Source: Histomonas meleagridis
Taxonomy: Eukaryota; Parabasalia; Tritrichomonadida; Dientamoebidae
Direction: 5' to 3'
DNA: 64,000 nt
NCBI GenBank assembly: GCA_020186115.1
Contig: WSYJ01000180.1
Coordinates: 124,001 to 188,000 of the forward strand
Both the position numbers and the translations under genes were made by a program. Of the stretch, positions 1 to 64,000 are shown in pieces. Within the stretch, counting starts at the first letter, position 1; each line of letters begins with the position of its first letter. The notes beneath the pieces were generated by a model. That model ran no database searches. It was not told the DNA's origin and saw only the letters and a list, made by a program, of their open reading frames with translations.

Positions 1-75
1 AAGCTGCTTTTGGTTAACCAAAATATGCAACAAATAATCAACCAATTTTTTTACTATATTAGGCGAAAAACATGT

Positions 76-477
76 TTATTCTTCCTTCTTCTTTGTTTGA
101 CCAAGAAGAACCTTGTGAATATGTGGAACAACACCTGCAGATGCAATTGTGATATTAGAAAGAAGTTGGTTCAATTCTTCATCATTGCGTATTGCAAGCA
201 TAATGTGACGTGGTGAAATTCTTGTCTTCTTATTATCGCGAGCTGCATTTCCGGCAAGTTCAAGAACTTCGACTGTAAGATATTCAAGAACTGCTGCCAT
301 GAAGACTGGAGCGCCTGCACCAACACGATCTCCATAACGACCTTCACGAAGGAAACGATGTAAACGACCTACTGGAAATTGAAGACCTGCACGACTTGAT
401 CTTGTCTTTGGATGAGCACGTTCTCCATCAACTGCTGTCTTTGTAGCTGTTTTCTTAACACCTTTCTTAGCTGGCAT
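76..477 (-). CDS. H2A: Histone H2A
   Basis: Core histone that pairs with H2B in the nucleosome. The 133-residue product has a short Lys/Ala-rich N-terminal tail and the conserved entry to the fold ([18 protein letters not shown], about residues 26-43). The hallmark [10 protein letters not shown] segment and the [16 protein letters not shown] docking helix follow, so the length and motifs are those of a full canonical H2A. The C-terminus ends in a charged KKKEE tail with no SQ motif, so it is not an H2A.X type. It is transcribed divergently from the H2B gene, 144 bp away. The stop codon lies in TAAA, the trichomonad poly(A) signal type. An initiator-like TTCATAAT precedes the ATG by about 15 nt. 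Confidence 0.97.
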
Positions 478-621
478 CTAAAATTATGAACTTATTTTTT
501 TCCCGCGGTTCATACAGAAAAAGGCGCCCTTGGCATGTATTGAAATATTGCAGGAGTAAAACGACAGCATTGAAAAAATTGATCATGGTGAAGCGCGGGT
601 AAAATTTTTCATTTTTATATT
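478..621. promoter_or_regulatory. Shared divergent promoter of the H2A/H2B pair
   Basis: This 144-bp gap holds both start regions. Each side carries the same arrangement pointing at its own gene: a CGCGGG box (594-599 toward H2B; 502-507 on the minus strand toward H2A), then an A/T run, then TTCAT about 15-20 nt before the ATG. The outward symmetry suggests one matched element per gene, giving balanced expression of the dimer partners. The motif placement is seen directly; the function is inferred. Confidence 0.6.
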
Positions 622-1008
622 ATGTCAACTAAAAAACCAGCATCAAAGACACCAACAGAAAAGAAGCCAGCCGTTGAAGGAGAAGCTCCAGCTGAAACCG
701 AAAAAGAAAAGAAGCAACGTCATAAGAAGAGAAATGAATCTTTCTCATCTTACATTTTCAAAGTTCTTAAACAAGTTCACCCAGACATTGGTATCTCAAA
801 CAAGGCAATGCTAGTAATGAACAACTTTGTTACTGATATCTTTGAACGTATTGCAAGAGAAGGTGCCCGTCTTGTTGATATGAATGATCGAAACACACTT
901 GGATCTCGTGAAATACAAACAGCTGTTCGTCTTGTTCTTCCAGGAGATCTTGCTAAGCATGCTGTATCAGAAGGAGGAAAAGCTGTTGCTAAATTCAATG
1001 CAGAGTAA
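622..1008 (+). CDS. H2B: Histone H2B
   Basis: Core histone, 128 residues, partner of the divergently transcribed H2A. A Lys/Pro/Ala/Glu-rich tail of about 38 residues precedes the H2B fold. The landmarks are [21 protein letters not shown], a fold helix ending in [12 protein letters not shown], and [19 protein letters not shown] near the C-terminus. The tail is unusually acidic ([13 protein letters not shown]) compared with animal H2B. The ATG follows TTTTTCATTTTTATATT, an initiator-like context, and the stop overlaps TAAA. No break or oddity is seen in the fold. Confidence 0.97.
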
Positions 1009-1524
1009 ATACATTTTAAGTACTTTATATTACATTTGTTTTTTCCAATGAGCCCTACTTTTAAATGTTCTATTATTAAATTAATAAATCTTTTTTAAAA
1101 ATAATTATCAGTGTTGAAATGTGAAAGAAAATTTATAGCTAAACACATGGTATAATGAGTAAATAACATTGGTTCGTGCCAAGCAAATTCAAATTGAATA
1201 TCATGAATTATAAAATATCTTGAATTATATATTTAATGTGTAACTCTTTTTGGATAAAATTGCCATATTACTGGGGAACAACAATAATAATTTTACTTTA
1301 ACACTATATTTCGAGCTTATATTAAACATAATACAATGCTACCAGTATTCTGATTATCATTTATCTGAATGTATTTCGCTAAATTGATTAAACTTTACTT
1401 TTTCTTTATTCTGCATAAAACAAGAGATACCAAAATTTTTAAAAAATAACCCAAAATCTTGTCCAATTCAATTTTATATTAAAGATTTTACTATGAATTA
1501 GGTTCACGTTATCATTTCACAATA
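1009..1524. other. Intergenic, no gene seen
   Basis: AT-rich sequence between H2B and the next gene. I see no open frame with protein-like composition. The last 20 nt carry ATCATTTCAC, a good initiator-like context for the gene that starts at 1525. Confidence 0.6.
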
Positions 1525-1896
1525 ATGAGACCGAATCGTTTTAGAAGTTTCTCTCATACAAAAACATATGCAGAAAAAAGAAGAGTACCATGTCATTTCA
1601 TTGCTGAAGAAGAAGAAGAACAAAAAGAAATTATTCAAAAAGATGATCAAAATAAAGAAACAAAAAACGAAAAAAGAGCAAAGGAAAACAAACTTAAAAG
1701 TCCAGAATTTATGCCTTTTCAATTCCAAGACAATTTTGATGATTTCAAATCATTTGAAGATAAAGAACCTTCAATAGACTTTTTCATTGATTATAATGGC
1801 AAAGATGATAATTTTGATGGATTTGAAGATGCCTTCGAAGAGCAAAATCAGGAAAACTTGTTTTTTAATGATAATTTTAATTTTGGTGATTTTTGA
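1525..1896 (+). CDS. Small protein with acidic Phe-rich tail, unknown
   Basis: I do not recognise a family. The 123-residue product has a basic N-terminus (MRPNRFRSFSHTKTYAEKRR), a charged Glu/Lys stretch at about 27-57, and a C-terminal half in which aspartate and phenylalanine alternate (DNFDDFKSFED, DNFDGFEDAF, NDNFNFGDF). Short D/E-x-F and F-x-D-x-F-like motifs of this type bind endocytic adaptor appendage domains in other eukaryotes, so a membrane-traffic role is possible but only inferred. The ATG sits 13 nt after ATCATTTCAC. Compositional bias means the frame could be fortuitous, but the initiator-like context and full-length open frame favour a real gene. Confidence 0.6.
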   Translation: MRPNRFRSFSHTKTYAEKRRVPCHFIAEEEEEQKEIIQKDDQNKETKNEKRAKENKLKSPEFMPFQFQDNFDDFKSFEDKEPSIDFFIDYNGKDDNFDGFEDAFEEQNQENLFFNDNFNFGDF

Positions 1897-2116
1897 ATGT
1901 TAATAAAATAATTTTTATAAATTTAAAGATCATTAACAGTCAATGAAATTAAGAGATAAATCAATTAGATTAATAACTTTCTTTGTACAAAATGGTAAAT
2001 TTACCAATTTCTAATTTTTTTAAACTGTCCTTTTTTGAAAAAGTTATGACTTTTTGAAATAATTTACGATCATTTTTTGAAAAGAAATAGCGGTTTTAAT
2101 TTCATTTGGAGACCTA

Positions 2117-2488
2117 ATGGGAAAGAAAAAATGGTGCTGCCAAATATGCAATAATTCATTAAGGTCCCCTGTTGTAACGCAATGTGGCCATATTTTTTGT
2201 TGTTCGTGCATAACACGACATTTAAAATATAATAATAAATGTCCAATATGCAATTCCAAAATTGATGAAGAAATGCTTACACCTGTATATGGACATACAT
2301 TTGATTCAAACCAAGAAGTACGGCATTTACCAAAACCATTAAATAATGCAAATGAACAAAAACAAAAAAATCCTAGTATACTTCAAATGCTTTTAGAAAA
2401 TACAGAAGAAAATAGGTGGTTTGATGTCGCATTAACAATTTTTCCAATATCACTTCTGTTATTAATGGTTTTTTTTCTTCGCCAGTAG
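2117..2488 (+). CDS. RNF5/RNF185-like membrane RING ubiquitin ligase
   Basis: Probable E3 ubiquitin ligase anchored in the ER membrane. The 123-residue product has a C3HC4 RING at residues 8-45 (C8, C11, C23, H25, C28, C31, C42, C45). The segment after it, CNSKIDEEMLTPVYGHTF, matches the RNF5/RNF185 signature in which the last zinc pair is followed by a V-P/T-x-YG block. The C-terminus (about residues 103-121, WFDVALTIFPISLLLLMVFF) is one hydrophobic anchor. In other eukaryotes this family works in ER-associated degradation. The product is shorter than the human proteins, mainly for lack of an N-terminal extension. An initiator-like TTTCATTTG lies 16 nt before the ATG. Confidence 0.85.
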   Translation: MGKKKWCCQICNNSLRSPVVTQCGHIFCCSCITRHLKYNNKCPICNSKIDEEMLTPVYGHTFDSNQEVRHLPKPLNNANEQKQKNPSILQMLLENTEENRWFDVALTIFPISLLLLMVFFLRQ

Positions 2489-2744
2489 GACTTGCAACCA
2501 AAAAACAATATACAGATGTTAATAAAATAATTTTTTAATTACTTTTTTTTTGAAACTGGATTCATCAATCAATTTAAACATGTAACATTTATTATTGTTT
2601 CAGGTTTTAGTGCACCTTTTTTAAAGGAAAGAAGGAAGTAATGTTTATGCATGGGCGTAAAATGATTTGATTTATGTTTTTTTATATTTTAATAATTTGT
2701 TTTTTATATTTCCGTTGAACGATCATTACGACCGTTTATTTATA

Positions 2745-4457
2745 ATGGGAAACGAAGAATCAACTGCTGCTGGGATTCAGCAACAAAAACCTAGTATTCC
2801 AAATCAATCTCAAAGTAACCCATCAGTACAAAGGCCTGCGCCCGTGCGCCCAAAAACAGATCATGAATTATTGATAGTAGTTCGTGGCATGAGGCGAACT
2901 GGTAAGAGTACTCTCATCACTTGCATGAGAGGCCTTGATTTCAATGAAGAATACACAGCCACTCCTCACCTTGAAGCCACAGAATTTCTATGGAAAACTC
3001 CTCAAGGCGAGAACGTCAATATTACATCTTGGGATGTTGTTGAAAAAGCTCTTCTCCCAGTTGACGCCCATGAAAAGTTTGATTGCCCTGACTCAACTAC
3101 CATTGATACTTTCAAACGAGCTGATGGATTAATAATAATGATTGATCATCGTTTTCCAGATACTGTTACTCTTGCTGTCAACATTCTCAAGGAAGCCCCA
3201 CCATCCATTCCCATACTTATTTTCTCGAATTTTATGGATGTTGATAATTCAGATCCAACCATTCCAATTCCACTTCGAGAATATATTGGTCGTTACTTCT
3301 ATGTCCCAGGTAGTCTTAAACTATCTCAAGGCTTATCTATGATAGCCTCATGGCTAAATCTTCCACTCATTTCATCCAAGAAGCGCATGTACTACAACTT
3401 ATTCAAAAGCCTTGAATCCGATCTCGAAGTCAAAATTGCTGACTACGCATCGTCAGCACAATATTTCATTGATCCAGAGACTGCTGCATCGCACATGCCA
3501 AAAGTTCCAGTACAAATCCACAAACAACAAAATGCAAATCCACAACAAACAGCACAACAGCAACAACAACAACAGACACCAAATGGCTCAATAGAAACAA
3601 CACAACAACCGCAAAAGCAAAAGAAAGTAATTCGAAGAAAAGTCGTTCGAAGACAAGCGCATCACGAAAGCCAAGAAGAGGAAGAGCCAAAGCCGAAACC
3701 GATTACGCAGCAAAGGAGAATCAGTGCACACTTGGACGACAGTGACGAAGAAGTTCTGAAGCCAAATCCGCTTGTGAAGCCGCGAAGAAGCAGTGCGCAC
3801 ATCGAAGAGAGCGAGAAAAAGGAAACGCCGAAACAAAACCCATTTGTGAAACCACAAAAGGCTGAGGAAAAAGAAAACAAATTACCAAAGCAGAAAGTTA
3901 CGAGCAATAATAAATCAGATGACGAAGAAAAAGATTTCTGGGGAAGCGACGACGATGACAGCGAACAGCCGAAGCCAAATCCATTCGTCAAAGCCAACAA
4001 CGAAACTGTTAAAGCAAATAATGAGCAGCCGAAGCCAAATCCATTCGTCAAAGCCAACAACGAAACAGCTAAAGCAAATAATGAACAGCCGAAGCCAAAT
4101 CCATTCGTAAAGACTAATAATGAAACAGTGAAAAAGGAAGAAATTGCAGATGACGACGACGACGACTTTTGGGGCGATGATGATGACGATGACGACGATG
4201 CTGATGCGAATGTTGTGCTGCCCGCGGACGACGAAAGCGACGACGACGATGCACCGCGCCCGAATCCATTTGTGACTAAGACGGGCGCAAAGTCGAATTT
4301 ATACAATTCCATTAAGGAGAGCGAACGCGAGTTAAAGGAACATAAACAAATTGTACAAAATGAGCAACAAAATGTATCATATGCACCACCAGCTGCAAAT
4401 GTTGAAATGGAAAATGAAGTTGTGGATGACGACGATGGATACACAACACTTGATTAA
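2745..4457 (+). CDS. RABL6-like GTPase with NPF repeats and acidic tail
   Basis: Small-GTPase-domain protein of the RABL6 (RBEL1/PARF) type. I start at 2745 (MGNEESTAAG, a possible N-myristoylation signal) because an ACCGTT box and A/T context lie just upstream and the 26 residues before it are hydrophobic filler. The product is 570 residues. It shows a P-loop RGMRRTGKST at 47-56, EEYTATP, the switch-II-equivalent SWDVVEK, and a RABL6-like C-terminal helix region after LKLSQGLSMIASWLNLP. The rest is disordered: a Gln-rich stretch, a basic block, then five NPF motifs in a KPNPFVKANNE-type repeat, plus two DFWG motifs in runs of aspartate. NPF motifs bind EH-domain endocytic proteins in other eukaryotes. 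The canonical switch II DxxGQ is absent, as in RABL6. Antisense open frames here are codon-bias shadows. Confidence 0.8.
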   Translation: MGNEESTAAGIQQQKPSIPNQSQSNPSVQRPAPVRPKTDHELLIVVRGMRRTGKSTLITCMRGLDFNEEYTATPHLEATEFLWKTPQGENVNITSWDVVEKALLPVDAHEKFDCPDSTTIDTFKRADGLIIMIDHRFPDTVTLAVNILKEAPPSIPILIFSNFMDVDNSDPTIPIPLREYIGRYFYVPGSLKLSQGLSMIASWLNLPLISSKKRMYYNLFKSLESDLEVKIADYASSAQYFIDPETAASHMPKVPVQIHKQQNANPQQTAQQQQQQQTPNGSIETTQQPQKQKKVIRRKVVRRQAHHESQEEEEPKPKPITQQRRISAHLDDSDEEVLKPNPLVKPRRSSAHIEESEKKETPKQNPFVKPQKAEEKENKLPKQKVTSNNKSDDEEKDFWGSDDDDSEQPKPNPFVKANNETVKANNEQPKPNPFVKANNETAKANNEQPKPNPFVKTNNETVKKEEIADDDDDDFWGDDDDDDDDADANVVLPADDESDDDDAPRPNPFVTKTGAKSNLYNSIKESERELKEHKQIVQNEQQNVSYAPPAANVEMENEVVDDDDGYTTLD

Positions 4458-5005
4458 ATAGTTTGAAACATGTGAAATGTTTTTGTAGTTAATGTAATTC
4501 TGTGCATAAAAACAATGAAACGACGAATGGTCATCGCAATCCTTTCAAGTTTAGATGAAACTGTCATCAAAATGCAGATCTCTCTTTGCTACAGACGAAG
4601 ATTCATAAATTCAATTATTGCATAGATATCATTTTTTCTGGACGTTACTTTTAACGGTACTTAAATTCTTTTATAGAATGATTCACTTTTAGATAATATT
4701 AGTCTGATTTTCGTCATAACCGTTAATAAGTTGTCAAATTTTGAATTTTTTTACAACAACGGTTAGTATAATCAGCAAAAGTTTCTTTTTCTCTAAAAAC
4801 ATTTTCTGATCACAAAAATAATGCTAATATTTTTTCATATTTTCTGCTAATTGTATTTGAATGCTAGTAAAAATATTCTTATCTCAATAATCGATTTTGA
4901 TGCTGACAGCAATTCGAACAAAGTTCAGTGAATTTTTTGTAAATGGTTTACAATTTTGTTGTTTGAAAGATTACATTTCAGAACGGCGTCAATTAAGCAA
5001 AAAAT
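4458..5005. other. Intergenic with several AACGG/ACCGTT boxes
   Basis: No coding frame is seen. The region carries TAACGGTAC near 4655, ATAACCGTTAATA near 4720, ACAACGGTTAG near 4757 and AACGG at 4982-4986, the last only 20 nt from the next ATG. The same hexamer recurs near other starts in the window and looks like a Myb-type recognition element. Confidence 0.5.
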
Positions 5006-7531
5006 ATGGAATCCAATGAAAAAACATCTCTTCAAAAATTAGCAAAGATCCAATCAAAGTTATTTGTTGTTGAGCAACTCTTGGATTCACAACTTTCAAA
5101 GCAGGAACAATTTTCTTCGAACATAATTTCAAGCATTGGTAATCTGATATGTGAACTAAAACTATTATCAATTGTTCGTTCTAAAATCATCTCAAAGAAG
5201 AAGGATATGTTAAAATATCATCAATACTTACAAGGACTAAAATTTTCAGTTTTTGAATATTGTCCAATTTTTATAGAAACTAACAAACTAAATCATTTTG
5301 TTAATCTCCTTTCCTTACTCAGATACAAACCACAAATTCTTGCTCAATGCATCTATTATTATACATTAAATTATCCACAAAAGATTGCACGATTTGCTTA
5401 TTCCACCTTCACTGGTATATTCCAACAAGGTTGGTGCCAAGAGGAAGATCAATATTTATGCAATACTTTGATAGAGCTTGCAAAAATTCAATTCGAAAAA
5501 AATGTAAGAATCACAGTTAAGGATCCACCAAATTCTCTTAAGAGCCCACTTTCTTCTCCTGAGTATATTCTTTCTGGCCTGGAGCCACTCACATCCTTTG
5601 TTACATCCTATCTATTTAATTGTTCGTCATTTGCATATCTCCAAAACTCACTTAGCCAAGTAATAACCATCTTAAACTCATTACCAGCTCTTCGAGATAT
5701 GCGTAATACCTTTCAACTTGATTTAGAAACCCGATTATTTTCGTCATTTAATTATTGGCGAGTCATTTGTGATAACGCTGCATTATGTTTTAACTCATTA
5801 ATGCGTTGTCTAGAGCTTCTCCCTGCAGGAGTACCACGCTTATTTTCATATATTCGGCAAACCGAAAATGGAAATGACAAATGCATTTTACTATTTTTCG
5901 AAGCATTCATCAATCAAGCGCTTGATAACCCATCGATCTTAGGCATAGTTCCATGGAATCCAGGAACAGCCGAATGGTCGCCTACTCATGATATCACATC
6001 AGTATTCCGATCGAAATATTGTTATTTATTCAAGACGAAGACTTATCAGCCACTAGAAAAGATATTAGTTTCGTTTCCATCATATGCCACGATTGATATG
6101 AATGTATTTCTTGATGCTTTAGTAGATGATAAGATTCCAAGGACTACATTAATTATGGAAAAAGAACTTTTAAGTACTAATCCGAACTTCCAAAAGGAAA
6201 TTATTATAAATGGAATCGATTTGCGTTATCTTCATAAGGCCATTTTAACTATACCAGATATTGTAGCTAGTCCAGAGTTAAAAAAATTGATTGTATTACT
6301 CGATAATGTAATTGCTAAGAACCAACTTTCATATGAACATTTCCGAATAGTCCTCCAAAGACAGAAAGAAATTACAATAAGCGCAAAACAATACGCTTCA
6401 TCTGGGTCGTCACTTTTCTCGAGCAATTCACCGGTGATAACCGCTGGCAAGTTGCCCGAGAAAACGAATGACGATTACGCGCAATTCTTTTGCGACACAA
6501 TATCTGCCTTACCGTCATTTGAAAAAATATTAAATATGTTTCCTTCTGATGACGTACCATCTTTTTTAAGTTACATTCGATTGTTATTAAATCATTTTGT
6601 CCCTGAACAAAACTTCATTAGATTTGATACAGTGTTATATCATGCGATATCAAACATAAGTTCATTCGACAAGTTACTTAAAGACATTAAATCAACAGCA
6701 GATATACGAAATCAAATGATTATGAATGAAGCAGATAAAACTTCTTCATTACGGACACAAATGCAGCGCTTAAATTCGGCGTTAGAAATAGTTAAAACAA
6801 TGAGAGCTAATGTCCAAGGTCATATATTAATTGCAATTTCAACCGCGATGATTAAAACCGATATCAATGGACCATTCAAGAACTCAATGTCCAACAGCGC
6901 GTTGTTTATAACTGATCCAAAAATCTTTACAAGTGCTACCAAAAATGTAACGACAATGGCCGAAACGTTAACAGACATCATTAAGTTAACAAATGAACAA
7001 CAATTCGAAGTTACACGGATACTATTTAATCGGATGACAGAGCACATAACACTTAAAAGGTTTTTACATAATGAAAAGACATTTTGGAAAAGATCTGTAA
7101 TCGTGACAAAAGTCATTGATGAACATTCCAAAAAAATTTTAGCCGAAATCGAAAATGAGATCGGCGCTGGATTTGAACTTGTCCAAAAGTTCCTAAAAAG
7201 AGCCGCAGATACGTTGGGCCACATCAGACAAACCTCTGGAATTGCGATAACGATATATTATCTATCGTACACAATCAACTTTTTGAGAGATTTGAAAGAG
7301 GAAACTAAAATCAGTTTCGACTTGTTCGTTATGTGGGTTCTGTTGTCAACAAAAGTGAAACACATTTACGGTTTGGGTAAATTTGTTGACCACTTTTTGT
7401 TAAGTAACGAAAATTTGTTTTCTATCGTTTCTGGGGCTGACATTCAATGCTTAACGGTGTTTTGTTCGGCTATTTCAATGCTGTTGAAAACATTGAATAA
7501 GTACAACGAAATGGTGAAAACAACGTGGTAA
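5006..7531 (+). CDS. RasGAP-domain-like protein, GAPVD1 type
   Basis: Long mostly helical protein of 841 residues. About residues 20-210 resemble the N-terminal Ras-GAP region of GAPVD1/RME-6: a helical lead-in, NHFVNLLSLLRYKPQILAQC, then FAYSTFTGIFQQGWCQEEDQYL and LIELAKIQFEKN, the pattern around the GAP core. GAPVD1 proteins also carry a C-terminal VPS9 Rab5-GEF domain. I do not see one here; the C-terminus is helical and ends in NEMVKTTW. It may act as a GTPase regulator at membranes, but the assignment rests on pattern memory and is moderate. There are no membrane segments and no signal peptide. AACGG lies 20 nt before the ATG. Confidence 0.5.
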   Translation: MESNEKTSLQKLAKIQSKLFVVEQLLDSQLSKQEQFSSNIISSIGNLICELKLLSIVRSKIISKKKDMLKYHQYLQGLKFSVFEYCPIFIETNKLNHFVNLLSLLRYKPQILAQCIYYYTLNYPQKIARFAYSTFTGIFQQGWCQEEDQYLCNTLIELAKIQFEKNVRITVKDPPNSLKSPLSSPEYILSGLEPLTSFVTSYLFNCSSFAYLQNSLSQVITILNSLPALRDMRNTFQLDLETRLFSSFNYWRVICDNAALCFNSLMRCLELLPAGVPRLFSYIRQTENGNDKCILLFFEAFINQALDNPSILGIVPWNPGTAEWSPTHDITSVFRSKYCYLFKTKTYQPLEKILVSFPSYATIDMNVFLDALVDDKIPRTTLIMEKELLSTNPNFQKEIIINGIDLRYLHKAILTIPDIVASPELKKLIVLLDNVIAKNQLSYEHFRIVLQRQKEITISAKQYASSGSSLFSSNSPVITAGKLPEKTNDDYAQFFCDTISALPSFEKILNMFPSDDVPSFLSYIRLLLNHFVPEQNFIRFDTVLYHAISNISSFDKLLKDIKSTADIRNQMIMNEADKTSSLRTQMQRLNSALEIVKTMRANVQGHILIAISTAMIKTDINGPFKNSMSNSALFITDPKIFTSATKNVTTMAETLTDIIKLTNEQQFEVTRILFNRMTEHITLKRFLHNEKTFWKRSVIVTKVIDEHSKKILAEIENEIGAGFELVQKFLKRAADTLGHIRQTSGIAITIYYLSYTINFLRDLKEETKISFDLFVMWVLLSTKVKHIYGLGKFVDHFLLSNENLFSIVSGADIQCLTVFCSAISMLLKTLNKYNEMVKTTW

Positions 7532-8115
7532 TAGTAATAGTTATGTCAATAAAAATAAATTCAATAAATATTATATTCTAATTTGTTAAGTGGTGTCATT
7601 GTGCATAATCAAATTGGATTTCAAGAAAATTATTCATAAGGCAGATAAAACGATTATTTGTCCTATATTTTGAATGTTCATATTGACGTTAATTTATTGG
7701 TTTCATATTCCAAATTTAAATGATAAATTTATGATAAAAGTTGAGAAACATAATAATCACAATTTGGTAATAAATTAACAAATCCAGGCTTTTAGATGCA
7801 ATAGTTAAAATGAAATCTCTCATAGTAAATAAAATCATATTTATTAGTAGTATCATAATTTGACTATAATAAAGTTTATTTTCATCCTCTCTTTATGTTG
7901 TGCTTATGTAATAATTAAATGTTGATAATTATTAAGCTTTAAAGAAGACCATATCAGTAGATAAAAATCATTACGATGTGTCGATAATTCTTCATATCAT
8001 CCGACTTTTTCATAACTAAAATTCAATAGTTTCGGTTTGTTTTTTCAATGAAGGGGAGTTAACCACTTGGTTCAAATTTTGATGGCACCAGTTGAGGGGC
8101 TTTTTGCTTCACAAA
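7532..8115. other. Intergenic, no gene seen
   Basis: AT-rich with many AATAAA/TAAA words just after the preceding stop. No protein-like frame. A GC-richer patch (AAGGGGAGTTAACCACTTGG, about 8050-8070) lies just upstream of the protease start and may be promoter sequence. Confidence 0.5.
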
Positions 8116-9060
8116 ATGTTAAGTTTGCTCTTATCTGCTGCATTCTCAGCTTATTACCGAGAACACGAAGAAAAATCTTTTGTTTCATGGATGCGTTCAA
8201 CCAACCAAATCTATACTGGTGATGAATATCAAACACGTTTTGGTGTCTGGATGGCCAACCAACGTCTTGTTCAAGAACACAACCAAGCCTCTACCTTCAA
8301 GCTCTCAATGAACAAATTCTCTGCTTATACACCATCTGAATACAAATCACTTCTTGGATTTGTTCCACAAATCAAAACTAGCAAAGCTAAGAAATCAAAC
8401 TTCAAGACCAATGGTTCCCTCGACTGGCGTGAAAAAGGTGCTGTTAATGATATCAAGGATCAAGCTAGCTGCGGTTCATGCTGGGCATTCTCTGCTATCC
8501 AAGGTGCTGAAGGCGCATACTTCTTAAAGACAGGTAAACTCCATTCATTATCCGAACAAAACCTTGTTGATTGCGTTACAACATGCTATGGATGCAATGG
8601 CGGTCTCATGACATCTGCATATGATTATGTTATCAAATACCAAGATGGTAAATTCATGCTTGAAGATGATTATCCATACAAGGCAGTTCAAGGAACATGC
8701 AAATTCGATGCATCAAAGGCTGTCGGTTCAATCTCAAGCTATGTCGAAGTTGCTGAATATGATGAAGAAGATCTCGCTGCTAAGGTAACAAACTATGGCC
8801 CAACATGCATTGCTATCGATGCTTCACACTTCAGCTTCCAACTTTATTCAAGTGGTATCTATGATGAAACACGTTGCTCATCAACATCACTCGATCACGG
8901 CGTTGGCTGCGTTGGCTATGGAACAGAAGGTACAACAAACTATTGGATCGTTCGTAACTCATGGGGCACTTCATGGGGTGAAGATGGCTACATCCGTATG
9001 ATCAAGGACAAGAACAACCAATGTGGTGTTGCATCAATGGCTTGCGTTCCAATTGCATAA
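8116..9060 (+). CDS. Cathepsin L-like papain-family cysteine protease
   Basis: Secreted or lysosomal clan CA, family C1 protease. I start at 8116 because MLSLLLSAAFSA is a typical short trichomonad signal peptide; the frame upstream lacks an ATG. The product is 314 residues. An I29-type prodomain (about 20-85) leads into the mature enzyme near SLDWREKGAVNDIKDQ. The catalytic set is complete: Gln116, Cys122 in CGSCWAF, His261 in LDHGVGCVGYG, and Asn281 in VRNSWGTSWGEDGY. The disulfide region CYGCNGGLM is present. Codon choice is richer in C than neighbouring accessory genes, as expected for a highly expressed gene. The stop overlaps TAAA. Trichomonads have many such proteases, used in nutrition and host interaction. 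Confidence 0.95.
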   Translation: MLSLLLSAAFSAYYREHEEKSFVSWMRSTNQIYTGDEYQTRFGVWMANQRLVQEHNQASTFKLSMNKFSAYTPSEYKSLLGFVPQIKTSKAKKSNFKTNGSLDWREKGAVNDIKDQASCGSCWAFSAIQGAEGAYFLKTGKLHSLSEQNLVDCVTTCYGCNGGLMTSAYDYVIKYQDGKFMLEDDYPYKAVQGTCKFDASKAVGSISSYVEVAEYDEEDLAAKVTNYGPTCIAIDASHFSFQLYSSGIYDETRCSSTSLDHGVGCVGYGTEGTTNYWIVRNSWGTSWGEDGYIRMIKDKNNQCGVASMACVPIA

Positions 9061-9467
9061 ATAGCGTATTGATTCGAATTTTTTATTCTTAATGAATTTA
9101 TAAAGCTTATGACATAAAAAATTATATAAAATTATGTTGCTAAAATTCATTATGTGATAATATTAACTTTCAGATATAAAAAGAATCGAGTTTATCACTG
9201 TATTGCCTTTTCCTGATACAATCAAAGAGTATTCACTAGGAAAGAAGTTGTCATTTTTTATAATCACCTAAAAATAAAACACATTTATCTCCAAAATTAA
9301 GTTGGTGCCAGTTAAAGACGATGGAACTTTTTGATATACAATTCACGCCAAATTCAATTGCTGCGATAAAACCGGCCAAATTTCTGAGCACCACTCCCCG
9401 GTTTCCGTCAAAATTGAAACGAGATTTGCGGGTTCAAATTTTTTTCGAGAGGGAAAATTTTCGAGCC
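9061..9467. other. Intergenic and uncertain 5' region of ankyrin locus 1
   Basis: The first 260 nt are noncoding. From 9321 an ATG opens a frame continuous with the ankyrin gene (MELFDIQFTPNS...). Its 49 residues match nothing in the five sister loci, whose homology begins around IPSSECIHILN, so this may be leader sequence. Confidence 0.4.
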
Positions 9468-11709
9468 ATGAGCACAAATAATGTTGAATCAATTCCAAGC
9501 AGCGAATGCATTCATATATTAAATTCGCTTGATAATATTGTTTTTGGTTTAGAGGAAAGTAATATTTCTGATTCAATTGAATCTACAATAAAACTTATTA
9601 ATTTATTTTTTCCATATTCATTTAACTATGCACTCAGTCGAATACTATTAATTTCTTTTATTTCTCAAAGGAAAGACTTTAAAGTATATATTGATTACAT
9701 TAAATCAATTGAAGCTAAAGAAGAAGAATTTCAAATTGACGCTTCCAACAGGTTAATTAATGTATTTACTAATTATCTTATACCTAAACAAACTCAAGAA
9801 TCATTTTATATCATTGAACAACTGATTAAAAATCATTTAGTTGAACCAGATGTTACTAATAAAATTCAATCATTTTATTTTGTACATCGTAAACAAAATC
9901 TAGGCAAACCAGTACGAGCTACTAGTTATATTGAGGAGGATTTCGTAAATGGCTATGATGACCTATCTAAAAATGATTGGGAACTTCATAAGAAATATAT
10001 TGAAGAAGGACATGCTCCAAATGAACTTGCACGAGTAATACGAAATGATGATATAGAAAAATTCCAAGAAATCGTGACACAATCCAATTTCGATTTAAAT
10101 CAATTCATTAAGCCATCACTTTATGAACGATATTCATTTATTAATCAAAGTAAAGTTCCATTAATTGATTATGCAGCATATTTTGGTGCAGTTAAATGTT
10201 TTAAATATTTACTTGCTAATGGTGCAAAATTACAATCTATTAAATATGCAATTGCAGGTGGAAACATAGAAATCATTCATTTATGTGAACAAAATCATAC
10301 ATCATTTAAAGATGCAACTGAAACAGCACTTGAATTCCATCAAAATGAAATTGTAAATTATATTTCAGATAATCAACTTGAAACAATAACAAATTTAACT
10401 TATTTAGGATTGAAGTGTATTCAATATGATAATTATGAATATCTTTCGATATTAGAAAACGAAAACATGGAAATAAATAATATGATCATTAATGAATCAG
10501 CAAGAACTGGTAATGCATTATTAGTAATGCATTTCATTGAAGGAAAAGAAATCCCAAAGAATTTCATGTTCTTTTCAATCGAATCTTTAAATGTTGAATT
10601 TATGAAATTCATCCTTAATCAAAAAGGATTTGACGTTAATATGCGCGATATTTATTTAATTGTTTTAATGTTTATTAAACTAATTTTTAGTTTTAAAAAT
10701 GTTTTTGGAATTTATTTGTTTAATTTAGAACACCATTAATTCTTTCAGTTAAAAATAATTCTATAGAAATGGTTCAATATATTCTTCAAAAGAAAGGATA
10801 TAATATTAATGATAAAGATTTTTATTAATTTTATTTAATGTTTTTTCGAAATATTTTCTGTTTTAATATATTATTTGGAGTTTTTGTAATGTATTTTCAA
10901 CAGCACTTATATGTGCAGTTTGTAATAATAATATTGAAATAACTAAATTACTTTTGGAGGAAAAAGGTATTGATATTAATGCTAAAGATATTTATTTTGT
11001 TTAATATAAAGTTGATTAAAATTATTTAATAATTCAAAATAATATTTGGAAATTATTTAACTTATTTAATACTCCATTTATACATGCAGCAGAAAGTGGT
11101 AATATAGAAATTGTTAAATTACTTCTTGAAAAAGGTGTTATTGATGTTAATGCTACAAACATTTATAAGTTTTATTTAATATTTGTATTAATAACTTTAT
11201 ATTTCATTTTAATATTTGGAAATTATTTAAATTATTTGATACAGCACTCATGTTATCATCTGCATTTGGTAAACCAAAAGTCGTTAAATTACTTCTTCAA
11301 CAAAAAGGAATTAATATTAATGCTAAAAATATTCATTTGTTTTACTTAGTATTTATTTTGATAATTTAGATTTTCAAAATAATATTTGGAATTTATTTAA
11401 AATGTTTGAAACAGCACTTATTGAAGCAACCATAAGCCATAATCCAAAAGTATTTAAGTTACTTCTTGATCATGAAGGAATAGATGTTAATGCTAAAGAT
11501 ATTCATAAGTTTTATTTAAAATTCATTTAAATAATTTGAAGTTTCAAAATAATATTTGGTATTTATTTGGTTTATTTAATACTGCTATTATGATACTACG
11601 AAAGCCACCTTACTACTCTCCTGAATTGATTCAGATGCTTCTCGAGCATGGAGCAATTGATAGTGACCGAAATGAAGGAAATGAAGGTAATAATTGCAAT
11701 ATCTGGTGA
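9468..11709 (+). CDS. DUF3447/ankyrin repeat protein, locus 1, modules split by spacers
   Basis: A trichomonad-type ankyrin protein of unknown function. The continuous part (9468-10739) holds an N-terminal helical region, the family motif NDWELHKKYIEEGHAPNELA, and the DUF3447 core (YERYSFINQ...LIDYAAYFGAVKCFKYLL...AIAGGNIEIIHLCEQN). Beyond 10640 seven more ankyrin modules follow (starting RTPLILS, STALICA, NTPFIHA, DTALMLS, ETALIEA and ending NTAIMIL...). Each is fully open, but they are separated by AT spacers that shift frame or contain stops. The last module runs to its own stop (NEGNNCNIW) at 11709. If spacers are removed from the mRNA this is one intact gene; if not, translation stops at 10739 with a hydrophobic tail. 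The boundaries of removal cannot be set from sequence. Confidence 0.6.
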
Positions 11710-12294
11710 AAAAAGAAATAATTAAAAAAAATCACCTCATACTAAATTTTAACTCTAATGTTTTGTGATAAGTATTTGTTTCACTGAACGAAAAGTTTTT
11801 GAGTGATTTATGTATAATAATTTTTCGTTTACTTACATAATATCAATTTGATTCATTTTCCTTTAAAAAAACAATAGCATAGACCAAATTTCAGAAATAT
11901 TTCTCAGAATTTGATAGTTAAAAAATACGAAATTCCGTTGCTAGCAATTATTTTTTTCGAAAAGCTTTGCATGTGTTAAAATGATTTTCTTTATTTATTT
12001 ATTTGTGGCTTTTAGTAATAAAATATAGATATAAGTAATTTTTTTTCAAGTGCACCATTTTTTCATCATTTTTACAAAATTGATTTAAATGTGTCAAAAA
12101 TTAATAACTATATGAATTCTTTCAATTTACACAAATATCGAAATCTTTTATATTTTTGAAGCGTTTCTAAATAAATTATTACAGGAGGCGTTTTTCCATT
12201 GTGTTTAAGTTTTTGATAAAAATATTTTTATTCTGAAAAAAAAAATGTTTTAGATTTGCAATAAATATCACATTTTACTTTCACACGACAAATT
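11710..12294. other. Intergenic between two convergent ankyrin loci
   Basis: Very AT-rich, with no protein-like frame on either strand. It separates the 3' ends of ankyrin loci 1 (plus) and 2 (minus), which point at each other. Confidence 0.55.
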
Positions 12295-14309
12295 TCATTT
12301 CATAGCTCCTTTCTCTTCAAGTAATTTAATTATTTCATCATTGTCATTCCATTTCGCACACCGAAGAGCCGTTTTAAATACACCGAACAAATTCCAAACA
12401 TTTCAGCCGAACTCCACATAAAACAAATTTACACATTTCGCATTCACGTCAATTTCCTTATGCATCAGAAGTAACTTCACAATTCCGCAGTAATTCCTTT
12501 CCACGGCGATCACAAGTGCACAACAAAACACATCGAACGTACCAAAAATCACATTACGAAACGTCAAACAATACATACAAACGATTTTTGCATTGACGTC
12601 AATTCCATTATGCTCAAGAAGCAACTTCACTATTTCCTTATTTCCATTTTTCACTGCGTAAATAAGCGCGTTAGCAAACAAATGAAACAATTATCACAAG
12701 TACGAAATATAACATATCATCAGCGTTGACATCAATTCCATTATACTCAAGAAGTAGCTTAACTACTTCGATGTGCTCATTCATAGCTGCGTAAATTAGT
12801 GCCGTTCTAAATGATTTATATAATTTCCAAATGTTTTAGTTAAATGTAATTATTTTTAGTGTTTACTTCAATTCCATTTTGCTCAAGAAGTAATTTCACT
12901 ATTTCATAATGTCCATTTTGCGATGCAAATATCAGCGGCGTACAGAACATTCGAAACAATTTCCAAAATATATAAAAAAACATAAAACATTCGAAGTAAA
13001 TACTATCTTTAGCATTAATATCAGTTCCTTCTTGTGCAAGAAGTATTTTAAATATAATAACATAACCATGGTATGAAGCATCGAAAAGGTCATTAGGAGT
13101 AAAAGTTACATTGTTACAATCAATACGCTCATTGTTAGTAACGTTCTTAAAGAGTTCTTCGTTGTAAGAAACTGTTTTTATATCCAAAAAATTTAATGAA
13201 ACGTTCGGATGCTTTTGGAAAAGATACTGCAATAGATACAAATTCGCTGTGTCAATCGATAATATAACAATGGAATTATCGATTGTAATTCCTTTCTTTT
13301 CTAAACATGAAAATATTTCATAGTTTTGATACAAAATACATTTCTTTCCTAATTCACTTAAATTACAATTTTGAGTTCTATTTTCATACAGATATTTAAA
13401 GATATCATTTCGATGAAACATAATTGCTGCTTCATATGCATTTTGAAAAGATGAATGATTTTGTTCACATAAATGAATAATTTCTTCATTTCCACCTGCA
13501 ATTGCATATTTACCTGTGTTAATTACATTTGCATTGTTCATAAGTAAATATTTAAAACATTTAACAGAAGAAAAAAATGCTGCATAATCAATTAATGTTA
13601 CATTGTCTTCATTAATAAATGAACATCTTTCATAAAGTGATGGTTCAATTATTTGATTAAAATCAAAATTTGTTTGTGATGATATTTCTTGAAGTTTTTC
13701 GATTTCATCATTTCGAATTATTTTCGCAATTTCATTTTGATTATGTCCTTCTTTAATATACCTTTTATGAAGTTCCCAATCATTCTTTGAAAGTTCTTTG
13801 TAATTCTCCAAAATGTATCCGTAAAATTGTTTGTGTTTGAGTTTGTCAATTTGCTGAGGCAATTTATAATGTGAAAAGTATATCATTGGCAAGTATTTGC
13901 ATGTTTTTGGTCCAATCATTTTGCTCTGTATCATTTTTTCAAGAAGATAAACTGCTTCCTGACTGTGAACAGAGTCAAAAATGTCTCTTTTGATACGTAC
14001 AGATAATAGAAGTTTAGTGAATACATCGATAACATTAACATTTGTTTTGATTCCTTTAATTTTTGTATCCATTTTCTTTATAAACTCGAGGCATAACTTA
14101 TCGAAACCTTTTGCAACAAAGTACGCATAGATAATTCTGCATGTAATAACTATAAATGTATATGATAATTCAGTAGTAAAGTACCTTAATGAATACTCAA
14201 CATATGCATCAATGTTATCCTCACTTAAATTGAATATAATTTCCTCAATATGCCTTAATATTCGAATATTTTTTCTGTATTTTGTAGTATGACTTTGACT
14301 GTTTCCCAT
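12295..14309 (-). CDS. DUF3447/ankyrin repeat protein, locus 2, modules split by spacers
   Basis: Paralogue of locus 1 in the opposite orientation. The start MGNSQSHTTKYRKN could be N-myristoylated. The first frame (14309 down to 12840, 489 residues) contains the NDWELHKRYIKEGHNQNEIA and LIDYAAFFSSVKCFKYLL motifs and reads in frame through one spacer (DSIYFECFMFFYIFWKLFRMF) into the module CTPLIFASQNGHYEIVKLLL. Four further open modules follow: RTALIYA, ANALIYA, CCALVIA and KTALRCA. The last one ends EEKGAMK at a stop at 12295. Modules here are GC-richer than in sister loci. Two spacers are in frame and open; the other three carry stops or shift frame. This locus is the best test of whether spacers are translated or removed. 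Confidence 0.6.
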
Positions 14310-15012
14310 TCAATGGTATGATTTAACGTTCAATAGAGGTGCAGTCAAAAAAATTTTTTCGAAGCGAAATTTCTTGAAACTTATTTCATAGATAGAGGTA
14401 TGACATACCTTCAAATATCTATGAACACATTTTCTTTGAATTTCTTATGTACGTTTTGGAGAAAATGTGAAATTACGAAAAATGTTTCCAAGAAAATATT
14501 ACTATTTATCATAAAGTACATATATATGCAATAAAAGTTGATTTGAACGTATCTCGATATACTTTATTTATAATGGGAAAGACAATCAATCTGAAATAAT
14601 AAGGTGCGATATCCTTGTTTTTTTATATATTCATATTATTTAAAGTCTAAAAATAGATTTATTTATTGAACTTATTAAAAAATATAAAATATATAAAATA
14701 TTATTTTAATTTTTATTTATTTCCTAATTCAATTCAATTTGCCATCTATTTGACATGCGCTTTTGTTTGGTGATGTGAACTGTTTCCATTTTTTTTGGAA
14801 GTTCATTAACCGCTTTCCCAAATTTCCGATCAAATCGATTTTTCTTCAAATACATCAAATATATTCGAACATAAATTTAAACAACTAATAACCATAAATT
14901 ATATACCTTATAAACATATAATCAAATAATTATATCAAATTGTTAATCCAAAAATTACATTTTCATACTGTGTAAAGTCCGATCGCTTTGAGTTGATGAA
15001 TTATCAGGTCAA
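14310..15012. other. Intergenic, no gene seen
   Basis: About 700 bp of A/T-rich sequence between the divergent starts of ankyrin locus 2 and the glucoamylase gene. I see no gene in it. Confidence 0.5.
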
Positions 15013-17037
15013 ATGTTTTCTCTCTTCCTTTCTGTGGCTCTCTCAGCAACAGATCGGGCAATACCCGGCTGGTGGATCAACAACTGGGACAAGCGCAACA
15101 CAATGATTGGCTACTGGTCAGGCTCCCAAAATTCATGGACTGTACCACCAGAGTATCGTCCTGGTGTTCAGAAAGTTGTTTTATTCGATGACCTTTCTAC
15201 GAGTGTATTAACTGATGATTCATTTGCTGTGTCAATTGATGGAACTGTCTATGGCGATCCAATGAAACTTAACAGCACTCACTTAGGCGGCTGCGTCCAA
15301 GAAGCCGATGGCGAACTTTGGGTCGAGTACACAACGTACAACTACAACACACTCCCGATATCAATCCGCCGCTCAATATACAATATCCCACACACGACAT
15401 ATTACGCCGTTAAGTACACAGTGCAATCAACGGACGGCAAAGAGCACGAAGTTAAAATTTTAGACTTTTTATTGACGGCTGGTGAAACGGTTGCCACATG
15501 TGAAGAAGGAATCTGCAAATTACAACAAACGGATCGCGCGTCGATTGTCATTTCGCAATTAGTTCCATCTGACAGTTACACAGTCGCAATTGGGTCTAGC
15601 GATTGGACATCTGATACAAATGTTCTTAAGATGTTCCAAGACAAAGGCACCATTGAAGGAGCCACGTCGCTCAATGGCACATCTGTTTCATATGGCGCAC
15701 TTTACACACTCAATGTCGACATTAATTCTGCAGTTTCAATTTCATCAGTCAGATGCTTCGGCCGTAATATCGATGATGCTGTATCTCTCGCAGCAGAAGC
15801 CAAAGAGCTCGGAATGGACGCAATTATCGCGCAGACCAAATCAGTCATCCAACAATGGTATGATATTGGAATTATCCCAAACATCGAAGGCGACCACTTA
15901 GACCTATACTACAAGTCGTTGTTAGTCTTAAAGAACTCACAGAACCCAAAAGTCGGACCAATTTCGTCATCGTTACATGTCAAATATGAGTATAAGAACT
16001 GGATGCGCGACGCTTCAATGGCCGCTTTCATGCTCGACACTGCCGGGCACCACGAAGAGTTTAAGTTATTTATGGATTGGGCGATGACAGCAGAACTCGA
16101 CTCGAAAGGAGGATTCCACACGTGTTATAGCACTATCACAGGCGATGTTGTCGGGTTTGTTGAGCCGCAATATGACGCAAACGGGTTAATATTGATGGCG
16201 CTGAATTATCATTACCAATGCTTCGGCGATGATTCATGGGTCAAAGAAAAGCTTTCGTCAGCAAGAAGATTGGCACAGCTGTTAAAGAGTCATGCGTACA
16301 AACATAACTTAGGGCCGTCAGATCGAGCGCCGTGGGAAGAATCAACTGATCATCATACAAAGGAACCAATCGCTGAACAATATTACCCATTCACGCAAGG
16401 ATGTTCTTATGGAGGATTAATCGCATTATCGAAACTTGAAAAAGTTTTCGGTTCAAGTGATGAAGCTGAAGTTTTGGTGAATCGCGCAAATGAAATTAAA
16501 GATGCGTCAATTAAATACCTTTGGGACGAAGAAGAAAAGCGATTTTATAGGGGAAGATGGGCAGATAACTTCGAGCCTGACACTAGAGCTGAATCTGCAA
16601 CATTGTCAACCATATTCACTGGTATGATTACTGGCGAAATGGCTCATAGTCATTTGAATTATATTGTATCAAAATTAACTCACTTGGGTAGTGGATTAGC
16701 GAGATATGAAAATGATCCTTACTTCTATGACTCGGCTTGGAACCCATGCGGTGAAGGAATAAAAGAAGCTTCGCAAGCTGAGCCTGTTTGGTCAGTAGTT
16801 ACTGCTTATGCTGCTTGGTCCGAAGATGCGTTAGGAATTGATTATCAAAGTCGCTTGGATTGGATGGTGAGATATGCCGCTTATGGAAACATGCCGACTG
16901 GTGAAGCAGTTGATGGTGCTGATGGATCATTAATCGTTCCTAGCTCACCAGACTGCTTCGAACATGGTGGCGTTTACGTGTTCACGACACTTCTCCATGA
17001 AAAACTCGCGAAATCGATTCTTGAAACATTGAAATAA
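15013..17037 (+). CDS. Secreted GH15 glucoamylase-like enzyme
   Basis: Probable exo-acting alpha-glucan hydrolase releasing glucose from starch or glycogen. The 674-residue product starts with a short signal peptide (MFSLFLSVALSA). An N-terminal beta-sandwich domain spans about 20-260, and an (alpha/alpha)6 barrel follows. Barrel landmarks of family GH15 are NWMRDASMAAFML at 329-341, APWEES at 439-444 with the likely catalytic acid Glu, and EAVDGADGS near the C-terminus. The two-domain form is typical of bacterial and archaeal GH15 rather than fungal enzymes, so ancient transfer is possible. There is no membrane anchor. The gene is notably GC-richer than its surroundings, as expected from high expression. 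The stop overlaps TAAA. Trichomonads live on host glycogen, which fits the role. Confidence 0.85.
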   Translation: MFSLFLSVALSATDRAIPGWWINNWDKRNTMIGYWSGSQNSWTVPPEYRPGVQKVVLFDDLSTSVLTDDSFAVSIDGTVYGDPMKLNSTHLGGCVQEADGELWVEYTTYNYNTLPISIRRSIYNIPHTTYYAVKYTVQSTDGKEHEVKILDFLLTAGETVATCEEGICKLQQTDRASIVISQLVPSDSYTVAIGSSDWTSDTNVLKMFQDKGTIEGATSLNGTSVSYGALYTLNVDINSAVSISSVRCFGRNIDDAVSLAAEAKELGMDAIIAQTKSVIQQWYDIGIIPNIEGDHLDLYYKSLLVLKNSQNPKVGPISSSLHVKYEYKNWMRDASMAAFMLDTAGHHEEFKLFMDWAMTAELDSKGGFHTCYSTITGDVVGFVEPQYDANGLILMALNYHYQCFGDDSWVKEKLSSARRLAQLLKSHAYKHNLGPSDRAPWEESTDHHTKEPIAEQYYPFTQGCSYGGLIALSKLEKVFGSSDEAEVLVNRANEIKDASIKYLWDEEEKRFYRGRWADNFEPDTRAESATLSTIFTGMITGEMAHSHLNYIVSKLTHLGSGLARYENDPYFYDSAWNPCGEGIKEASQAEPVWSVVTAYAAWSEDALGIDYQSRLDWMVRYAAYGNMPTGEAVDGADGSLIVPSSPDCFEHGGVYVFTTLLHEKLAKSILETLK

Positions 17038-17788
17038 ACAAAAAGAATTGATGTGATTTTTTGATGTGTTAAATATGAAATTGAATGAAAAATGAAGTGG
17101 ACAATTCAAAATTTGTGGCATAAATTTGAGTAACCGTTTGTTAAATTTGTGATTTCAAAAATTTAAAGAAAAAAAACGCTGAAAAGGTGATGTACTATCT
17201 GAATTGCCTTGTAAAATTTAGATAATAAACTAATTGTTACAATAAAGCATTTGATCCTATACCATTCTAAGGATTTAAATAAAAAATTTTGATTGAAATC
17301 ATTATTAGAATATTCTTGTTTCAAACATGAACTTTGCGTTTGTTTTAAGATGAGATATGTGTTGAAGGAATTTTATTTGGAATAATTGATTTGAAATGAA
17401 AAAATAGTTGAATTTGTTATATGTAATTGAACAAAAGCTTTAACGAGTATCCACACAGTTTTTTTCAAAGAACAAGTTCATACTAACTAAGAAGGTAATG
17501 AATAAAGGATACTAAATGGATTTATTTGAGCAATAAATCAAAATTTGTCAATCAAATTTTAAAACATGATTTTTTCTCGTACTAAGACTTTAATCGAATC
17601 GAATTCGTTTCTTCACACAAAAACACAAAACAACTATAACTGTCAATAAATTGTCTAATTTTATCGCTGAAGATCGTGAGACGGTTATTTGGCCAAAGGT
17701 TTTTCTGAAAACGATGCTTCTTGCTCAGAAAACCATTATTCACCTCAGAAAATTCAAATAAAGTGTTTCATTTTCTGAAATCAGAAAA
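17038..17788. other. Intergenic, no gene seen
   Basis: AT-rich. An ACGGTTA box lies at 17681-17687 and an initiator-like TTTCATTTTCTG about 18 nt before the next ATG. Nothing else is supported. Confidence 0.5.
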
Positions 17789-18850
17789 ATGATGGACTCT
17801 ATTATGAATGATTTAATTTACCAGGTTCTTCAATCGCGAACTGGCAATTGCAAACCTATCAACAAACTAATTTGTTATGATAAAATCGTTGATTTAGTTT
17901 CATATGTTAAACCAATTTTAAAAGATGAACCAATTGTTTTAAATCTCAACGCCAAACTTAAAATAGTCGGCGATATTCATGGAAACATAGATGACCTTCT
18001 TCGGATATTTGAGAAATCAGGATATCCACCATATACCAAGTATTTATTTTTAGGTGATTACATTGATCGTGGGAAATTTGGAATTGAAGTATTAATCTTA
18101 TTGTTATCACTCAAAGCAAAGTATCCCAATTCTATTTATCTCCTTAGAGGGAATCATGAGACCGCAATAATACCAAAAATGTATGGATTTTTTAGGGAAT
18201 GTTGTTCAAAATACAATGTAATTCTATATCATGAATTCACAGACTTATTTCAATACCTCCCAATTGTTGCCATTGTTAACGAACATATTTTTTGTGTTCA
18301 TGGAGGGATATCACAAGATTTACATTCGATAACAGATCTTTCACAAAAATCAAAAATAGAAGATATTGATGAAGACAAAATAATATCAGATTTATTGTGG
18401 AGTGACCCTAGCCCTACAATTCATGGCTTTGCCCCGAACACGCGCGGAGTTGGCGCGTTTTATGGTGAAGATGTTCTTCAGAAATTTTTGAGAGAGAACT
18501 CATTGAAAATTTTGATAAGGTCTCATCAAATGTGTCAAAACGGATTTAACCTCCCATTCAAAACAGAAATCTGTTATACAATTTTTAGTAATTGTGATTA
18601 TTGTGGATGTAATAATAGCGCTTCGATTTTATCTGTGAATGAGAATGAGATTGTTGTTGAGGAGTTTTATCCACTTGATACGAATGAACAAAATAACAGA
18701 AGAGTGATATTGCCATTGTGGCTAATCGAAGAACAAGTGGCTGCTTCCAAGTATAGAGTCAAAGACTTGGATAAGATTATGATAGAAGAATCACCAGATG
18801 TACCATTGGATAACGAAAACATCGAATTCCAATTGATTATACAGAAATAA
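17789..18850 (+). CDS. Divergent PP1-like serine/threonine phosphatase
   Basis: PPP-family metallophosphatase, 353 residues. The metal and catalytic motifs are all present: GDIHG at 61-65, GDYIDRG at 89-95, RGNHE at 120-124, and VHGG followed by LLWSDPSP. The second His motif appears as IRSHQMCQNGF, close to the RGHQ of PP1. The C-terminal 50 residues are an extension beyond the catalytic core and unlike human PP1. Trichomonads carry a large family of such PP1-like enzymes; substrates cannot be predicted. The true start could be Met2 or Met6. The stop overlaps TAAA. Confidence 0.9.
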   Translation: MMDSIMNDLIYQVLQSRTGNCKPINKLICYDKIVDLVSYVKPILKDEPIVLNLNAKLKIVGDIHGNIDDLLRIFEKSGYPPYTKYLFLGDYIDRGKFGIEVLILLLSLKAKYPNSIYLLRGNHETAIIPKMYGFFRECCSKYNVILYHEFTDLFQYLPIVAIVNEHIFCVHGGISQDLHSITDLSQKSKIEDIDEDKIISDLLWSDPSPTIHGFAPNTRGVGAFYGEDVLQKFLRENSLKILIRSHQMCQNGFNLPFKTEICYTIFSNCDYCGCNNSASILSVNENEIVVEEFYPLDTNEQNNRRVILPLWLIEEQVAASKYRVKDLDKIMIEESPDVPLDNENIEFQLIIQK

Positions 18851-19686
18851 AATTGCGATTCCAATTGGAATTCACTTGGAAAAAAAAATTAAATGTTTGA
18901 ATAAATGTTAGATTAGATTTCTATTCGTTTTTAAGATGTTAACATGTGAACGCGATAAATAAATTGAAAAAGTTTTTGTCGATGAAAAATTGCTGTACAA
19001 ACTGTGAAACCAGAATTTATTTGGAAAACAATGTTTTTGGTGAATGAAATGAGTCTCAACTTAAGTACATTGGTAAACGATGTGTAAAATTTATCCATTT
19101 TGCTGAGAAAATTTTGATCACATATATTTCTTTTTAAGTAATATTGACATTATTTTCTGGATATCACAAATGCATATAATAGGGAATAGAAATTATACAT
19201 TATTAAAACAAACAAATTTCTTCGACTTGATTTTTTAAGGTTTAATTTTTTACAGAAAACTGTAAAATACATTTTAAACGGTTATATTCAAATTTCTGTT
19301 GGCAAAAATCTCTTTTTTTGCAAACTTCAAATAATTGTCCAAATGACATCTCAAATAAATTTTGTTACAAACAATGATTTCTAGTTTTTTTTTCGTAAAG
19401 AATATAGGAATATTGAAATAGCATTTTTACAAATTTTTTCTCTAAAAATATTATAGAGAACATATACGAATTACACTCTCTAAGCTTTCTATTTATTTTT
19501 TATCTGGTGTTTATGGTTTTTAAATAAGCTTTTATACTATTTCTTCCATAAAAACTTACTGTCTTCATGATTGTAAAATATTAACCTTTGAAAAATTGAA
19601 AACCTCACCACCACACAAAGTCCATTTCATATGACATTACATGAAATTTATAAGAAAAAGTAAATAAACCGTCGGCTTCATTTGCA
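18851..19686. other. Intergenic, no gene seen; promoter end of ARPC1
   Basis: 836 bp of A/T-rich sequence without a protein-like frame. The last 20 nt carry AACCGT (19667-19672) followed at once by GGCTTCATTTGCAATG. This Myb-like box plus initiator-like arrangement recurs at other housekeeping genes in the window. Confidence 0.55.
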
Positions 19687-20769
19687 ATGGCTTACTCCCT
19701 TGATTTCTGCGATGCACCAATCTCCTGCCATGCCTGGAACAAGGATGGAACAATGGTTGCTATTTGCCCCAATACCTCAGATCTTTTGATTTACAAGGTT
19801 AATGGCAAAACAACAGAACTTGTTTATACCCTCAAAGAACACACTCAACTCATCAGCAGCTGCGACTGGAACCCAGTCGATGATTCAATTGTTACATGCT
19901 CCCATGATCGTAATGCTTACGTTTGGAAATTATCTGATGATAAGAAAGAATGGAAGAAACAATTGGTTCTTCTTAAGTTAGATAGAGCAGCTACATTTGT
20001 TAGATGGTCACCAGATGGCACAAAGTTTGTTTGCGCAACAGGATCTAAGAAATTACGTGTTTGCCAATACGACGCAGCTCAAAATTGGTGGCAATCAAGA
20101 ACATATGATCACAAGCACCCAACATCACTCACAGTTGACTTCATGCCAGATGGTGAACATGTTATTTGCTCTTGCACTGATCGTCATATGACATATTTCA
20201 CAACTGACGACAAAGAAGCTAAGAAGGCAAGTGGCGGAGGAAAGAAATTGGAGTACGCACTTCAAACATACTCATGCCAAGGATGGTGCAATGCAACAGC
20301 AAGATCTCCAGATGGTGAATGGATAGCTTTTACCTCACAAGATTCATACATTAGATTCATCAAAGCCAGCGAAATCGATCAGAAGGATGCTCCAGTTAGA
20401 CAACATAATATCAATGGTCTCCCATTACTTTCCCTTTGCTTTATCAGCAATAAGGCTTTAGTTGGTGGTGGGTTCGATTGTGCTCCACGTCTCTTTGTTT
20501 TGGAAGGAGATGACTGGACTGATCTTGGATTAATTGATATCCCAGAAATTCGTGAAAAGGCATCAGGAGCAGCATCAAGTGGATTCGCTTCAAAGGCTGC
20601 TGCTTTCGGTGGAAAGGCCGTCACCAAGAGCGAAGGTATCCACAACAATATCATTCTCGGAATTCGTGTTGTCAAAGATCAATTCACAACATGCTCTAAT
20701 GATGGCAAGCTTGGCATTTGGCCATTTGCAGCAATCAAGAATCACTTTAAAGGCAAGGCTCTCTTCTGA
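19687..20769 (+). CDS. ARPC1: Arp2/3 complex subunit 1 (p41-ARC)
   Basis: WD40 subunit of the Arp2/3 actin-nucleating complex. The 360-residue product follows ARPC1 from its first residues: the ISCHAWNKDGTMVAICPN strand, LKEHTQLISSCDWNPVDDSIVTCSHDRNAYVW, LDRAATFVRWSPDGTKFVCATGSK, the WCNATARSPDGEWIAF repeat, and the family-specific loop before HNNIILGIRVVKDQFTTCSNDGKLGIWPF. The length is normal and there is no insertion. In trichomonads the complex would drive the actin-based spreading seen on contact with host cells. Codon use suggests strong expression. Confidence 0.95.
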   Translation: MAYSLDFCDAPISCHAWNKDGTMVAICPNTSDLLIYKVNGKTTELVYTLKEHTQLISSCDWNPVDDSIVTCSHDRNAYVWKLSDDKKEWKKQLVLLKLDRAATFVRWSPDGTKFVCATGSKKLRVCQYDAAQNWWQSRTYDHKHPTSLTVDFMPDGEHVICSCTDRHMTYFTTDDKEAKKASGGGKKLEYALQTYSCQGWCNATARSPDGEWIAFTSQDSYIRFIKASEIDQKDAPVRQHNINGLPLLSLCFISNKALVGGGFDCAPRLFVLEGDDWTDLGLIDIPEIREKASGAASSGFASKAAAFGGKAVTKSEGIHNNIILGIRVVKDQFTTCSNDGKLGIWPFAAIKNHFKGKALF

Positions 20770-20971
20770 GTAAAATATCATCGCCATCAAAAATCGAACG
20801 AACTTTGTGAATTTGCGAAGAATGAAACAAATTCATTATTTGTTTTAATTTCTTTTTACCAGCTGAAGCTATTGTAGAAGTAAATGGAAATTTACTTAAT
20901 GATTCATCATCAGAATTAAGACTTTTTTCAAATTTTGGTGAAAAAAAATAATAAACGTTCATCATCAACAA

Positions 20972-22423
20972 ATGGATGTTGCATACAAAAGGAAACCAAA
21001 TAAAATAAGATATGACTCTAGGAAAAAAAAATTTATTACGTCTGTGGATGAAGAAATAGAAAAAAAAGAATATGTTTTTGGCCAAGAAATTCCTGATCCA
21101 ATTATTGGAGCATTTCTTGCAAAGTGCGATTTTTTTATTGAGTGTTTCAAGAGAAACTCTCCCAATGAACCCAATTTAATCAAGTCAATTATAGATATCT
21201 CAAATGAAGCAAATCTTTCAACAAATGATTCAATCTCTGAATTATTTATTTCAAAAGAAATTCCGCAAGCTTTAACCGAAATACTGGCTTCAATGAATAA
21301 TGCTAGTGATGATGATGTAATCGAAAAATCATTTAAAATTTTCACATATGATAAACTTTTCTTAACAGTTCTTAAATCAATTCAACAATTCACATATTAT
21401 TCATACCAGATCTCAGAGCTTTTTGTTCAGCTAAATCTTCCAACTCTCCTATGCGAACTTTTGCCTGAATTTCCAGAAGATCTTCATGAATCAGCCATTA
21501 ATATCCTTGGGAACCTTATTTCTACAAAATCAATTGCATCATGCTCTCTTGATCAAATAATTGACGTTGCATTTAATGAAATCGATCATTCAGATGATGG
21601 AATACGTGAATCATCTGGTTCTTGGCTTCTTTCTCGTATTGCGTACCGTACAGATATTCTTACCCCTTCACTGAAAATGACTCTCGTCTCTTCATTCTCA
21701 GAGCTCATATCAAGGCAAATCGCTTCCACTTATTCAGATATTCTTGGCGGTTTTTATGTTTTGATTCGGGGGACCCCAAGTTTATGCAAACTCAATTTGC
21801 CATTTAACGTTCTCGATGTAGCACTTTTTGGTTTCCACGAAACTACAGAAACCTCTCTTTACCATTCTCTTCTTATCATAAGTGTTCTTTATCAAGCCCT
21901 TGCAAGAGGAGAAGGTCCTATTGAAGAGTTCCATGAAAAACTTAGTTTAAAAAATCTTGTAAGATATATTAAAGATCCAGATCCTAAAATTAGCCGTGCT
22001 TCTATACATGTTGTAAATAGCATTGCTACAAACTGTCCACACCTTGTTCCATCACTTTTGGAAAACGATGTTTTTAATACAATGAGTCGAGTTTTCGTTT
22101 CAGCGCCTTTTGATGATAAATTGTTAATATTACTTAGTATGACCGAAAGCTGTATTCACTGTGATGAAGGCGTTGTTGAGTTTCTTGTTGGATCAGGTTT
22201 CTTCATTCCACATATTTTGGATTTTATGTGCACAGTTGATGAACAAATTGTATTTGAATTCATGAAGTCATTGTATAGGTGTTTAACTTGCGAAGTTACA
22301 AGCGAACAAACAAAGGAACAACTAAGTGATGTTGATTTACTAAATGGGATTGAAGTTACAGGAGAAGAAGCTGCTTCTTTGCTTGAAGAAATAAGGAATA
22401 TGTTAACAATTGAAGAGCAATAA
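20972..22423 (+). CDS. Importin-alpha-like armadillo repeat protein
   Basis: All-helical protein of 483 residues made of ARM-type repeats, for example LHESAINILGNLISTKS, IRESSGSWLLSRIAYR and ISRASIHVVNSIATNCPHLV. The basic N-terminus (YKRKPNKIRYDSRKKKF) resembles an importin-beta-binding segment, and the end is acidic (EEAASLLEEIRNMLTIEEQ). Together these suggest a divergent importin alpha, the adaptor for nuclear localisation signals. However, the conserved Trp/Asn array of true importin alpha is weak: I see NILGNL and SGSWLLSRIA but few others. Other ARM proteins remain possible. TTCATCATC lies just before the ATG. Confidence 0.5.
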   Translation: MDVAYKRKPNKIRYDSRKKKFITSVDEEIEKKEYVFGQEIPDPIIGAFLAKCDFFIECFKRNSPNEPNLIKSIIDISNEANLSTNDSISELFISKEIPQALTEILASMNNASDDDVIEKSFKIFTYDKLFLTVLKSIQQFTYYSYQISELFVQLNLPTLLCELLPEFPEDLHESAINILGNLISTKSIASCSLDQIIDVAFNEIDHSDDGIRESSGSWLLSRIAYRTDILTPSLKMTLVSSFSELISRQIASTYSDILGGFYVLIRGTPSLCKLNLPFNVLDVALFGFHETTETSLYHSLLIISVLYQALARGEGPIEEFHEKLSLKNLVRYIKDPDPKISRASIHVVNSIATNCPHLVPSLLENDVFNTMSRVFVSAPFDDKLLILLSMTESCIHCDEGVVEFLVGSGFFIPHILDFMCTVDEQIVFEFMKSLYRCLTCEVTSEQTKEQLSDVDLLNGIEVTGEEAASLLEEIRNMLTIEEQ

Positions 22424-23700
22424 ATATTTGTAAATAACATTATGTGAATAAATATTTTTTTTTACTCTATTAAAACTGAATTTTTTTTGTTAGCTAATTT
22501 TCACGTTTTACTTAATTTTCAAGGTCAAGAAGCAATTTAACAATTTCTTAGTGATTATTTGAAGTTACCATTTCAAGCGCTGTTTTAAAATATTTATAGG
22601 ATTTTCAAATATCATCATGATATATTATATTATTTAAATAAATTTTAAAATAAAACATATAAATGTCTTTTTTATTGATATCAATTACTTTTTGTTCATA
22701 AAGTAATTTAACTATTTCTGTTTGGCAGCATTTAGATATAATTAAAAGCATTTACATTCATTCTTTCATGTTCAAGAATTAATAAGATATTTCCAATTCT
22801 TACTGATTTATAAACCATTTTATTGTTAATTTTCATTCCTTCTTTTTGTAAAAAAGTAAATATTTCATATTTATAAAATAAAATGCATTTCATTTTTAAT
22901 TCTTCTAAATTATTAACTATTATTATTTTATTATCATAAATATATCTAAAAATTTCATTTCTATGAAATCCAATTGAAAATTTCTAAGAATTTTTAAATG
23001 ATGAATGATTTTGCATAAATAAATAATCTCAATATTTCCACCTTCAATTGCATATTTACCTGTGTTTGTTAATTTAGATTTATTTAATATTAAAATATTT
23101 AAAACATTTTATTGATCCAAAAAATGCTGCATAATCAATAAGTGTAGCATTGAAATTATTAATAAATGAGCATCTTTCGTAAAGCGATGGCTTAATTCTT
23201 TGATTATAATTAAACTTTGTTTGTTTGTGATTATTCTTGAAGTTTTTAAACATTATCATTTAGAATAAATGTTGCAATTTCGAATGGATTAATTCCTTCT
23301 TTAACTCCTGTTAAAATATTTTTTATGTAATTCCCAATCATTCTTTGAAAGGTCTTTATAATTATCTAAAAAAGTTTTTGCTTTAGGATAAAAAGTTTTA
23401 AAACCATACTTATTCTGATGATTAGCATCATTCTTATCAATGATTGCTTTGATTTCTTCTTCTGTTTTATAATGTACAAAATATATTGATGACATGTTTT
23501 TTGTAATAATTTTAGATATTAAATTTTGTTCAATCATTTGCTTAATTATATATTATGATTCTTGTTTATTGTTTTCAGTTATATAGTCTGTAAAAACTGT
23601 TAGTATTTTAGTATTGATTTGGGAATTTTTTTCTTCGTTTGTTTCAAGCGTTTTTAAATAATTTAAATATTTAATAATTTCATTAGAGTGTGAGCAAAAC
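22424..23700 (-). pseudogene. Decayed DUF3447/ankyrin locus 3
   Basis: Minus-strand remains of an ankyrin gene. The longest open piece (23301-23537) reads MSSIYFVHYKTEEEIKAI and LSKNDWELHKKYF, the family's central motif. Beyond it, the CEQN-type AIAGGN region, the DUF3447 core and one or two ankyrin modules can be followed only by changing frame repeatedly and crossing stops, including one inside an ankyrin module (TALEMVTSNNH then stop). Unlike the five other loci, lesions hit the modules themselves, which marks this copy as truly dead and gives an internal control for the others. Confidence 0.75.
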
Positions 23701-23731
23701 GCAAATCAAAGCAAATTAACAACAAAATGAA

Positions 23732-24151
23732 ATGAGAATGGATAATTATAATAAAATGATTTCATGGACAGGATCTCAATCAGGTCAAGACCTGACATAT
23801 TCTGTTTTTTCGCAAAGAAATGGTACAAATTGGAAAATACTTAGTACATTTGATTTCAACACGACAAAAAGTATCGAAGTGCTTAATGTATATCCTAATA
23901 CAGGTACTAAAGTCAATTTTGTACAAAATATTATTTGTTTATATAAATCGCAACCAACAATAAATATTACACTTCCACTTTCTGCTATTCTTAAAGTTTG
24001 GGTTGAAGGAGGTTATTATGTATATAATGGAATAAATTATAGTCTTGAAAGTTTTGGAATGAATTTTGACACGCAAGAAGAAATTATAAATGTTACACCA
24101 ATCTCAAGTAGTGATTTTGAATCGATGAGTGTAGAAAGTATGTTAAATTAA
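23732..24151 (+). pseudogene. N-terminal fragment of a large trichomonad protein
   Basis: 139-residue open frame with real protein texture: SQRNGTNWKILSTFDFN, KSIEVLNVYPNTGT, ILKVWVEGGYYVYNGINYSLESFGMNF, VTPISSSDFESM. The style resembles the leading domain of long trichomonad surface proteins in which a VLNVYP strand precedes a DUF5057-like region. I cannot confirm the domain. The frame stops at SVESMLN, where the homologous region would continue, so it is probably a truncated remnant, though a short functional gene is not excluded. No signal peptide is seen. Confidence 0.4.
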
Positions 24152-24433
24152 ATTCCTTTAAGATTTTTTTTCTCTTAAATTAAATATAATGTGCTCCAAT
24201 AAATTAAGTAATTTCATATTAATAGATACAAAATTAGATTCTTCGTTTTTAAAAGAGAAGTACCGTTTTTGGGAATAGAGCCAAAATAAAATGTTTATAC
24301 CTTCATATTATAAAATGTTCATCTCTTAATTAAGTGAACACATATAAAAAGAGCAAACACTAATATTTAGAAATTCAATTTTAATTTAAAATCAGTTAAA
24401 TGAATAAGAAAAAAAAATAATATACACATAAAT

Positions 24434-24928
24434 TTATTTGTTTCCATAAAACTTCATTTCTAGTCGCAGAATTCCTGCACGTTGTTCAATATCGTTGATA
24501 CCCAAAATGAAAATACATTCAAAGGGAGCTTCAACTTGATGTACATTTTCCTTCGAAATCCCTGCAATGTTAACTCTAATCATTCGATCTGTTTTGCTAT
24601 TCCCAAATTCAGGAAACCAGCATAAATCAGTTAATGAATAAGAATTTATAGGTATTTTCTTTAAAAACTGATAAACACTTGCAATGCCCACAAACCTTTG
24701 GCTTAAGGGTCTTGAATTAGCATCAACTCTTGTGAGAATCATCTCTCCATTTCCAAAGAAAAGATTTGCAGCTTTCTTTGGACTTGTTGACAACGAAGAA
24801 AAGAAATCGGAAATTGCGATATTGACTACTGTTATTGAATAAAAATACTTATTACAGAATCTGTTGTGAATCCGTTCATTTTTCCAAAGCTAAATGTCTT
24901 AACGTCTTCATATGGTATTAATGGAAAG
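24434..24928 (-). pseudogene. Broken small-domain gene, possibly NTF2-like
   Basis: The minus strand reads PYEDVKTFSFGKMNGFTTDS (about 24850-24925), then continues in another frame as ISDFFSSLSTSPKKAANLFF, QRFVGIASVYQFLKKIP and a C-terminus at 24434 ending LRLEMKFYGNK. The order of a helix pair, an FVG helix, then strands ending in a R-x-E-M-x-F-Y-G strand recalls the NTF2 fold, which fits about 120 residues, but no residue-level proof is visible. The frame change and the lack of an in-frame ATG suggest a broken gene. Confidence 0.35.
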
Positions 24929-25958
24929 AAACAATTCAAAATAAATTAAAAAAAATTTAGGTAAATGCTATTTATAAGCTCATGATTTCGTAAACTTTTC
25001 CACTTGCAATTTTTATAAAAATAGTTAAATATTTTTATAGCTTGCCTTATTCTAAAGAATGTTTCTATTGTAAAAATTGCTCATATTATTATAAAAAAAA
25101 AAATATTTTAATTCATTGATTTATTGTTCTCAGAAAAATAAGAAACATTTTCAATAATCTTTACTTTGCCAAGACATTATTTCGCATTCTCAGCTTGTGT
25201 TATAACAATGTAAACAAACTAATGGCTCCAAACGACCGTTAAATCCCCACCAAAATAACCGTAAAAGTGATATATCTCTGGGGGTGTACCAAAAATGCCA
25301 CTTTTCTTAAGCCCAAAAATTTTGTTGTACTTAATAACCTGTAAATCTGATTTTATCCATGCAATTTTTTATTAAAAATTTCAGGTATGGGAAAAAGCGC
25401 ATTTATCCCAAATAAATCAAACCTTAAAAAATAAATATCATTTAGGAAGCAATCAATATTTCAGGAAAGTTAACTCAGTTCTTAATAAAAAATGAATTTT
25501 ATCTGTTACCTTCAAGAATATAATCTCACAAAGGTAGCTGTTAATCAAAAAATCTATTAAATTATTATCAAAATTTTCAGATTTATTTTAGTAAATAGTA
25601 TGTCTATTTTATGCGCTTGCTACTGATTATTATAAAAAATCCAACCATGATATTTGTCATGTTGTTATCAACAATTTTTTGAAGTTTTTTTCTTATAATG
25701 CAATTTATAATATATTATTGTATTTTCATATTTCCATCTGCTTTGTGAATACATTTGTTAATATGTAACAATATTATTATGTATATTGTAATTTTGATGA
25801 TTTTCATATGTTTGTATTTTTATATTGATTTTTGTTTTGATACTTTTCTTACTTTTGTTTTCTGCGAACATTTGATCTTCGAGTTGATTTTGATTATTAG
25901 TAATATATGCTTCATTATTGGAAATGAAGATTTGGTGTTTATAGAAAAAGATTCTGAA
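24929..25958. other. Long A/T-rich gap
   Basis: No supported gene. A short hydrophobic frame at 25755-25964 is explained by T-rich composition. A patch with AACGACCGTTAAATCC and AATAACCGTAAAAG (about 25225-25270) carries two Myb-like boxes and might be a stray promoter whose gene has decayed. Confidence 0.4.
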
Positions 25959-27653
25959 TTATAATTTTTTATGAAGTAAATTTACAATTTCTTTATTACC
26001 GTTTTGTTGAGCAATTTGAATTGCAGTCAAATATTATTAAAACATATTCCAAATTATTAAAACATATTTTAAATTATTCAAATGAATAGTTTTTGCATTA
26101 ACATCAATTCCTTTATCTAAAAGTAATTTTACTATTTCTATATTATTATTTTTAACTGCTATATGAAGTGCTGTTTCAAATTATTAAAACATATTCCAAA
26201 TTATTAAAACATATATAAAATTATTCAAATGAATAGTTTTTGCATTAACATCAATTCCTTCTTTATTTAAAAGCAATTTTACTATTTCTATATTATTATT
26301 TTTAACTGCCATATGAAGTGCTGTTTCAAATTATTAAAACATATTCCAAATTATTAAAACATATTTCAAATTATTAAAACATATTCCAAATTATTAAAAC
26401 ATATATAAAATTATTAAAACATATTCCAAATTATTCAAATGAATATTTTTTGCATTAACATCAATTCCTTCTTTATCTAAAATATATTTCACAAGTTCAA
26501 CATTTCCTGATTCTGAAGCAAATGGCAAAATATTTTTTGGAATTTGATTATTTTGAAGGAAACATTTAACAAGATATAAATTTCCATTTATTGCTGATTC
26601 ATTTATATTATCAGCATTAACATTAATTCCTTTTTCTTCCAAAAATGCTAAAATATCATAATTATCTTTTTGAACACAAAGACCTATCAAATCATTTGTA
26701 TCTTCAGACATTTTTGGCTTTGATTGTATTTTTTCTAAATTATTCTCATAAATATATTTAAAGATATCATTTCGATGAAATTCAATTGCTGCTTCATATG
26801 CATCTTCAAATGATGAATGATTTTGTTCACACAAATGAATGATTTCTACATTTCCACCTGCAATTGCATATTTGCCTGTACTTACGATATTAGATTTATT
26901 TAAAAGTAAAAATTTAAAACATTTAATTGATCCAAAAAATGCTGCATAATCAATTAGTGTAACATTTTCTTTATTAATAAATGAACATCTTTCATAAATT
27001 GATTTTGGAATTGTTTGATTAAAATTAAAATTATTTTGTGATGATATTTCTTGAAGTTTTCCTATTTCATCATTTCGAATTATTTTTGCAATTTCATTTG
27101 GATTAGCTCCTTCTTTAATTAATTTCTTATGAAGCTCCCAATCATTCTTTTTAAGCTCTTCATAATTTTTTTGAATATATTCAGTAAATTTATAATCCCC
27201 TAATTCTTTAATTGTTTCATTTGGCATGTATTGTATAAAATATCCTTTAAAAGTAATTGAGTGTTTTATATTTTTAATGATTTTTTTATCAAGTAAATTA
27301 TCTTCAATCATTTTGGCAGGAAGATAATATGATTCTTGTGTATTTTCTCCAACAAGAAAATGTCCAAAATATCAAAAATATCAATTTCTTGATGAATGTT
27401 CATTTCTAGTTTTTTTATTTCTTTGAGAAAATCCAAATATAAATCAATATTTTTCATTCGTATGAATATAATTGCATATGTAATCCTAACAATAATTAAA
27501 TTAAAAGAGAATGGATGAATATCATCAAATTTACTTATAATTAATTTTGAAGATTGAATGATATTTTCTTTGTTTAAATTGAATATTGAATTTTTTATAT
27601 ATTGTAATGTTTCCCATGTTCTGATGTTACAACCAACTGACCATATATATAAA
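25959..27653 (-). pseudogene. DUF3447/ankyrin locus 4, frameshifted and 5'-interrupted
   Basis: Minus-strand family member. The N-terminal helical part (WETLQYIKNSIFNL...) and the main part (YYLPAKMIEDNLL onward, with NDWELHKKLIKEGANPNEIA and LIDYAAFFGSIKCFKFLL) are in different frames. The join is a short A-run at 27357-27360, where one extra base would restore the sister-like reading FLVGENTQES. Three ankyrin modules follow 26470, split by spacers, and the last ends NLLHKKL at a stop at 25959. No in-frame ATG precedes the N-terminal part before the inverted-repeat element that begins at 27654. The modules remain open, so the single-base lesion may be recent or a sequencing error. Confidence 0.6.
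26331..26440. repeat. 20-bp tandem repeat inside an ankyrin spacer
   Basis: Five and a half head-to-tail copies of a 20-bp unit (TTATTAAAACATATTCCAAA on the plus strand, with few changes). The two neighbouring spacers of the same locus hold shorter runs of the same unit (about 26029-26085 and 26175-26230). The growth is confined to the spacer, while the flanking ankyrin modules are unchanged. Confidence 0.9.
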
Positions 27654-28064
27654 TAGAGTGGTTCCGACTCTCGGGGATGTCCCTTCAGAAAATTTGTAAT
27701 TACTTTTTCAAGTATATACACTTAAAATATTAAAAAATTTTATAGTAAAAATTATTAGGCTAGATTCGAATTATTTGAGGATATGACTTTTATTTATATA
27801 AATTGAATATTTCGAAATTTGATCGAAAAATTATTTTATAATTTTTTGATGATTTATACATATTAATATGCACAATAATATTGCTAAGTATGCTATTAGG
27901 TTTTTTCTAAAATAAATATTATTGATTTTGAGAAAAAGTACAGTTATTATGAAAATTTACATGCCGAAAGATCATCAAGACTCGAGAAACTCACCCTTTT
28001 TTTTCTTTTAAAAATTTTATATAATAATTTACATATTCTATATTTTATTAGTTTTGAATATTTA

Positions 28065-28249
28065 GAGATTTCTTCTGCTGGATTTCGAGAAAAAGTAGTA
28101 TTTTGCACGACGGTTTGAAAACCGTAATTTATTATTCAAATATTTTACGATTATAAACTTTTTGTATAAAAAATAATCGTTGGTAGAAGAAAACATGTTT
28201 CATATGCATATTCTAACAACTTTTTCTCAAAACTCAGCAGAAGAATCTT
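28065..28249. repeat. Inner inverted repeat with nested hairpin
   Basis: The arms GATTTCTTCTGCTGGATTTC (start 28067) and its near complement ending at 28249 pair imperfectly over about 31 nt. In the loop, ACGGTTTGAAAACCGT (around 28109-28124) is a perfect 7-bp hairpin. Transcribed, this would fold as a long stem with a nested loop. Confidence 0.6.
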
Positions 28250-28350
28250 AATAAAACTTTGATATCATTTTAATCAAATCATAATTATAATCATATTTGA
28301 AAATGAAGGGGAAAAAGAGGGTCAATTTTTTTTTATTTATGATTTAAATA

Positions 28351-28656
28351 ATGTGTTTTTTGTTGAAAAAGAAATATATTGTCACTTTTTATGATGAAAA
28401 TTTAAATGGTTTATTATATTCAATTGTAAGGTTTATATATTTCAATGTGAAGGATCCACTTTTTGAATCCTTAATGGATGAAATTAGGGTAATTTTTGGA
28501 AAAGAACAAAATAATAATAATGATGCTATATGCAGCACAAAAGACATCACGTTGAATCCATTTTCTCAATCTAATATACGACGAAAACAAGAAATGGATC
28601 AATCTGGAAAATATTGTGCTTGGACTAAAAAAGAAGAAAAAAACTCAAAGATTTAA
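28351..28656 (+). CDS. Unrecognised ORF inside the inverted-repeat element
   Basis: 101 residues, ending with charged, low-complexity sequence (SQSNIRRKQEMDQSGKYCAWTKKEEKNSKI). No motif of a transposase, integrase or nuclease is visible. The upstream T-run and high A/T make a chance frame possible. I list it because it is the only substantial frame in the element. Confidence 0.25.
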   Translation: MCFLLKKKYIVTFYDENLNGLLYSIVRFIYFNVKDPLFESLMDEIRVIFGKEQNNNNDAICSTKDITLNPFSQSNIRRKQEMDQSGKYCAWTKKEEKNSKI

Positions 28657-29084
28657 ACAGCGACTTTGGTGGTGATCTCAATAAATTAATGAAATATTTC
28701 CTGATCGCTCTCCAGAGTCAATAAAAAAAAACAAAAATGAACGTTGAGTAAAATTCTTAACTTCACTTCTCATTTTTTTGTGAGGATAATTAGTCGGAAC
28801 CACTCTATATAAATTTACAAACTCCGATTTATATAGTTTACTTCAAATGAAATTTACAGGGCGCCCCTAATAACAGTTTATGGCAAATTATTGTCAAAAT
28901 AAGTCAAATCGTTTTGCAGCTTGATCGGTTTTGACTGAAAAAATAAACATTTCACTTATGATTTCATAATTTTTGCTTGTTGGTACTCACCATCTGATTT
29001 CAGAAGTTTTTTAAAAACAAAAAACACAAAACTAAAAATGATTTACTTTAGAACATACTATATATTATTAAATATTTATCTTAT

Positions 29085-30306
29085 TTACATTTGCACAATG
29101 AATTTGTCTTCTTTGAAGTCATCTGCAAATGGATCTTCTTCAATATTTGAGATAGATATTCCTGTTGTGAATGTGTTTGTTGTTTGGTTATTATCATTTT
29201 GTTGTTCTGAAATTTCATTTTCAACAATTTCTTCTTTTTTATTTTTAATTCGAATCAATAATATAATTAGTAATGAAATTATAATAATAACAATAACAAT
29301 AACACAAACAATTATTATGATAATTGTTGTTTTGTTGTCATTTGTTTGAAATTCGTTGTTATAAATAAATGTAAAGAAGTTCGAATAATAAATATAATAT
29401 GTCGAATAAATAATAACTGTGTAATCATAATAAATAAATTCTGTTTCGATGTAAATATACGACGAATTAATTGTAAATAGTAATAGTGATTTCGTTTGCA
29501 TTTCAGAATAAGTAAATGAATTTGTAATTGTCAATGTATATGCTAACGTATATGAAAATGAAAATGTTAAATCACTTTGATATGATTCAGTGAATGTATT
29601 ACTTCGACTGAATGTGTGTGATGAAGAAAATGAAATTGTTGCAATCGGGATGCAGTTTCCTTCTGCGTTGTCTTTGTAAACACCTAAATTCCCAAATTTA
29701 CTTCCCTACGTATGTTGGATATGTGATAACACTTGCTGTAACATTATAAAATGCACTTTCTCCAATACTTGGTTCTGTATATCCATAATAATAAATGCAT
29801 TCAAGTGAATTACAATTACCAAATGCTGAACTTCCAATTTCTCTTATTCCAGACCCAAGTGTTAATATTTTTAAATTAAAACATGATGAAAATGCTGAAA
29901 CACCAATTGAAGTGACTGAATTTGGAATTGTAATGCTGTCGATGGATGAACACAATGAAAATGATGAACCACCAATTCTTGTAACATTTCCCCCAAATAT
30001 AATCCTTTTTAAATTAGAACATGACGAAAACACAGAACTACCAATATATGATATAGAATTACCAAAATTAACTGAAAGAACTAATGGCCATCCTGAAAAT
30101 GCACCACCTGGAATCGAATAAATTCCTTCACTAATGTTTACAAATTTCGTGATGTGTTTATATTGATCAATTTGTTCAAAATCATTTAAATTTGTTATTA
30201 TTAATGTTGAGTTATTATCATATAATATTTGAAAAGAATTTATGAAAAATATAACAAAAATTAAAATATTTTTTTGTTTTTTCTTTTCGCATGTTTTCAA
30301 TTTGTA
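29085..30306 (-). pseudogene. BspA-like leucine-rich repeat protein, frameshifted copy
   Basis: Surface-type protein with treponemal-like (TpLRR/BspA) repeats: GAFSGWPLVLSVNFGNSISYI, SVFSSCSNLKRIIFGGNV, SSFSLCSSIDSITIPNSV, SAFSSCFNLKILTLGSGI, SAFGNCNSLECIYYYGY. The frame breaks at a run of three C (29704-29706), where the sister copy at 34.5 kb has two. Past the break the second frame continues through a Ser/Thr-rich region to a transmembrane segment of almost pure Ile/Val and a cytoplasmic tail (EEDPFADDFKEDKF, with a DPF endocytic-type motif) ending at 29085. The ATG that begins the signal sequence in the sister copy is also missing (ACC AAT TAC at that place). Confidence 0.75.
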
Positions 30307-31350
30307 ATTGGTCAACAAAAATTTATGTAGAAAAAGTGGTTTTTTCTGAAAAATATTGACATAAACCACTAATATCATTGAAAAAACGGCGGTTAAACGA
30401 GTAAAAGCATTGAATTTAAGTGGTCGGTCTTTTTTATCGTTTTGCATCAATGAAAAACAAAGAAATTTACTCTGGGTCAAAGATAGATTCTCATAACATC
30501 TTTTTCATGGTTTGCATTGATGTATTACCTTCAGTCAGCATACTGGCTATAAAGGATTTATTTTGGGTAATTGTAAAATATGATACTGATAATTTTAATT
30601 TGTCATTAAATATTTGAAGCACAACTAATGTGTTCTCTGTACGAGCCAAGAAATCTGGAAATAAACTGGTTTTAAAGAAAATAGAATTCTTGTTAAATAT
30701 ATCAAAATTCTGGTTATGAATCTCAACGAATGGATCTTCTGCACTGTGCCCATGCGCAAGTCCTTCTTTGCAAAGGCTCTTTTTCATATTTGATATTTTT
30801 TATAGTCGTAAGGAATGGGCTTTCTGGGATAATACTGTTACTAAATTGCTTTGTAATGGACGAAACGAGCAGCAAATTAAGAATTCTCATGTTTCAAGAC
30901 CTGATATAGTCGAAGGCCTTAACCAAATATACATCGGCTAATATAAAAAGTTAAAAATCATACGGTTAACATATAAGAAATTTGTTGTTGTTTTTTTTGA
31001 GGTTTTTCAATTTAACCTGAAATTTTATTTCAATAATTAAAGGCGCCTACAAAAGGTGGCGCTTTAAATGATTATAAAGTCACTTTTAAATAATATAATG
31101 AATGCACGCGATAAAACTGAGTCTGGTGGTCGTAATGATAAGTCTTTGTTGGTGGTAAACATGTTTTAAGTTATTAAATTTCATTAATTTCAAGAGGTAT
31201 GAGTTTTTAATGACATATTAACCATTTCCTTCAAGATATATCATATTTTTAAATGAAATATATTAATGTATGTGTGTAAGTATTAAGGTCCATATCTAAA
31301 TACTTCTTCATTAATTGTAATTATATTATATTGAAGCATATCGTTAAAAT
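30307..31350. other. Decayed coding remnants upstream of BspA copy 1
   Basis: Two protein-like scraps. On the minus strand at 30491-30787 an open frame reads HNQNFDIFNKNSIFFKTSLF and LSVSYFTITQNKSFIASML. On the plus strand, about 30787-30942 reads SRKEWAFWDNTVTKLLC and VSRPDIVEGLNQIYIG before a stop. Neither is recognised. The second has a more degraded relative at about 33060-33180. The rest, up to 31350, is A/T-rich with the promoter of the thioesterase gene at its end. Confidence 0.4.
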
Positions 31351-31749
31351 ATGGCTGATTCTACAGGAAAAGTAACAATTCAGGTGAAAAACGAACACCT
31401 TGCAACAAACCTAAAGGCCGGCTTTGTAAACGCTTTATCAACTGCTGTGCTTTCATCGTTAATGGAGGAAGCATCATGCAAAGCAGTAGAGATTGCATGC
31501 CTTATTAGTGGACAAACATCAATAAGCGCAAAAATGAAATTGTTTTATCAAAGACCTTCAAGGTTAGGCTCTAATGTTTCTGTTATATCAAGAATTGTTG
31601 ATATTGATAAAGATGGTATTCATTTTGAAATTGAAGCATCGGACGAAAAAGGGATTGTGGGAACAGCAAAACATACAAGGGTGTTTGTTGATAAAGATGA
31701 TTTCGAAAAGCGTTGCTACGAAACTGCAAGACTCGCTCGCCAAATTTAG
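31351..31749 (+). CDS. FlK-like hotdog thioesterase
   Basis: 132-residue single-domain hotdog protein. The pattern ALSTAVLSSLMEEASCKAVE (long central helix), then FYQRPSRLGSNVSVISRIVDIDKDGIHFEIEASDEKGIVGTAKHTRVFVD, is that of the fluoroacetyl-CoA thioesterase-like family, which is common in bacteria. It would hydrolyse an acyl-CoA, or be a non-catalytic relative. The helix glutamate (MEEA) matches a family acidic position. It stands alone in a zone of decayed repeats yet is itself intact, and its family distribution suggests transfer from bacteria; this is inferred. There is no targeting signal, so it is probably cytosolic. Confidence 0.75.
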   Translation: MADSTGKVTIQVKNEHLATNLKAGFVNALSTAVLSSLMEEASCKAVEIACLISGQTSISAKMKLFYQRPSRLGSNVSVISRIVDIDKDGIHFEIEASDEKGIVGTAKHTRVFVDKDDFEKRCYETARLARQI

Positions 31750-32049
31750 GTATTGTTTAGAATTGGTTCTTTGTCTTTATAAATCGCGTTTTGCTAAAAA
31801 CATTTATTGAGTTTATTACCTTAATGACGACTATTGTGTGGACGATATCGATCGTTTTGGTCAGGAGCAATACTTCGCTTTGTAAAGTTATTCTCTTTAG
31901 CTTTTTGATGGGATTCCATAAATTTCGAAATATATTTTTGAATAACTAAAAACTCGTCTAATTCTTTAATAATGCTTTTAATATAATAATGTGAAGAATG
32001 TCAATTAATATTATAGAAAACAAAGAGAAGAAAAAATACTTCAGCTCAT

Positions 32050-32620
32050 AAAAAGTATTAAATTTTGTGACTGTGCGTTGTCGTGTAAATGAATTAGAAA
32101 TTGAAAATGTATTCGATTTTGTAAATGAATGTGTTGAAATTGGTGAACACGCACCACAGCATATTCATTATTCACTGGAAATGTCCAAATATTGTTGAAT
32201 ATGTAATAACTGATGACAATATACGGTTCTGAATTGCCAAAATAATAAAAGGTTACGTCATTCGGTGTCGCTGGCTTCTTTTAGTTATGTTCCAAGTGTT
32301 AATATCGTTAAATTATAACAATTAGAAAACGACGAATCTCAATGGTTTGAACCGAATTTGGAAGTGTACCATTTATTAGTGATGGACAAAATGAAAATGC
32401 TGAATTACGAATTGTTGTAACATTTCCTCCAAAATATGAGCATGATAAAAATACTGAATTTCCGATATGATTTACAGTGTTACAAAAATGAATATATGTA
32501 ACTGATTTTGCAAATGAATTCATATGAATTACCTATTAAAAGTGTAAAATTTCAATCATCAAAAAATATTTGAAAAGAATTCATGAAAAATAGAGCAACA
32601 GCAAAAGCATTTTTGGCTTT
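32050..32620 (-). pseudogene. Degenerate BspA-like copy
   Basis: Remains of a third BspA-type gene between the two better copies. The best piece (32308-32523) reads HFCNTVNHIGNSVFLSCSYF, GGNVTTIRNSAFSFCPSLIN and TLPNSVQTIEIRRF, clearly TpLRR repeats but with repeats missing and frames lost. Downstream (32050-32300) scraps of the Ser/Thr-rich region and of the signal region can be seen. It is not functional. Confidence 0.7.
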
Positions 32621-33907
32621 GCTTCCTTTGATTTTCAACCTAAGCCCTGAACAAAAATCGATTTTTTTCCGAAGAAACTATTCAAAATATTTTGCACCAA
32701 TGAAGAAAATAAAAACTCCCAATGTAATTATAATATTTATCCAAGGTTTGTAGAGGAAGGTTACCTTCATCAAATGTAATGATTTTAAATGATTTTTTTG
32801 AGAAATTGTGAGATCTGATTCTAAAAAGTTTTTGTTTAAATACTAAAACATGGTTCGACGGAATCGTACATATATTGTCGGAGATGGGTTTTACATTTAA
32901 ATTGCAATTAGTGACATCTGTAGAAATAATGCATAAAATTAATAAAAATTATTGTTAATTATTTCAAAAATTGGAACCTTATCATTGCGTAGATGGCAAA
33001 TACCTCTTTATTTCTGTCCTTTATATATAAAAATTTTGTGTATTTGAAAAATGAATCTAGAAGCTTCATTTGAGTTCTGAATAATTTCAAGATGTACAAA
33101 ATGAGCAGGAATTGAGTAGCTTTCATGTTTCAATTTGAAATATAGCTGAAGACCTTAGTCACATTGGTTAATACAAAACTTGAAAATCTCACATTTAAAT
33201 GATAAAAAGTTTGTTACTTTCTTGAAATTTTTCTATTTGCCTATAAATCTTTCGCTTAATGTTTGAAAACAACAATGATAACATGGGAACAACAAGGTGA
33301 TAAACGCACTTTTATATAATATTATGAATATACTTTGTGTTCTCAAGCAACCATTGCAATGAAGCAACTTTTTTGTTTATGAATTTATTTAGAAACTGAA
33401 TGAGTTTTGTGCGTTGTTCTATATCGCTTTGAAATATAATTCTTCATCTTGCTTATATCAAATAAATGATGAATCTACTTGCTTGTATATTAAACTTCAA
33501 AAAGGTTTAAACATTTATGTAAAAAGAAAACTTTAAATATTTGTGCATAATTAATCATATGTGTTTCAAGTTGAAAATTTCAACAAGCATCTAAAAATAT
33601 TATCAGCAAATCATAATATTAATAATTATAATTATTGTTATATTTAAAAAAATTGATAATTAAATAATAACCAATGATACAAAAAGAGTACTTAAATTTA
33701 AATTTCTATTACAAACTATAAATCATTTAGTCAATGAAAAGTGTCTGCTTTAATATAATCACATTTTTTACCTCAAAACAATATATATAAACAAATTATT
33801 GTTAATCGATTAACATTTCAAATATTATCATTTCTCATTACGAATCATTTCATATTTTTTTATATTACGATAAATCAAATAAAAAATATATTTTATTTTA
33901 CATCAAA
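32621..33907. other. A/T-rich decayed region
   Basis: No gene. Between about 33060 and 33330 a stretch resembles 30870-31120 (shared GAGCAG, TCTCATGTTTCA-like and CTTTTA.ATAATAT.ATGAAT blocks), so an ancestral unit containing a BspA gene plus its upstream remnant seems to have been duplicated. Confidence 0.4.
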
Positions 33908-35102
33908 TTATAGCCAATTGTCTTCATCTTCTTGAACAATATCTTCAACTAAAGTATTCACTTCCTCCATTTGTTTTGTACTTGATGTAGTTGTATCCTT
34001 AAATTGTAATTTCGATGTCGATTTTACTTTTTTTGTTATTACTTTTTATTAAGAATATAACAATTCCAACAATTATTAACACAAATGCAATTGCCCCGCA
34101 AATAATTCCAATCATTGCATTAGTTGTAAGTCCATTTGTTTGTAAAATGTTCGTGTGAAACATTGTAATGAAATTTGAATAATAATTATAATATGTCGAA
34201 TACATAATAACTGTGTAATCATAATAAATAAATTCTGTTTCAACATAAGAAAATGTAGAATTAATTATGGACAATGAAAGTGATCTTGTTTGCGTTTCAG
34301 AATAAGTAAATGAATTTGTAATTGTCAATGTATATGCTAACGTATATGAAAATGAAAATGTTAAATCACTTTGATATGATTCAGTGAATGTATTACTTCG
34401 ACTGAATGTGTGTGATGAAGAAAATGAAATTGTTGCAATCGGGATGCAGTTTCCTTCTGCGTTGTCTTTGTAAACACCTAAATTCCCAAATTTACTTCCT
34501 ACGTATGTTGGATATGTGATAACACTTGCTGTAACATTATAAAATGCACTTTCTCCAATACTTGGTTCTGTATATCCATAATAATAAATGCATTCAAGTG
34601 AATTACAATTACCAAATGCTGAACTTCCAATTTCTCTTATTCCAGACCCAAGTGTTAATATTTTTAAATTAAAACATGATGAAAATGCTGAAACACCAAT
34701 TGAAGTGACTGAATTTGGAATTGTAATGCTGTCGATGGATGAACACAATGAAAATGATGAACCACCAATTCTTGTAACATTTCCCCCAAATATAATCCTT
34801 TTTAAATTAGAACATGACGAAAACACAGAACCATCAATATATGATATAGAATTACCAAAATTAACTGAAAGAACTAATGGCCATCCTGAAAATGCACCAC
34901 CTGGAATCGAATAAATTCCTTCACTAATGTTTATAAATTTCGTGATGTGTTTATATTGATCAATTTGTTCAAAATCATTTAAATTTGTTATTATTAATGT
35001 TGAGTTATTATCATATAATATTTGAAAAGAATTTATGAAAAATATAAAAAAAATTAAAATATTTTTTTGTTTTTTCTTTTCGCATGTTTTCAATTTGTTC
35101 AT
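33908..35102 (-). CDS. BspA-like leucine-rich repeat membrane protein, tail frame uncertain
   Basis: Best copy of the local BspA family. I start at 35102 (MNKLKTCEKKKQKN followed by a hydrophobic signal segment); the open frame extends about 163 residues further upstream, but that part has no LRR and no counterpart in the sister copy. After the signal come five to six TpLRR repeats, a Ser/Thr-rich spacer (SFSSSHTFSRSNTFTESY), a Tyr-rich stretch, and a transmembrane helix (IGIICGAIAFVLIIVGIVIFL). The frame stops at 33999 (DIEITI). One base removed from the A-run near 34030 would continue to an acidic tail (VEDIVQEDEDNWL) ending at 33908, the usual style of such tails. The family is thought to act at the cell surface. 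Confidence 0.7.
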
Positions 35103-35545
35103 TAAAAGTTTAATTTCAAAAAATAATAAAAATCCCAAAATAAAAATGTTATACATCAGAACTTGAATAACTTTAATTAATTTGAACATTTTCTTTATGA
35201 AAATATTATTCATTGAAAATGCTAAATGTGCTTTTAATGAAAAATGATTAAGTACTAAAGAAAAGAATTTGAAACAATGTTTAACATATGAAATTGGTAA
35301 TTCTAATAAAGGGAAATGCCAATGACATTTTTCTGCACTGATGTTAAATGGATAGGATTCATTATCTTTGAGAATAATAAAATTTGTTACTTTAATGGAT
35401 ACATTCGCTTTTTCATGGGATGAGGATGTAAAGTATATGTCCTCTTTGGATTTCGAAGTAAGGCAAGTGTAATGTTTGAAAGTTTGAGGAGTAGATAATT
35501 GATCATCAAAAATATTTAAACCTGAATTTTGTGGAGAGATTTGTA

Positions 35546-35668
35546 ATGAGCGAAAGAAATGCATGGGGAAAGCCAAAAAGAAATAACACATTCGTGAGAA
35601 AACTTGAGAAACTTATTGATAAATCAGTCAAAAACGATACAGAGAGCTTCAACCGCTTCGCCTTTTAG
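35546..35668 (+). CDS. Short basic ORF, unknown
   Basis: 40-residue open frame starting MSERNAWGKPKRNNTFVRKL and ending FNRFAF, with protein-like composition but no identifiable domain. It overlaps, antisense, the doubtful upstream extension of the BspA frame. It may be the N-terminal scrap of a gene lost in this decayed zone. Confidence 0.25.
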   Translation: MSERNAWGKPKRNNTFVRKLEKLIDKSVKNDTESFNRFAF

Positions 35669-36352
35669 TTATTTCATTGGTTAAACTTTTGCTGATGCAT
35701 GTTTTATAGTTTTTGCGATCGGAAGATGTTCACAAAGCTGAAACTCAATATTTTCTAATAAAAAGTGACAGAAGGTTCCATAATTAAATTGTATTAAAAT
35801 ACTGTTAAAAAATAAAAGAAAGAAGAATACATCGTTCGCAAGAAAACACTTTTGTGTCATTTCATTCATTGAATGCAATGTATAGTTTACATAATCGTTC
35901 TCATCTCATATTCAAATCCTTTAGATCTATGAAAGAGCCCGATAAAAATTGAATATGTATATAAATTGAACACAAGCATTAAAGGCTAGGAACACGAAAT
36001 AATGTCTTGACTGATAAAAGATTGTTGAGAATTTTTTTATTTTCCTGAAATCAATAAATCGATAAGTTAAGATATTTGTTCTAACCATAAGACGAGCAGT
36101 TTTCACAAATTTCGTCACAACGATCACTGAAAAAACGGTCGTTTAACGGCTGTTGTAATATGCCGATATGTTAAATTTTTGAATGATAAAGTTGAATTTA
36201 TGAATAATGTTATTCATAGGATTTACAATTCAATACATACAAATAATTGAGGCTCAAAGTGGCAAAAATCCATATGTGGGAGCATTACTTTGATTTGTTT
36301 GAAAATTCTCAATATGTTCATAAATTATATTATTATCGTTTTAAAAATCTTA
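35669..36352. other. Intergenic, no gene seen
   Basis: A/T-rich. Near 36125 a cluster GAAAAAACGGTCGTTTAACGG contains two Myb-like AACGG boxes with no gene start beside it. A similar string (GAAAAAACGGCGGTTAAACG) lies near 30380, upstream of BspA copy 1. Confidence 0.45.
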
Positions 36353-37500
36353 CTATAGAAGTATACATTGTTCTTTTTGAGGAGCGATCTTCATCAAAGC
36401 CCCGACTGCAACGATATTTTGTTTATTGTTCTCAACTATAGGTTCTTTACCAAAATAATCTTTGATCATTTCCTTAGCATTTGGGATATTCCAGCACTTC
36501 CCAACAAGTATTATGTGATCGACATGTTTTCTCGACATATGCGCTTTGTCAAGTGTTGTTCCAATCAATTTTATAATTTCACCAAACAAATCTTTGTTAA
36601 TTCGTATAAATTCGTCTCTCGTTAATACATATTGTTTTTTCCCTATAAATATTTTCGTATTTTGCATTTCTAAAAGTTCGAACTTTGCTTCTTCACAACA
36701 TTTCATAAATGTGTACGCCTCTTTGGTATTAAGCTTTATGTTTTCATTATGCGTTTTCTTGATAACATATTCCATAACATTTTGATCAATTTGTTTTCCA
36801 CTTAAATTTGTATCACTTTCGTTTGATTCAAAATCAAACGTTTGGAATTGGGATTTAACGAGGGAAACACATAATGATTCACTTTCAAAATCTATAACTA
36901 AATTGTTGAACCATTCACCATCACCTGGTGAGATAGCTCTTGGTGTTGGCAACATTTCCGCGTGTTTTGGTTTCATCATAATAGTTTCTGCTATAATTTG
37001 GAATGCATCTTTAACGTTATAACCATCTTTAGCAGATGTTTCAATGAAAGAAAACTCATGCTTATCAGCGAATTCTTGCCCTTCTTCGGTGGTAACAACA
37101 CGCTTGTCTTGAAGATCAACCTTATTTCCAACAAGAAGTATACCTCTTGAAGCTAAATCATCAATTTCTTCCATCCATCCATCTAAATTGTGAAATGATT
37201 CCATGTTGGTGACATCGTATACAAAGATAATGCCATCACGTCCGCGGGCTAAATTTTTAATCAATAATCTGAATTTTTCATCTCCAGAAATATCAAATAC
37301 ATTCAAATTTACAGTCGTTCCTTCTATCTCAATTTTCTTGATATAGCCATCAATTCCAATTGTAGCAAAATATTTATCCTCAAAAACGTTTTCTGTAAAA
37401 CGTTTTAAAATGCAGCTTTTACCAGTCTTTGAATCTCCGAGGAGAATAACCTCTGATGTAAGAATTAAAATATACTTAATTCGTAAGTGGTGCTTGACAT
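36353..37500 (-). CDS. Rab GTPase fused to an Hsp70 ATPase lobe II, CaaX-terminated, one 23-nt intron
   Basis: Two exons: 37500-37476 and 37452-36353. Without splicing the start has no sense. With the 23-nt intron removed the protein begins MSSTTYELKVILLGDSKTGK, a textbook Rab start, and is 374 residues. Rab motifs: P-loop GDSKTGKS 14-21, switch II FDISGDE 61-67 (catalytic Gln replaced by Asp66), GNKVD 117-121, SAK 148-150. In place of the hypervariable tail, residues 190-365 follow Hsp70 nucleotide-binding lobe II: NNLVIDF, a LSGKQIDQNVMEYVIKKT helix, CEEAKFELLE, TRDEFIRINKDLF, and VDHIILVGKCWNIPNAKEM (Hsp70: VLVGGSTRIP), ending VAVGALM. The phosphate loop GGGTFD is lost (DFESESLCV), so ATP binding is unlikely. 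The C-terminus CILL is a prenylation box, so the fusion can still sit on membranes. Confidence 0.85.
37453..37475 (-). other. 23-nt GT-AG intron
   Basis: On the minus strand it starts GTATAT and ends TTACATCAG. Removing it joins GAATTAA to AGGTTATT, giving Y-E-L-K-V-I-L-L-G-D-S, the conserved Rab beta-1 strand into the P-loop, and the whole 1125-nt message is in frame. Very short introns with a fused branch/acceptor end are known in trichomonads. The exact frame repair makes chance unlikely. Confidence 0.85.
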
Positions 37501-37725
37501 TCAAATATAAAATGTTAAAAACAATTTGTGTATTGTGAATTAACCCCAAAAATGTCGAAATGGCATTTTTTGGGAATGTTGAAAAGTAAACGATAACTCA
37601 TCAAAAATCATTAAATCGAATTAAAACTATAATTTTCATGGGATGGAATATTGGATAATATTTTTATTCAAAAAAAGCTTTATAAAACATAACAGTTTTT
37701 ACTAAATTTTTCATATTGTATTGTT

Positions 37726-38874
37726 TTAATTCATAGTAAGAAGTAATTCTTTGTTAACTGATGTTGATCTGCTCATTGATTTTGGTGATTCATGAGTAGA
37801 TTTATCATCATCAGCAGGGTTGACATTTATTATCGGGTTCGAATAGCTCCTTGCAAACTTTCTTAGCCCTGGAGAACCATCCACTTGCAAACACATCGTT
37901 GCTTGTGGCATGATGTCGCAATCGAAGTCTTCTTGAAGACAATAAAAAGAAATTTCGTTGTTCCTAAATGTGATTACTCCACATTTGTTATTAAATGTCA
38001 TACAGTATTCACTACTTGAGAATAGTGTAACGCCTTCAAAGTTGGCAAATGGACGGAACCCAGAAAATGTACATTGATGGCCTCGAATTAATAATTGGAG
38101 ATTATTATTTCGAAGAAAAGTATCAACAGTATCCGGCCCAAATACTTGCCCAGAGCCTCTATGGTTAAGATGGAACCCTTGGATACCATCATTGGGATCT
38201 GACCAAACAAGATCAGATATCATGGAATTTTGAAGATAATTATAAATTGGTAATGAGAGATCTCGAAGCGTTTGGACATTGTTAAGAAGAGGTGAAAGAC
38301 CTCCGTGGACACAAAAAATTTTATTTTGGATGATTGCGGCTAAAGGGAACCAACTAAATACTTGTTGGAATAGTAACCATAGTTCTTCAGAATTGTACTT
38401 GGTCATGATCTCTTCATAAAAACCATAAGCTCTGTTGATGTGTGAGAATTCATGATTTCCACGGATGAGAAATACTTTTCCTGGATATAGGCAAACAAAT
38501 GCTAAAACTAAACTGACAACAGCGATTGATTCTTGACCTCTGTCAACAAAATCACCAAGAAATAGATATTTTGTTTCAGGAGGAACACCAAAAATGTGAA
38601 ATATTTTAATTAAATCTTTTATGTTTCCATGGAGATCACCAACGATTGCAAATGATCCATCTATTTCAATCAATGAAGATTTAGTATTCTGAAGTTCTTC
38701 AATTGATTGGTTACATAATCCTTCAAGAATATTTATATCAAACTCCGGTACTTCAATGCTTTTTGAAGTAAAGTCGAAATCTTTATCGAAGTATTGCAAG
38801 AATGGTTCCAGGATCTGTTGAGAAGGGTTCTTTCCAATCATTGGCAAATTCCTTGGTTGGATATATCCATTCAA
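37726..38874 (-). CDS. Divergent PP1-like serine/threonine phosphatase
   Basis: Second PPP-family enzyme of the window, 382 residues. It has GDLHG at 79-83, GDFVDRG at 107-113, RGNHEF at 138-143, VHGG, DLVWSDPND and IRGHQCTFSGF, so the metal and catalytic residues are complete and closer to PP1 than those of the 17.8-kb enzyme. The N-terminal 75 residues and the Ser/Thr-rich C-terminus (ESPKSMSRSTSVNKELLL) are extensions of unknown role; the latter looks phosphorylatable. TCATTCAATTTTGA before the ATG is initiator-like, and the stop lies in TAAA. The two enzymes are not a tandem pair and differ throughout. Confidence 0.92.
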   Translation of the reverse strand: MNGYIQPRNLPMIGKNPSQQILEPFLQYFDKDFDFTSKSIEVPEFDINILEGLCNQSIEELQNTKSSLIEIDGSFAIVGDLHGNIKDLIKIFHIFGVPPETKYLFLGDFVDRGQESIAVVSLVLAFVCLYPGKVFLIRGNHEFSHINRAYGFYEEIMTKYNSEELWLLFQQVFSWFPLAAIIQNKIFCVHGGLSPLLNNVQTLRDLSLPIYNYLQNSMISDLVWSDPNDGIQGFHLNHRGSGQVFGPDTVDTFLRNNNLQLLIRGHQCTFSGFRPFANFEGVTLFSSSEYCMTFNNKCGVITFRNNEISFYCLQEDFDCDIMPQATMCLQVDGSPGLRKFARSYSNPIINVNPADDDKSTHESPKSMSRSTSVNKELLLTMN

Positions 38875-39138
38875 AATTGAATGATAAATGCTCGGACGAT
38901 AGACTGAACGTTTTTAAAAACTGCGGTTTTGTGAGTGGCTTCCCACAACTTTTATGTACCATTGAAAAAGTTTCATAAAAACATTTTTTCATAACGGATG
39001 TTTATTATCAGATAAAACCAAAATTTCGAAAACCAAAAACATGATAGTTATTTTCGTTAAAGCCAAAAGGCACAACATCTGTTTATTCAATAGCCGATTT
39101 TAGAGCTTACACTCATTTTTGTATTTGAAGATATCCAA

Positions 39139-42087
39139 TCAGCTGTCAAAAGACAACGAAATTGTTTCGGTGGTATACTGGTGAATAATTTTTGCTATGT
39201 TTTCAGGTGCAATTTGTGATGCAAGTTTACCTTTGTAATACCATTGATTAACATTTGCACCAGACTTAAGAAGAAACTCAACCATTTCAGCTTTCCCTTC
39301 TCGTACAGCCTCGAAAATTGCTGTTTCACCAGTAGCTATTGGTTGATTTACCAGTGCACCAGCGTCAATCAAAATTTTTGTGATTTCCAAACTATTAGCC
39401 TTCACAGCCAAATACAATGGGCTTAATCCTTCTTTGTTATACATATCTATATCACAACGATTATCCTTTGCCAGCATTTGTACGAAGAACACGACCTCAC
39501 TTTTGACAGACTTTGTCAGCGGCGTGTCACCGTTATCGTCGAAGACGTTAAGGTTCAAGTTAGGCAACGATAACAATGCCTTCAACATAACCTCCGTCAG
39601 GTGTGAAGTGAATATGTAATGTAACGGATGCTCGACGGTTTTTGAGTACATGTTTGGGTTCATTTGTTGGCACTTTTGCTGCATCAAGTAAATTGCGTCA
39701 GGGAAATTATTTGAAAGGCACAAGTGAATCAAAAACTGACCTTGCGCATTGGGGAAATTCACTTTGTTGCCAAGGAAAGGTAATAATATTTCCAATGTTT
39801 CTAGGTCATGTTTAATGAGGACGTATTCGATTAAGCTTTTATAATCATTTTCTAATGTGTCATGTACAAGTGCACCATTCTCTAGTAATATCATTAACTT
39901 TTCGGTGTCTTTTTGTTCATAACATTCAACAAGTGGTGAAATACCAGTCGAGTCACAATAATCAACATTAGCTTTCATTTCAATTAATGTCTTAAATATG
40001 GATATGTTTGGATTTTGTAATGAATAAAAAATTGGCGTTCTCTTTTTGTTATTAATATCTTCTAACTCAAGTTTATTTTCAAGATATTTTAATAGTTCAA
40101 TTTTGTTAGTTGTTTGACATAAATAATGAACAAATGGTATACCATTGACTAAATAATCTTGAAGATAATTATTAAAACATCCGATTTGTAACAAAAATAA
40201 AATTTCATCTTTATCGGCGCCATACAAAAAGTCGCTAATTTTAAACGGAAGGAACCCGTAGAAAACCGCTTTGCCCTCATGCGAAAATATCATGTCGATA
40301 AGTAAAGCTTTGTAAAATGTCAATTCAAAATTCTTATTGAATTTGTTTGATGTTTGTTTGATGTACTGAAGATAATTTTCAGATGATAAATGTGTCCCGA
40401 AGCATACCAAGTCCTGATTATAGTTAAAAGGTATTTGGGATGTATTATCTATGCCAGGGTTAATATAGTTTTGCATTAAATGAATTTCATTTTTCATTTG
40501 TGAAATTGGAATCTCTAAATTCCAATCAAAATCATAAAATTTAATGTTTACCGCAAAATTGTTATTTGCATTGTTATTAAACTCGATAATACAATCGATA
40601 GGGAATTTTGGCAAAATTTTTGTTTTCTCAATTTCATCACTACATAATTGGAAACATATCATAAACATAACTAATTGCTCAGGACTACCAAAGGTCATAA
40701 GGAATTGTTGTGTTTGGCTTATCATTAATATTCCCGTGTGTGCACTTGAAGGCGTTGGTATAACAGACCACATTTGAATTGGCAATGTGAATATTGATTG
40801 GCTTTGATCTATTTCGAATTTCTCTGGAAACACGCAAAAGTTTTTAATGTTTTTAGGTTTCCCACTTAATAAGTATATAAAACCTCTTGTGACAACTAAC
40901 GTCATTTGAATGGTTTCAATAACAACCATTGAATAGAATATGATCGGCCCATAGAATTGATTGTTTTCGGTTACGACGTCACTTTTGCCGTTGAAGTAAC
41001 TCAAACAATTGAATGAAATGTCAACAAATTGTTCGATGAACATTGGCGATGACAATAACGTGGTTTCAATGATCCGCGGTATGATTTCTTCAAGTGTTAA
41101 TTGTTTTCGAACTTTAAAATCGGTTTTGGACGTCAAAAATAAATGACTAAGCTCATTCCAATTTTTGCATTTCTTGTAATCACTACGTTTGTCCATTTTA
41201 CTAATGTTGTTCGCTAATATAGGCGTGAGAACTTCATTTAAAATGGTTTTAAGCACTAATAAAACATTCGGATCTTTGGATTCATAATCAAATTCTTGAC
41301 TAATAAGTGGAATTAATAATGAAAATGTATTTGAGAAACTTTGTTCGGTTTCGAAGAAGCCTTTGATGTCACTTTTTAGCTTAGTTAAGCGATGTGCAAA
41401 TGGCTGTTGATTATTATTCTCAGTGAGTTGATTAATGATTGTAACGCGCTCTTGTTCTGCTAATGATGGTTCGACTTCAAAGATGTAATTACCTGAAAAT
41501 ATAAATGTACCATTTTGGTTAATAAAGCTATGTTGAATGTCATAATCAAGTGGTAATTTTTCTTCGTTTATTTGCGTGTTTAATTTAATGCGTTTGGGTG
41601 GAGATGATATCTTTCTGGAAATGATCTGTGTTATGTTTTCGGGTGTAAATTCTTTGGAAAAGGATTGAATGTAAGTTAAAAGTGTGGATTGTTTTTTAAC
41701 TTTAATTGGAAATGGAATATCAACAACACGTTTTGTAATAGCATCGCGAAAAGTAATGATAAATTTACCAATCCTTGGAGACTTTTTTAACACTAAAACT
41801 AACCTTGGATATGTGACAATTGAAGCAGAATCAGTTAAATCAATATTCAGCTTTTCTTGTACAAGTTGTGGAAAAGATTCAAGAGGTTTCATTTGAGGAG
41901 ATATTGGAATTGAAAATGTTGGATCGCAATACAATAATGCTCCTGCTTCAAATGGAAATGACGATTGTTTTGAAAGTTTCTCGAGCAAAACTTTCCCATT
42001 TTTCCCTTCGAGAATAACACTGTTCATAGTACGACTTGTTGAGTTACCATTGTTGTCATCAACTGTGATGATGACAAATTTTTTCAT
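39139..42087 (-). CDS. RhoGEF (DH-PH-like) protein with C-terminal ankyrin repeats
   Basis: Probable Rho-family exchange factor, 982 residues. The N-terminus (about 1-200) contains two ubiquitin-like or RBD-like stretches. Residues about 210-400 read as a DH domain (AHRLTKLKSDIKGFFETEQSFSNTFSLLIPLI..., ILNEVLTPILANN). A PH-like region follows to about 520 (FIYLLSGKP, WSVIPTPSS, FLMTFGSPEQLVMFMICFQ). The last 350 residues are ankyrin repeats (NKKRTPIFYSLQNPN, NGDTPLTKSVKSE, GLSPLYLAVKANSLEITKILIDAGA, GETAIFEAVREGKAEMVEFLLKSGANVNQW), which here read continuously without spacers. That contrasts with the DUF3447 loci. The DH-ankyrin combination is used in trichomonads for actin signalling; the target GTPase is unknown. 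Confidence 0.7.
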   Translation of the reverse strand: MKKFVIITVDDNNGNSTSRTMNSVILEGKNGKVLLEKLSKQSSFPFEAGALLYCDPTFSIPISPQMKPLESFPQLVQEKLNIDLTDSASIVTYPRLVLVLKKSPRIGKFIITFRDAITKRVVDIPFPIKVKKQSTLLTYIQSFSKEFTPENITQIISRKISSPPKRIKLNTQINEEKLPLDYDIQHSFINQNGTFIFSGNYIFEVEPSLAEQERVTIINQLTENNNQQPFAHRLTKLKSDIKGFFETEQSFSNTFSLLIPLISQEFDYESKDPNVLLVLKTILNEVLTPILANNISKMDKRSDYKKCKNWNELSHLFLTSKTDFKVRKQLTLEEIIPRIIETTLLSSPMFIEQFVDISFNCLSYFNGKSDVVTENNQFYGPIIFYSMVVIETIQMTLVVTRGFIYLLSGKPKNIKNFCVFPEKFEIDQSQSIFTLPIQMWSVIPTPSSAHTGILMISQTQQFLMTFGSPEQLVMFMICFQLCSDEIEKTKILPKFPIDCIIEFNNNANNNFAVNIKFYDFDWNLEIPISQMKNEIHLMQNYINPGIDNTSQIPFNYNQDLVCFGTHLSSENYLQYIKQTSNKFNKNFELTFYKALLIDMIFSHEGKAVFYGFLPFKISDFLYGADKDEILFLLQIGCFNNYLQDYLVNGIPFVHYLCQTTNKIELLKYLENKLELEDINNKKRTPIFYSLQNPNISIFKTLIEMKANVDYCDSTGISPLVECYEQKDTEKLMILLENGALVHDTLENDYKSLIEYVLIKHDLETLEILLPFLGNKVNFPNAQGQFLIHLCLSNNFPDAIYLMQQKCQQMNPNMYSKTVEHPLHYIFTSHLTEVMLKALLSLPNLNLNVFDDNGDTPLTKSVKSEVVFFVQMLAKDNRCDIDMYNKEGLSPLYLAVKANSLEITKILIDAGALVNQPIATGETAIFEAVREGKAEMVEFLLKSGANVNQWYYKGKLASQIAPENIAKIIHQYTTETISLSFDS

Positions 42088-42388
42088 TTTTGTAAAAAAG
42101 TGTCAACTTTTTCATGATGAAAATTCTGCCATAATAAATTGATATAAAATAATATTGACGAATTCTTGGAAATTTGAAACAAAAAATCTCATTGATTTCT
42201 TACATAAATAATAGTAATCAAGAGGTACGAAATTTCATTGTAATATTTCTAGACCTTGAAACATGAAAATAAAAATAATAATAGTGTATGAACAAAAGTC
42301 AAAAGCAAATTGGAACGTAACGATAGAATATTATCAAAAAGTGGTATCGGTGTATTTTTGTGTTGGCAGTTTTCCGTTATCTTGGAAG

Positions 42389-43987
42389 ATGTCGATTATT
42401 TTTTCCTCAGAATGTCTCCCTTATGATCCCAATTTTCTGCAAGGAACAACATTTTCTTATACAACAGAATCAATAGAGCCACCTTCGATAGCAAAAGCTG
42501 TTTATAAATGTCCAAATTGTCAAGCATATAAATTACGAAAAGAAGATTTTTGTCCAATCTGTATGCCAAAAGCATTCTCTACTATTGTAGATGCAGATTT
42601 TAAATATTTCCAAATTGAAACAAAACCAAAAAAAGGTATTTCTGGGCCAATTGTATTTGTTTTACTTGATTTAAGCTTAGACATTAAAGATTTTAATACA
42701 TTTGCAAATTTTCTCAAAGCAGAATCAGAATCTCATTTTTATGATGATTTAATGTTCATTTTTGTTTTGGTGGGAAAATCAGTAACATTCATGAATTTTC
42801 TACATGAAGGTCAAATAGGATTCAGTTCTATGACTTCTGTTTTTGAACCATTAAAATATTTGAAACCTTTATTATCATATACAAAAGATATCAAAAAAGC
42901 TTTTAAGATAGGGAAATCAATTCTACAAAGCTCTCAAGGCGAGACCAATTGTTTGAATGACTTTTTATATTTTATAACCAATGATATTAGAGATGAAGCA
43001 TATCCATATATCCAAGATATTATATACATTTTCAAAGATAACATTCCAAAAGAGCCATCTATTTACGTTGATCTCCATACACATCTTATCCAAGTTACAG
43101 AAAGTCCAACACAAGGTGCCATTGATTTAGCGAATTATCTTCAAGCGTCTTTTAATGTTACCAATTCACTTCAAAGCAAATGCTTTTTTGATTCATTTCG
43201 GAAATCGATTGTTAAAAACACATGTAAACCATTTATCATCAAATTGTTTCATTCAGAAGGATTACAAATCAAAGATTTTTCTGGTCCTGTTTTAACACTA
43301 AGTACATCTAAGACTCGTTGTAACAAATATGAGCTCTCGTTGTGTAATGACAACCAGTTTCCTCCATATTTTATTCCGACATACGAACAAAAAGATCTTT
43401 ATAACCGTAACGGCTTTTTTTCAATGCAAATTGCGGTTTGCTACTTCACCAACAGCATTATTGTGATTAACAATGTTTGGCGGAAAGAAACGAATACCAA
43501 AGATTGGATCAATGTTTTACTTAAGAAGAAGATGAATAAGGCCAGTGCCATTTTTTATGCAGCTTTATATCAAAAGAAGGCATGTCAAATTTTGAAGACT
43601 TATATTAAAACTCCGATAAATTGGTCAGTACCAAATCGAAACATAAAATGTTTTGGAGATAAATCTATAGCTAAAAAGGTTTCCGAGCTTGAAAACTTCA
43701 TATCGTCATTTTTCGGAAATTCCAACAATTTCATCAAGCCTGCAATAAAGGCATACATGCTAAGGGAGCTTGTGTTTGGCAACGGCGATAGTATTGTCGC
43801 GATGTTTGAATCAATTTTATATTCGAATTTGGATGAGAATTCGAACGTTTTGTTGATTCCACCATTTCAGTTCGTAATGAATAAAATATACGGCGAAAGA
43901 GATATGTTCGTAGTGCTCATAGATAATAATTCGCTACATGGAATTATTCAGTTGATTAAAACGTTCAGGAAAAAGTGGGGATGCTGA
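42389..43987 (+). CDS. Divergent Sec23/Sec24-like COPII coat protein
   Basis: 532 residues from the Met at 42389; the 42 residues upstream have no Sec23 character. A short zinc finger (YKCPNCQAYKLRKEDFCPIC, CX2C-X10-CX2C) is followed by a trunk-like vWA fold (GPIVFVLLDLSLDIKDFNTFANFL) and helices. The gelsolin-like end FVVLIDNNSLHGIIQLIKTF matches the way Sec23 finishes. True Sec23 binds Sar1 and acts as its GAP in COPII vesicles leaving the ER. The catalytic Arg finger cannot be placed confidently. It is shorter than Sec23 (about 750), so it may be a paralogue with another cargo or partner. Sec24-like identity is a weaker alternative. Confidence 0.55.
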   Translation: MSIIFSSECLPYDPNFLQGTTFSYTTESIEPPSIAKAVYKCPNCQAYKLRKEDFCPICMPKAFSTIVDADFKYFQIETKPKKGISGPIVFVLLDLSLDIKDFNTFANFLKAESESHFYDDLMFIFVLVGKSVTFMNFLHEGQIGFSSMTSVFEPLKYLKPLLSYTKDIKKAFKIGKSILQSSQGETNCLNDFLYFITNDIRDEAYPYIQDIIYIFKDNIPKEPSIYVDLHTHLIQVTESPTQGAIDLANYLQASFNVTNSLQSKCFFDSFRKSIVKNTCKPFIIKLFHSEGLQIKDFSGPVLTLSTSKTRCNKYELSLCNDNQFPPYFIPTYEQKDLYNRNGFFSMQIAVCYFTNSIIVINNVWRKETNTKDWINVLLKKKMNKASAIFYAALYQKKACQILKTYIKTPINWSVPNRNIKCFGDKSIAKKVSELENFISSFFGNSNNFIKPAIKAYMLRELVFGNGDSIVAMFESILYSNLDENSNVLLIPPFQFVMNKIYGERDMFVVLIDNNSLHGIIQLIKTFRKKWGC

Positions 43988-44636
43988 GTTTAATAAATGT
44001 TGAATGAGGATAAATATTGTTTTGTTTGAGTAACCATTGATAGGCTGACGTGAAATCTGTAGAGAACATGTTTTGTTATGTGTGTTAAATAAATTTTTTT
44101 GATTTAAATTTGTAATTTTCGCAATCATTGAATTTAGGAGAACGTTAACAAGAAAAATTTTTATTCTCGTTTTTCTTCTCAAATATTATTTAAATAATAT
44201 TTTTGGGAATGAAGATATGTTAAAATTTCTATTTGCTAACAAACTATTTAAAAATTTATGATTTCTTTTAGGAGATTTACCTGTTTTTCCGCTGTCTATG
44301 TAATAAAATTATTAATATATTTCGATATATACCCTTAAAATTTAGATGACATCCAAGAAAGGAAATCTCAAATTAAAAAAGAAAGAATTCATAAAGTCAT
44401 TGATTTTCGACACTTTTGATTAAAATAAAGGTTTTCACCATGAAAACATGCAAATCATTACTATACCAAAGTATTTCTTTAATTTTTTCATCAATTAAAA
44501 ATCTGAACAATATATAAAACAAATTAGTGTATTCTAAAATCTAAAGTTATAAACTAAATATAGTTCTATAAGAAATCTCGATAAAAAAAGTGAATTTATC
44601 GTTCATTTCATTTTACAAAATATTCGTTAAAGCCAA
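43988..44636. other. Intergenic, no gene seen
   Basis: A/T-rich sequence. Just before the next ATG lie TCGTTCATTTCATTTTAC and TTCGTTAAAG, initiator-like motifs for ankyrin locus 5. Confidence 0.5.
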
Positions 44637-46462
44637 ATGAAAACTTATAATGATTGGGAAGCACTCAAAAAAACCCAACAAATAATTTTTAAACTAGATA
44701 TGAAGCAAGCTTCACAATCAGCACAAGCAGTAATTAATATATTTGACAAATATGTTGATGAATACCAGTACTCCTTTAATTTAATTATTAGTCAAATCAT
44801 ATATTTGTCATTTGTTGTATCTCATGAAAATTATGAATCATGCTTCAATTTTATGAAGGAAATTGAGAAACAGAAAAAAAACAAAATTTTCGATTTTTTC
44901 AGTTGTTTCATTTTAAAAGATATTTCAAGTGAATCATATTATCTTATTGAAAAAATGATTGAACATAATTTAATTGAACCAAAAATTATCCAAAAAAAAG
45001 CTGATCAAAGTTTGGGAGTGAAACTACATTTTATACATCTTTTGGATACTAATGAAAAAAACCAATATAAAAATTTATATAGTGAAGAACTTCTAAGGAA
45101 TGATTTTGAACTTCATAAGCAATATGTTAAAGAAGGACATAATCCAAATGAAATTGTGAAAATAATTCGAAATGATGAAATAGAAAAACTTCAAGAAATA
45201 TCATCGCAAACAAATTTTGATTTTAATCAAACAATTAAACCATCACTTTATGAAAGATGTTCTTTTATTAACAATTGGAATATTTCATTAATTGATTATG
45301 CAGCATTTTTTTCTTCAGTTAATTGTTTTAAATATTTACTCATGAATGGTGCAAATGTAAGCAATACAGGCAAATATGCAATTGCAGGTGGAAATCTTGA
45401 AATTATGCATTTATGTGAACAAAATTATTCATCATTTGAAGATGCATATAAAACAGCAATTAAATATCATCAAAATGATATCTTTAAATATCTTTATGAT
45501 AATAAAATTCATAAAATTGATAATTTAGAAAATTTAGGAAAGAAATGTATTTTGTATCATAACTATGAAATATTTTCATTTTTACAAAAATGTGGAATGA
45601 AAATAGATAATTCAATTATTAATGAATCTGCAAAGATAGGAAATATATTTCTTACTAAATACTTTCTTGAATTTAATCAGTCACCAGAAAATATTTTATT
45701 TTTCTCTTCGGAATCAGAAAACGTCGAACTTGTTAAGTATATCTTGGAACATGAAGGAATTGATATTAATGCTAAAAATATTTATTCGTTTTATTTAAAA
45801 TTTATTCTAACGATTTTATATTTTAAAATAATATTCGGATTTTATTTATATGATTTAATACAGCCCTTTTTTTTGTTACTAAAATGCATGACACAGAAAT
45901 AATTAAATATCTTCTTCAACAAAAAGGAATTGATGTTAATGCTAAAACAAATTATTTGTTTTATTTAAAATTTATTTTAATAATTTTATTTTTTAAAATA
46001 ATATTTGGGAAATATTTAAATTATTTCAAACAGCACTTATGCATGCATCTGAATATGGTTATATCGAAATAGTTCAATTGCTTCTTGAACATGAAGGAAT
46101 TGATGTTAATGCAAAAGATATTTAATTGTTTTACATAATATCTATTTTGATAGCATGAGATTTTGAAAAAAAATTTGAAAATTATCAAAATTATTTAGAA
46201 CAGCACTTATGATTGCATCTGAAGAAGGTAATATAGAAATAGTTCAATTGCTTCTTGAACATGAAGGAATTGATGTTAATGCAAAAGATATTTAATTGTT
46301 TTATTATATATTTATTTTAATAATCTGAAATTTCAAAATTATATTTGAAAAATGTTTAAATGATTTAATACAGCGCTTATGATTGCATCCAATAAGGGAC
46401 ACACAGAAATAGTTCAATTATTTAAAGAACAAAAAGGAATTGGTACTAATGATAAAGATTAA
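44637..46462 (+). CDS. DUF3447/ankyrin repeat protein, locus 5, modules split by spacers
   Basis: The continuous frame (44637-45902) holds the helical N-terminus (MKTYNDWEALKKTQQIIFKL), the FELHKQYVKEGHNPNEIV block, the DUF3447 core (LIDYAAFFSSVNCFKYLL, YAIAGGNLEIMHLCEQN) and a first module ending EGIDINAKN. Four more open modules follow: NTALFFVTKMHDTEIIKYLL, QTALMHASEYGYIEIVQLLL, RTALMIASEEGNIEIVQLLL and NTALMIASNKGHTEIVQLFK, the last ending GTNDKD at a stop at 46462. The spacers between them contain stops (for example right after NAKDI in two of them). The unspliced frame would instead end in a hydrophobic stretch FYLKFILTILYFKIIFGFYL, resembling a tail anchor. Confidence 0.6.
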
Positions 46463-46715
46463 AATTTAAAATATTTTATTCTTTACCACATTATGTGATG
46501 TTAAAGTTATGTTTTTGGTAAGTTTAAACATTTATTTCAGATTTACCATAAAAATGATAACAATGAAATGGAAAATAGTACACCAATATCAATTCTTTTT
46601 TATAAATATTTTCGTATCCATTGATTATCTGATTCATGATATCTTTTATACATAAAATTTGTTTGTTTTAATATTAAAAAAAAATAAATTTAAAAAACAT
46701 TTTTATATACAAATA

Positions 46716-49472
46716 TTAATCCACTGAATCTTTTTCCTTCACAACACCATCAAGTGGAGGTAGAGATGCCATACTTCCTCTCCTTTGCTTCCTTTCCATA
46801 TTTTGGATTTCGTTACTTTTTTCCTTGATCATTTCTTCCAGTTTTTTTATCCTTTCCAAATCTTCAGTTCGCGCTTCTCTACATCGAAACTTTTCTTCCC
46901 ATTGTTTAATGTCGCTTTCAAGCTGCGAAATTGTTTGTTTCTTTTTCATTTCGATTTCTTGTATTTCTTTATTTATTGAGTTCTTTTCATCTTCGAATCT
47001 TTTTTTCATCGTTTCAATTCTTTGATCATATTCTCCTTTTAGTAGTGATATTATATCATCATTATTTTTCTTTTGTAACTCTGTTTTGTTAGATAATTCT
47101 ATTGCAGAAACTTGGAATTCATCAATTAACGTTTTCCAAAAATCTTCAACTTCTTTTTGTAAAGTAGTCAATTTCTCTTTCAAAACTTTATTTTTATCTT
47201 TCAAGTCAACTTTTTCAATGTTTGCATTGATCGTTTTAATTGATTGATAAAATTCATCAAGTTGTTTAATATGATCTTCACCAAATTTAATTAAATTATC
47301 ATATATTGATTGGAGTTTATCTGTTTCGGTTGTTTGTTCATCTTCTATTATTTTTAATCTTTTTTCAGTATTTTGATTGATTTGTTCAATTTGATTTTTA
47401 ATTTCCGGAAATTGTTTTTGTGTATTTAAATCTTCTTCGTCTTTCTTATTGTTATAAATTCCAAGGTTTTGTTGCTGATTAAAATTTCTTTCTTTTACTT
47501 CATCAATTGATTTTGTTAATTCGTTAATTAAATTTTTCTTTTCGTTTTCATCTTTTTTTAATTGTTTCGAAAAAATTTTATACAAATAAGAAAACTCATT
47601 TTCTTTATTTCGTTTTAATTCTTCGTTTTTCTTTTCTGTTTTCATATGTTCTGATTTTAATTTTAATATTTTTCCTTTAAGTTCATTTTTCTTTTGATCG
47701 ATTTCATTTTTATATAATTTTTCGGATTCATTAATTTTTATATTTAAATTTTCGATTTGATTTTTGTTTTGAAGTTTTTCTTTTTGAGAATTTTCTATTT
47801 CGTTAATTAATTTTTGTGTTTCGATAATTTTTAAGTTAATTATTTTAAGTTTATTTTCATATTCATTACGAATTATATCCAATTTTTCTTTTCTTTGTTT
47901 TTCAAGTTCGATTAATAATTTATTTTTTTCATTTTCGAGTTCTTTTTGTTGCATTTCATCAAGTTGTTTCATTTGTTGTTTATGTTCCATTTTTAATGAA
48001 TGTATTTTCTTTTTGATTTCATTTTGTAAGTTTTCGATATTTTTTTGATGATTATTTTTTATTTCTTTGATTGTTCTTTCATATTTTTCTTTTTCTTTAT
48101 CATTTTTTAGTTTCTTTTGTTTCATTCGATATTCGAAATTGTTTTTATCTTTTAATATTTCGATATCATTTCGAATTTGTTGGATTTCATTTAATAAATT
48201 TTGTATTTTATCATTTGGGCCAAAATTTAATTCTAAACAAATGTTTTCTAATTCTTCTTTTTGATTTTGTTGAATCTCTTTCATTGTTTTTCGATGATTT
48301 TCTTTAATTTCTTTTATCTTTTCTTTGTGTCTTTTTTCTTCATCATTAATAAATTCTTCGATTTGTTCAATTTTATAATTATTTTCATTTTCGATTTTCG
48401 AAAATTCATTTTCGAGTTTTTCGTTAATTGATTTTATATTGTCCAAAAAAATTTGATGTTTATCATCAATTTCGTTCATTTCTTTTTTATATTGTTCACT
48501 TATATTATTTCCTTTAGTTCGAAGTTCTTTCTCAAACTCAATTTGATTTTTAAGTTGCATTGATTTAACTTCGAATTTTGCTTTGTCACGTTTTGCTTCT
48601 TCTTTGATTTTACGTATTTCGGCTTCTTTGTTGTTTTTGCAATTTTCGATTTTAACTTTTAAATTGTTAATCGATTCTGAATGCGATGCTTCGATTATGT
48701 TCTTTTTGTATTGAGCTTCTTGTAAAAGATGTTCTGTTTTGTTTTGGTGTATTTCGATTTGTTCATTGAACAATTTAATATTCTGTAAAATTGATTCTTT
48801 GTCAAGAAGAAGTTCGTTGTATCGATTATTGATGGATGATTCTTGAAGTGTAAGCGCTTCTGACGCAGAACGTTGTCCTTCAGCTGCTGAATTACGAAGA
48901 TTGGTTATCTCTAATTCATAACGCTTACGAAGATCTTCTTCGCGCTTGACAGATTGTATAACTAAATCATTAAATTGTTTGTTGGCTTCAATTAAATGCT
49001 TTGAATACTCCTTTTGATGATTATCTTTTATGGTAGAGACAACAGATGTAGTTGTTACATTGATTTCTTGTTGTGCTTTTTGGAATAATTTTCGTTGATC
49101 TTCCATCTTATGTCTCAATTCATTCATCTGTGTTTTAAGGAATTGAATATCTCTTTTAGCTTGGTTTGTAATGGAATTTACTTGATCTTCCAGTTTTTCT
49201 TTTATATATTTGAAATTTTGATCATAATTTTCCTCTGATTTATTTAAAATATTATTCCCCCTTTTTATCAGGTCTATTTTATTTTTTACATCATCTGTGA
49301 TTTCTTTTGATTTTATTTTGATTTCATTAAATTCATCATTATAAAATTCTTTGAGTTCATCAAGATACTCTTTGGTTGCATTTGATTCTGAATGTAATTT
49401 AAATACTGTCTTTGTCATGTCTGCAATTTTTTTACATAATGCTACTTCAATTTCTTTTTTCCTTTCATCCAT
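46716..49472 (-). CDS. FAM184-like coiled-coil protein
   Basis: 918 residues, nearly all heptad coiled coil from about 50 to 880. Two ends point to the FAM184 family. Near the start KKIADMTKTVFKLHSESNATK matches the family's KKIAQLTKVIYALN region. Near the end WEEKFRCREARTEDLERIKKLEEMI matches its EKYLMRESKPEDIQMITELK region. Between them lies repeated EKQRKEKLDIIRNEYE-type sequence. Function in other eukaryotes is poorly known; in a flagellate a cytoskeletal role is plausible but not shown. The tail RRGSMASLPPL looks like a phosphorylation site. The start lies 3-5 nt from a GGGGTACCCC palindrome, so the leader is very short or the true start is one of the next codons. Confidence 0.7.
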   Translation of the reverse strand: MDERKKEIEVALCKKIADMTKTVFKLHSESNATKEYLDELKEFYNDEFNEIKIKSKEITDDVKNKIDLIKRGNNILNKSEENYDQNFKYIKEKLEDQVNSITNQAKRDIQFLKTQMNELRHKMEDQRKLFQKAQQEINVTTTSVVSTIKDNHQKEYSKHLIEANKQFNDLVIQSVKREEDLRKRYELEITNLRNSAAEGQRSASEALTLQESSINNRYNELLLDKESILQNIKLFNEQIEIHQNKTEHLLQEAQYKKNIIEASHSESINNLKVKIENCKNNKEAEIRKIKEEAKRDKAKFEVKSMQLKNQIEFEKELRTKGNNISEQYKKEMNEIDDKHQIFLDNIKSINEKLENEFSKIENENNYKIEQIEEFINDEEKRHKEKIKEIKENHRKTMKEIQQNQKEELENICLELNFGPNDKIQNLLNEIQQIRNDIEILKDKNNFEYRMKQKKLKNDKEKEKYERTIKEIKNNHQKNIENLQNEIKKKIHSLKMEHKQQMKQLDEMQQKELENEKNKLLIELEKQRKEKLDIIRNEYENKLKIINLKIIETQKLINEIENSQKEKLQNKNQIENLNIKINESEKLYKNEIDQKKNELKGKILKLKSEHMKTEKKNEELKRNKENEFSYLYKIFSKQLKKDENEKKNLINELTKSIDEVKERNFNQQQNLGIYNNKKDEEDLNTQKQFPEIKNQIEQINQNTEKRLKIIEDEQTTETDKLQSIYDNLIKFGEDHIKQLDEFYQSIKTINANIEKVDLKDKNKVLKEKLTTLQKEVEDFWKTLIDEFQVSAIELSNKTELQKKNNDDIISLLKGEYDQRIETMKKRFEDEKNSINKEIQEIEMKKKQTISQLESDIKQWEEKFRCREARTEDLERIKKLEEMIKEKSNEIQNMERKQRRGSMASLPPLDGVVKEKDSVD

Positions 49473-49474
49473 CT

Positions 49475-49519
49475 ATTGGGGTACCCCATTTATTTAACGT
49501 ATTTTATGGGGCAGCCCAT
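49475..49519. promoter_or_regulatory. Two GGGG(T/C)A-CCCC palindromes before the FAM184-like gene
   Basis: TGGGGTACCCCA at 49477-49488 and ATGGGGCAGCCCAT at 49506-49519 (one mismatch from symmetry). The same motif appears upstream of the next minus-strand gene. Such G/C-rich palindromes stand out in this A/T-rich DNA and look like binding sites of a dimeric factor. Confidence 0.55.
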
Positions 49520-49570
49520 ATTACATTTGTTGTTTTCATGCATTCAGCTCTAAAAAACACAAGAAATGAT

Positions 49571-50767
49571 TTATTCAAAAGAAATGACAAATTCAAGAGA
49601 TGAATCAGCTCCAAGCCAAATTTGAGCTGTTCCATATTCACCCCAAGAATTAGTTGATGCTTCTGATTCTCCCATTTGAAGTAAAAGCTTTGCAGGAGAA
49701 ATGGTATTCTTTGGGTCTCCATCAGGATATCCACCGATATAAGTTGGTGATTCTGGACTTGATAATTTTTGAAGTTTTGATTTCACGAAATAAATGTCCA
49801 GAGGAGCCGAAAGCCCGGTTAATGCTTGATTATTATTTTCTAATGACTTAGGTGTCATCATTCCTCTTTTCCATCCAGTCACAATTCTTGGTTCGTTGAA
49901 TGGTTTGTCTGAAGGGTCTGCGTACTCAAGTTCTTGGATCTGTTCTTTCGTATAAACTGAAATTGGAAGCTGACTTCCGCATTTGGTACAAAAAGTGCCA
50001 ACAATTAACGTCTCCCTTTTGTCTTCTGGAAAATATTGTTGGATTTCACCTGGAAGAGATCCAACATAAAGAGAAAAGACTAGATCCGCCTCTTCCCCAC
50101 AGCCTTCGTTAGGACATATATGCTTGCCTTGGCTTGGTAAGTAAGGACATGCTCCACCAAATTTGGAAACTGTTGGATCATCAGAATCTTGATTAGACAC
50201 TTTGGGTATGAAGTAACAAGCTTTAAGAGAACTAGCAATTGCTTCTGCTTTCTTTTCTTCTTCTTCAAAGACATTGAATAAGGAAGCATTAATGTTCTTT
50301 ATTTGATTTTTATAGTGAAGAAGAAGGCACAACTGTAACTGAGTTAGTTCTTTCCCATTGAGATAGTCGCATAATTCTTCAAATGTTATTGATGCATCTG
50401 ATTGATCATTAAAACGTGGAATATATGCAGCAAGAAGTGAAAAATATGATTCTAATGCTTCTATGCATGTCTGTGGTTGGAATAGTTCTTCTGTTTCAAA
50501 TGTCATCAAATAGTTAATTAAGTTTGCTTTGAGTGGTGGATTTTCTTTGATAATTTGCTTGATAATATCATTGTATAACCTGCACGATGCATAAGAACTT
50601 TTTTTTAGTAGTTGATCAAGAAGATTTTCAAATAAAGAATTATTTGATCGAATGAACTCAGAAATTGTTTTGATTGCCATTTCTTTTTCTTCTTTTGCAC
50701 GTATCCTCCTTCCTGGGTCTTCATTCTTTTTTATAATTTCCTGAATTTCTTCTGGGAATGCTTCCAT
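49571..50767 (-). CDS. DUF1963/YwqG-like protein with zinc-binding cysteines
   Basis: 398 residues. The first 180 are helical. Then comes a beta-rich part beginning KFGGACPYLPSQGKHICPNEGCGEEADLVFSLYVGSL, continuing with GTFCTKCGSQLPISV and ending LLLQMGESEASTNSWGEYGTAQIWLGADSSLEFVISFE. The GG-x-PYLP opening and the WG-x-x-G-T-x-x-x-W strand pair near the end are the marks of the DUF1963 (YwqG) fold. The CPNEGC and CTKC pairs could bind one zinc. Function is unknown in every lineage I know of. The 98-bp gap to the next gene in the same direction is short but each has its own palindromic motif. The stop overlaps TAAA. Confidence 0.5.
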   Translation of the reverse strand: MEAFPEEIQEIIKKNEDPGRRIRAKEEKEMAIKTISEFIRSNNSLFENLLDQLLKKSSYASCRLYNDIIKQIIKENPPLKANLINYLMTFETEELFQPQTCIEALESYFSLLAAYIPRFNDQSDASITFEELCDYLNGKELTQLQLCLLLHYKNQIKNINASLFNVFEEEEKKAEAIASSLKACYFIPKVSNQDSDDPTVSKFGGACPYLPSQGKHICPNEGCGEEADLVFSLYVGSLPGEIQQYFPEDKRETLIVGTFCTKCGSQLPISVYTKEQIQELEYADPSDKPFNEPRIVTGWKRGMMTPKSLENNNQALTGLSAPLDIYFVKSKLQKLSSPESPTYIGGYPDGDPKNTISPAKLLLQMGESEASTNSWGEYGTAQIWLGADSSLEFVISFE

Positions 50768-51125
50768 CGACCAACGCGATTTTTGCGACCGTTAATATGG
50801 GGCACCCCATTTCCTTCTTTAAAAACTACTCAAATCTTTTTCATCTTTGTGGAATTTTATTTAATGGGTGTAGTCTCTTTTTGAAGCAAATTAAGTGTAT
50901 GTTTTAAATTTTAATTTTCAAAAGTATATGTTTTAATTTTATATATTTGATAAATATGAATTTTTGATAAAAACTTTTTTAAACTCTCTTTAAGGCATGT
51001 ATTAGGAGACAAGAAAGTTGAAACTTCCAAGTAACTAATGGAATTAACATGGAAAAAAGATTGGATATCTAGAAAAAGTGACATTTTACGTTTTGAAAAA
51101 GCGGTTATGACAAAAATAATCTCGA
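50768..51125. promoter_or_regulatory. Divergent promoter region: DUF1963-like gene and striatin-like gene
   Basis: On the minus side AACGGT (50788-50793, 21 nt before the ATG) is followed upstream by the palindrome ATGGGGCACCCCAT (50797-50810). On the plus side GCGGTTATG (51101-51109) lies about 20 nt before the striatin-like ATG. The middle is A/T-rich with no gene. Confidence 0.55.
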
Positions 51126-52382
51126 ATGAGTTCATTGGAATCTTTAGTTCAAAGAGTTAAACTTCATCAAGAACGCGCACAGGAGTGGGCGGAGGAGCGT
51201 AACAAGTTGAAAACCGAGCTTTCAATTCTAACAGGCAAAGCAGCTGCAAGAATGATGTGTCAAAAAGAACTCGAAGAACAAATATTCCAACTTCAAAAGT
51301 TGCTTGGTGTTCAGCCTCAATCTTCACCAACAGCGAGCATCGTTACGCCAAGGCGGAAAGTATTACAAACGGCTGAACCTCCCAAAGCAGAATCAATTGA
51401 CCACTCACAACCTTACAAATATCGTCCAAGAAATACACTCAATGTTCATTTAGATTGTGTACGTGCACTTTGTTTTTACCAAACACAACCAATTCTTGTA
51501 TCAGCCTCAGATGATGGCACAATCAGAGTTATTAACATTGACCCCAAACCAGCAACAGCCACCAAGAGAAAAGTCAAACGAAATCCTGTTAATATTGCTT
51601 CTCTTCGTGGACATCCAGCTCCAGTTCTTGTTCTTAAATCATTTATGAAAGATGGTGTTCAAATGATGCTTAGTGGAGATTTAGAAGGTAATGTTGCTGT
51701 TTGGGAGATGCCAGTTATTGGCTGTGCGTTATATGATACTCATGGAGTAGTTACACATCATCGTACAAAACTTTATAAGATCCACTCTGATTCTATCTGG
51801 TCCATTGACATTGTAGGCAACAAAGCAATCACCGCATCGTCTGATGGAACCCTTAAAATGTTCAACATCGATGATGGGATTGCGGAGAACGTTAAAACCG
51901 CATCAAAGCCACTTTTTGTATGCGGTTATGGCGACGATAAATACGTTGTATGCAACGATAACAATGTTATTCAACTATTTAAAGTTAATGAAGAAATTGG
52001 GCAAACAACGATTCCATCACGTGCGTATTCGATGACGATTGTTAAAAACGAAGGACATTTAGTTTTAGGATGCGAAGATAATCAAATACGAATTATTAAT
52101 ATACAAAAGATGGAACTTATAAAAGAATTTGTAGCACATGAAAAACCTGTTTCCGGTGTAGCAGTAACTCCTTGTGGACATTTTATCGTGTCAACAAGTC
52201 ACGACTTGAAAGTTCGAGTTTGGAGAGTCGATACTTATAAAATGGAATACGATGACTCAATTCATAAGGATAAATATGGAGAAGGGATTTTGTGTTGCGC
52301 TGCAAGCTCACCAAGTTGTACTAAGCACTTGTTTGCAACAGGTGGAGCGGATGGTTCAATACATGTTTTTGTACAAGTTTAA
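51126..52382 (+). CDS. Striatin-like WD40 protein
   Basis: 418 residues. An N-terminal coiled coil (about 5-60, LVQRVKLHQERAQEWAEERNKL) is followed by a linker and a C-terminal seven-bladed WD40 propeller. The first blade, NVHLDCVRALCFYQTQPILVSASDDGTIRVI, and the last, KHLFATGGADGSIHVFVQ, match the striatin pattern (HFDGIRALAFHPIEPVLITASED... and ...YIASAGADALAKVFV). Striatins are the scaffold that brings PP2A to kinases in the STRIPAK complex. This form is about half the length of human striatin, lacking most of the middle region. Other coiled-coil WD40 proteins are possible but fit less well. Confidence 0.7.
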   Translation: MSSLESLVQRVKLHQERAQEWAEERNKLKTELSILTGKAAARMMCQKELEEQIFQLQKLLGVQPQSSPTASIVTPRRKVLQTAEPPKAESIDHSQPYKYRPRNTLNVHLDCVRALCFYQTQPILVSASDDGTIRVINIDPKPATATKRKVKRNPVNIASLRGHPAPVLVLKSFMKDGVQMMLSGDLEGNVAVWEMPVIGCALYDTHGVVTHHRTKLYKIHSDSIWSIDIVGNKAITASSDGTLKMFNIDDGIAENVKTASKPLFVCGYGDDKYVVCNDNNVIQLFKVNEEIGQTTIPSRAYSMTIVKNEGHLVLGCEDNQIRIINIQKMELIKEFVAHEKPVSGVAVTPCGHFIVSTSHDLKVRVWRVDTYKMEYDDSIHKDKYGEGILCCAASSPSCTKHLFATGGADGSIHVFVQV

Positions 52383-52785
52383 TAATAATAAAATGATTTT
52401 TACTTCTTTTGAATGTAATTTTCATTCGCTGAAACTTCTTCTGAGGTTTGATTACAAAGCAAAACAGCAATAAAGAAATAGTACGTGCGAAAGACAAAGA
52501 ACTGAATTTAATATTAAATCATTTTGTACCATTTTATGAATTGTTATGATGTTACAATAAAACAAAAATTTGACGTCGAATTGTATATAATAAACATTTC
52601 CTCATTGTTTAATAATTGGAGAATCATTTAAAATGGATTGAGTTATTTGAGCTATGTTTAATCAAATTGGGTGATTCCAATCTTTTAGCTAATATTAAAA
52701 GAGTTATCATGGATAAAGATACATAAGAAAAATCGAGTTTGCAGATCTCGAAAAACATTTGTTACAATTACCAAAATTGAAATAT
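52383..52785. other. Intergenic between convergent genes
   Basis: 3' ends of the striatin-like and Cbf5 genes face each other here. A/T-rich with AATAAA/TAAA words; no gene seen. Confidence 0.5.
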
Positions 52786-53931
52786 TTATTGATTTTTAAG
52801 TTTTCCTTCCAAAAAGTTTCTCATCCAATTTGGAGGTGTTTTATTATTTGGCTTACCCTTATCTGTCAACAAACCCTCTTTTATCATTCTCTTTCTTTCC
52901 ATTGCCACAGGCCCCAATCCCCATTTCTTGGGGTATGTACCTCTATCCATGATAACTCTTTTAATATTAGCAACAACGCCATGTTCCAAAGACATTATCA
53001 AATTAGAAGGCATTTGCGCTATAGCTAAAGCAATAGCTTCACCTTTTGTGGATATCAAAATTATCGTATCACCTGTTTCAATGTTCGGATCATATCGAAT
53101 AATACCTGGAATCATTGCCTTGGCGCCATGACATATAGCATCAACACACGTGTCTTTGATCACGATTCGTTTGTATTCAGTTAACATCCACTCTAACGGT
53201 CGCACAACTCGTCTGATGTACGATTCGTCGTTGCGCTTGTCGAGAAGCCATTTGGAGTCTAAGACATCATACATCGTAACAAGTCCATTTTCTTCAGTGA
53301 TATTTCCTGTCCGTGTACGTCGAAGTTCTGCCATTTCTCCACCAACTTTACAGACTAAACCTATGTGCTCACAAAGAACTCGGATATATGTTCCGGCTTC
53401 ACATGCAACTTTAAGAATTGCTAATTTTTGTTCTGGATCATATTCAACTATTTGATTGGAATATATATGACGAACACGAAGTTCTTTCTTGACAGCTGAA
53501 ACTAATGGAGGACATTGATAGACACGGCCTGTGAGGAATTTGACTGCAGATTCTAATTCTTGAGTTGGAACGGTATCATGAAGTTTAAGAACAGCTACAT
53601 ATTCTTTACCTGCATTTTGTTGAGATTTAGCTATGCGAGTGGCTCTGTTAAGACAAATAATAAGAACTCCTGTAACTTTTGGATCTAATGTTCCGGAATG
53701 TCCGGTTTTTTCAACTTTTAATATTTGTTTAACCCATGAAACAATTTCATGTGAGGATGGATTAGCTGGTTTGTCGAGATTGATAACACCATACTTGAGA
53801 TGTTCATTAAGTGGACGTTTAAGTGGAGAATAGCCATCTGGAAGTGCTGTAAAGTTTCCTGCTTTAGTGTTAAGTTGTGTATAATTCTTTAGGAGTAATG
53901 GCCAATTTGAAGTGTCTGGAATTTCGCTCAT
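52786..53931 (-). CDS. CBF5: Cbf5/dyskerin, H/ACA snoRNP pseudouridine synthase
   Basis: Catalytic subunit of H/ACA ribonucleoproteins, modifying rRNA in the nucleolus. I start at 53931 (MSEIPDTSNWPLLL); the frame upstream has no ATG. The product is 381 residues. It has the dyskerin lead-in (YGVINLDKPANPSSHEIVSWVKQIL), the TruB catalytic motif GHSGTLDPKVTG with Asp83, the YQCPPLVSAVKKELRVR and AGTYIRVLCEHIGL strands, then a PUA domain (about 265-340) with EAIALAIAQM. It ends soon after the PUA domain (WMRNFLEGKLKNQ) and lacks the long Lys-rich tail of yeast and human proteins. Initiator-like CCATCAATTCC precedes the ATG. It shares a 156-bp promoter with THUMPD1, another RNA-modification gene. 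Confidence 0.95.
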   Translation of the reverse strand: MSEIPDTSNWPLLLKNYTQLNTKAGNFTALPDGYSPLKRPLNEHLKYGVINLDKPANPSSHEIVSWVKQILKVEKTGHSGTLDPKVTGVLIICLNRATRIAKSQQNAGKEYVAVLKLHDTVPTQELESAVKFLTGRVYQCPPLVSAVKKELRVRHIYSNQIVEYDPEQKLAILKVACEAGTYIRVLCEHIGLVCKVGGEMAELRRTRTGNITEENGLVTMYDVLDSKWLLDKRNDESYIRRVVRPLEWMLTEYKRIVIKDTCVDAICHGAKAMIPGIIRYDPNIETGDTIILISTKGEAIALAIAQMPSNLIMSLEHGVVANIKRVIMDRGTYPKKWGLGPVAMERKRMIKEGLLTDKGKPNNKTPPNWMRNFLEGKLKNQ

Positions 53932-54087
53932 TTTGGAATTGATGGTCACGCCAAATCGAAACAAAGTTATTCAATTTTTTGATATCTTTACACAATCAAA
54001 CGGTCGACCTACAAGTCGTTTTAGTACCATAAGAATTTGAAGTATATTCCCATATAACCGTAAGTAGAATAGAAAAAGTGCCATATC
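53932..54087. promoter_or_regulatory. Shared promoter of CBF5 and THUMPD1
   Basis: 156 bp between divergent starts, with AACGGT at 53999-54004 and AACCGT at 54056-54061. A divergent pair of two RNA-modification genes suggests coordinated expression. Confidence 0.5.
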
Positions 54088-54849
54088 ATGGGCAAGAAAA
54101 AGCAATCCTACTTTCAAAACAAAAAATCACAAAATTTACAAGTGCCACCAAAGGGTTCTAAAGGCGTATTAATTACGAGTGATATTCACTCTATTAATCG
54201 TGGCATGCATGAAGCAATAAGTGTATTAGAAAGATTTTCAGATCCATTACCAGAAGAAGAACAACAACAGCAGGAAACACCCGCAGAAGAATCACTCGAA
54301 TCTGAGCTGGCTGCACTAAGATCTCAGCAAAAAACACAAAAAGCAAGATTCGTACCATACATATCAGAAGTTACCGGAAATTGTTTTATCCGCTTTACTG
54401 TTGAGCAAGACGACCCTAATGAAATCGTCAGACGTTACTTCAATTACATATCTCAGAATTGTGAATCACTCACAAAACATGTAGTAAGAATGTATCCAAT
54501 TCTTGCAAGTGCCTTTCCAAACTCTGATGAATCTTTACCAATTCTAGCTGAACTCCTTCCCAAAATGTTTACACCAGAAAAGCAGATTCAATATGAAATA
54601 GTTATCCAACGAAAACACAAAGGTGACGGTCAAAAAGAAACGCATGATGAACTCAATCAGAAAATTATGAATCTTGTTGGTCAACATCGTGCTGTTTATC
54701 ACAATGGTGATTCTGCAATTTTGTGGATATCATTAGGAAGGAACTTATACATTGGACTTGTTCCAGATTGGAAGGAACTTTGTGGGTGCAATGTTCCAAA
54801 GTTTTGTGCGCGAGTACAAACAAAAAACACAGAAAATACAAATGAATAA
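54088..54849 (+). CDS. THUMPD1/Tan1 tRNA acetylation adaptor
   Basis: 253 residues. THUMP-domain protein of the Tan1/THUMPD1 family, the adaptor that lets the Kre33/NAT10 acetyltransferase make N4-acetylcytidine in tRNA. It shows the family's N-terminal GSKGVLITSDIHSINRGMHEAISVLERF strand-helix unit, an acidic Gln/Glu-rich insert, and the THUMP core (ESLTKHVVRMYPILASAF, QYEIVIQRKHKGDG, IMNLVGQHRAVYHNGDSAILWISLGRNLYIGLVPDW). Length and motif order are normal. The start is certain: AACCGT lies 27 nt upstream and the first residues MGKKKQS are typical. Confidence 0.88.
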   Translation: MGKKKQSYFQNKKSQNLQVPPKGSKGVLITSDIHSINRGMHEAISVLERFSDPLPEEEQQQQETPAEESLESELAALRSQQKTQKARFVPYISEVTGNCFIRFTVEQDDPNEIVRRYFNYISQNCESLTKHVVRMYPILASAFPNSDESLPILAELLPKMFTPEKQIQYEIVIQRKHKGDGQKETHDELNQKIMNLVGQHRAVYHNGDSAILWISLGRNLYIGLVPDWKELCGCNVPKFCARVQTKNTENTNE

Positions 54850-55158
54850 AATACAACTTATTTTGAGTACAAAATGATCGTTATATCTTTTGTGCAAACA
54901 CAACGATAGAACTTTTTGAAACACTGCTTCAATTTTTAACTGGTTTATTAAAAAAGAACATATTAAACGGCTTTGGAATATGTTTAAAGTGTTCTTTTCT
55001 CGCTTGCACCTTCCCTAAAATCGAAATTTTATTTAATTATTTTATTTTCATTTTCTTTCTGTTGTATCAAAATTGTTAGAAATTATCCAAAAAATTTACC
55101 TTTATGGAATAAAATTCCAAATGAAAAAAGATTTATTTGTTGAAATTTTTGGGTATAA
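54850..55158. other. Intergenic between convergent genes
   Basis: No gene seen. The THUMPD1 stop overlaps TAAA; the rest is T-rich 3' sequence. Confidence 0.5.
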
Positions 55159-55668
55159 CTAGTGTTGAATTTGAGGGCTATCTTCAAGGACAACATAATC
55201 AAGGTAGGGTGAAACAGTTGCCCAATTTTCTTGAAACCATTTTATCAAAACTGTTTTCCTACGTTTTGCATCACGATCAAGCCGAACATTTGCATAATTT
55301 GCGAGTACTGTAGCAATACTCAATAATTCTGGGTGTTTAATACTTGCTCCAAATCTTCTTGAAATTTCTTTCCACGCATTATTTTCTCTGGGGTTGAAAC
55401 CATTTAAGCGCTCTGTTATCCTTTTCTTTTCTGCAGAGGCTTCTGAGTATAAGTTTCGTTGATAACTAAGATCAACGATATCAGACTGGTTATTGGTTTG
55501 TTGTTGTTGCTGCATTAAATTCTGATACTGCTGATAAAATTTTTCCATTTGCTCTTGATTTTCATCGCCTACTTGATTCTGTGCTTGAATTTCGTTCATA
55601 TGGTTTAATTCGCCCGCCGAATTATTGAAAAAGTACAAAGCTAACAGCACTTTTTCAAAAAGTTCCAT
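55159..55668 (-). CDS. Small conserved-looking protein, unknown
   Basis: 169 residues from the Met at 55668, chosen because TTTCAATATGG places an initiator-like TCA next to it and ACGGTT lies 33 nt upstream. The N-terminal part MELFEKVLLALYFFNNSAG is hydrophobic and helical. A Gln/Asn-rich linker follows, then a compact C-terminal domain (NNAWKEISRRFGASIKHPELLSIATVLANYANVRLDRDAKRRKTVLIKWFQENW). Its spacing of Trp, basic and helical residues suggests a small DNA- or protein-binding helical bundle. I do not recognise the family. It could be a transcription-related protein; this is a guess from texture only. Confidence 0.65.
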   Translation of the reverse strand: MELFEKVLLALYFFNNSAGELNHMNEIQAQNQVGDENQEQMEKFYQQYQNLMQQQQQTNNQSDIVDLSYQRNLYSEASAEKKRITERLNGFNPRENNAWKEISRRFGASIKHPELLSIATVLANYANVRLDRDAKRRKTVLIKWFQENWATVSPYLDYVVLEDSPQIQH

Positions 55669-55722
55669 ATTGAAATAATTATCACAAAAAGCCCTTTTAT
55701 AACCGTCAAAAGTCAAATGCAA

Positions 55723-56589
55723 ATATTTCGAAATTCGATAATTTATTTTTTATGAAAATAGTGGTTACAAAGCAACGTGATGACAGATATTTTAATGATA
55801 ATGTGAAATTTGATTTTTGAGAAATATTATTTTTTTCGATCATTCTTCAAAATAAAATTAAAAGATTTCAAACATACTTATCATTTAACAACAAAATATG
55901 GCCGGTGAAATTTTTTAAAAGCAAAATTACGAGGAAGTGAATCAGTGAAGATCTATTTGATCGATTCTCTCAAAACATGACAAGTTTGACAAAATTAAAA
56001 AAGTGAAAATGGGTTAACTAATTCAATAGAAAATAACTGTATTTTGATTGTAAAATTATTATCGAAAAAACAATAAACATTGAAGAATTATATAATTTTT
56101 GTTTATTTTATGCTTTCATTGATTAAATAATGTTAATAGGGATGTTGCAGATACAGCTAAACAACAATATTTGAGCAAAGAAGATAAATGCATAAAAGGG
56201 CTATCAAGAATCAAGGGAAACATTAATTCAGAATGTAAATGCAAAAAAGTCACTTTATTATGATCATATCAACGACTTTTTGTGATTACGTAATAACCGC
56301 TCCGATAGGTTTTTGAAGTCACTTTTTTGAATAGTGTGTTTCCATTTTTTTGCACTATTTTTAAAAAGCAATTTCAGGTGGCAATGAAAGAACATAAATA
56401 TATCTAATAAATAATCATATATAATGACCGATGATCAACCTTAATACTACTTGATTTCTGATTTAAGCAAAGAATACGCTTTTGTAATTATTAAACAAGT
56501 TTTGTTTATTATATCTTTTTTTGTATTCATTCTTATTCAAACATGCCTGAAGTGGAAAATAAAGCAATTTTGCATCATATTTGTCTGAC
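55723..56589. other. Intergenic, no gene seen
   Basis: A/T-rich gap of about 870 bp, without a protein-like frame. One ATAACCGCTCC box lies near 56292. Confidence 0.45.
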
Positions 56590-56930
56590 TTACGCTTTGA
56601 ATATTAAATTAATTAAATTAATAATAGGAATCAACATGAAATCTAAAGCCAATGGGAATCCCATTATGGGATAACATCGGGTGTCACTTTTGTGCTGCTC
56701 AAAAAGTTCGAAAATTTCAGTTTGTCTATCGGGGGTGCCCTGAGCGACGATGAAAATTTGACGCCTTGTTTTCGGTTTTTCTTTGAAAATAAATTCAAGA
56801 GCAGGAAGAAGGCCTTGAATGTCTGCGCCAGAATCAGAGATGTTTTGAATAAATTTGATGGCGTCTTTAAATGTAGAAGGTTCAAGTTGTGAGGATTTCA
56901 CCCAAAGTGGGGAATAATTATTGCTAAATT
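56590..56930 (-). pseudogene. Fragment of a VIT/von Willebrand A-domain protein
   Basis: The minus-strand frame reads NNYSPLWVKSSQLEP, FKDAIKFIQNISDSGADIQGLLPALEFIF, RRQIFIVAQGTPDRQTEIFELFEQHKSDTRCYPIMG. This is the middle of the vWA fold of inter-alpha-inhibitor-like proteins (GGTDI...PL..IF, RQVFLLTDG.V....E...L). The DG of the metal site is changed and the ends are missing, so it is a remnant. Confidence 0.6.
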
Positions 56931-57646
56931 TTATGATATTAAATATAGATTTGGGTGGAAGGGAACGAACGACTATTTGTGTTTTGTTTTTTATTTAATA
57001 TCAATCACAATTTATCATATTTCAAATCAGCATCTGAAAATAATTTTAGATAGCTATAATGTAACTAATGTAGAGGAGCTTTTTTTTATTCTTTCATATT
57101 TGTTTTCTATCTGCCAAATAAAGCTATTTTAATTACAAAAATTTTGAAAATGATCACATAACAAAACACACACAAAAAACCAAATTTTGAGCACTTTTTG
57201 ACCATCGAAATATAAATATCTTGGGAAATCATTAAAATTAAGCAATATAATATATATATTTTAATATTTACTTTATTTTGATATTATAGCTAGAAAAAAA
57301 CCCACCGCCACTTCATAGAACTTTTTAGAAACGATTTAAAATAAAGTGATCATAAAATGAATAAAATTGAATGAAAAAAATCATCCTGAAGATTTCAAGA
57401 ACTACCCTATAAAATATAATATACATCAATAATAAATAAGATTGGGCTTTAAAAATATATATTTTGGGAAAATTGATTTCGAAATTTCCATTTTGATCTT
57501 TATATTTTTTTCTCAATATGAAAACAGATTTTTACTCAAGTGACGATAGGAATTCATAATAAAAATTAAAAAATTCATCAGAATATCTTTATTTTCTCAG
57601 TTTGAGTTCATTATTTTATATTTTTCTTATTTTTTGAACATCAATT
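56931..57646. other. Intergenic, no gene seen
   Basis: A/T-rich. A 63-residue hydrophobic frame at 57325-57516 has no protein signature. Confidence 0.45.
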
Positions 57647-60600
57647 TTACTGAATCTTTTCTTTGAGCAATGACATGATATTTTCATTATTAAAGATTAA
57701 TTGCAGTTAAACAAAAGTAATTTAACTATTTCTGTATGACCATCTCTAGATGCATACATAAGTGCTGTTTTATATAATTTAAATAATTTCCAAATATTAT
57801 TTTGAAATATAAAATAATTAAAATAAATTTTAAATAAGACAAATAAATATCTTTAGCATTAATATCAATTCCTTCTTGTTCAAGAAGTAATTTAACTATT
57901 TCTGTATAACCATTTTCAGATGCAATCATAAGTGCTGTATCAAATAATTTAAATAATTTCCAAATATTATTTTGAAATATCAAATTATTAAAATAAATTT
58001 CAAATAAAACAAATAAATATCTTTTGCATTAATATCAATTCCTTCTTGTTCAAGAAGTAATTTAACTATTTCTGTATGACCTTTTGCAGATGCCCACATA
58101 AGTGCTGTATTAAATAATTTAAATAATTTCCATATATTATTTTGAAATATCAAATTATTAAAATAATCATTAAATAAAACAAATAAATATCTTTAGCATT
58201 AATATCAATTCCTTCTTGTTCAAGAAGTAATTTAACTATTTCTGTAGGACCATCTCTAGATGCATACATAAGTGCTGTTTTATATAATTTAAATAATTTC
58301 CAAATATTATTTTGAAATATAAAATAATTAAAATAAATTTTAAATAAAACAAATAAATATCTTTAGCATTAATATCAATTCCTTCTTGTTCAAGAAGTAA
58401 TTTAACTATTTCTGTATGACCATCTCTAGATGCATACATAAGTGCTGTTTTATATAATTTAAATAATTTCCAAATATTATTTTGAAATATAAAATAATTA
58501 AAATAAATATTAAACAAAACAAATAAATATCTTTAGCATTAATATCAATTCCTTCTTGTTCAAGAAGTAATTTAACTATTTCTGTATGACCATCTCTAGA
58601 TGCATACATAAGTGCTGTTTTATATAATTTAAATAATTTCCAAATATTATTTTGAAATATAAAATAATTAAAATAAATATTAAACAAAACAAATAAATAT
58701 CTTTAGCATTAATATCAATTCCTTCTTGTTCAAGAAGTAATTTAACTATTTCTGTATGACCATCTCTAGATGCATACATAAGTGCTGTTTTATATAATTT
58801 AAATAATTTCCAAATATTATTTTGAAATATAAAATAATTAAAATAAATATTAAATAAAACAAATAAATATCTTTAGCATTAATATCAATTCCTTCTTGTT
58901 CAAGAAGTAATTTAACTATTTCTGTATGACCATCTCTAGATGCATTCATAAGTGCTGTATAAAATAATTTAAATAATTTCCAAATATTATTTTGTAATAT
59001 TGAATTATTATAATAAATTTTAGATAAAACAAATAAATATCTTTAGCATTAATATCAATTCCTTCATGTTCAAGAAGTAATTTAACTATTTCTATATGAC
59101 CTTTTTGTGATGCCCAAATAAGTGCTGTTTCAAATGATTTCAATTAAATCCGAATATCATTAAAACACATCAAATTTTAGAAAGATATTTTATACAAAAC
59201 TAAAAAACATTTCTTGCACTAACATTAATATCTTCTTGTTCGAGAAGAAATTTAACTAATCCACAATTCTCATATTCTGATGCAACTATAAGTGCTGTAT
59301 CAAACAATACCAATGAAAATTAAATATTTTAAAGAAATCCATTTCCCACGAAATTAACATTAAATAGAAATATTGAATATCTTTAGCATTTACATTGATT
59401 TTCTTTTGTGTTATAAGATATTTAACTAATTCTAAATTACCCGATTTTTGAAGCTGATACCAAAACATTATTTGGTATTTGAACCTCTTCATTAAAATAT
59501 TGAACAAGAAATATATTTCCATTCTTAGCTGCTTCATTCATAAAAGAATCATCAATTTCCATTCCTTCATCTTTGAAATATGTGAAAAGTTCATAGTTAT
59601 TATGATAAATACATTGTCTTCCAAATTCGGCTATATATCTTACGTCTAAAATTTCGTTTTCATGAACATATTGCATAATATCAATTCGATGGAATTCAAT
59701 TGCTGCTGAATATGCGCCTTCAAATGATGAATGATTTTGTTCACATAAATGAATTATCTCTAAGTTTCCGCCTGCAATTGCATATTTACCTGTATTTTTA
59801 ACATTTGCACCATTCATAAGTAAATATTTAAAACATTTAACAGATCCAAAAAATGCTGCGTAATCAATTAATGTAACATTTTCTTGGTTAATGAATGAAC
59901 ATCTTTCATAAAGTGATGGTTCAATTATTTGATTAAAATTAAAATTATCTCGTGATGATATTTCTTGAAGTTTTTCTATTTCATCATTTCGAATTATTTT
60001 TGCAATTTCATTTGGATTGACTCCTTCTTTGATTAATTGCTTATGAAGCTCCCAATCATTCTTTGAAAGTTCTTCATAATTATCTAAAAATTGTTCTGAA
60101 AAAGGTTCATATTCGTCATTTTTGAGTTCATCTAAAGTTTTGTATTGTGCAAAATAAAATGACTTTTTGCGCTTAAGAATTTCATCATTAATAATATTTT
60201 TTTCATAAAGCTTTTCTAAAAGATAATCTGATTCTTGCGTTGTTTTGATAAGAAGAATATATGAAAAAATATCAAAAATATTGAAATCATTTTTAAACAA
60301 TTCTTTTTCTTTTGCTTCAACTTCCTGTAAAAATTCAAAATAAATGTTGAAGTCTTTCATTCTAGAAACAAAAGATGAATATACTGAATGACAAAGAACA
60401 AAATTAAAAGAAAATGGAAAATTAACATTAAAAAGATCTAAAGCTATTTGAACATCACCTAACTTACTTTTTTCGTTCATGTTTAATGTGATATTTTGGA
60501 GAGTTTTTAACATATGTAAAGATTCTTTTTCTTGGCTTTCCATTAATGGAAGTTCAGATTGGACAAACCTATTGAATATTGTGAAGAAAATATTTGACAT
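57647..60600 (-). CDS. DUF3447/ankyrin repeat protein, locus 6, with nine 170-bp module+spacer units
   Basis: Largest ankyrin locus. The first frame (60600 to 59437) carries the N-terminal helical region, NDWELHKQLIKEGVNPNEIA, and the DUF3447 core (LIDYAAFFGSVKCFKYLL, YAIAGGNLEIIHLCEQN). It stops early at SASKIG because a T-run at 59445-59449 has one base too many; removing it restores SASKSGNLELVKYLI. Two further modules and then nine nearly identical 170-bp units follow. The end reads FNNENIMSLLKEKIQ with a stop at 57647, a normal family terminus. All modules (TALMYASRDGHTEIVKLLLE...) are open. Because 170 is not a multiple of 3, no single frame can read the array unless spacers are skipped. 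Confidence 0.55.
57715..59130 (-). repeat. Nine-copy 170-bp tandem array (ankyrin module plus spacer)
   Basis: The word TTTAACTATTTCTGTA or its close variants recurs at 57721, 57891, 58061, 58231, 58401, 58571, 58741, 58911 and 59081, exactly 170 bp apart. Each unit holds about 90 bp of ankyrin code (minus strand) and about 80 bp of A/T spacer. Units in the middle are almost identical and those at the edges more diverged, the usual result of recent unequal crossing-over. Confidence 0.95.
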
Positions 60601-60831
60601 TCAAAATCTTGAAGGGGTCAGCTGACCTTCCTGTGTTTTCCTTAAAAAAGAGGATATATCACATAATGACATTAAAAATTTTGTTTCAAAATTTGGCAGC
60701 ACCTTATAAAAAATCAATGTTTTGGGTTTACAAAAAATATATAATTTGGATTTCCTGTTTGCCCAATCAACGATAGTATCGTTCAAAAACCGTTGATTTT
60801 GTTTAGTTTATTCAAGCAAAGAGAAACTTTC

Positions 60832-62153
60832 ATGAAAGTTACTAAATCAAGATCAAGAGGCCCACTTCCAGGATCACCTCTAAAGCCAATAACTGAACAT
60901 CGTAATAACAACGAACTTCCCTTATGAATGACTAGTAAATTTAACTTTTCATCTCCTGATTTTAATGTAGATGATGTTATCAATGATCCGAATGTTGATC
61001 TTGAAGAATTTAAAAGATGAATTTTAGATTGCGAAAGAGGGCAAAACATAATTAATGAACGAATTGTTAATATTCTTGAAAAAGATTCATCATTATTTGT
61101 GAATCTTTCACAATGTATTTCAATGTTTGAACGTGAATTTACTGAATTTCCACAAAAAAATCACTGAACTCAAAAAACTTGTCCATAATGCAGCAAATTT
61201 CCCTGATCCAGTATTTGCTGAAAATAAGTTCCACAAATTCATCTACACAACAAAGCGAAATCATTGGCAAGGACCCAATGCTCATCAACGCTCCATTAAT
61301 ATATGATTGTTACATGCAACAACATCGAATTGATGATTCAATTCGAGTTGTTGTTGATTGTCTTAATCATGAGCAACTTTCTCAGGTCAAAGATATTTAA
61401 GAATGGGCTTTCAAGACACGCAAGCGTCTCCAACAAGACATTGAAACACGACTTAAGTCAATTGATTTACATTCCAACGAATCCAAATCTGAGTTTCGCA
61501 AGCTTATTTCACTTCAATGCGAACCTGAGAGTAATGATTTGTTTCTTAAACTTTCATCTCAATCCATTAAAGAACAGTTACCAACTCTTCAAGATTCTGG
61601 CCATTTATTGCAATATGTCAAATCTATATCATCCACACTTTGTCATCTTATCAAGCTATATACCGAACTATTTCAAGAACTCTTTCCGCCCAAATATCTT
61701 CCACGTCTTATTAATTGGGCAATCACTCGAATCGAACGAAGTTTGCCAATTTCGAATCCGACGGTTTTCTATCACAATTTCCAGTTTTTGAATGAGTCCA
61801 TTGAGATTATGAGCGAATCCACGAACGAACTTGAAGCCATTGGTATTTCCACCCAATTTTTATATGATTCCTTACCAGAGAAATTCATTCGTATGATTGA
61901 ATATACGTATGATCGATATTATAATGACATTATCTCATCAGTACAAAATGAAGAATGGGTTGTTAACTTAGAAATGTTACAACAAGATGAATTTTCTGAT
62001 TATTCCACTTCATCATCATATATTTGTTATACTAAGTCGATCACGCAATTTATTATTGATTTAAAGTTTTGGGTCATTTCAGACGATAGATCCGACCACT
62101 TATCACAGAATTGTATACTTTACTCAATTTCAACGATATCACCGCCTTTTTGA
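60832..62153 (+). pseudogene. Decayed vesicle-tether-like gene (Exo84/CATCHR type)
   Basis: The plus strand reads one gene in pieces: MKVTKSRSRGPLPGSPLKP with stop TGA at 60925, then FNVDDVINDPNVDLEEFKR with TGA at 61018, then LEKDSSLFVNLSQCISMFER. A frame change follows near the A-run at 61153. Next come LINAPLIYDCYMQQHRIDDS and a TAA at 61398, then EWAFKTRKRLQQDIETRLK and a long open stretch (SSTLCHLIKLYTELFQELFPPKYLPRLINWAITRIERSLP). The helical composition, the VDDVINDPNVDLEEF start and the FPPKYLPRLINWAITRIE block resemble exocyst Exo84 and related CATCHR tethers. Several stops and at least one frameshift show it is dead. The family call is tentative. Confidence 0.55.
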
Positions 62154-62327
62154 CTATTTCATGAGGTTACACCAAATCCAACTTTTTGAATGGTATTTCT
62201 GTTAAAAACGATCAAAAGTAGTCCCCATTTTTGAACATCAGTTTACTTATCATTAATCTTCATGAATAAAATTAACAACGAAATAAACAATAAATTTAAT
62301 AGAAAAGAATTTTTTATTTAATTAATT

Positions 62328-64000
62328 TCAAACCGACAATGTTTGACTATCTGAAGATTCTTCTTCTTCAAACTTACCTTTTTCCTTTGGGTCCAATTCA
62401 ATTTCATCTGGTTTATTATGATAAAAAGTATAAAATGCAAAACCAATTACTTCTGTAATTACGCCAAACAACAGCATTATAATAATCGGAATTCCAGTAA
62501 TTACTTCCATGAAGAAATCATCATTCAACTTCAATTTCAAAGGCTGACCAAATTCACATTTACCTTTTTCAATGCATTTGTTATCTCTAAAATCGTAATT
62601 ATATAATCTATTATTATAAGTCAAATAAGTTTCCACACTTATATGTTTAAACATTTTTTTAAACTTTTCTTTTGCTTTTTCTGTACCTAATTTCATAGGA
62701 GGAACGGATTTATTTCTTAAACAAGTTGGATAACTTACATGTTGATAAAAATGAGCACCGTTTTCATCGCCAGTATGAGTTCTTAATAAAGAAGTTCCAT
62801 CTCTAAATTCAGCATTAAACGTCGTTAAAGAAAATGAATTCCAACCAGTTTTATCAATATCATTTCTAATTTCATTTACTGATTTATCTTTTAAATCATT
62901 TAAAATTTTATAACTATAATCAATTAAATTTCTATTTCTTCTATGAGTCGGTTGCATATTAGTACCATTTAATTTATTTAAAATATCTTCAATAGTATAA
63001 ATTAAATCATTATGATCAGTAGGAGTTTTTATAGTTTTACCAGATAATTCATTTAATTTTAATATTTCTTTAATTTTAGGATCATCACCTAAATAACCGA
63101 TCATTCCAGAAGTTACATAAAAAGAATCAATTCCACTTGAATGATGTACACAATCAGAACTAAAAACTATATTATCAAATATAGGTGAATCTGAATCATG
63201 AATTGGAATATCTCTAGTACCATGATCACCAGTAATTATAAATATAGTATTAGGATCATTTTCTTTTAACCAATCTAATACTTTACCGATTTGATATTTA
63301 TCTGCATATTTATTAACTCTTAAAAATCGTGCTTCTTTTTTTTGTTCTGAATTCATATTTTTTGTAATTGGAATTATTTCTTCATAAAATTGTTCTTGAT
63401 CATAACCATAATATGGAAGATGTGATTCGATTGATAAATAAGTTCCAAAAATTGGTTTATTTTGACCTGTTCTATTTAAATAATCTCGATTTTGTTTCCA
63501 ATGTATAATAAATTCTTGTGATGTAAATCGATCTGCTGACCATGTAGTATTTTCTGGAATTGTATTTGGATCAATTCCTAAAGCTTTAGCATTATCTTTT
63601 CTTGGTAGATAAGCTAATACATAATCATACCATTTAGGAAAATCTAATCCAATTTTTTTCATTTTTTTTGTTAATTTTTCCACTTCTTCTTTTGTACAAG
63701 TTTTAAGTTTAGGAAAATTATTTTCTCCTATTAATTCTTTAAATTTAGTATCATTAATTAAATCTCCAAATGCTTCTTTACATCTTAAACGTTGTTCTGC
63801 TTCTTCTTTTGCAGGTCTTCTCCATACCCAATTTCGTGCTCCATCAAATTCAGGTAAAGTAGAACTTAAAGAAATACTTCGATATCCATAATTACGCATT
63901 TGACTAGGTAAATCATCAGAATGTATATAACTTCCATCAATTATATTTAAATATGTTTGTGATGGTGGAATACTTGTCATTAATGAATGCCATCCAGATG
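62328..64000 (-). CDS. Membrane-anchored sulfatase/phosphotransferase-like enzyme (5' end outside window)
   Basis: Alkaline-phosphatase-superfamily enzyme. The frame is open to the edge of the window (GWHSLMTSIPPSQTYLN...), so the N-terminus is missing and the Met at 63980 is internal. About 557 residues are visible. It has the sulfatase-like core: SQMRNYGYRSISLSS, PIFGTYLSIESHLPYYGYD, a NDPNTIFIITGDHGTRD metal motif, and later ENGAHFYQHVSYP. The small-residue nucleophile region around GWHSLMTS is consistent with arylsulfatase or LTA-synthase-type enzymes, but the catalytic residue cannot be fixed here. A C-terminal transmembrane helix (GIPIIIMLLFGVITEVIGFAFYTF) is followed by an acidic cytoplasmic tail, so the catalytic domain faces outward or into the lumen. 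The substrate is unknown. Confidence 0.75.
   Translation of the reverse strand, partial: SGWHSLMTSIPPSQTYLNIIDGSYIHSDDLPSQMRNYGYRSISLSSTLPEFDGARNWVWRRPAKEEAEQRLRCKEAFGDLINDTKFKELIGENNFPKLKTCTKEEVEKLTKKMKKIGLDFPKWYDYVLAYLPRKDNAKALGIDPNTIPENTTWSADRFTSQEFIIHWKQNRDYLNRTGQNKPIFGTYLSIESHLPYYGYDQEQFYEEIIPITKNMNSEQKKEARFLRVNKYADKYQIGKVLDWLKENDPNTIFIITGDHGTRDIPIHDSDSPIFDNIVFSSDCVHHSSGIDSFYVTSGMIGYLGDDPKIKEILKLNELSGKTIKTPTDHNDLIYTIEDILNKLNGTNMQPTHRRNRNLIDYSYKILNDLKDKSVNEIRNDIDKTGWNSFSLTTFNAEFRDGTSLLRTHTGDENGAHFYQHVSYPTCLRNKSVPPMKLGTEKAKEKFKKMFKHISVETYLTYNNRLYNYDFRDNKCIEKGKCEFGQPLKLKLNDDFFMEVITGIPIIIMLLFGVITEVIGFAFYTFYHNKPDEIELDPKEKGKFEEEESSDSQTLSV

Follow-up and report, generated by a model that had tools for sequence, protein, structure and literature searches.

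A Rab1-derived G domain joined in frame to an Hsp70 lobe II module in Histomonas meleagridis

Among the known systems closest to the combination reported here are the RJL/RBJ GTPases, in which a Rab-like domain is combined with a DnaJ domain. In Hsp70s themselves, nucleotide-exchange factors and J-proteins can dock on the surface of lobe II. On the GTPase side, the switch face of Rabs is also read by REP and GDI, and a CaaX box that ends in leucine fits GGTase-I. Here we describe a gene of the turkey parasite Histomonas meleagridis, found on the minus strand of a 64,000-nucleotide stretch of DNA (hereafter the window), that spans positions 37500-36353 in two exons and encodes 374 residues.

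The hybrid is unusual. Literature searches for a Rab-Hsp70 fusion found none, and no protein carrying PF00071 and PF00012 together appeared in either the full-length search of the protein database (best 120 of 469 matches) or the alignment search (best 120 of 2000), the candidates in both cases being those that share short words with the query. The view of the preliminary description that such a join is undescribed is therefore not contradicted by the literature or by the matches listed. The part of an H. meleagridis proteome study available to us names Rab11 and cytosolic Hsp70 only (PMC6250841). Since the best 120 matches of each search include the H. meleagridis proteins P0121 and P0126 but not the fusion protein itself, the public gene set may model this gene differently. 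The Hsp70 half on its own gave no match in the protein database at E<=0.001 among 263 candidates. Within the genome, a similarity search, which scores the best candidates only, returned 112 matches: the fusion gene, three Hsp70-only loci and 108 other Rab rows (one of them the second piece of a listed gene), with no frame among these 108 longer than 257 residues.

Gene model and domain content

The preliminary description had placed the gene at 36353..37500, which is correct once a 23-nt intron (37475-37453) is removed; the mechanical ORF, 36353-37549 on the minus strand, opens upstream of the likely true start, an ATG at 37500. Read in this way, the Rab-Hsp70 fusion is confirmed, at the level of sequence, as a real and single reading frame with the following features:

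37476..37500, minus strand: exon 1, encoding MSSTTYEL and the first base of Lys9
37453..37475, minus strand: 23-nt putative spliceosomal intron, GTATATTTTAATTCTTACATCAG
36353..37452, minus strand: exon 2, running to the stop codon TAG at 36355-36353
36977..37450, minus strand: Rab1-derived G domain, residues 10-167
37280..37297, minus strand: altered switch II, FDISGD (W61F, A64S, Q66D)
36920..36967, minus strand: linker, residues 171-186, predicted to be disordered; similarity to the Hsp70-like locus L010 (see below) starts at about residue 172
36389..36913, minus strand: lobe II module of an Hsp70 nucleotide-binding domain (NBD), its ATP site dismantled, residues 189-363
36356..36367, minus strand: CaaX box CILL at the C-terminus, residues 371-374, read from the sequence, in a tail predicted to be disordered

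The intron occurs in three exact copies in the 43.3-Mb genome, one in the fusion gene and the others in two Rab1 paralogues, L011 and L012 (on C52 and C93); the reversed pattern, used as a control, has none. Another Rab, L021, carries an intron-like stretch of 23 nt in the same place, at about position 1479 of its locus (GTATACTTTAATTCTAACATCAG, two base differences). Splicing is supported by P0122 and P0124, predicted proteins from other organisms, which match the spliced reading of both paralogues, MSSTDFDLLFKVLLIGD. The public protein RABD1 (P0121), which matches L012, starts at MEVLLIGD and is missing exon 1; removal of the intron gives MSSTDFDLLFKVLLIGD. With 23 nt and GT..AG ends, the fusion-gene intron fits the type B size class of parabasalids, described for Trichomonas, in the part of the source consulted, as 23-28 nt long with a CTAA branch-site motif (PMC12316389); the corresponding letters are CTTAC in the fusion intron and CTAAC in that of L021.

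Both halves are recognised by Pfam. The Ras match (E=2.6e-50) lies above the curated cut-off, and the HSP70 match to the C-terminal half, the profile check that had been proposed for it, reaches E=4.1e-21 and 75.3 bits against a curated cut-off of 20.6 (the scan used the unspliced ORF, whose residues 216-386 correspond to 193-363 of the spliced protein). This match covers profile positions 189-371 of 599, that is lobe II alone, and neither lobe I, said from the outset to be missing, nor the substrate-binding domain has a match in the fusion protein. The scan of the fusion ORF lists 12 families with E values up to 1, and DnaJ is not one of them. The predicted structure, likewise proposed as a check, consists of two folded domains, a Rab-like fold and a lobe II fold, with a disordered linker (pLDDT <50 at model residues 162-177) and tail; because the pTM is 0.50, the relative placement of the two domains is unreliable. 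A Foldseek search of the whole model against the PDB returned Rabs, plus a DnaK at rank 46. The neighbouring genes in the window, at 33999-35591 and 37726-38874 (both minus strand), match a BspA-type leucine-rich-repeat protein and a calcineurin-like phosphoesterase in Pfam.

Ancestry and divergence of the Rab half

The Rab half is descended from a Rab1 duplicate, as its intron is copied exactly only in the two Rab1 paralogues. In the tree it groups with L011, L012 and P0122 at 96/96, on a long branch (1.45) whose placement is flagged as less sure; the shared intron agrees with this placement within Rab1. Identity to the two paralogues is 57-58%. All 13 tested residues of the GTP pocket (G1-G5), including the switch I threonine, are unchanged relative to L011, compared with changes at 71 of 168 aligned residues in the Rab half as a whole (P=5.5e-4, for a set picked after the alignment had been seen).

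The switch regions are another matter. Both FDISGDE in switch II and the terminal CILL are as first reported, and the catalytic glutamine that the former replaces with aspartate (Q66D) is present in 17 of 17 other Rab loci examined. The effector triad F-W-Y is replaced in its entirety (F44G, W61F and Y76L), while the same 17 loci keep the phenylalanine in 16 cases, the tryptophan in 17 and the tyrosine in 16. Eight of 35 near-invariant Rab positions are changed, every one of them within residues 44-76, although the Rab loci L027 and L028 depart at 7/37 and 7/38 such positions, so the count alone does not single out the fusion protein; nor are changes significantly enriched across region 33-79 (24/47, P=0.10). 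Because all three residues of the triad have been replaced, a loss on which the preliminary description is silent, the product is probably not a working organelle-identity Rab.

The C-terminus has diverged as well. A prenylation box does follow the Hsp70 part, as had been noted, but it is a CaaX box of the GGTase-I type and not a Rab-type tail: CILL has leucine at X, whereas the closest paralogues, L011 and L012, end in CGC and CSC, so that the targeting class appears to have changed. Among the 17 other Rab loci, 15 have at least two cysteines in the last four residues, L015 and L028 have one, and none ends in a CaaX box. CaaX-like ends were counted in 3 of 126 mechanical ORFs (>=150 aa, from the window and the loci, fusion included), a frequency at which a chance origin of CILL is not dismissible by itself. 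The enzymes for such a route seem to be encoded in the genome, where six of ten prenyltransferase matches were examined: L064 is GGTase-I beta-like (best PDB match E=7.2e-53), L062 and L063 (C42, C70) are RabGGTase beta-like, and L065-L067 (C86, C55, C1) are farnesyltransferase beta-like. ICMT-family matches lie at three places. With three farnesyltransferase-beta-like and two RabGGTase-beta-like genes, the prenyltransferase subunits appear to be multiplied in this organism.

Origin of the Hsp70 half

The nucleotide-binding motifs of lobe II have been lost: GGGTFD reads ESESLC and GGS reads GKC, in agreement with the preliminary description. Five of the 17 residues that we take, from Hsc70, to form the ATP site in lobe II (located by motif) are kept, compared with 8 to 17 in 18 other rows, a range that includes the reference row L042 (17). 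With the ATP site lost, lobe II could at most serve for binding, which supports the proposal that it is not an ATPase.

Among the best candidates scored, the Hsp70 half is closest to the second lobe II unit of L010, on C84 (59% identity), which it joins in the tree at 100/100 and which likewise keeps 5/17 of the ATP-site residues. L010 (C84:1043850-1047428; locus 3204-1441, minus strand) is an Hsp70-like gene whose lobe II is interrupted by an in-frame TAG; no GTPase was found at the locus. The second, tandem unit lies downstream of this TAG in the same frame, and such a duplicated lobe is itself unusual. The relative nearest to the Hsp70 half is a degenerate lobe II unit and not a working chaperone. 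Conserved Hsp70 sites are changed less often than sites overall (3/27 vs 52/143, P=0.0015, with the cut-off for conserved sites, 9/12, picked after the alignment had been seen); a stricter cut-off of 11/12 leaves 19 columns, of which 4 are altered in the fusion and 6 in the second unit of L010. Thirteen Hsp70 genes, each with a 652-aa open frame and with near-equal profile scores, are scattered over different contigs of the genome.

A proposed role and its alternatives

Two features of the gene are evident from these comparisons: a duplicated Rab1 gene, together with its 23-nt intron, has been joined in frame to an Hsp70 lobe II module, and the resulting frame has kept the GTP pocket, lost the catalytic glutamine and the F-W-Y triad, and exchanged the double-cysteine end of Rabs for CILL. 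The reading we favour, to which we give about an even chance, is that this chimeric gene encodes a GTP-binding, effector-blind Rab remnant that holds an ATP-dead lobe II docking module on a membrane. The protein would be made, bind GTP and, given Q66D, hydrolyse it slowly; classical Rab effectors would no longer recognise it, and GGTase-I would lipidate it with no need for the Rab escort protein. Losing the switch face and acquiring a CaaX box form a coherent pair of changes, since that face is also recognised by REP and GDI. The protein would then have left the classical Rab cycle while retaining GTP binding, and the membrane-held lobe II could offer its surface as an ATP-independent docking or decoy site.

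The strongest competitor, less probable but to be taken seriously, is that we are looking at a young chimeric gene under relaxed constraint, without a selected function and on its way to becoming a pseudogene. Decay stays the main rival because omega on the Rab-half branch is not below 1: codon models give 0.67, which does not differ from 1 (P=0.21), and place its relatives at about 0.02. An alternative topology fits better by 4.3 log units, with omega at the search bound of about 20 (P=0.10 vs 1); as neither topology yields a value that differs significantly from 1, we do not claim positive selection on the Rab half. The Hsp-half branch has an omega of 0.39, not clearly below 1 (P=0.09); its differences are not significantly unequal across codon positions (53/47/70, P=0.08). 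Nor are the amino-acid replacements in this half milder than random ones (mean BLOSUM62 -0.24 vs -0.28). Loss of the catalytic and effector residues and of the ATP site, the in-frame TAG that lies upstream of the L010 unit nearest to the Hsp70 half, and the lack of an orthologue among the protein matches listed (best 120 of 469 and best 120 of 2000) would all suit a decaying gene.

Against this, the 374 codons contain neither a stop nor a frameshift, although the Rab half differs from L011 at 136/504 bases. In neutral simulations, a stop-free Rab half arose with P=0.001 under the observed base-change spectrum and 0.009 under a flat one (0.03 with half of the differences on its branch), and a stop-free Hsp half with P=0.002 (0.03 with half). 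The untouched pocket and the mostly preserved conserved Hsp70 sites also argue against decay, as do the unequal Rab-half differences by codon position (56/27/53, P=0.004). Pairwise omega of the Rab half is 0.57 against L011 (P=0.04) and 0.23 against L012 (P=6e-8), but both values partly reflect how strongly the paralogues are constrained; between the Hsp half and L010 it is 0.35 (different from 1, P=6e-5). We conclude that selection probably kept the frame open while the gene diverged, but that it acts loosely or in a changed way on the Rab surface; some of the divergence may be older than the fusion. A pseudogene identified by plain inspection, with no stop and no frameshift to point to, is not our leading view.

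An explanation close to that of the preliminary description, in which the protein is a working Rab-type switch with lobe II as a built-in effector or chaperone arm, would accommodate the intact G1-G5 residues (including the switch I threonine), the Rab-like fold, the terminal lipid box and the comparable departures of L027 and L028 at near-invariant positions. We nonetheless judge it improbable, given the joint occurrence of F44G, W61F, Y76L and Q66D, the confinement of all eight near-invariant changes to residues 44-76, and the disappearance of the Rab-type tail. It is highly unlikely that two separate products are made, by a transcript end between the halves or an internal start, with no fusion protein: a single uninterrupted frame crosses the junction, and there is no spacer between the halves, because the similarity to L010 starts at about residue 172 and the Rab match stops at about 167. 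An assembly chimera can practically be set aside, for although the H. meleagridis genome has large, repetitive gene families, the best other locus for either half is 57-59% identical and none exceeds 59% among the best candidates scored, so that no known locus could supply either half, and the published assembly, according to the part of its report available to us, joined Nanopore and Illumina reads (PMC8529796).

Returning to the membrane-held docking module, its possible partners are represented by 32 J-domain matches in the genome, 29 of them over the cut-off. A docking role of lobe II for Hsp70 cofactors would extend the use of its surface in Hsp70s, and a more specific version, in which the protein is a GTPase-anchored chaperone docking platform whose ATP-dead lobe II captures exchange factors or J-proteins at the membrane, strikes us as rather doubtful; if it were true, nucleotide state would control the recruitment of chaperone cofactors and not vesicle tethering. 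Should the protein be made, it would represent a Rab that still binds GTP after departing from the system of classical effectors and RabGGTase, and an Hsp70 lobe that serves as a stand-alone module. The locus also offers a traceable birth of a chimeric protein, since the genome still contains relatives of both parents, the common intron and a degenerate lobe II module.

How far the fusion has moved from known systems can be judged from each of its parts. With Rab1/Ypt1 (L011, L012) it has in common the fold, the tested G1-G5 residues, the identical 23-nt intron and 57-58% identity, and it differs in Q66D, in F44G/W61F/Y76L, in the extra domain and in the missing double-cysteine tail. CaaX-type Ras and Rho GTPases share the terminal box, but the fusion is derived from Rab1 and its box is separated from the G domain by an Hsp70 lobe. 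Compared with DnaK lobe II alone (PDB 5oow), the module has lost the phosphate and adenosine motifs and is fused behind a GTPase, without lobe I or the substrate-binding domain. The tandem lobe II gene L010 has a second unit that is 59% identical and equally poor in ATP-site residues (5/17); unlike in the fusion, lobe II there follows the Hsp70 N-terminal part, and the first ORF stops at the in-frame TAG. The RJL/RBJ GTPases, finally, share the theme of a small GTPase linked to part of the Hsp70 chaperone machinery, with the difference that they carry a J domain, whereas in the fusion no J domain was matched and a lobe of Hsp70 itself is present.
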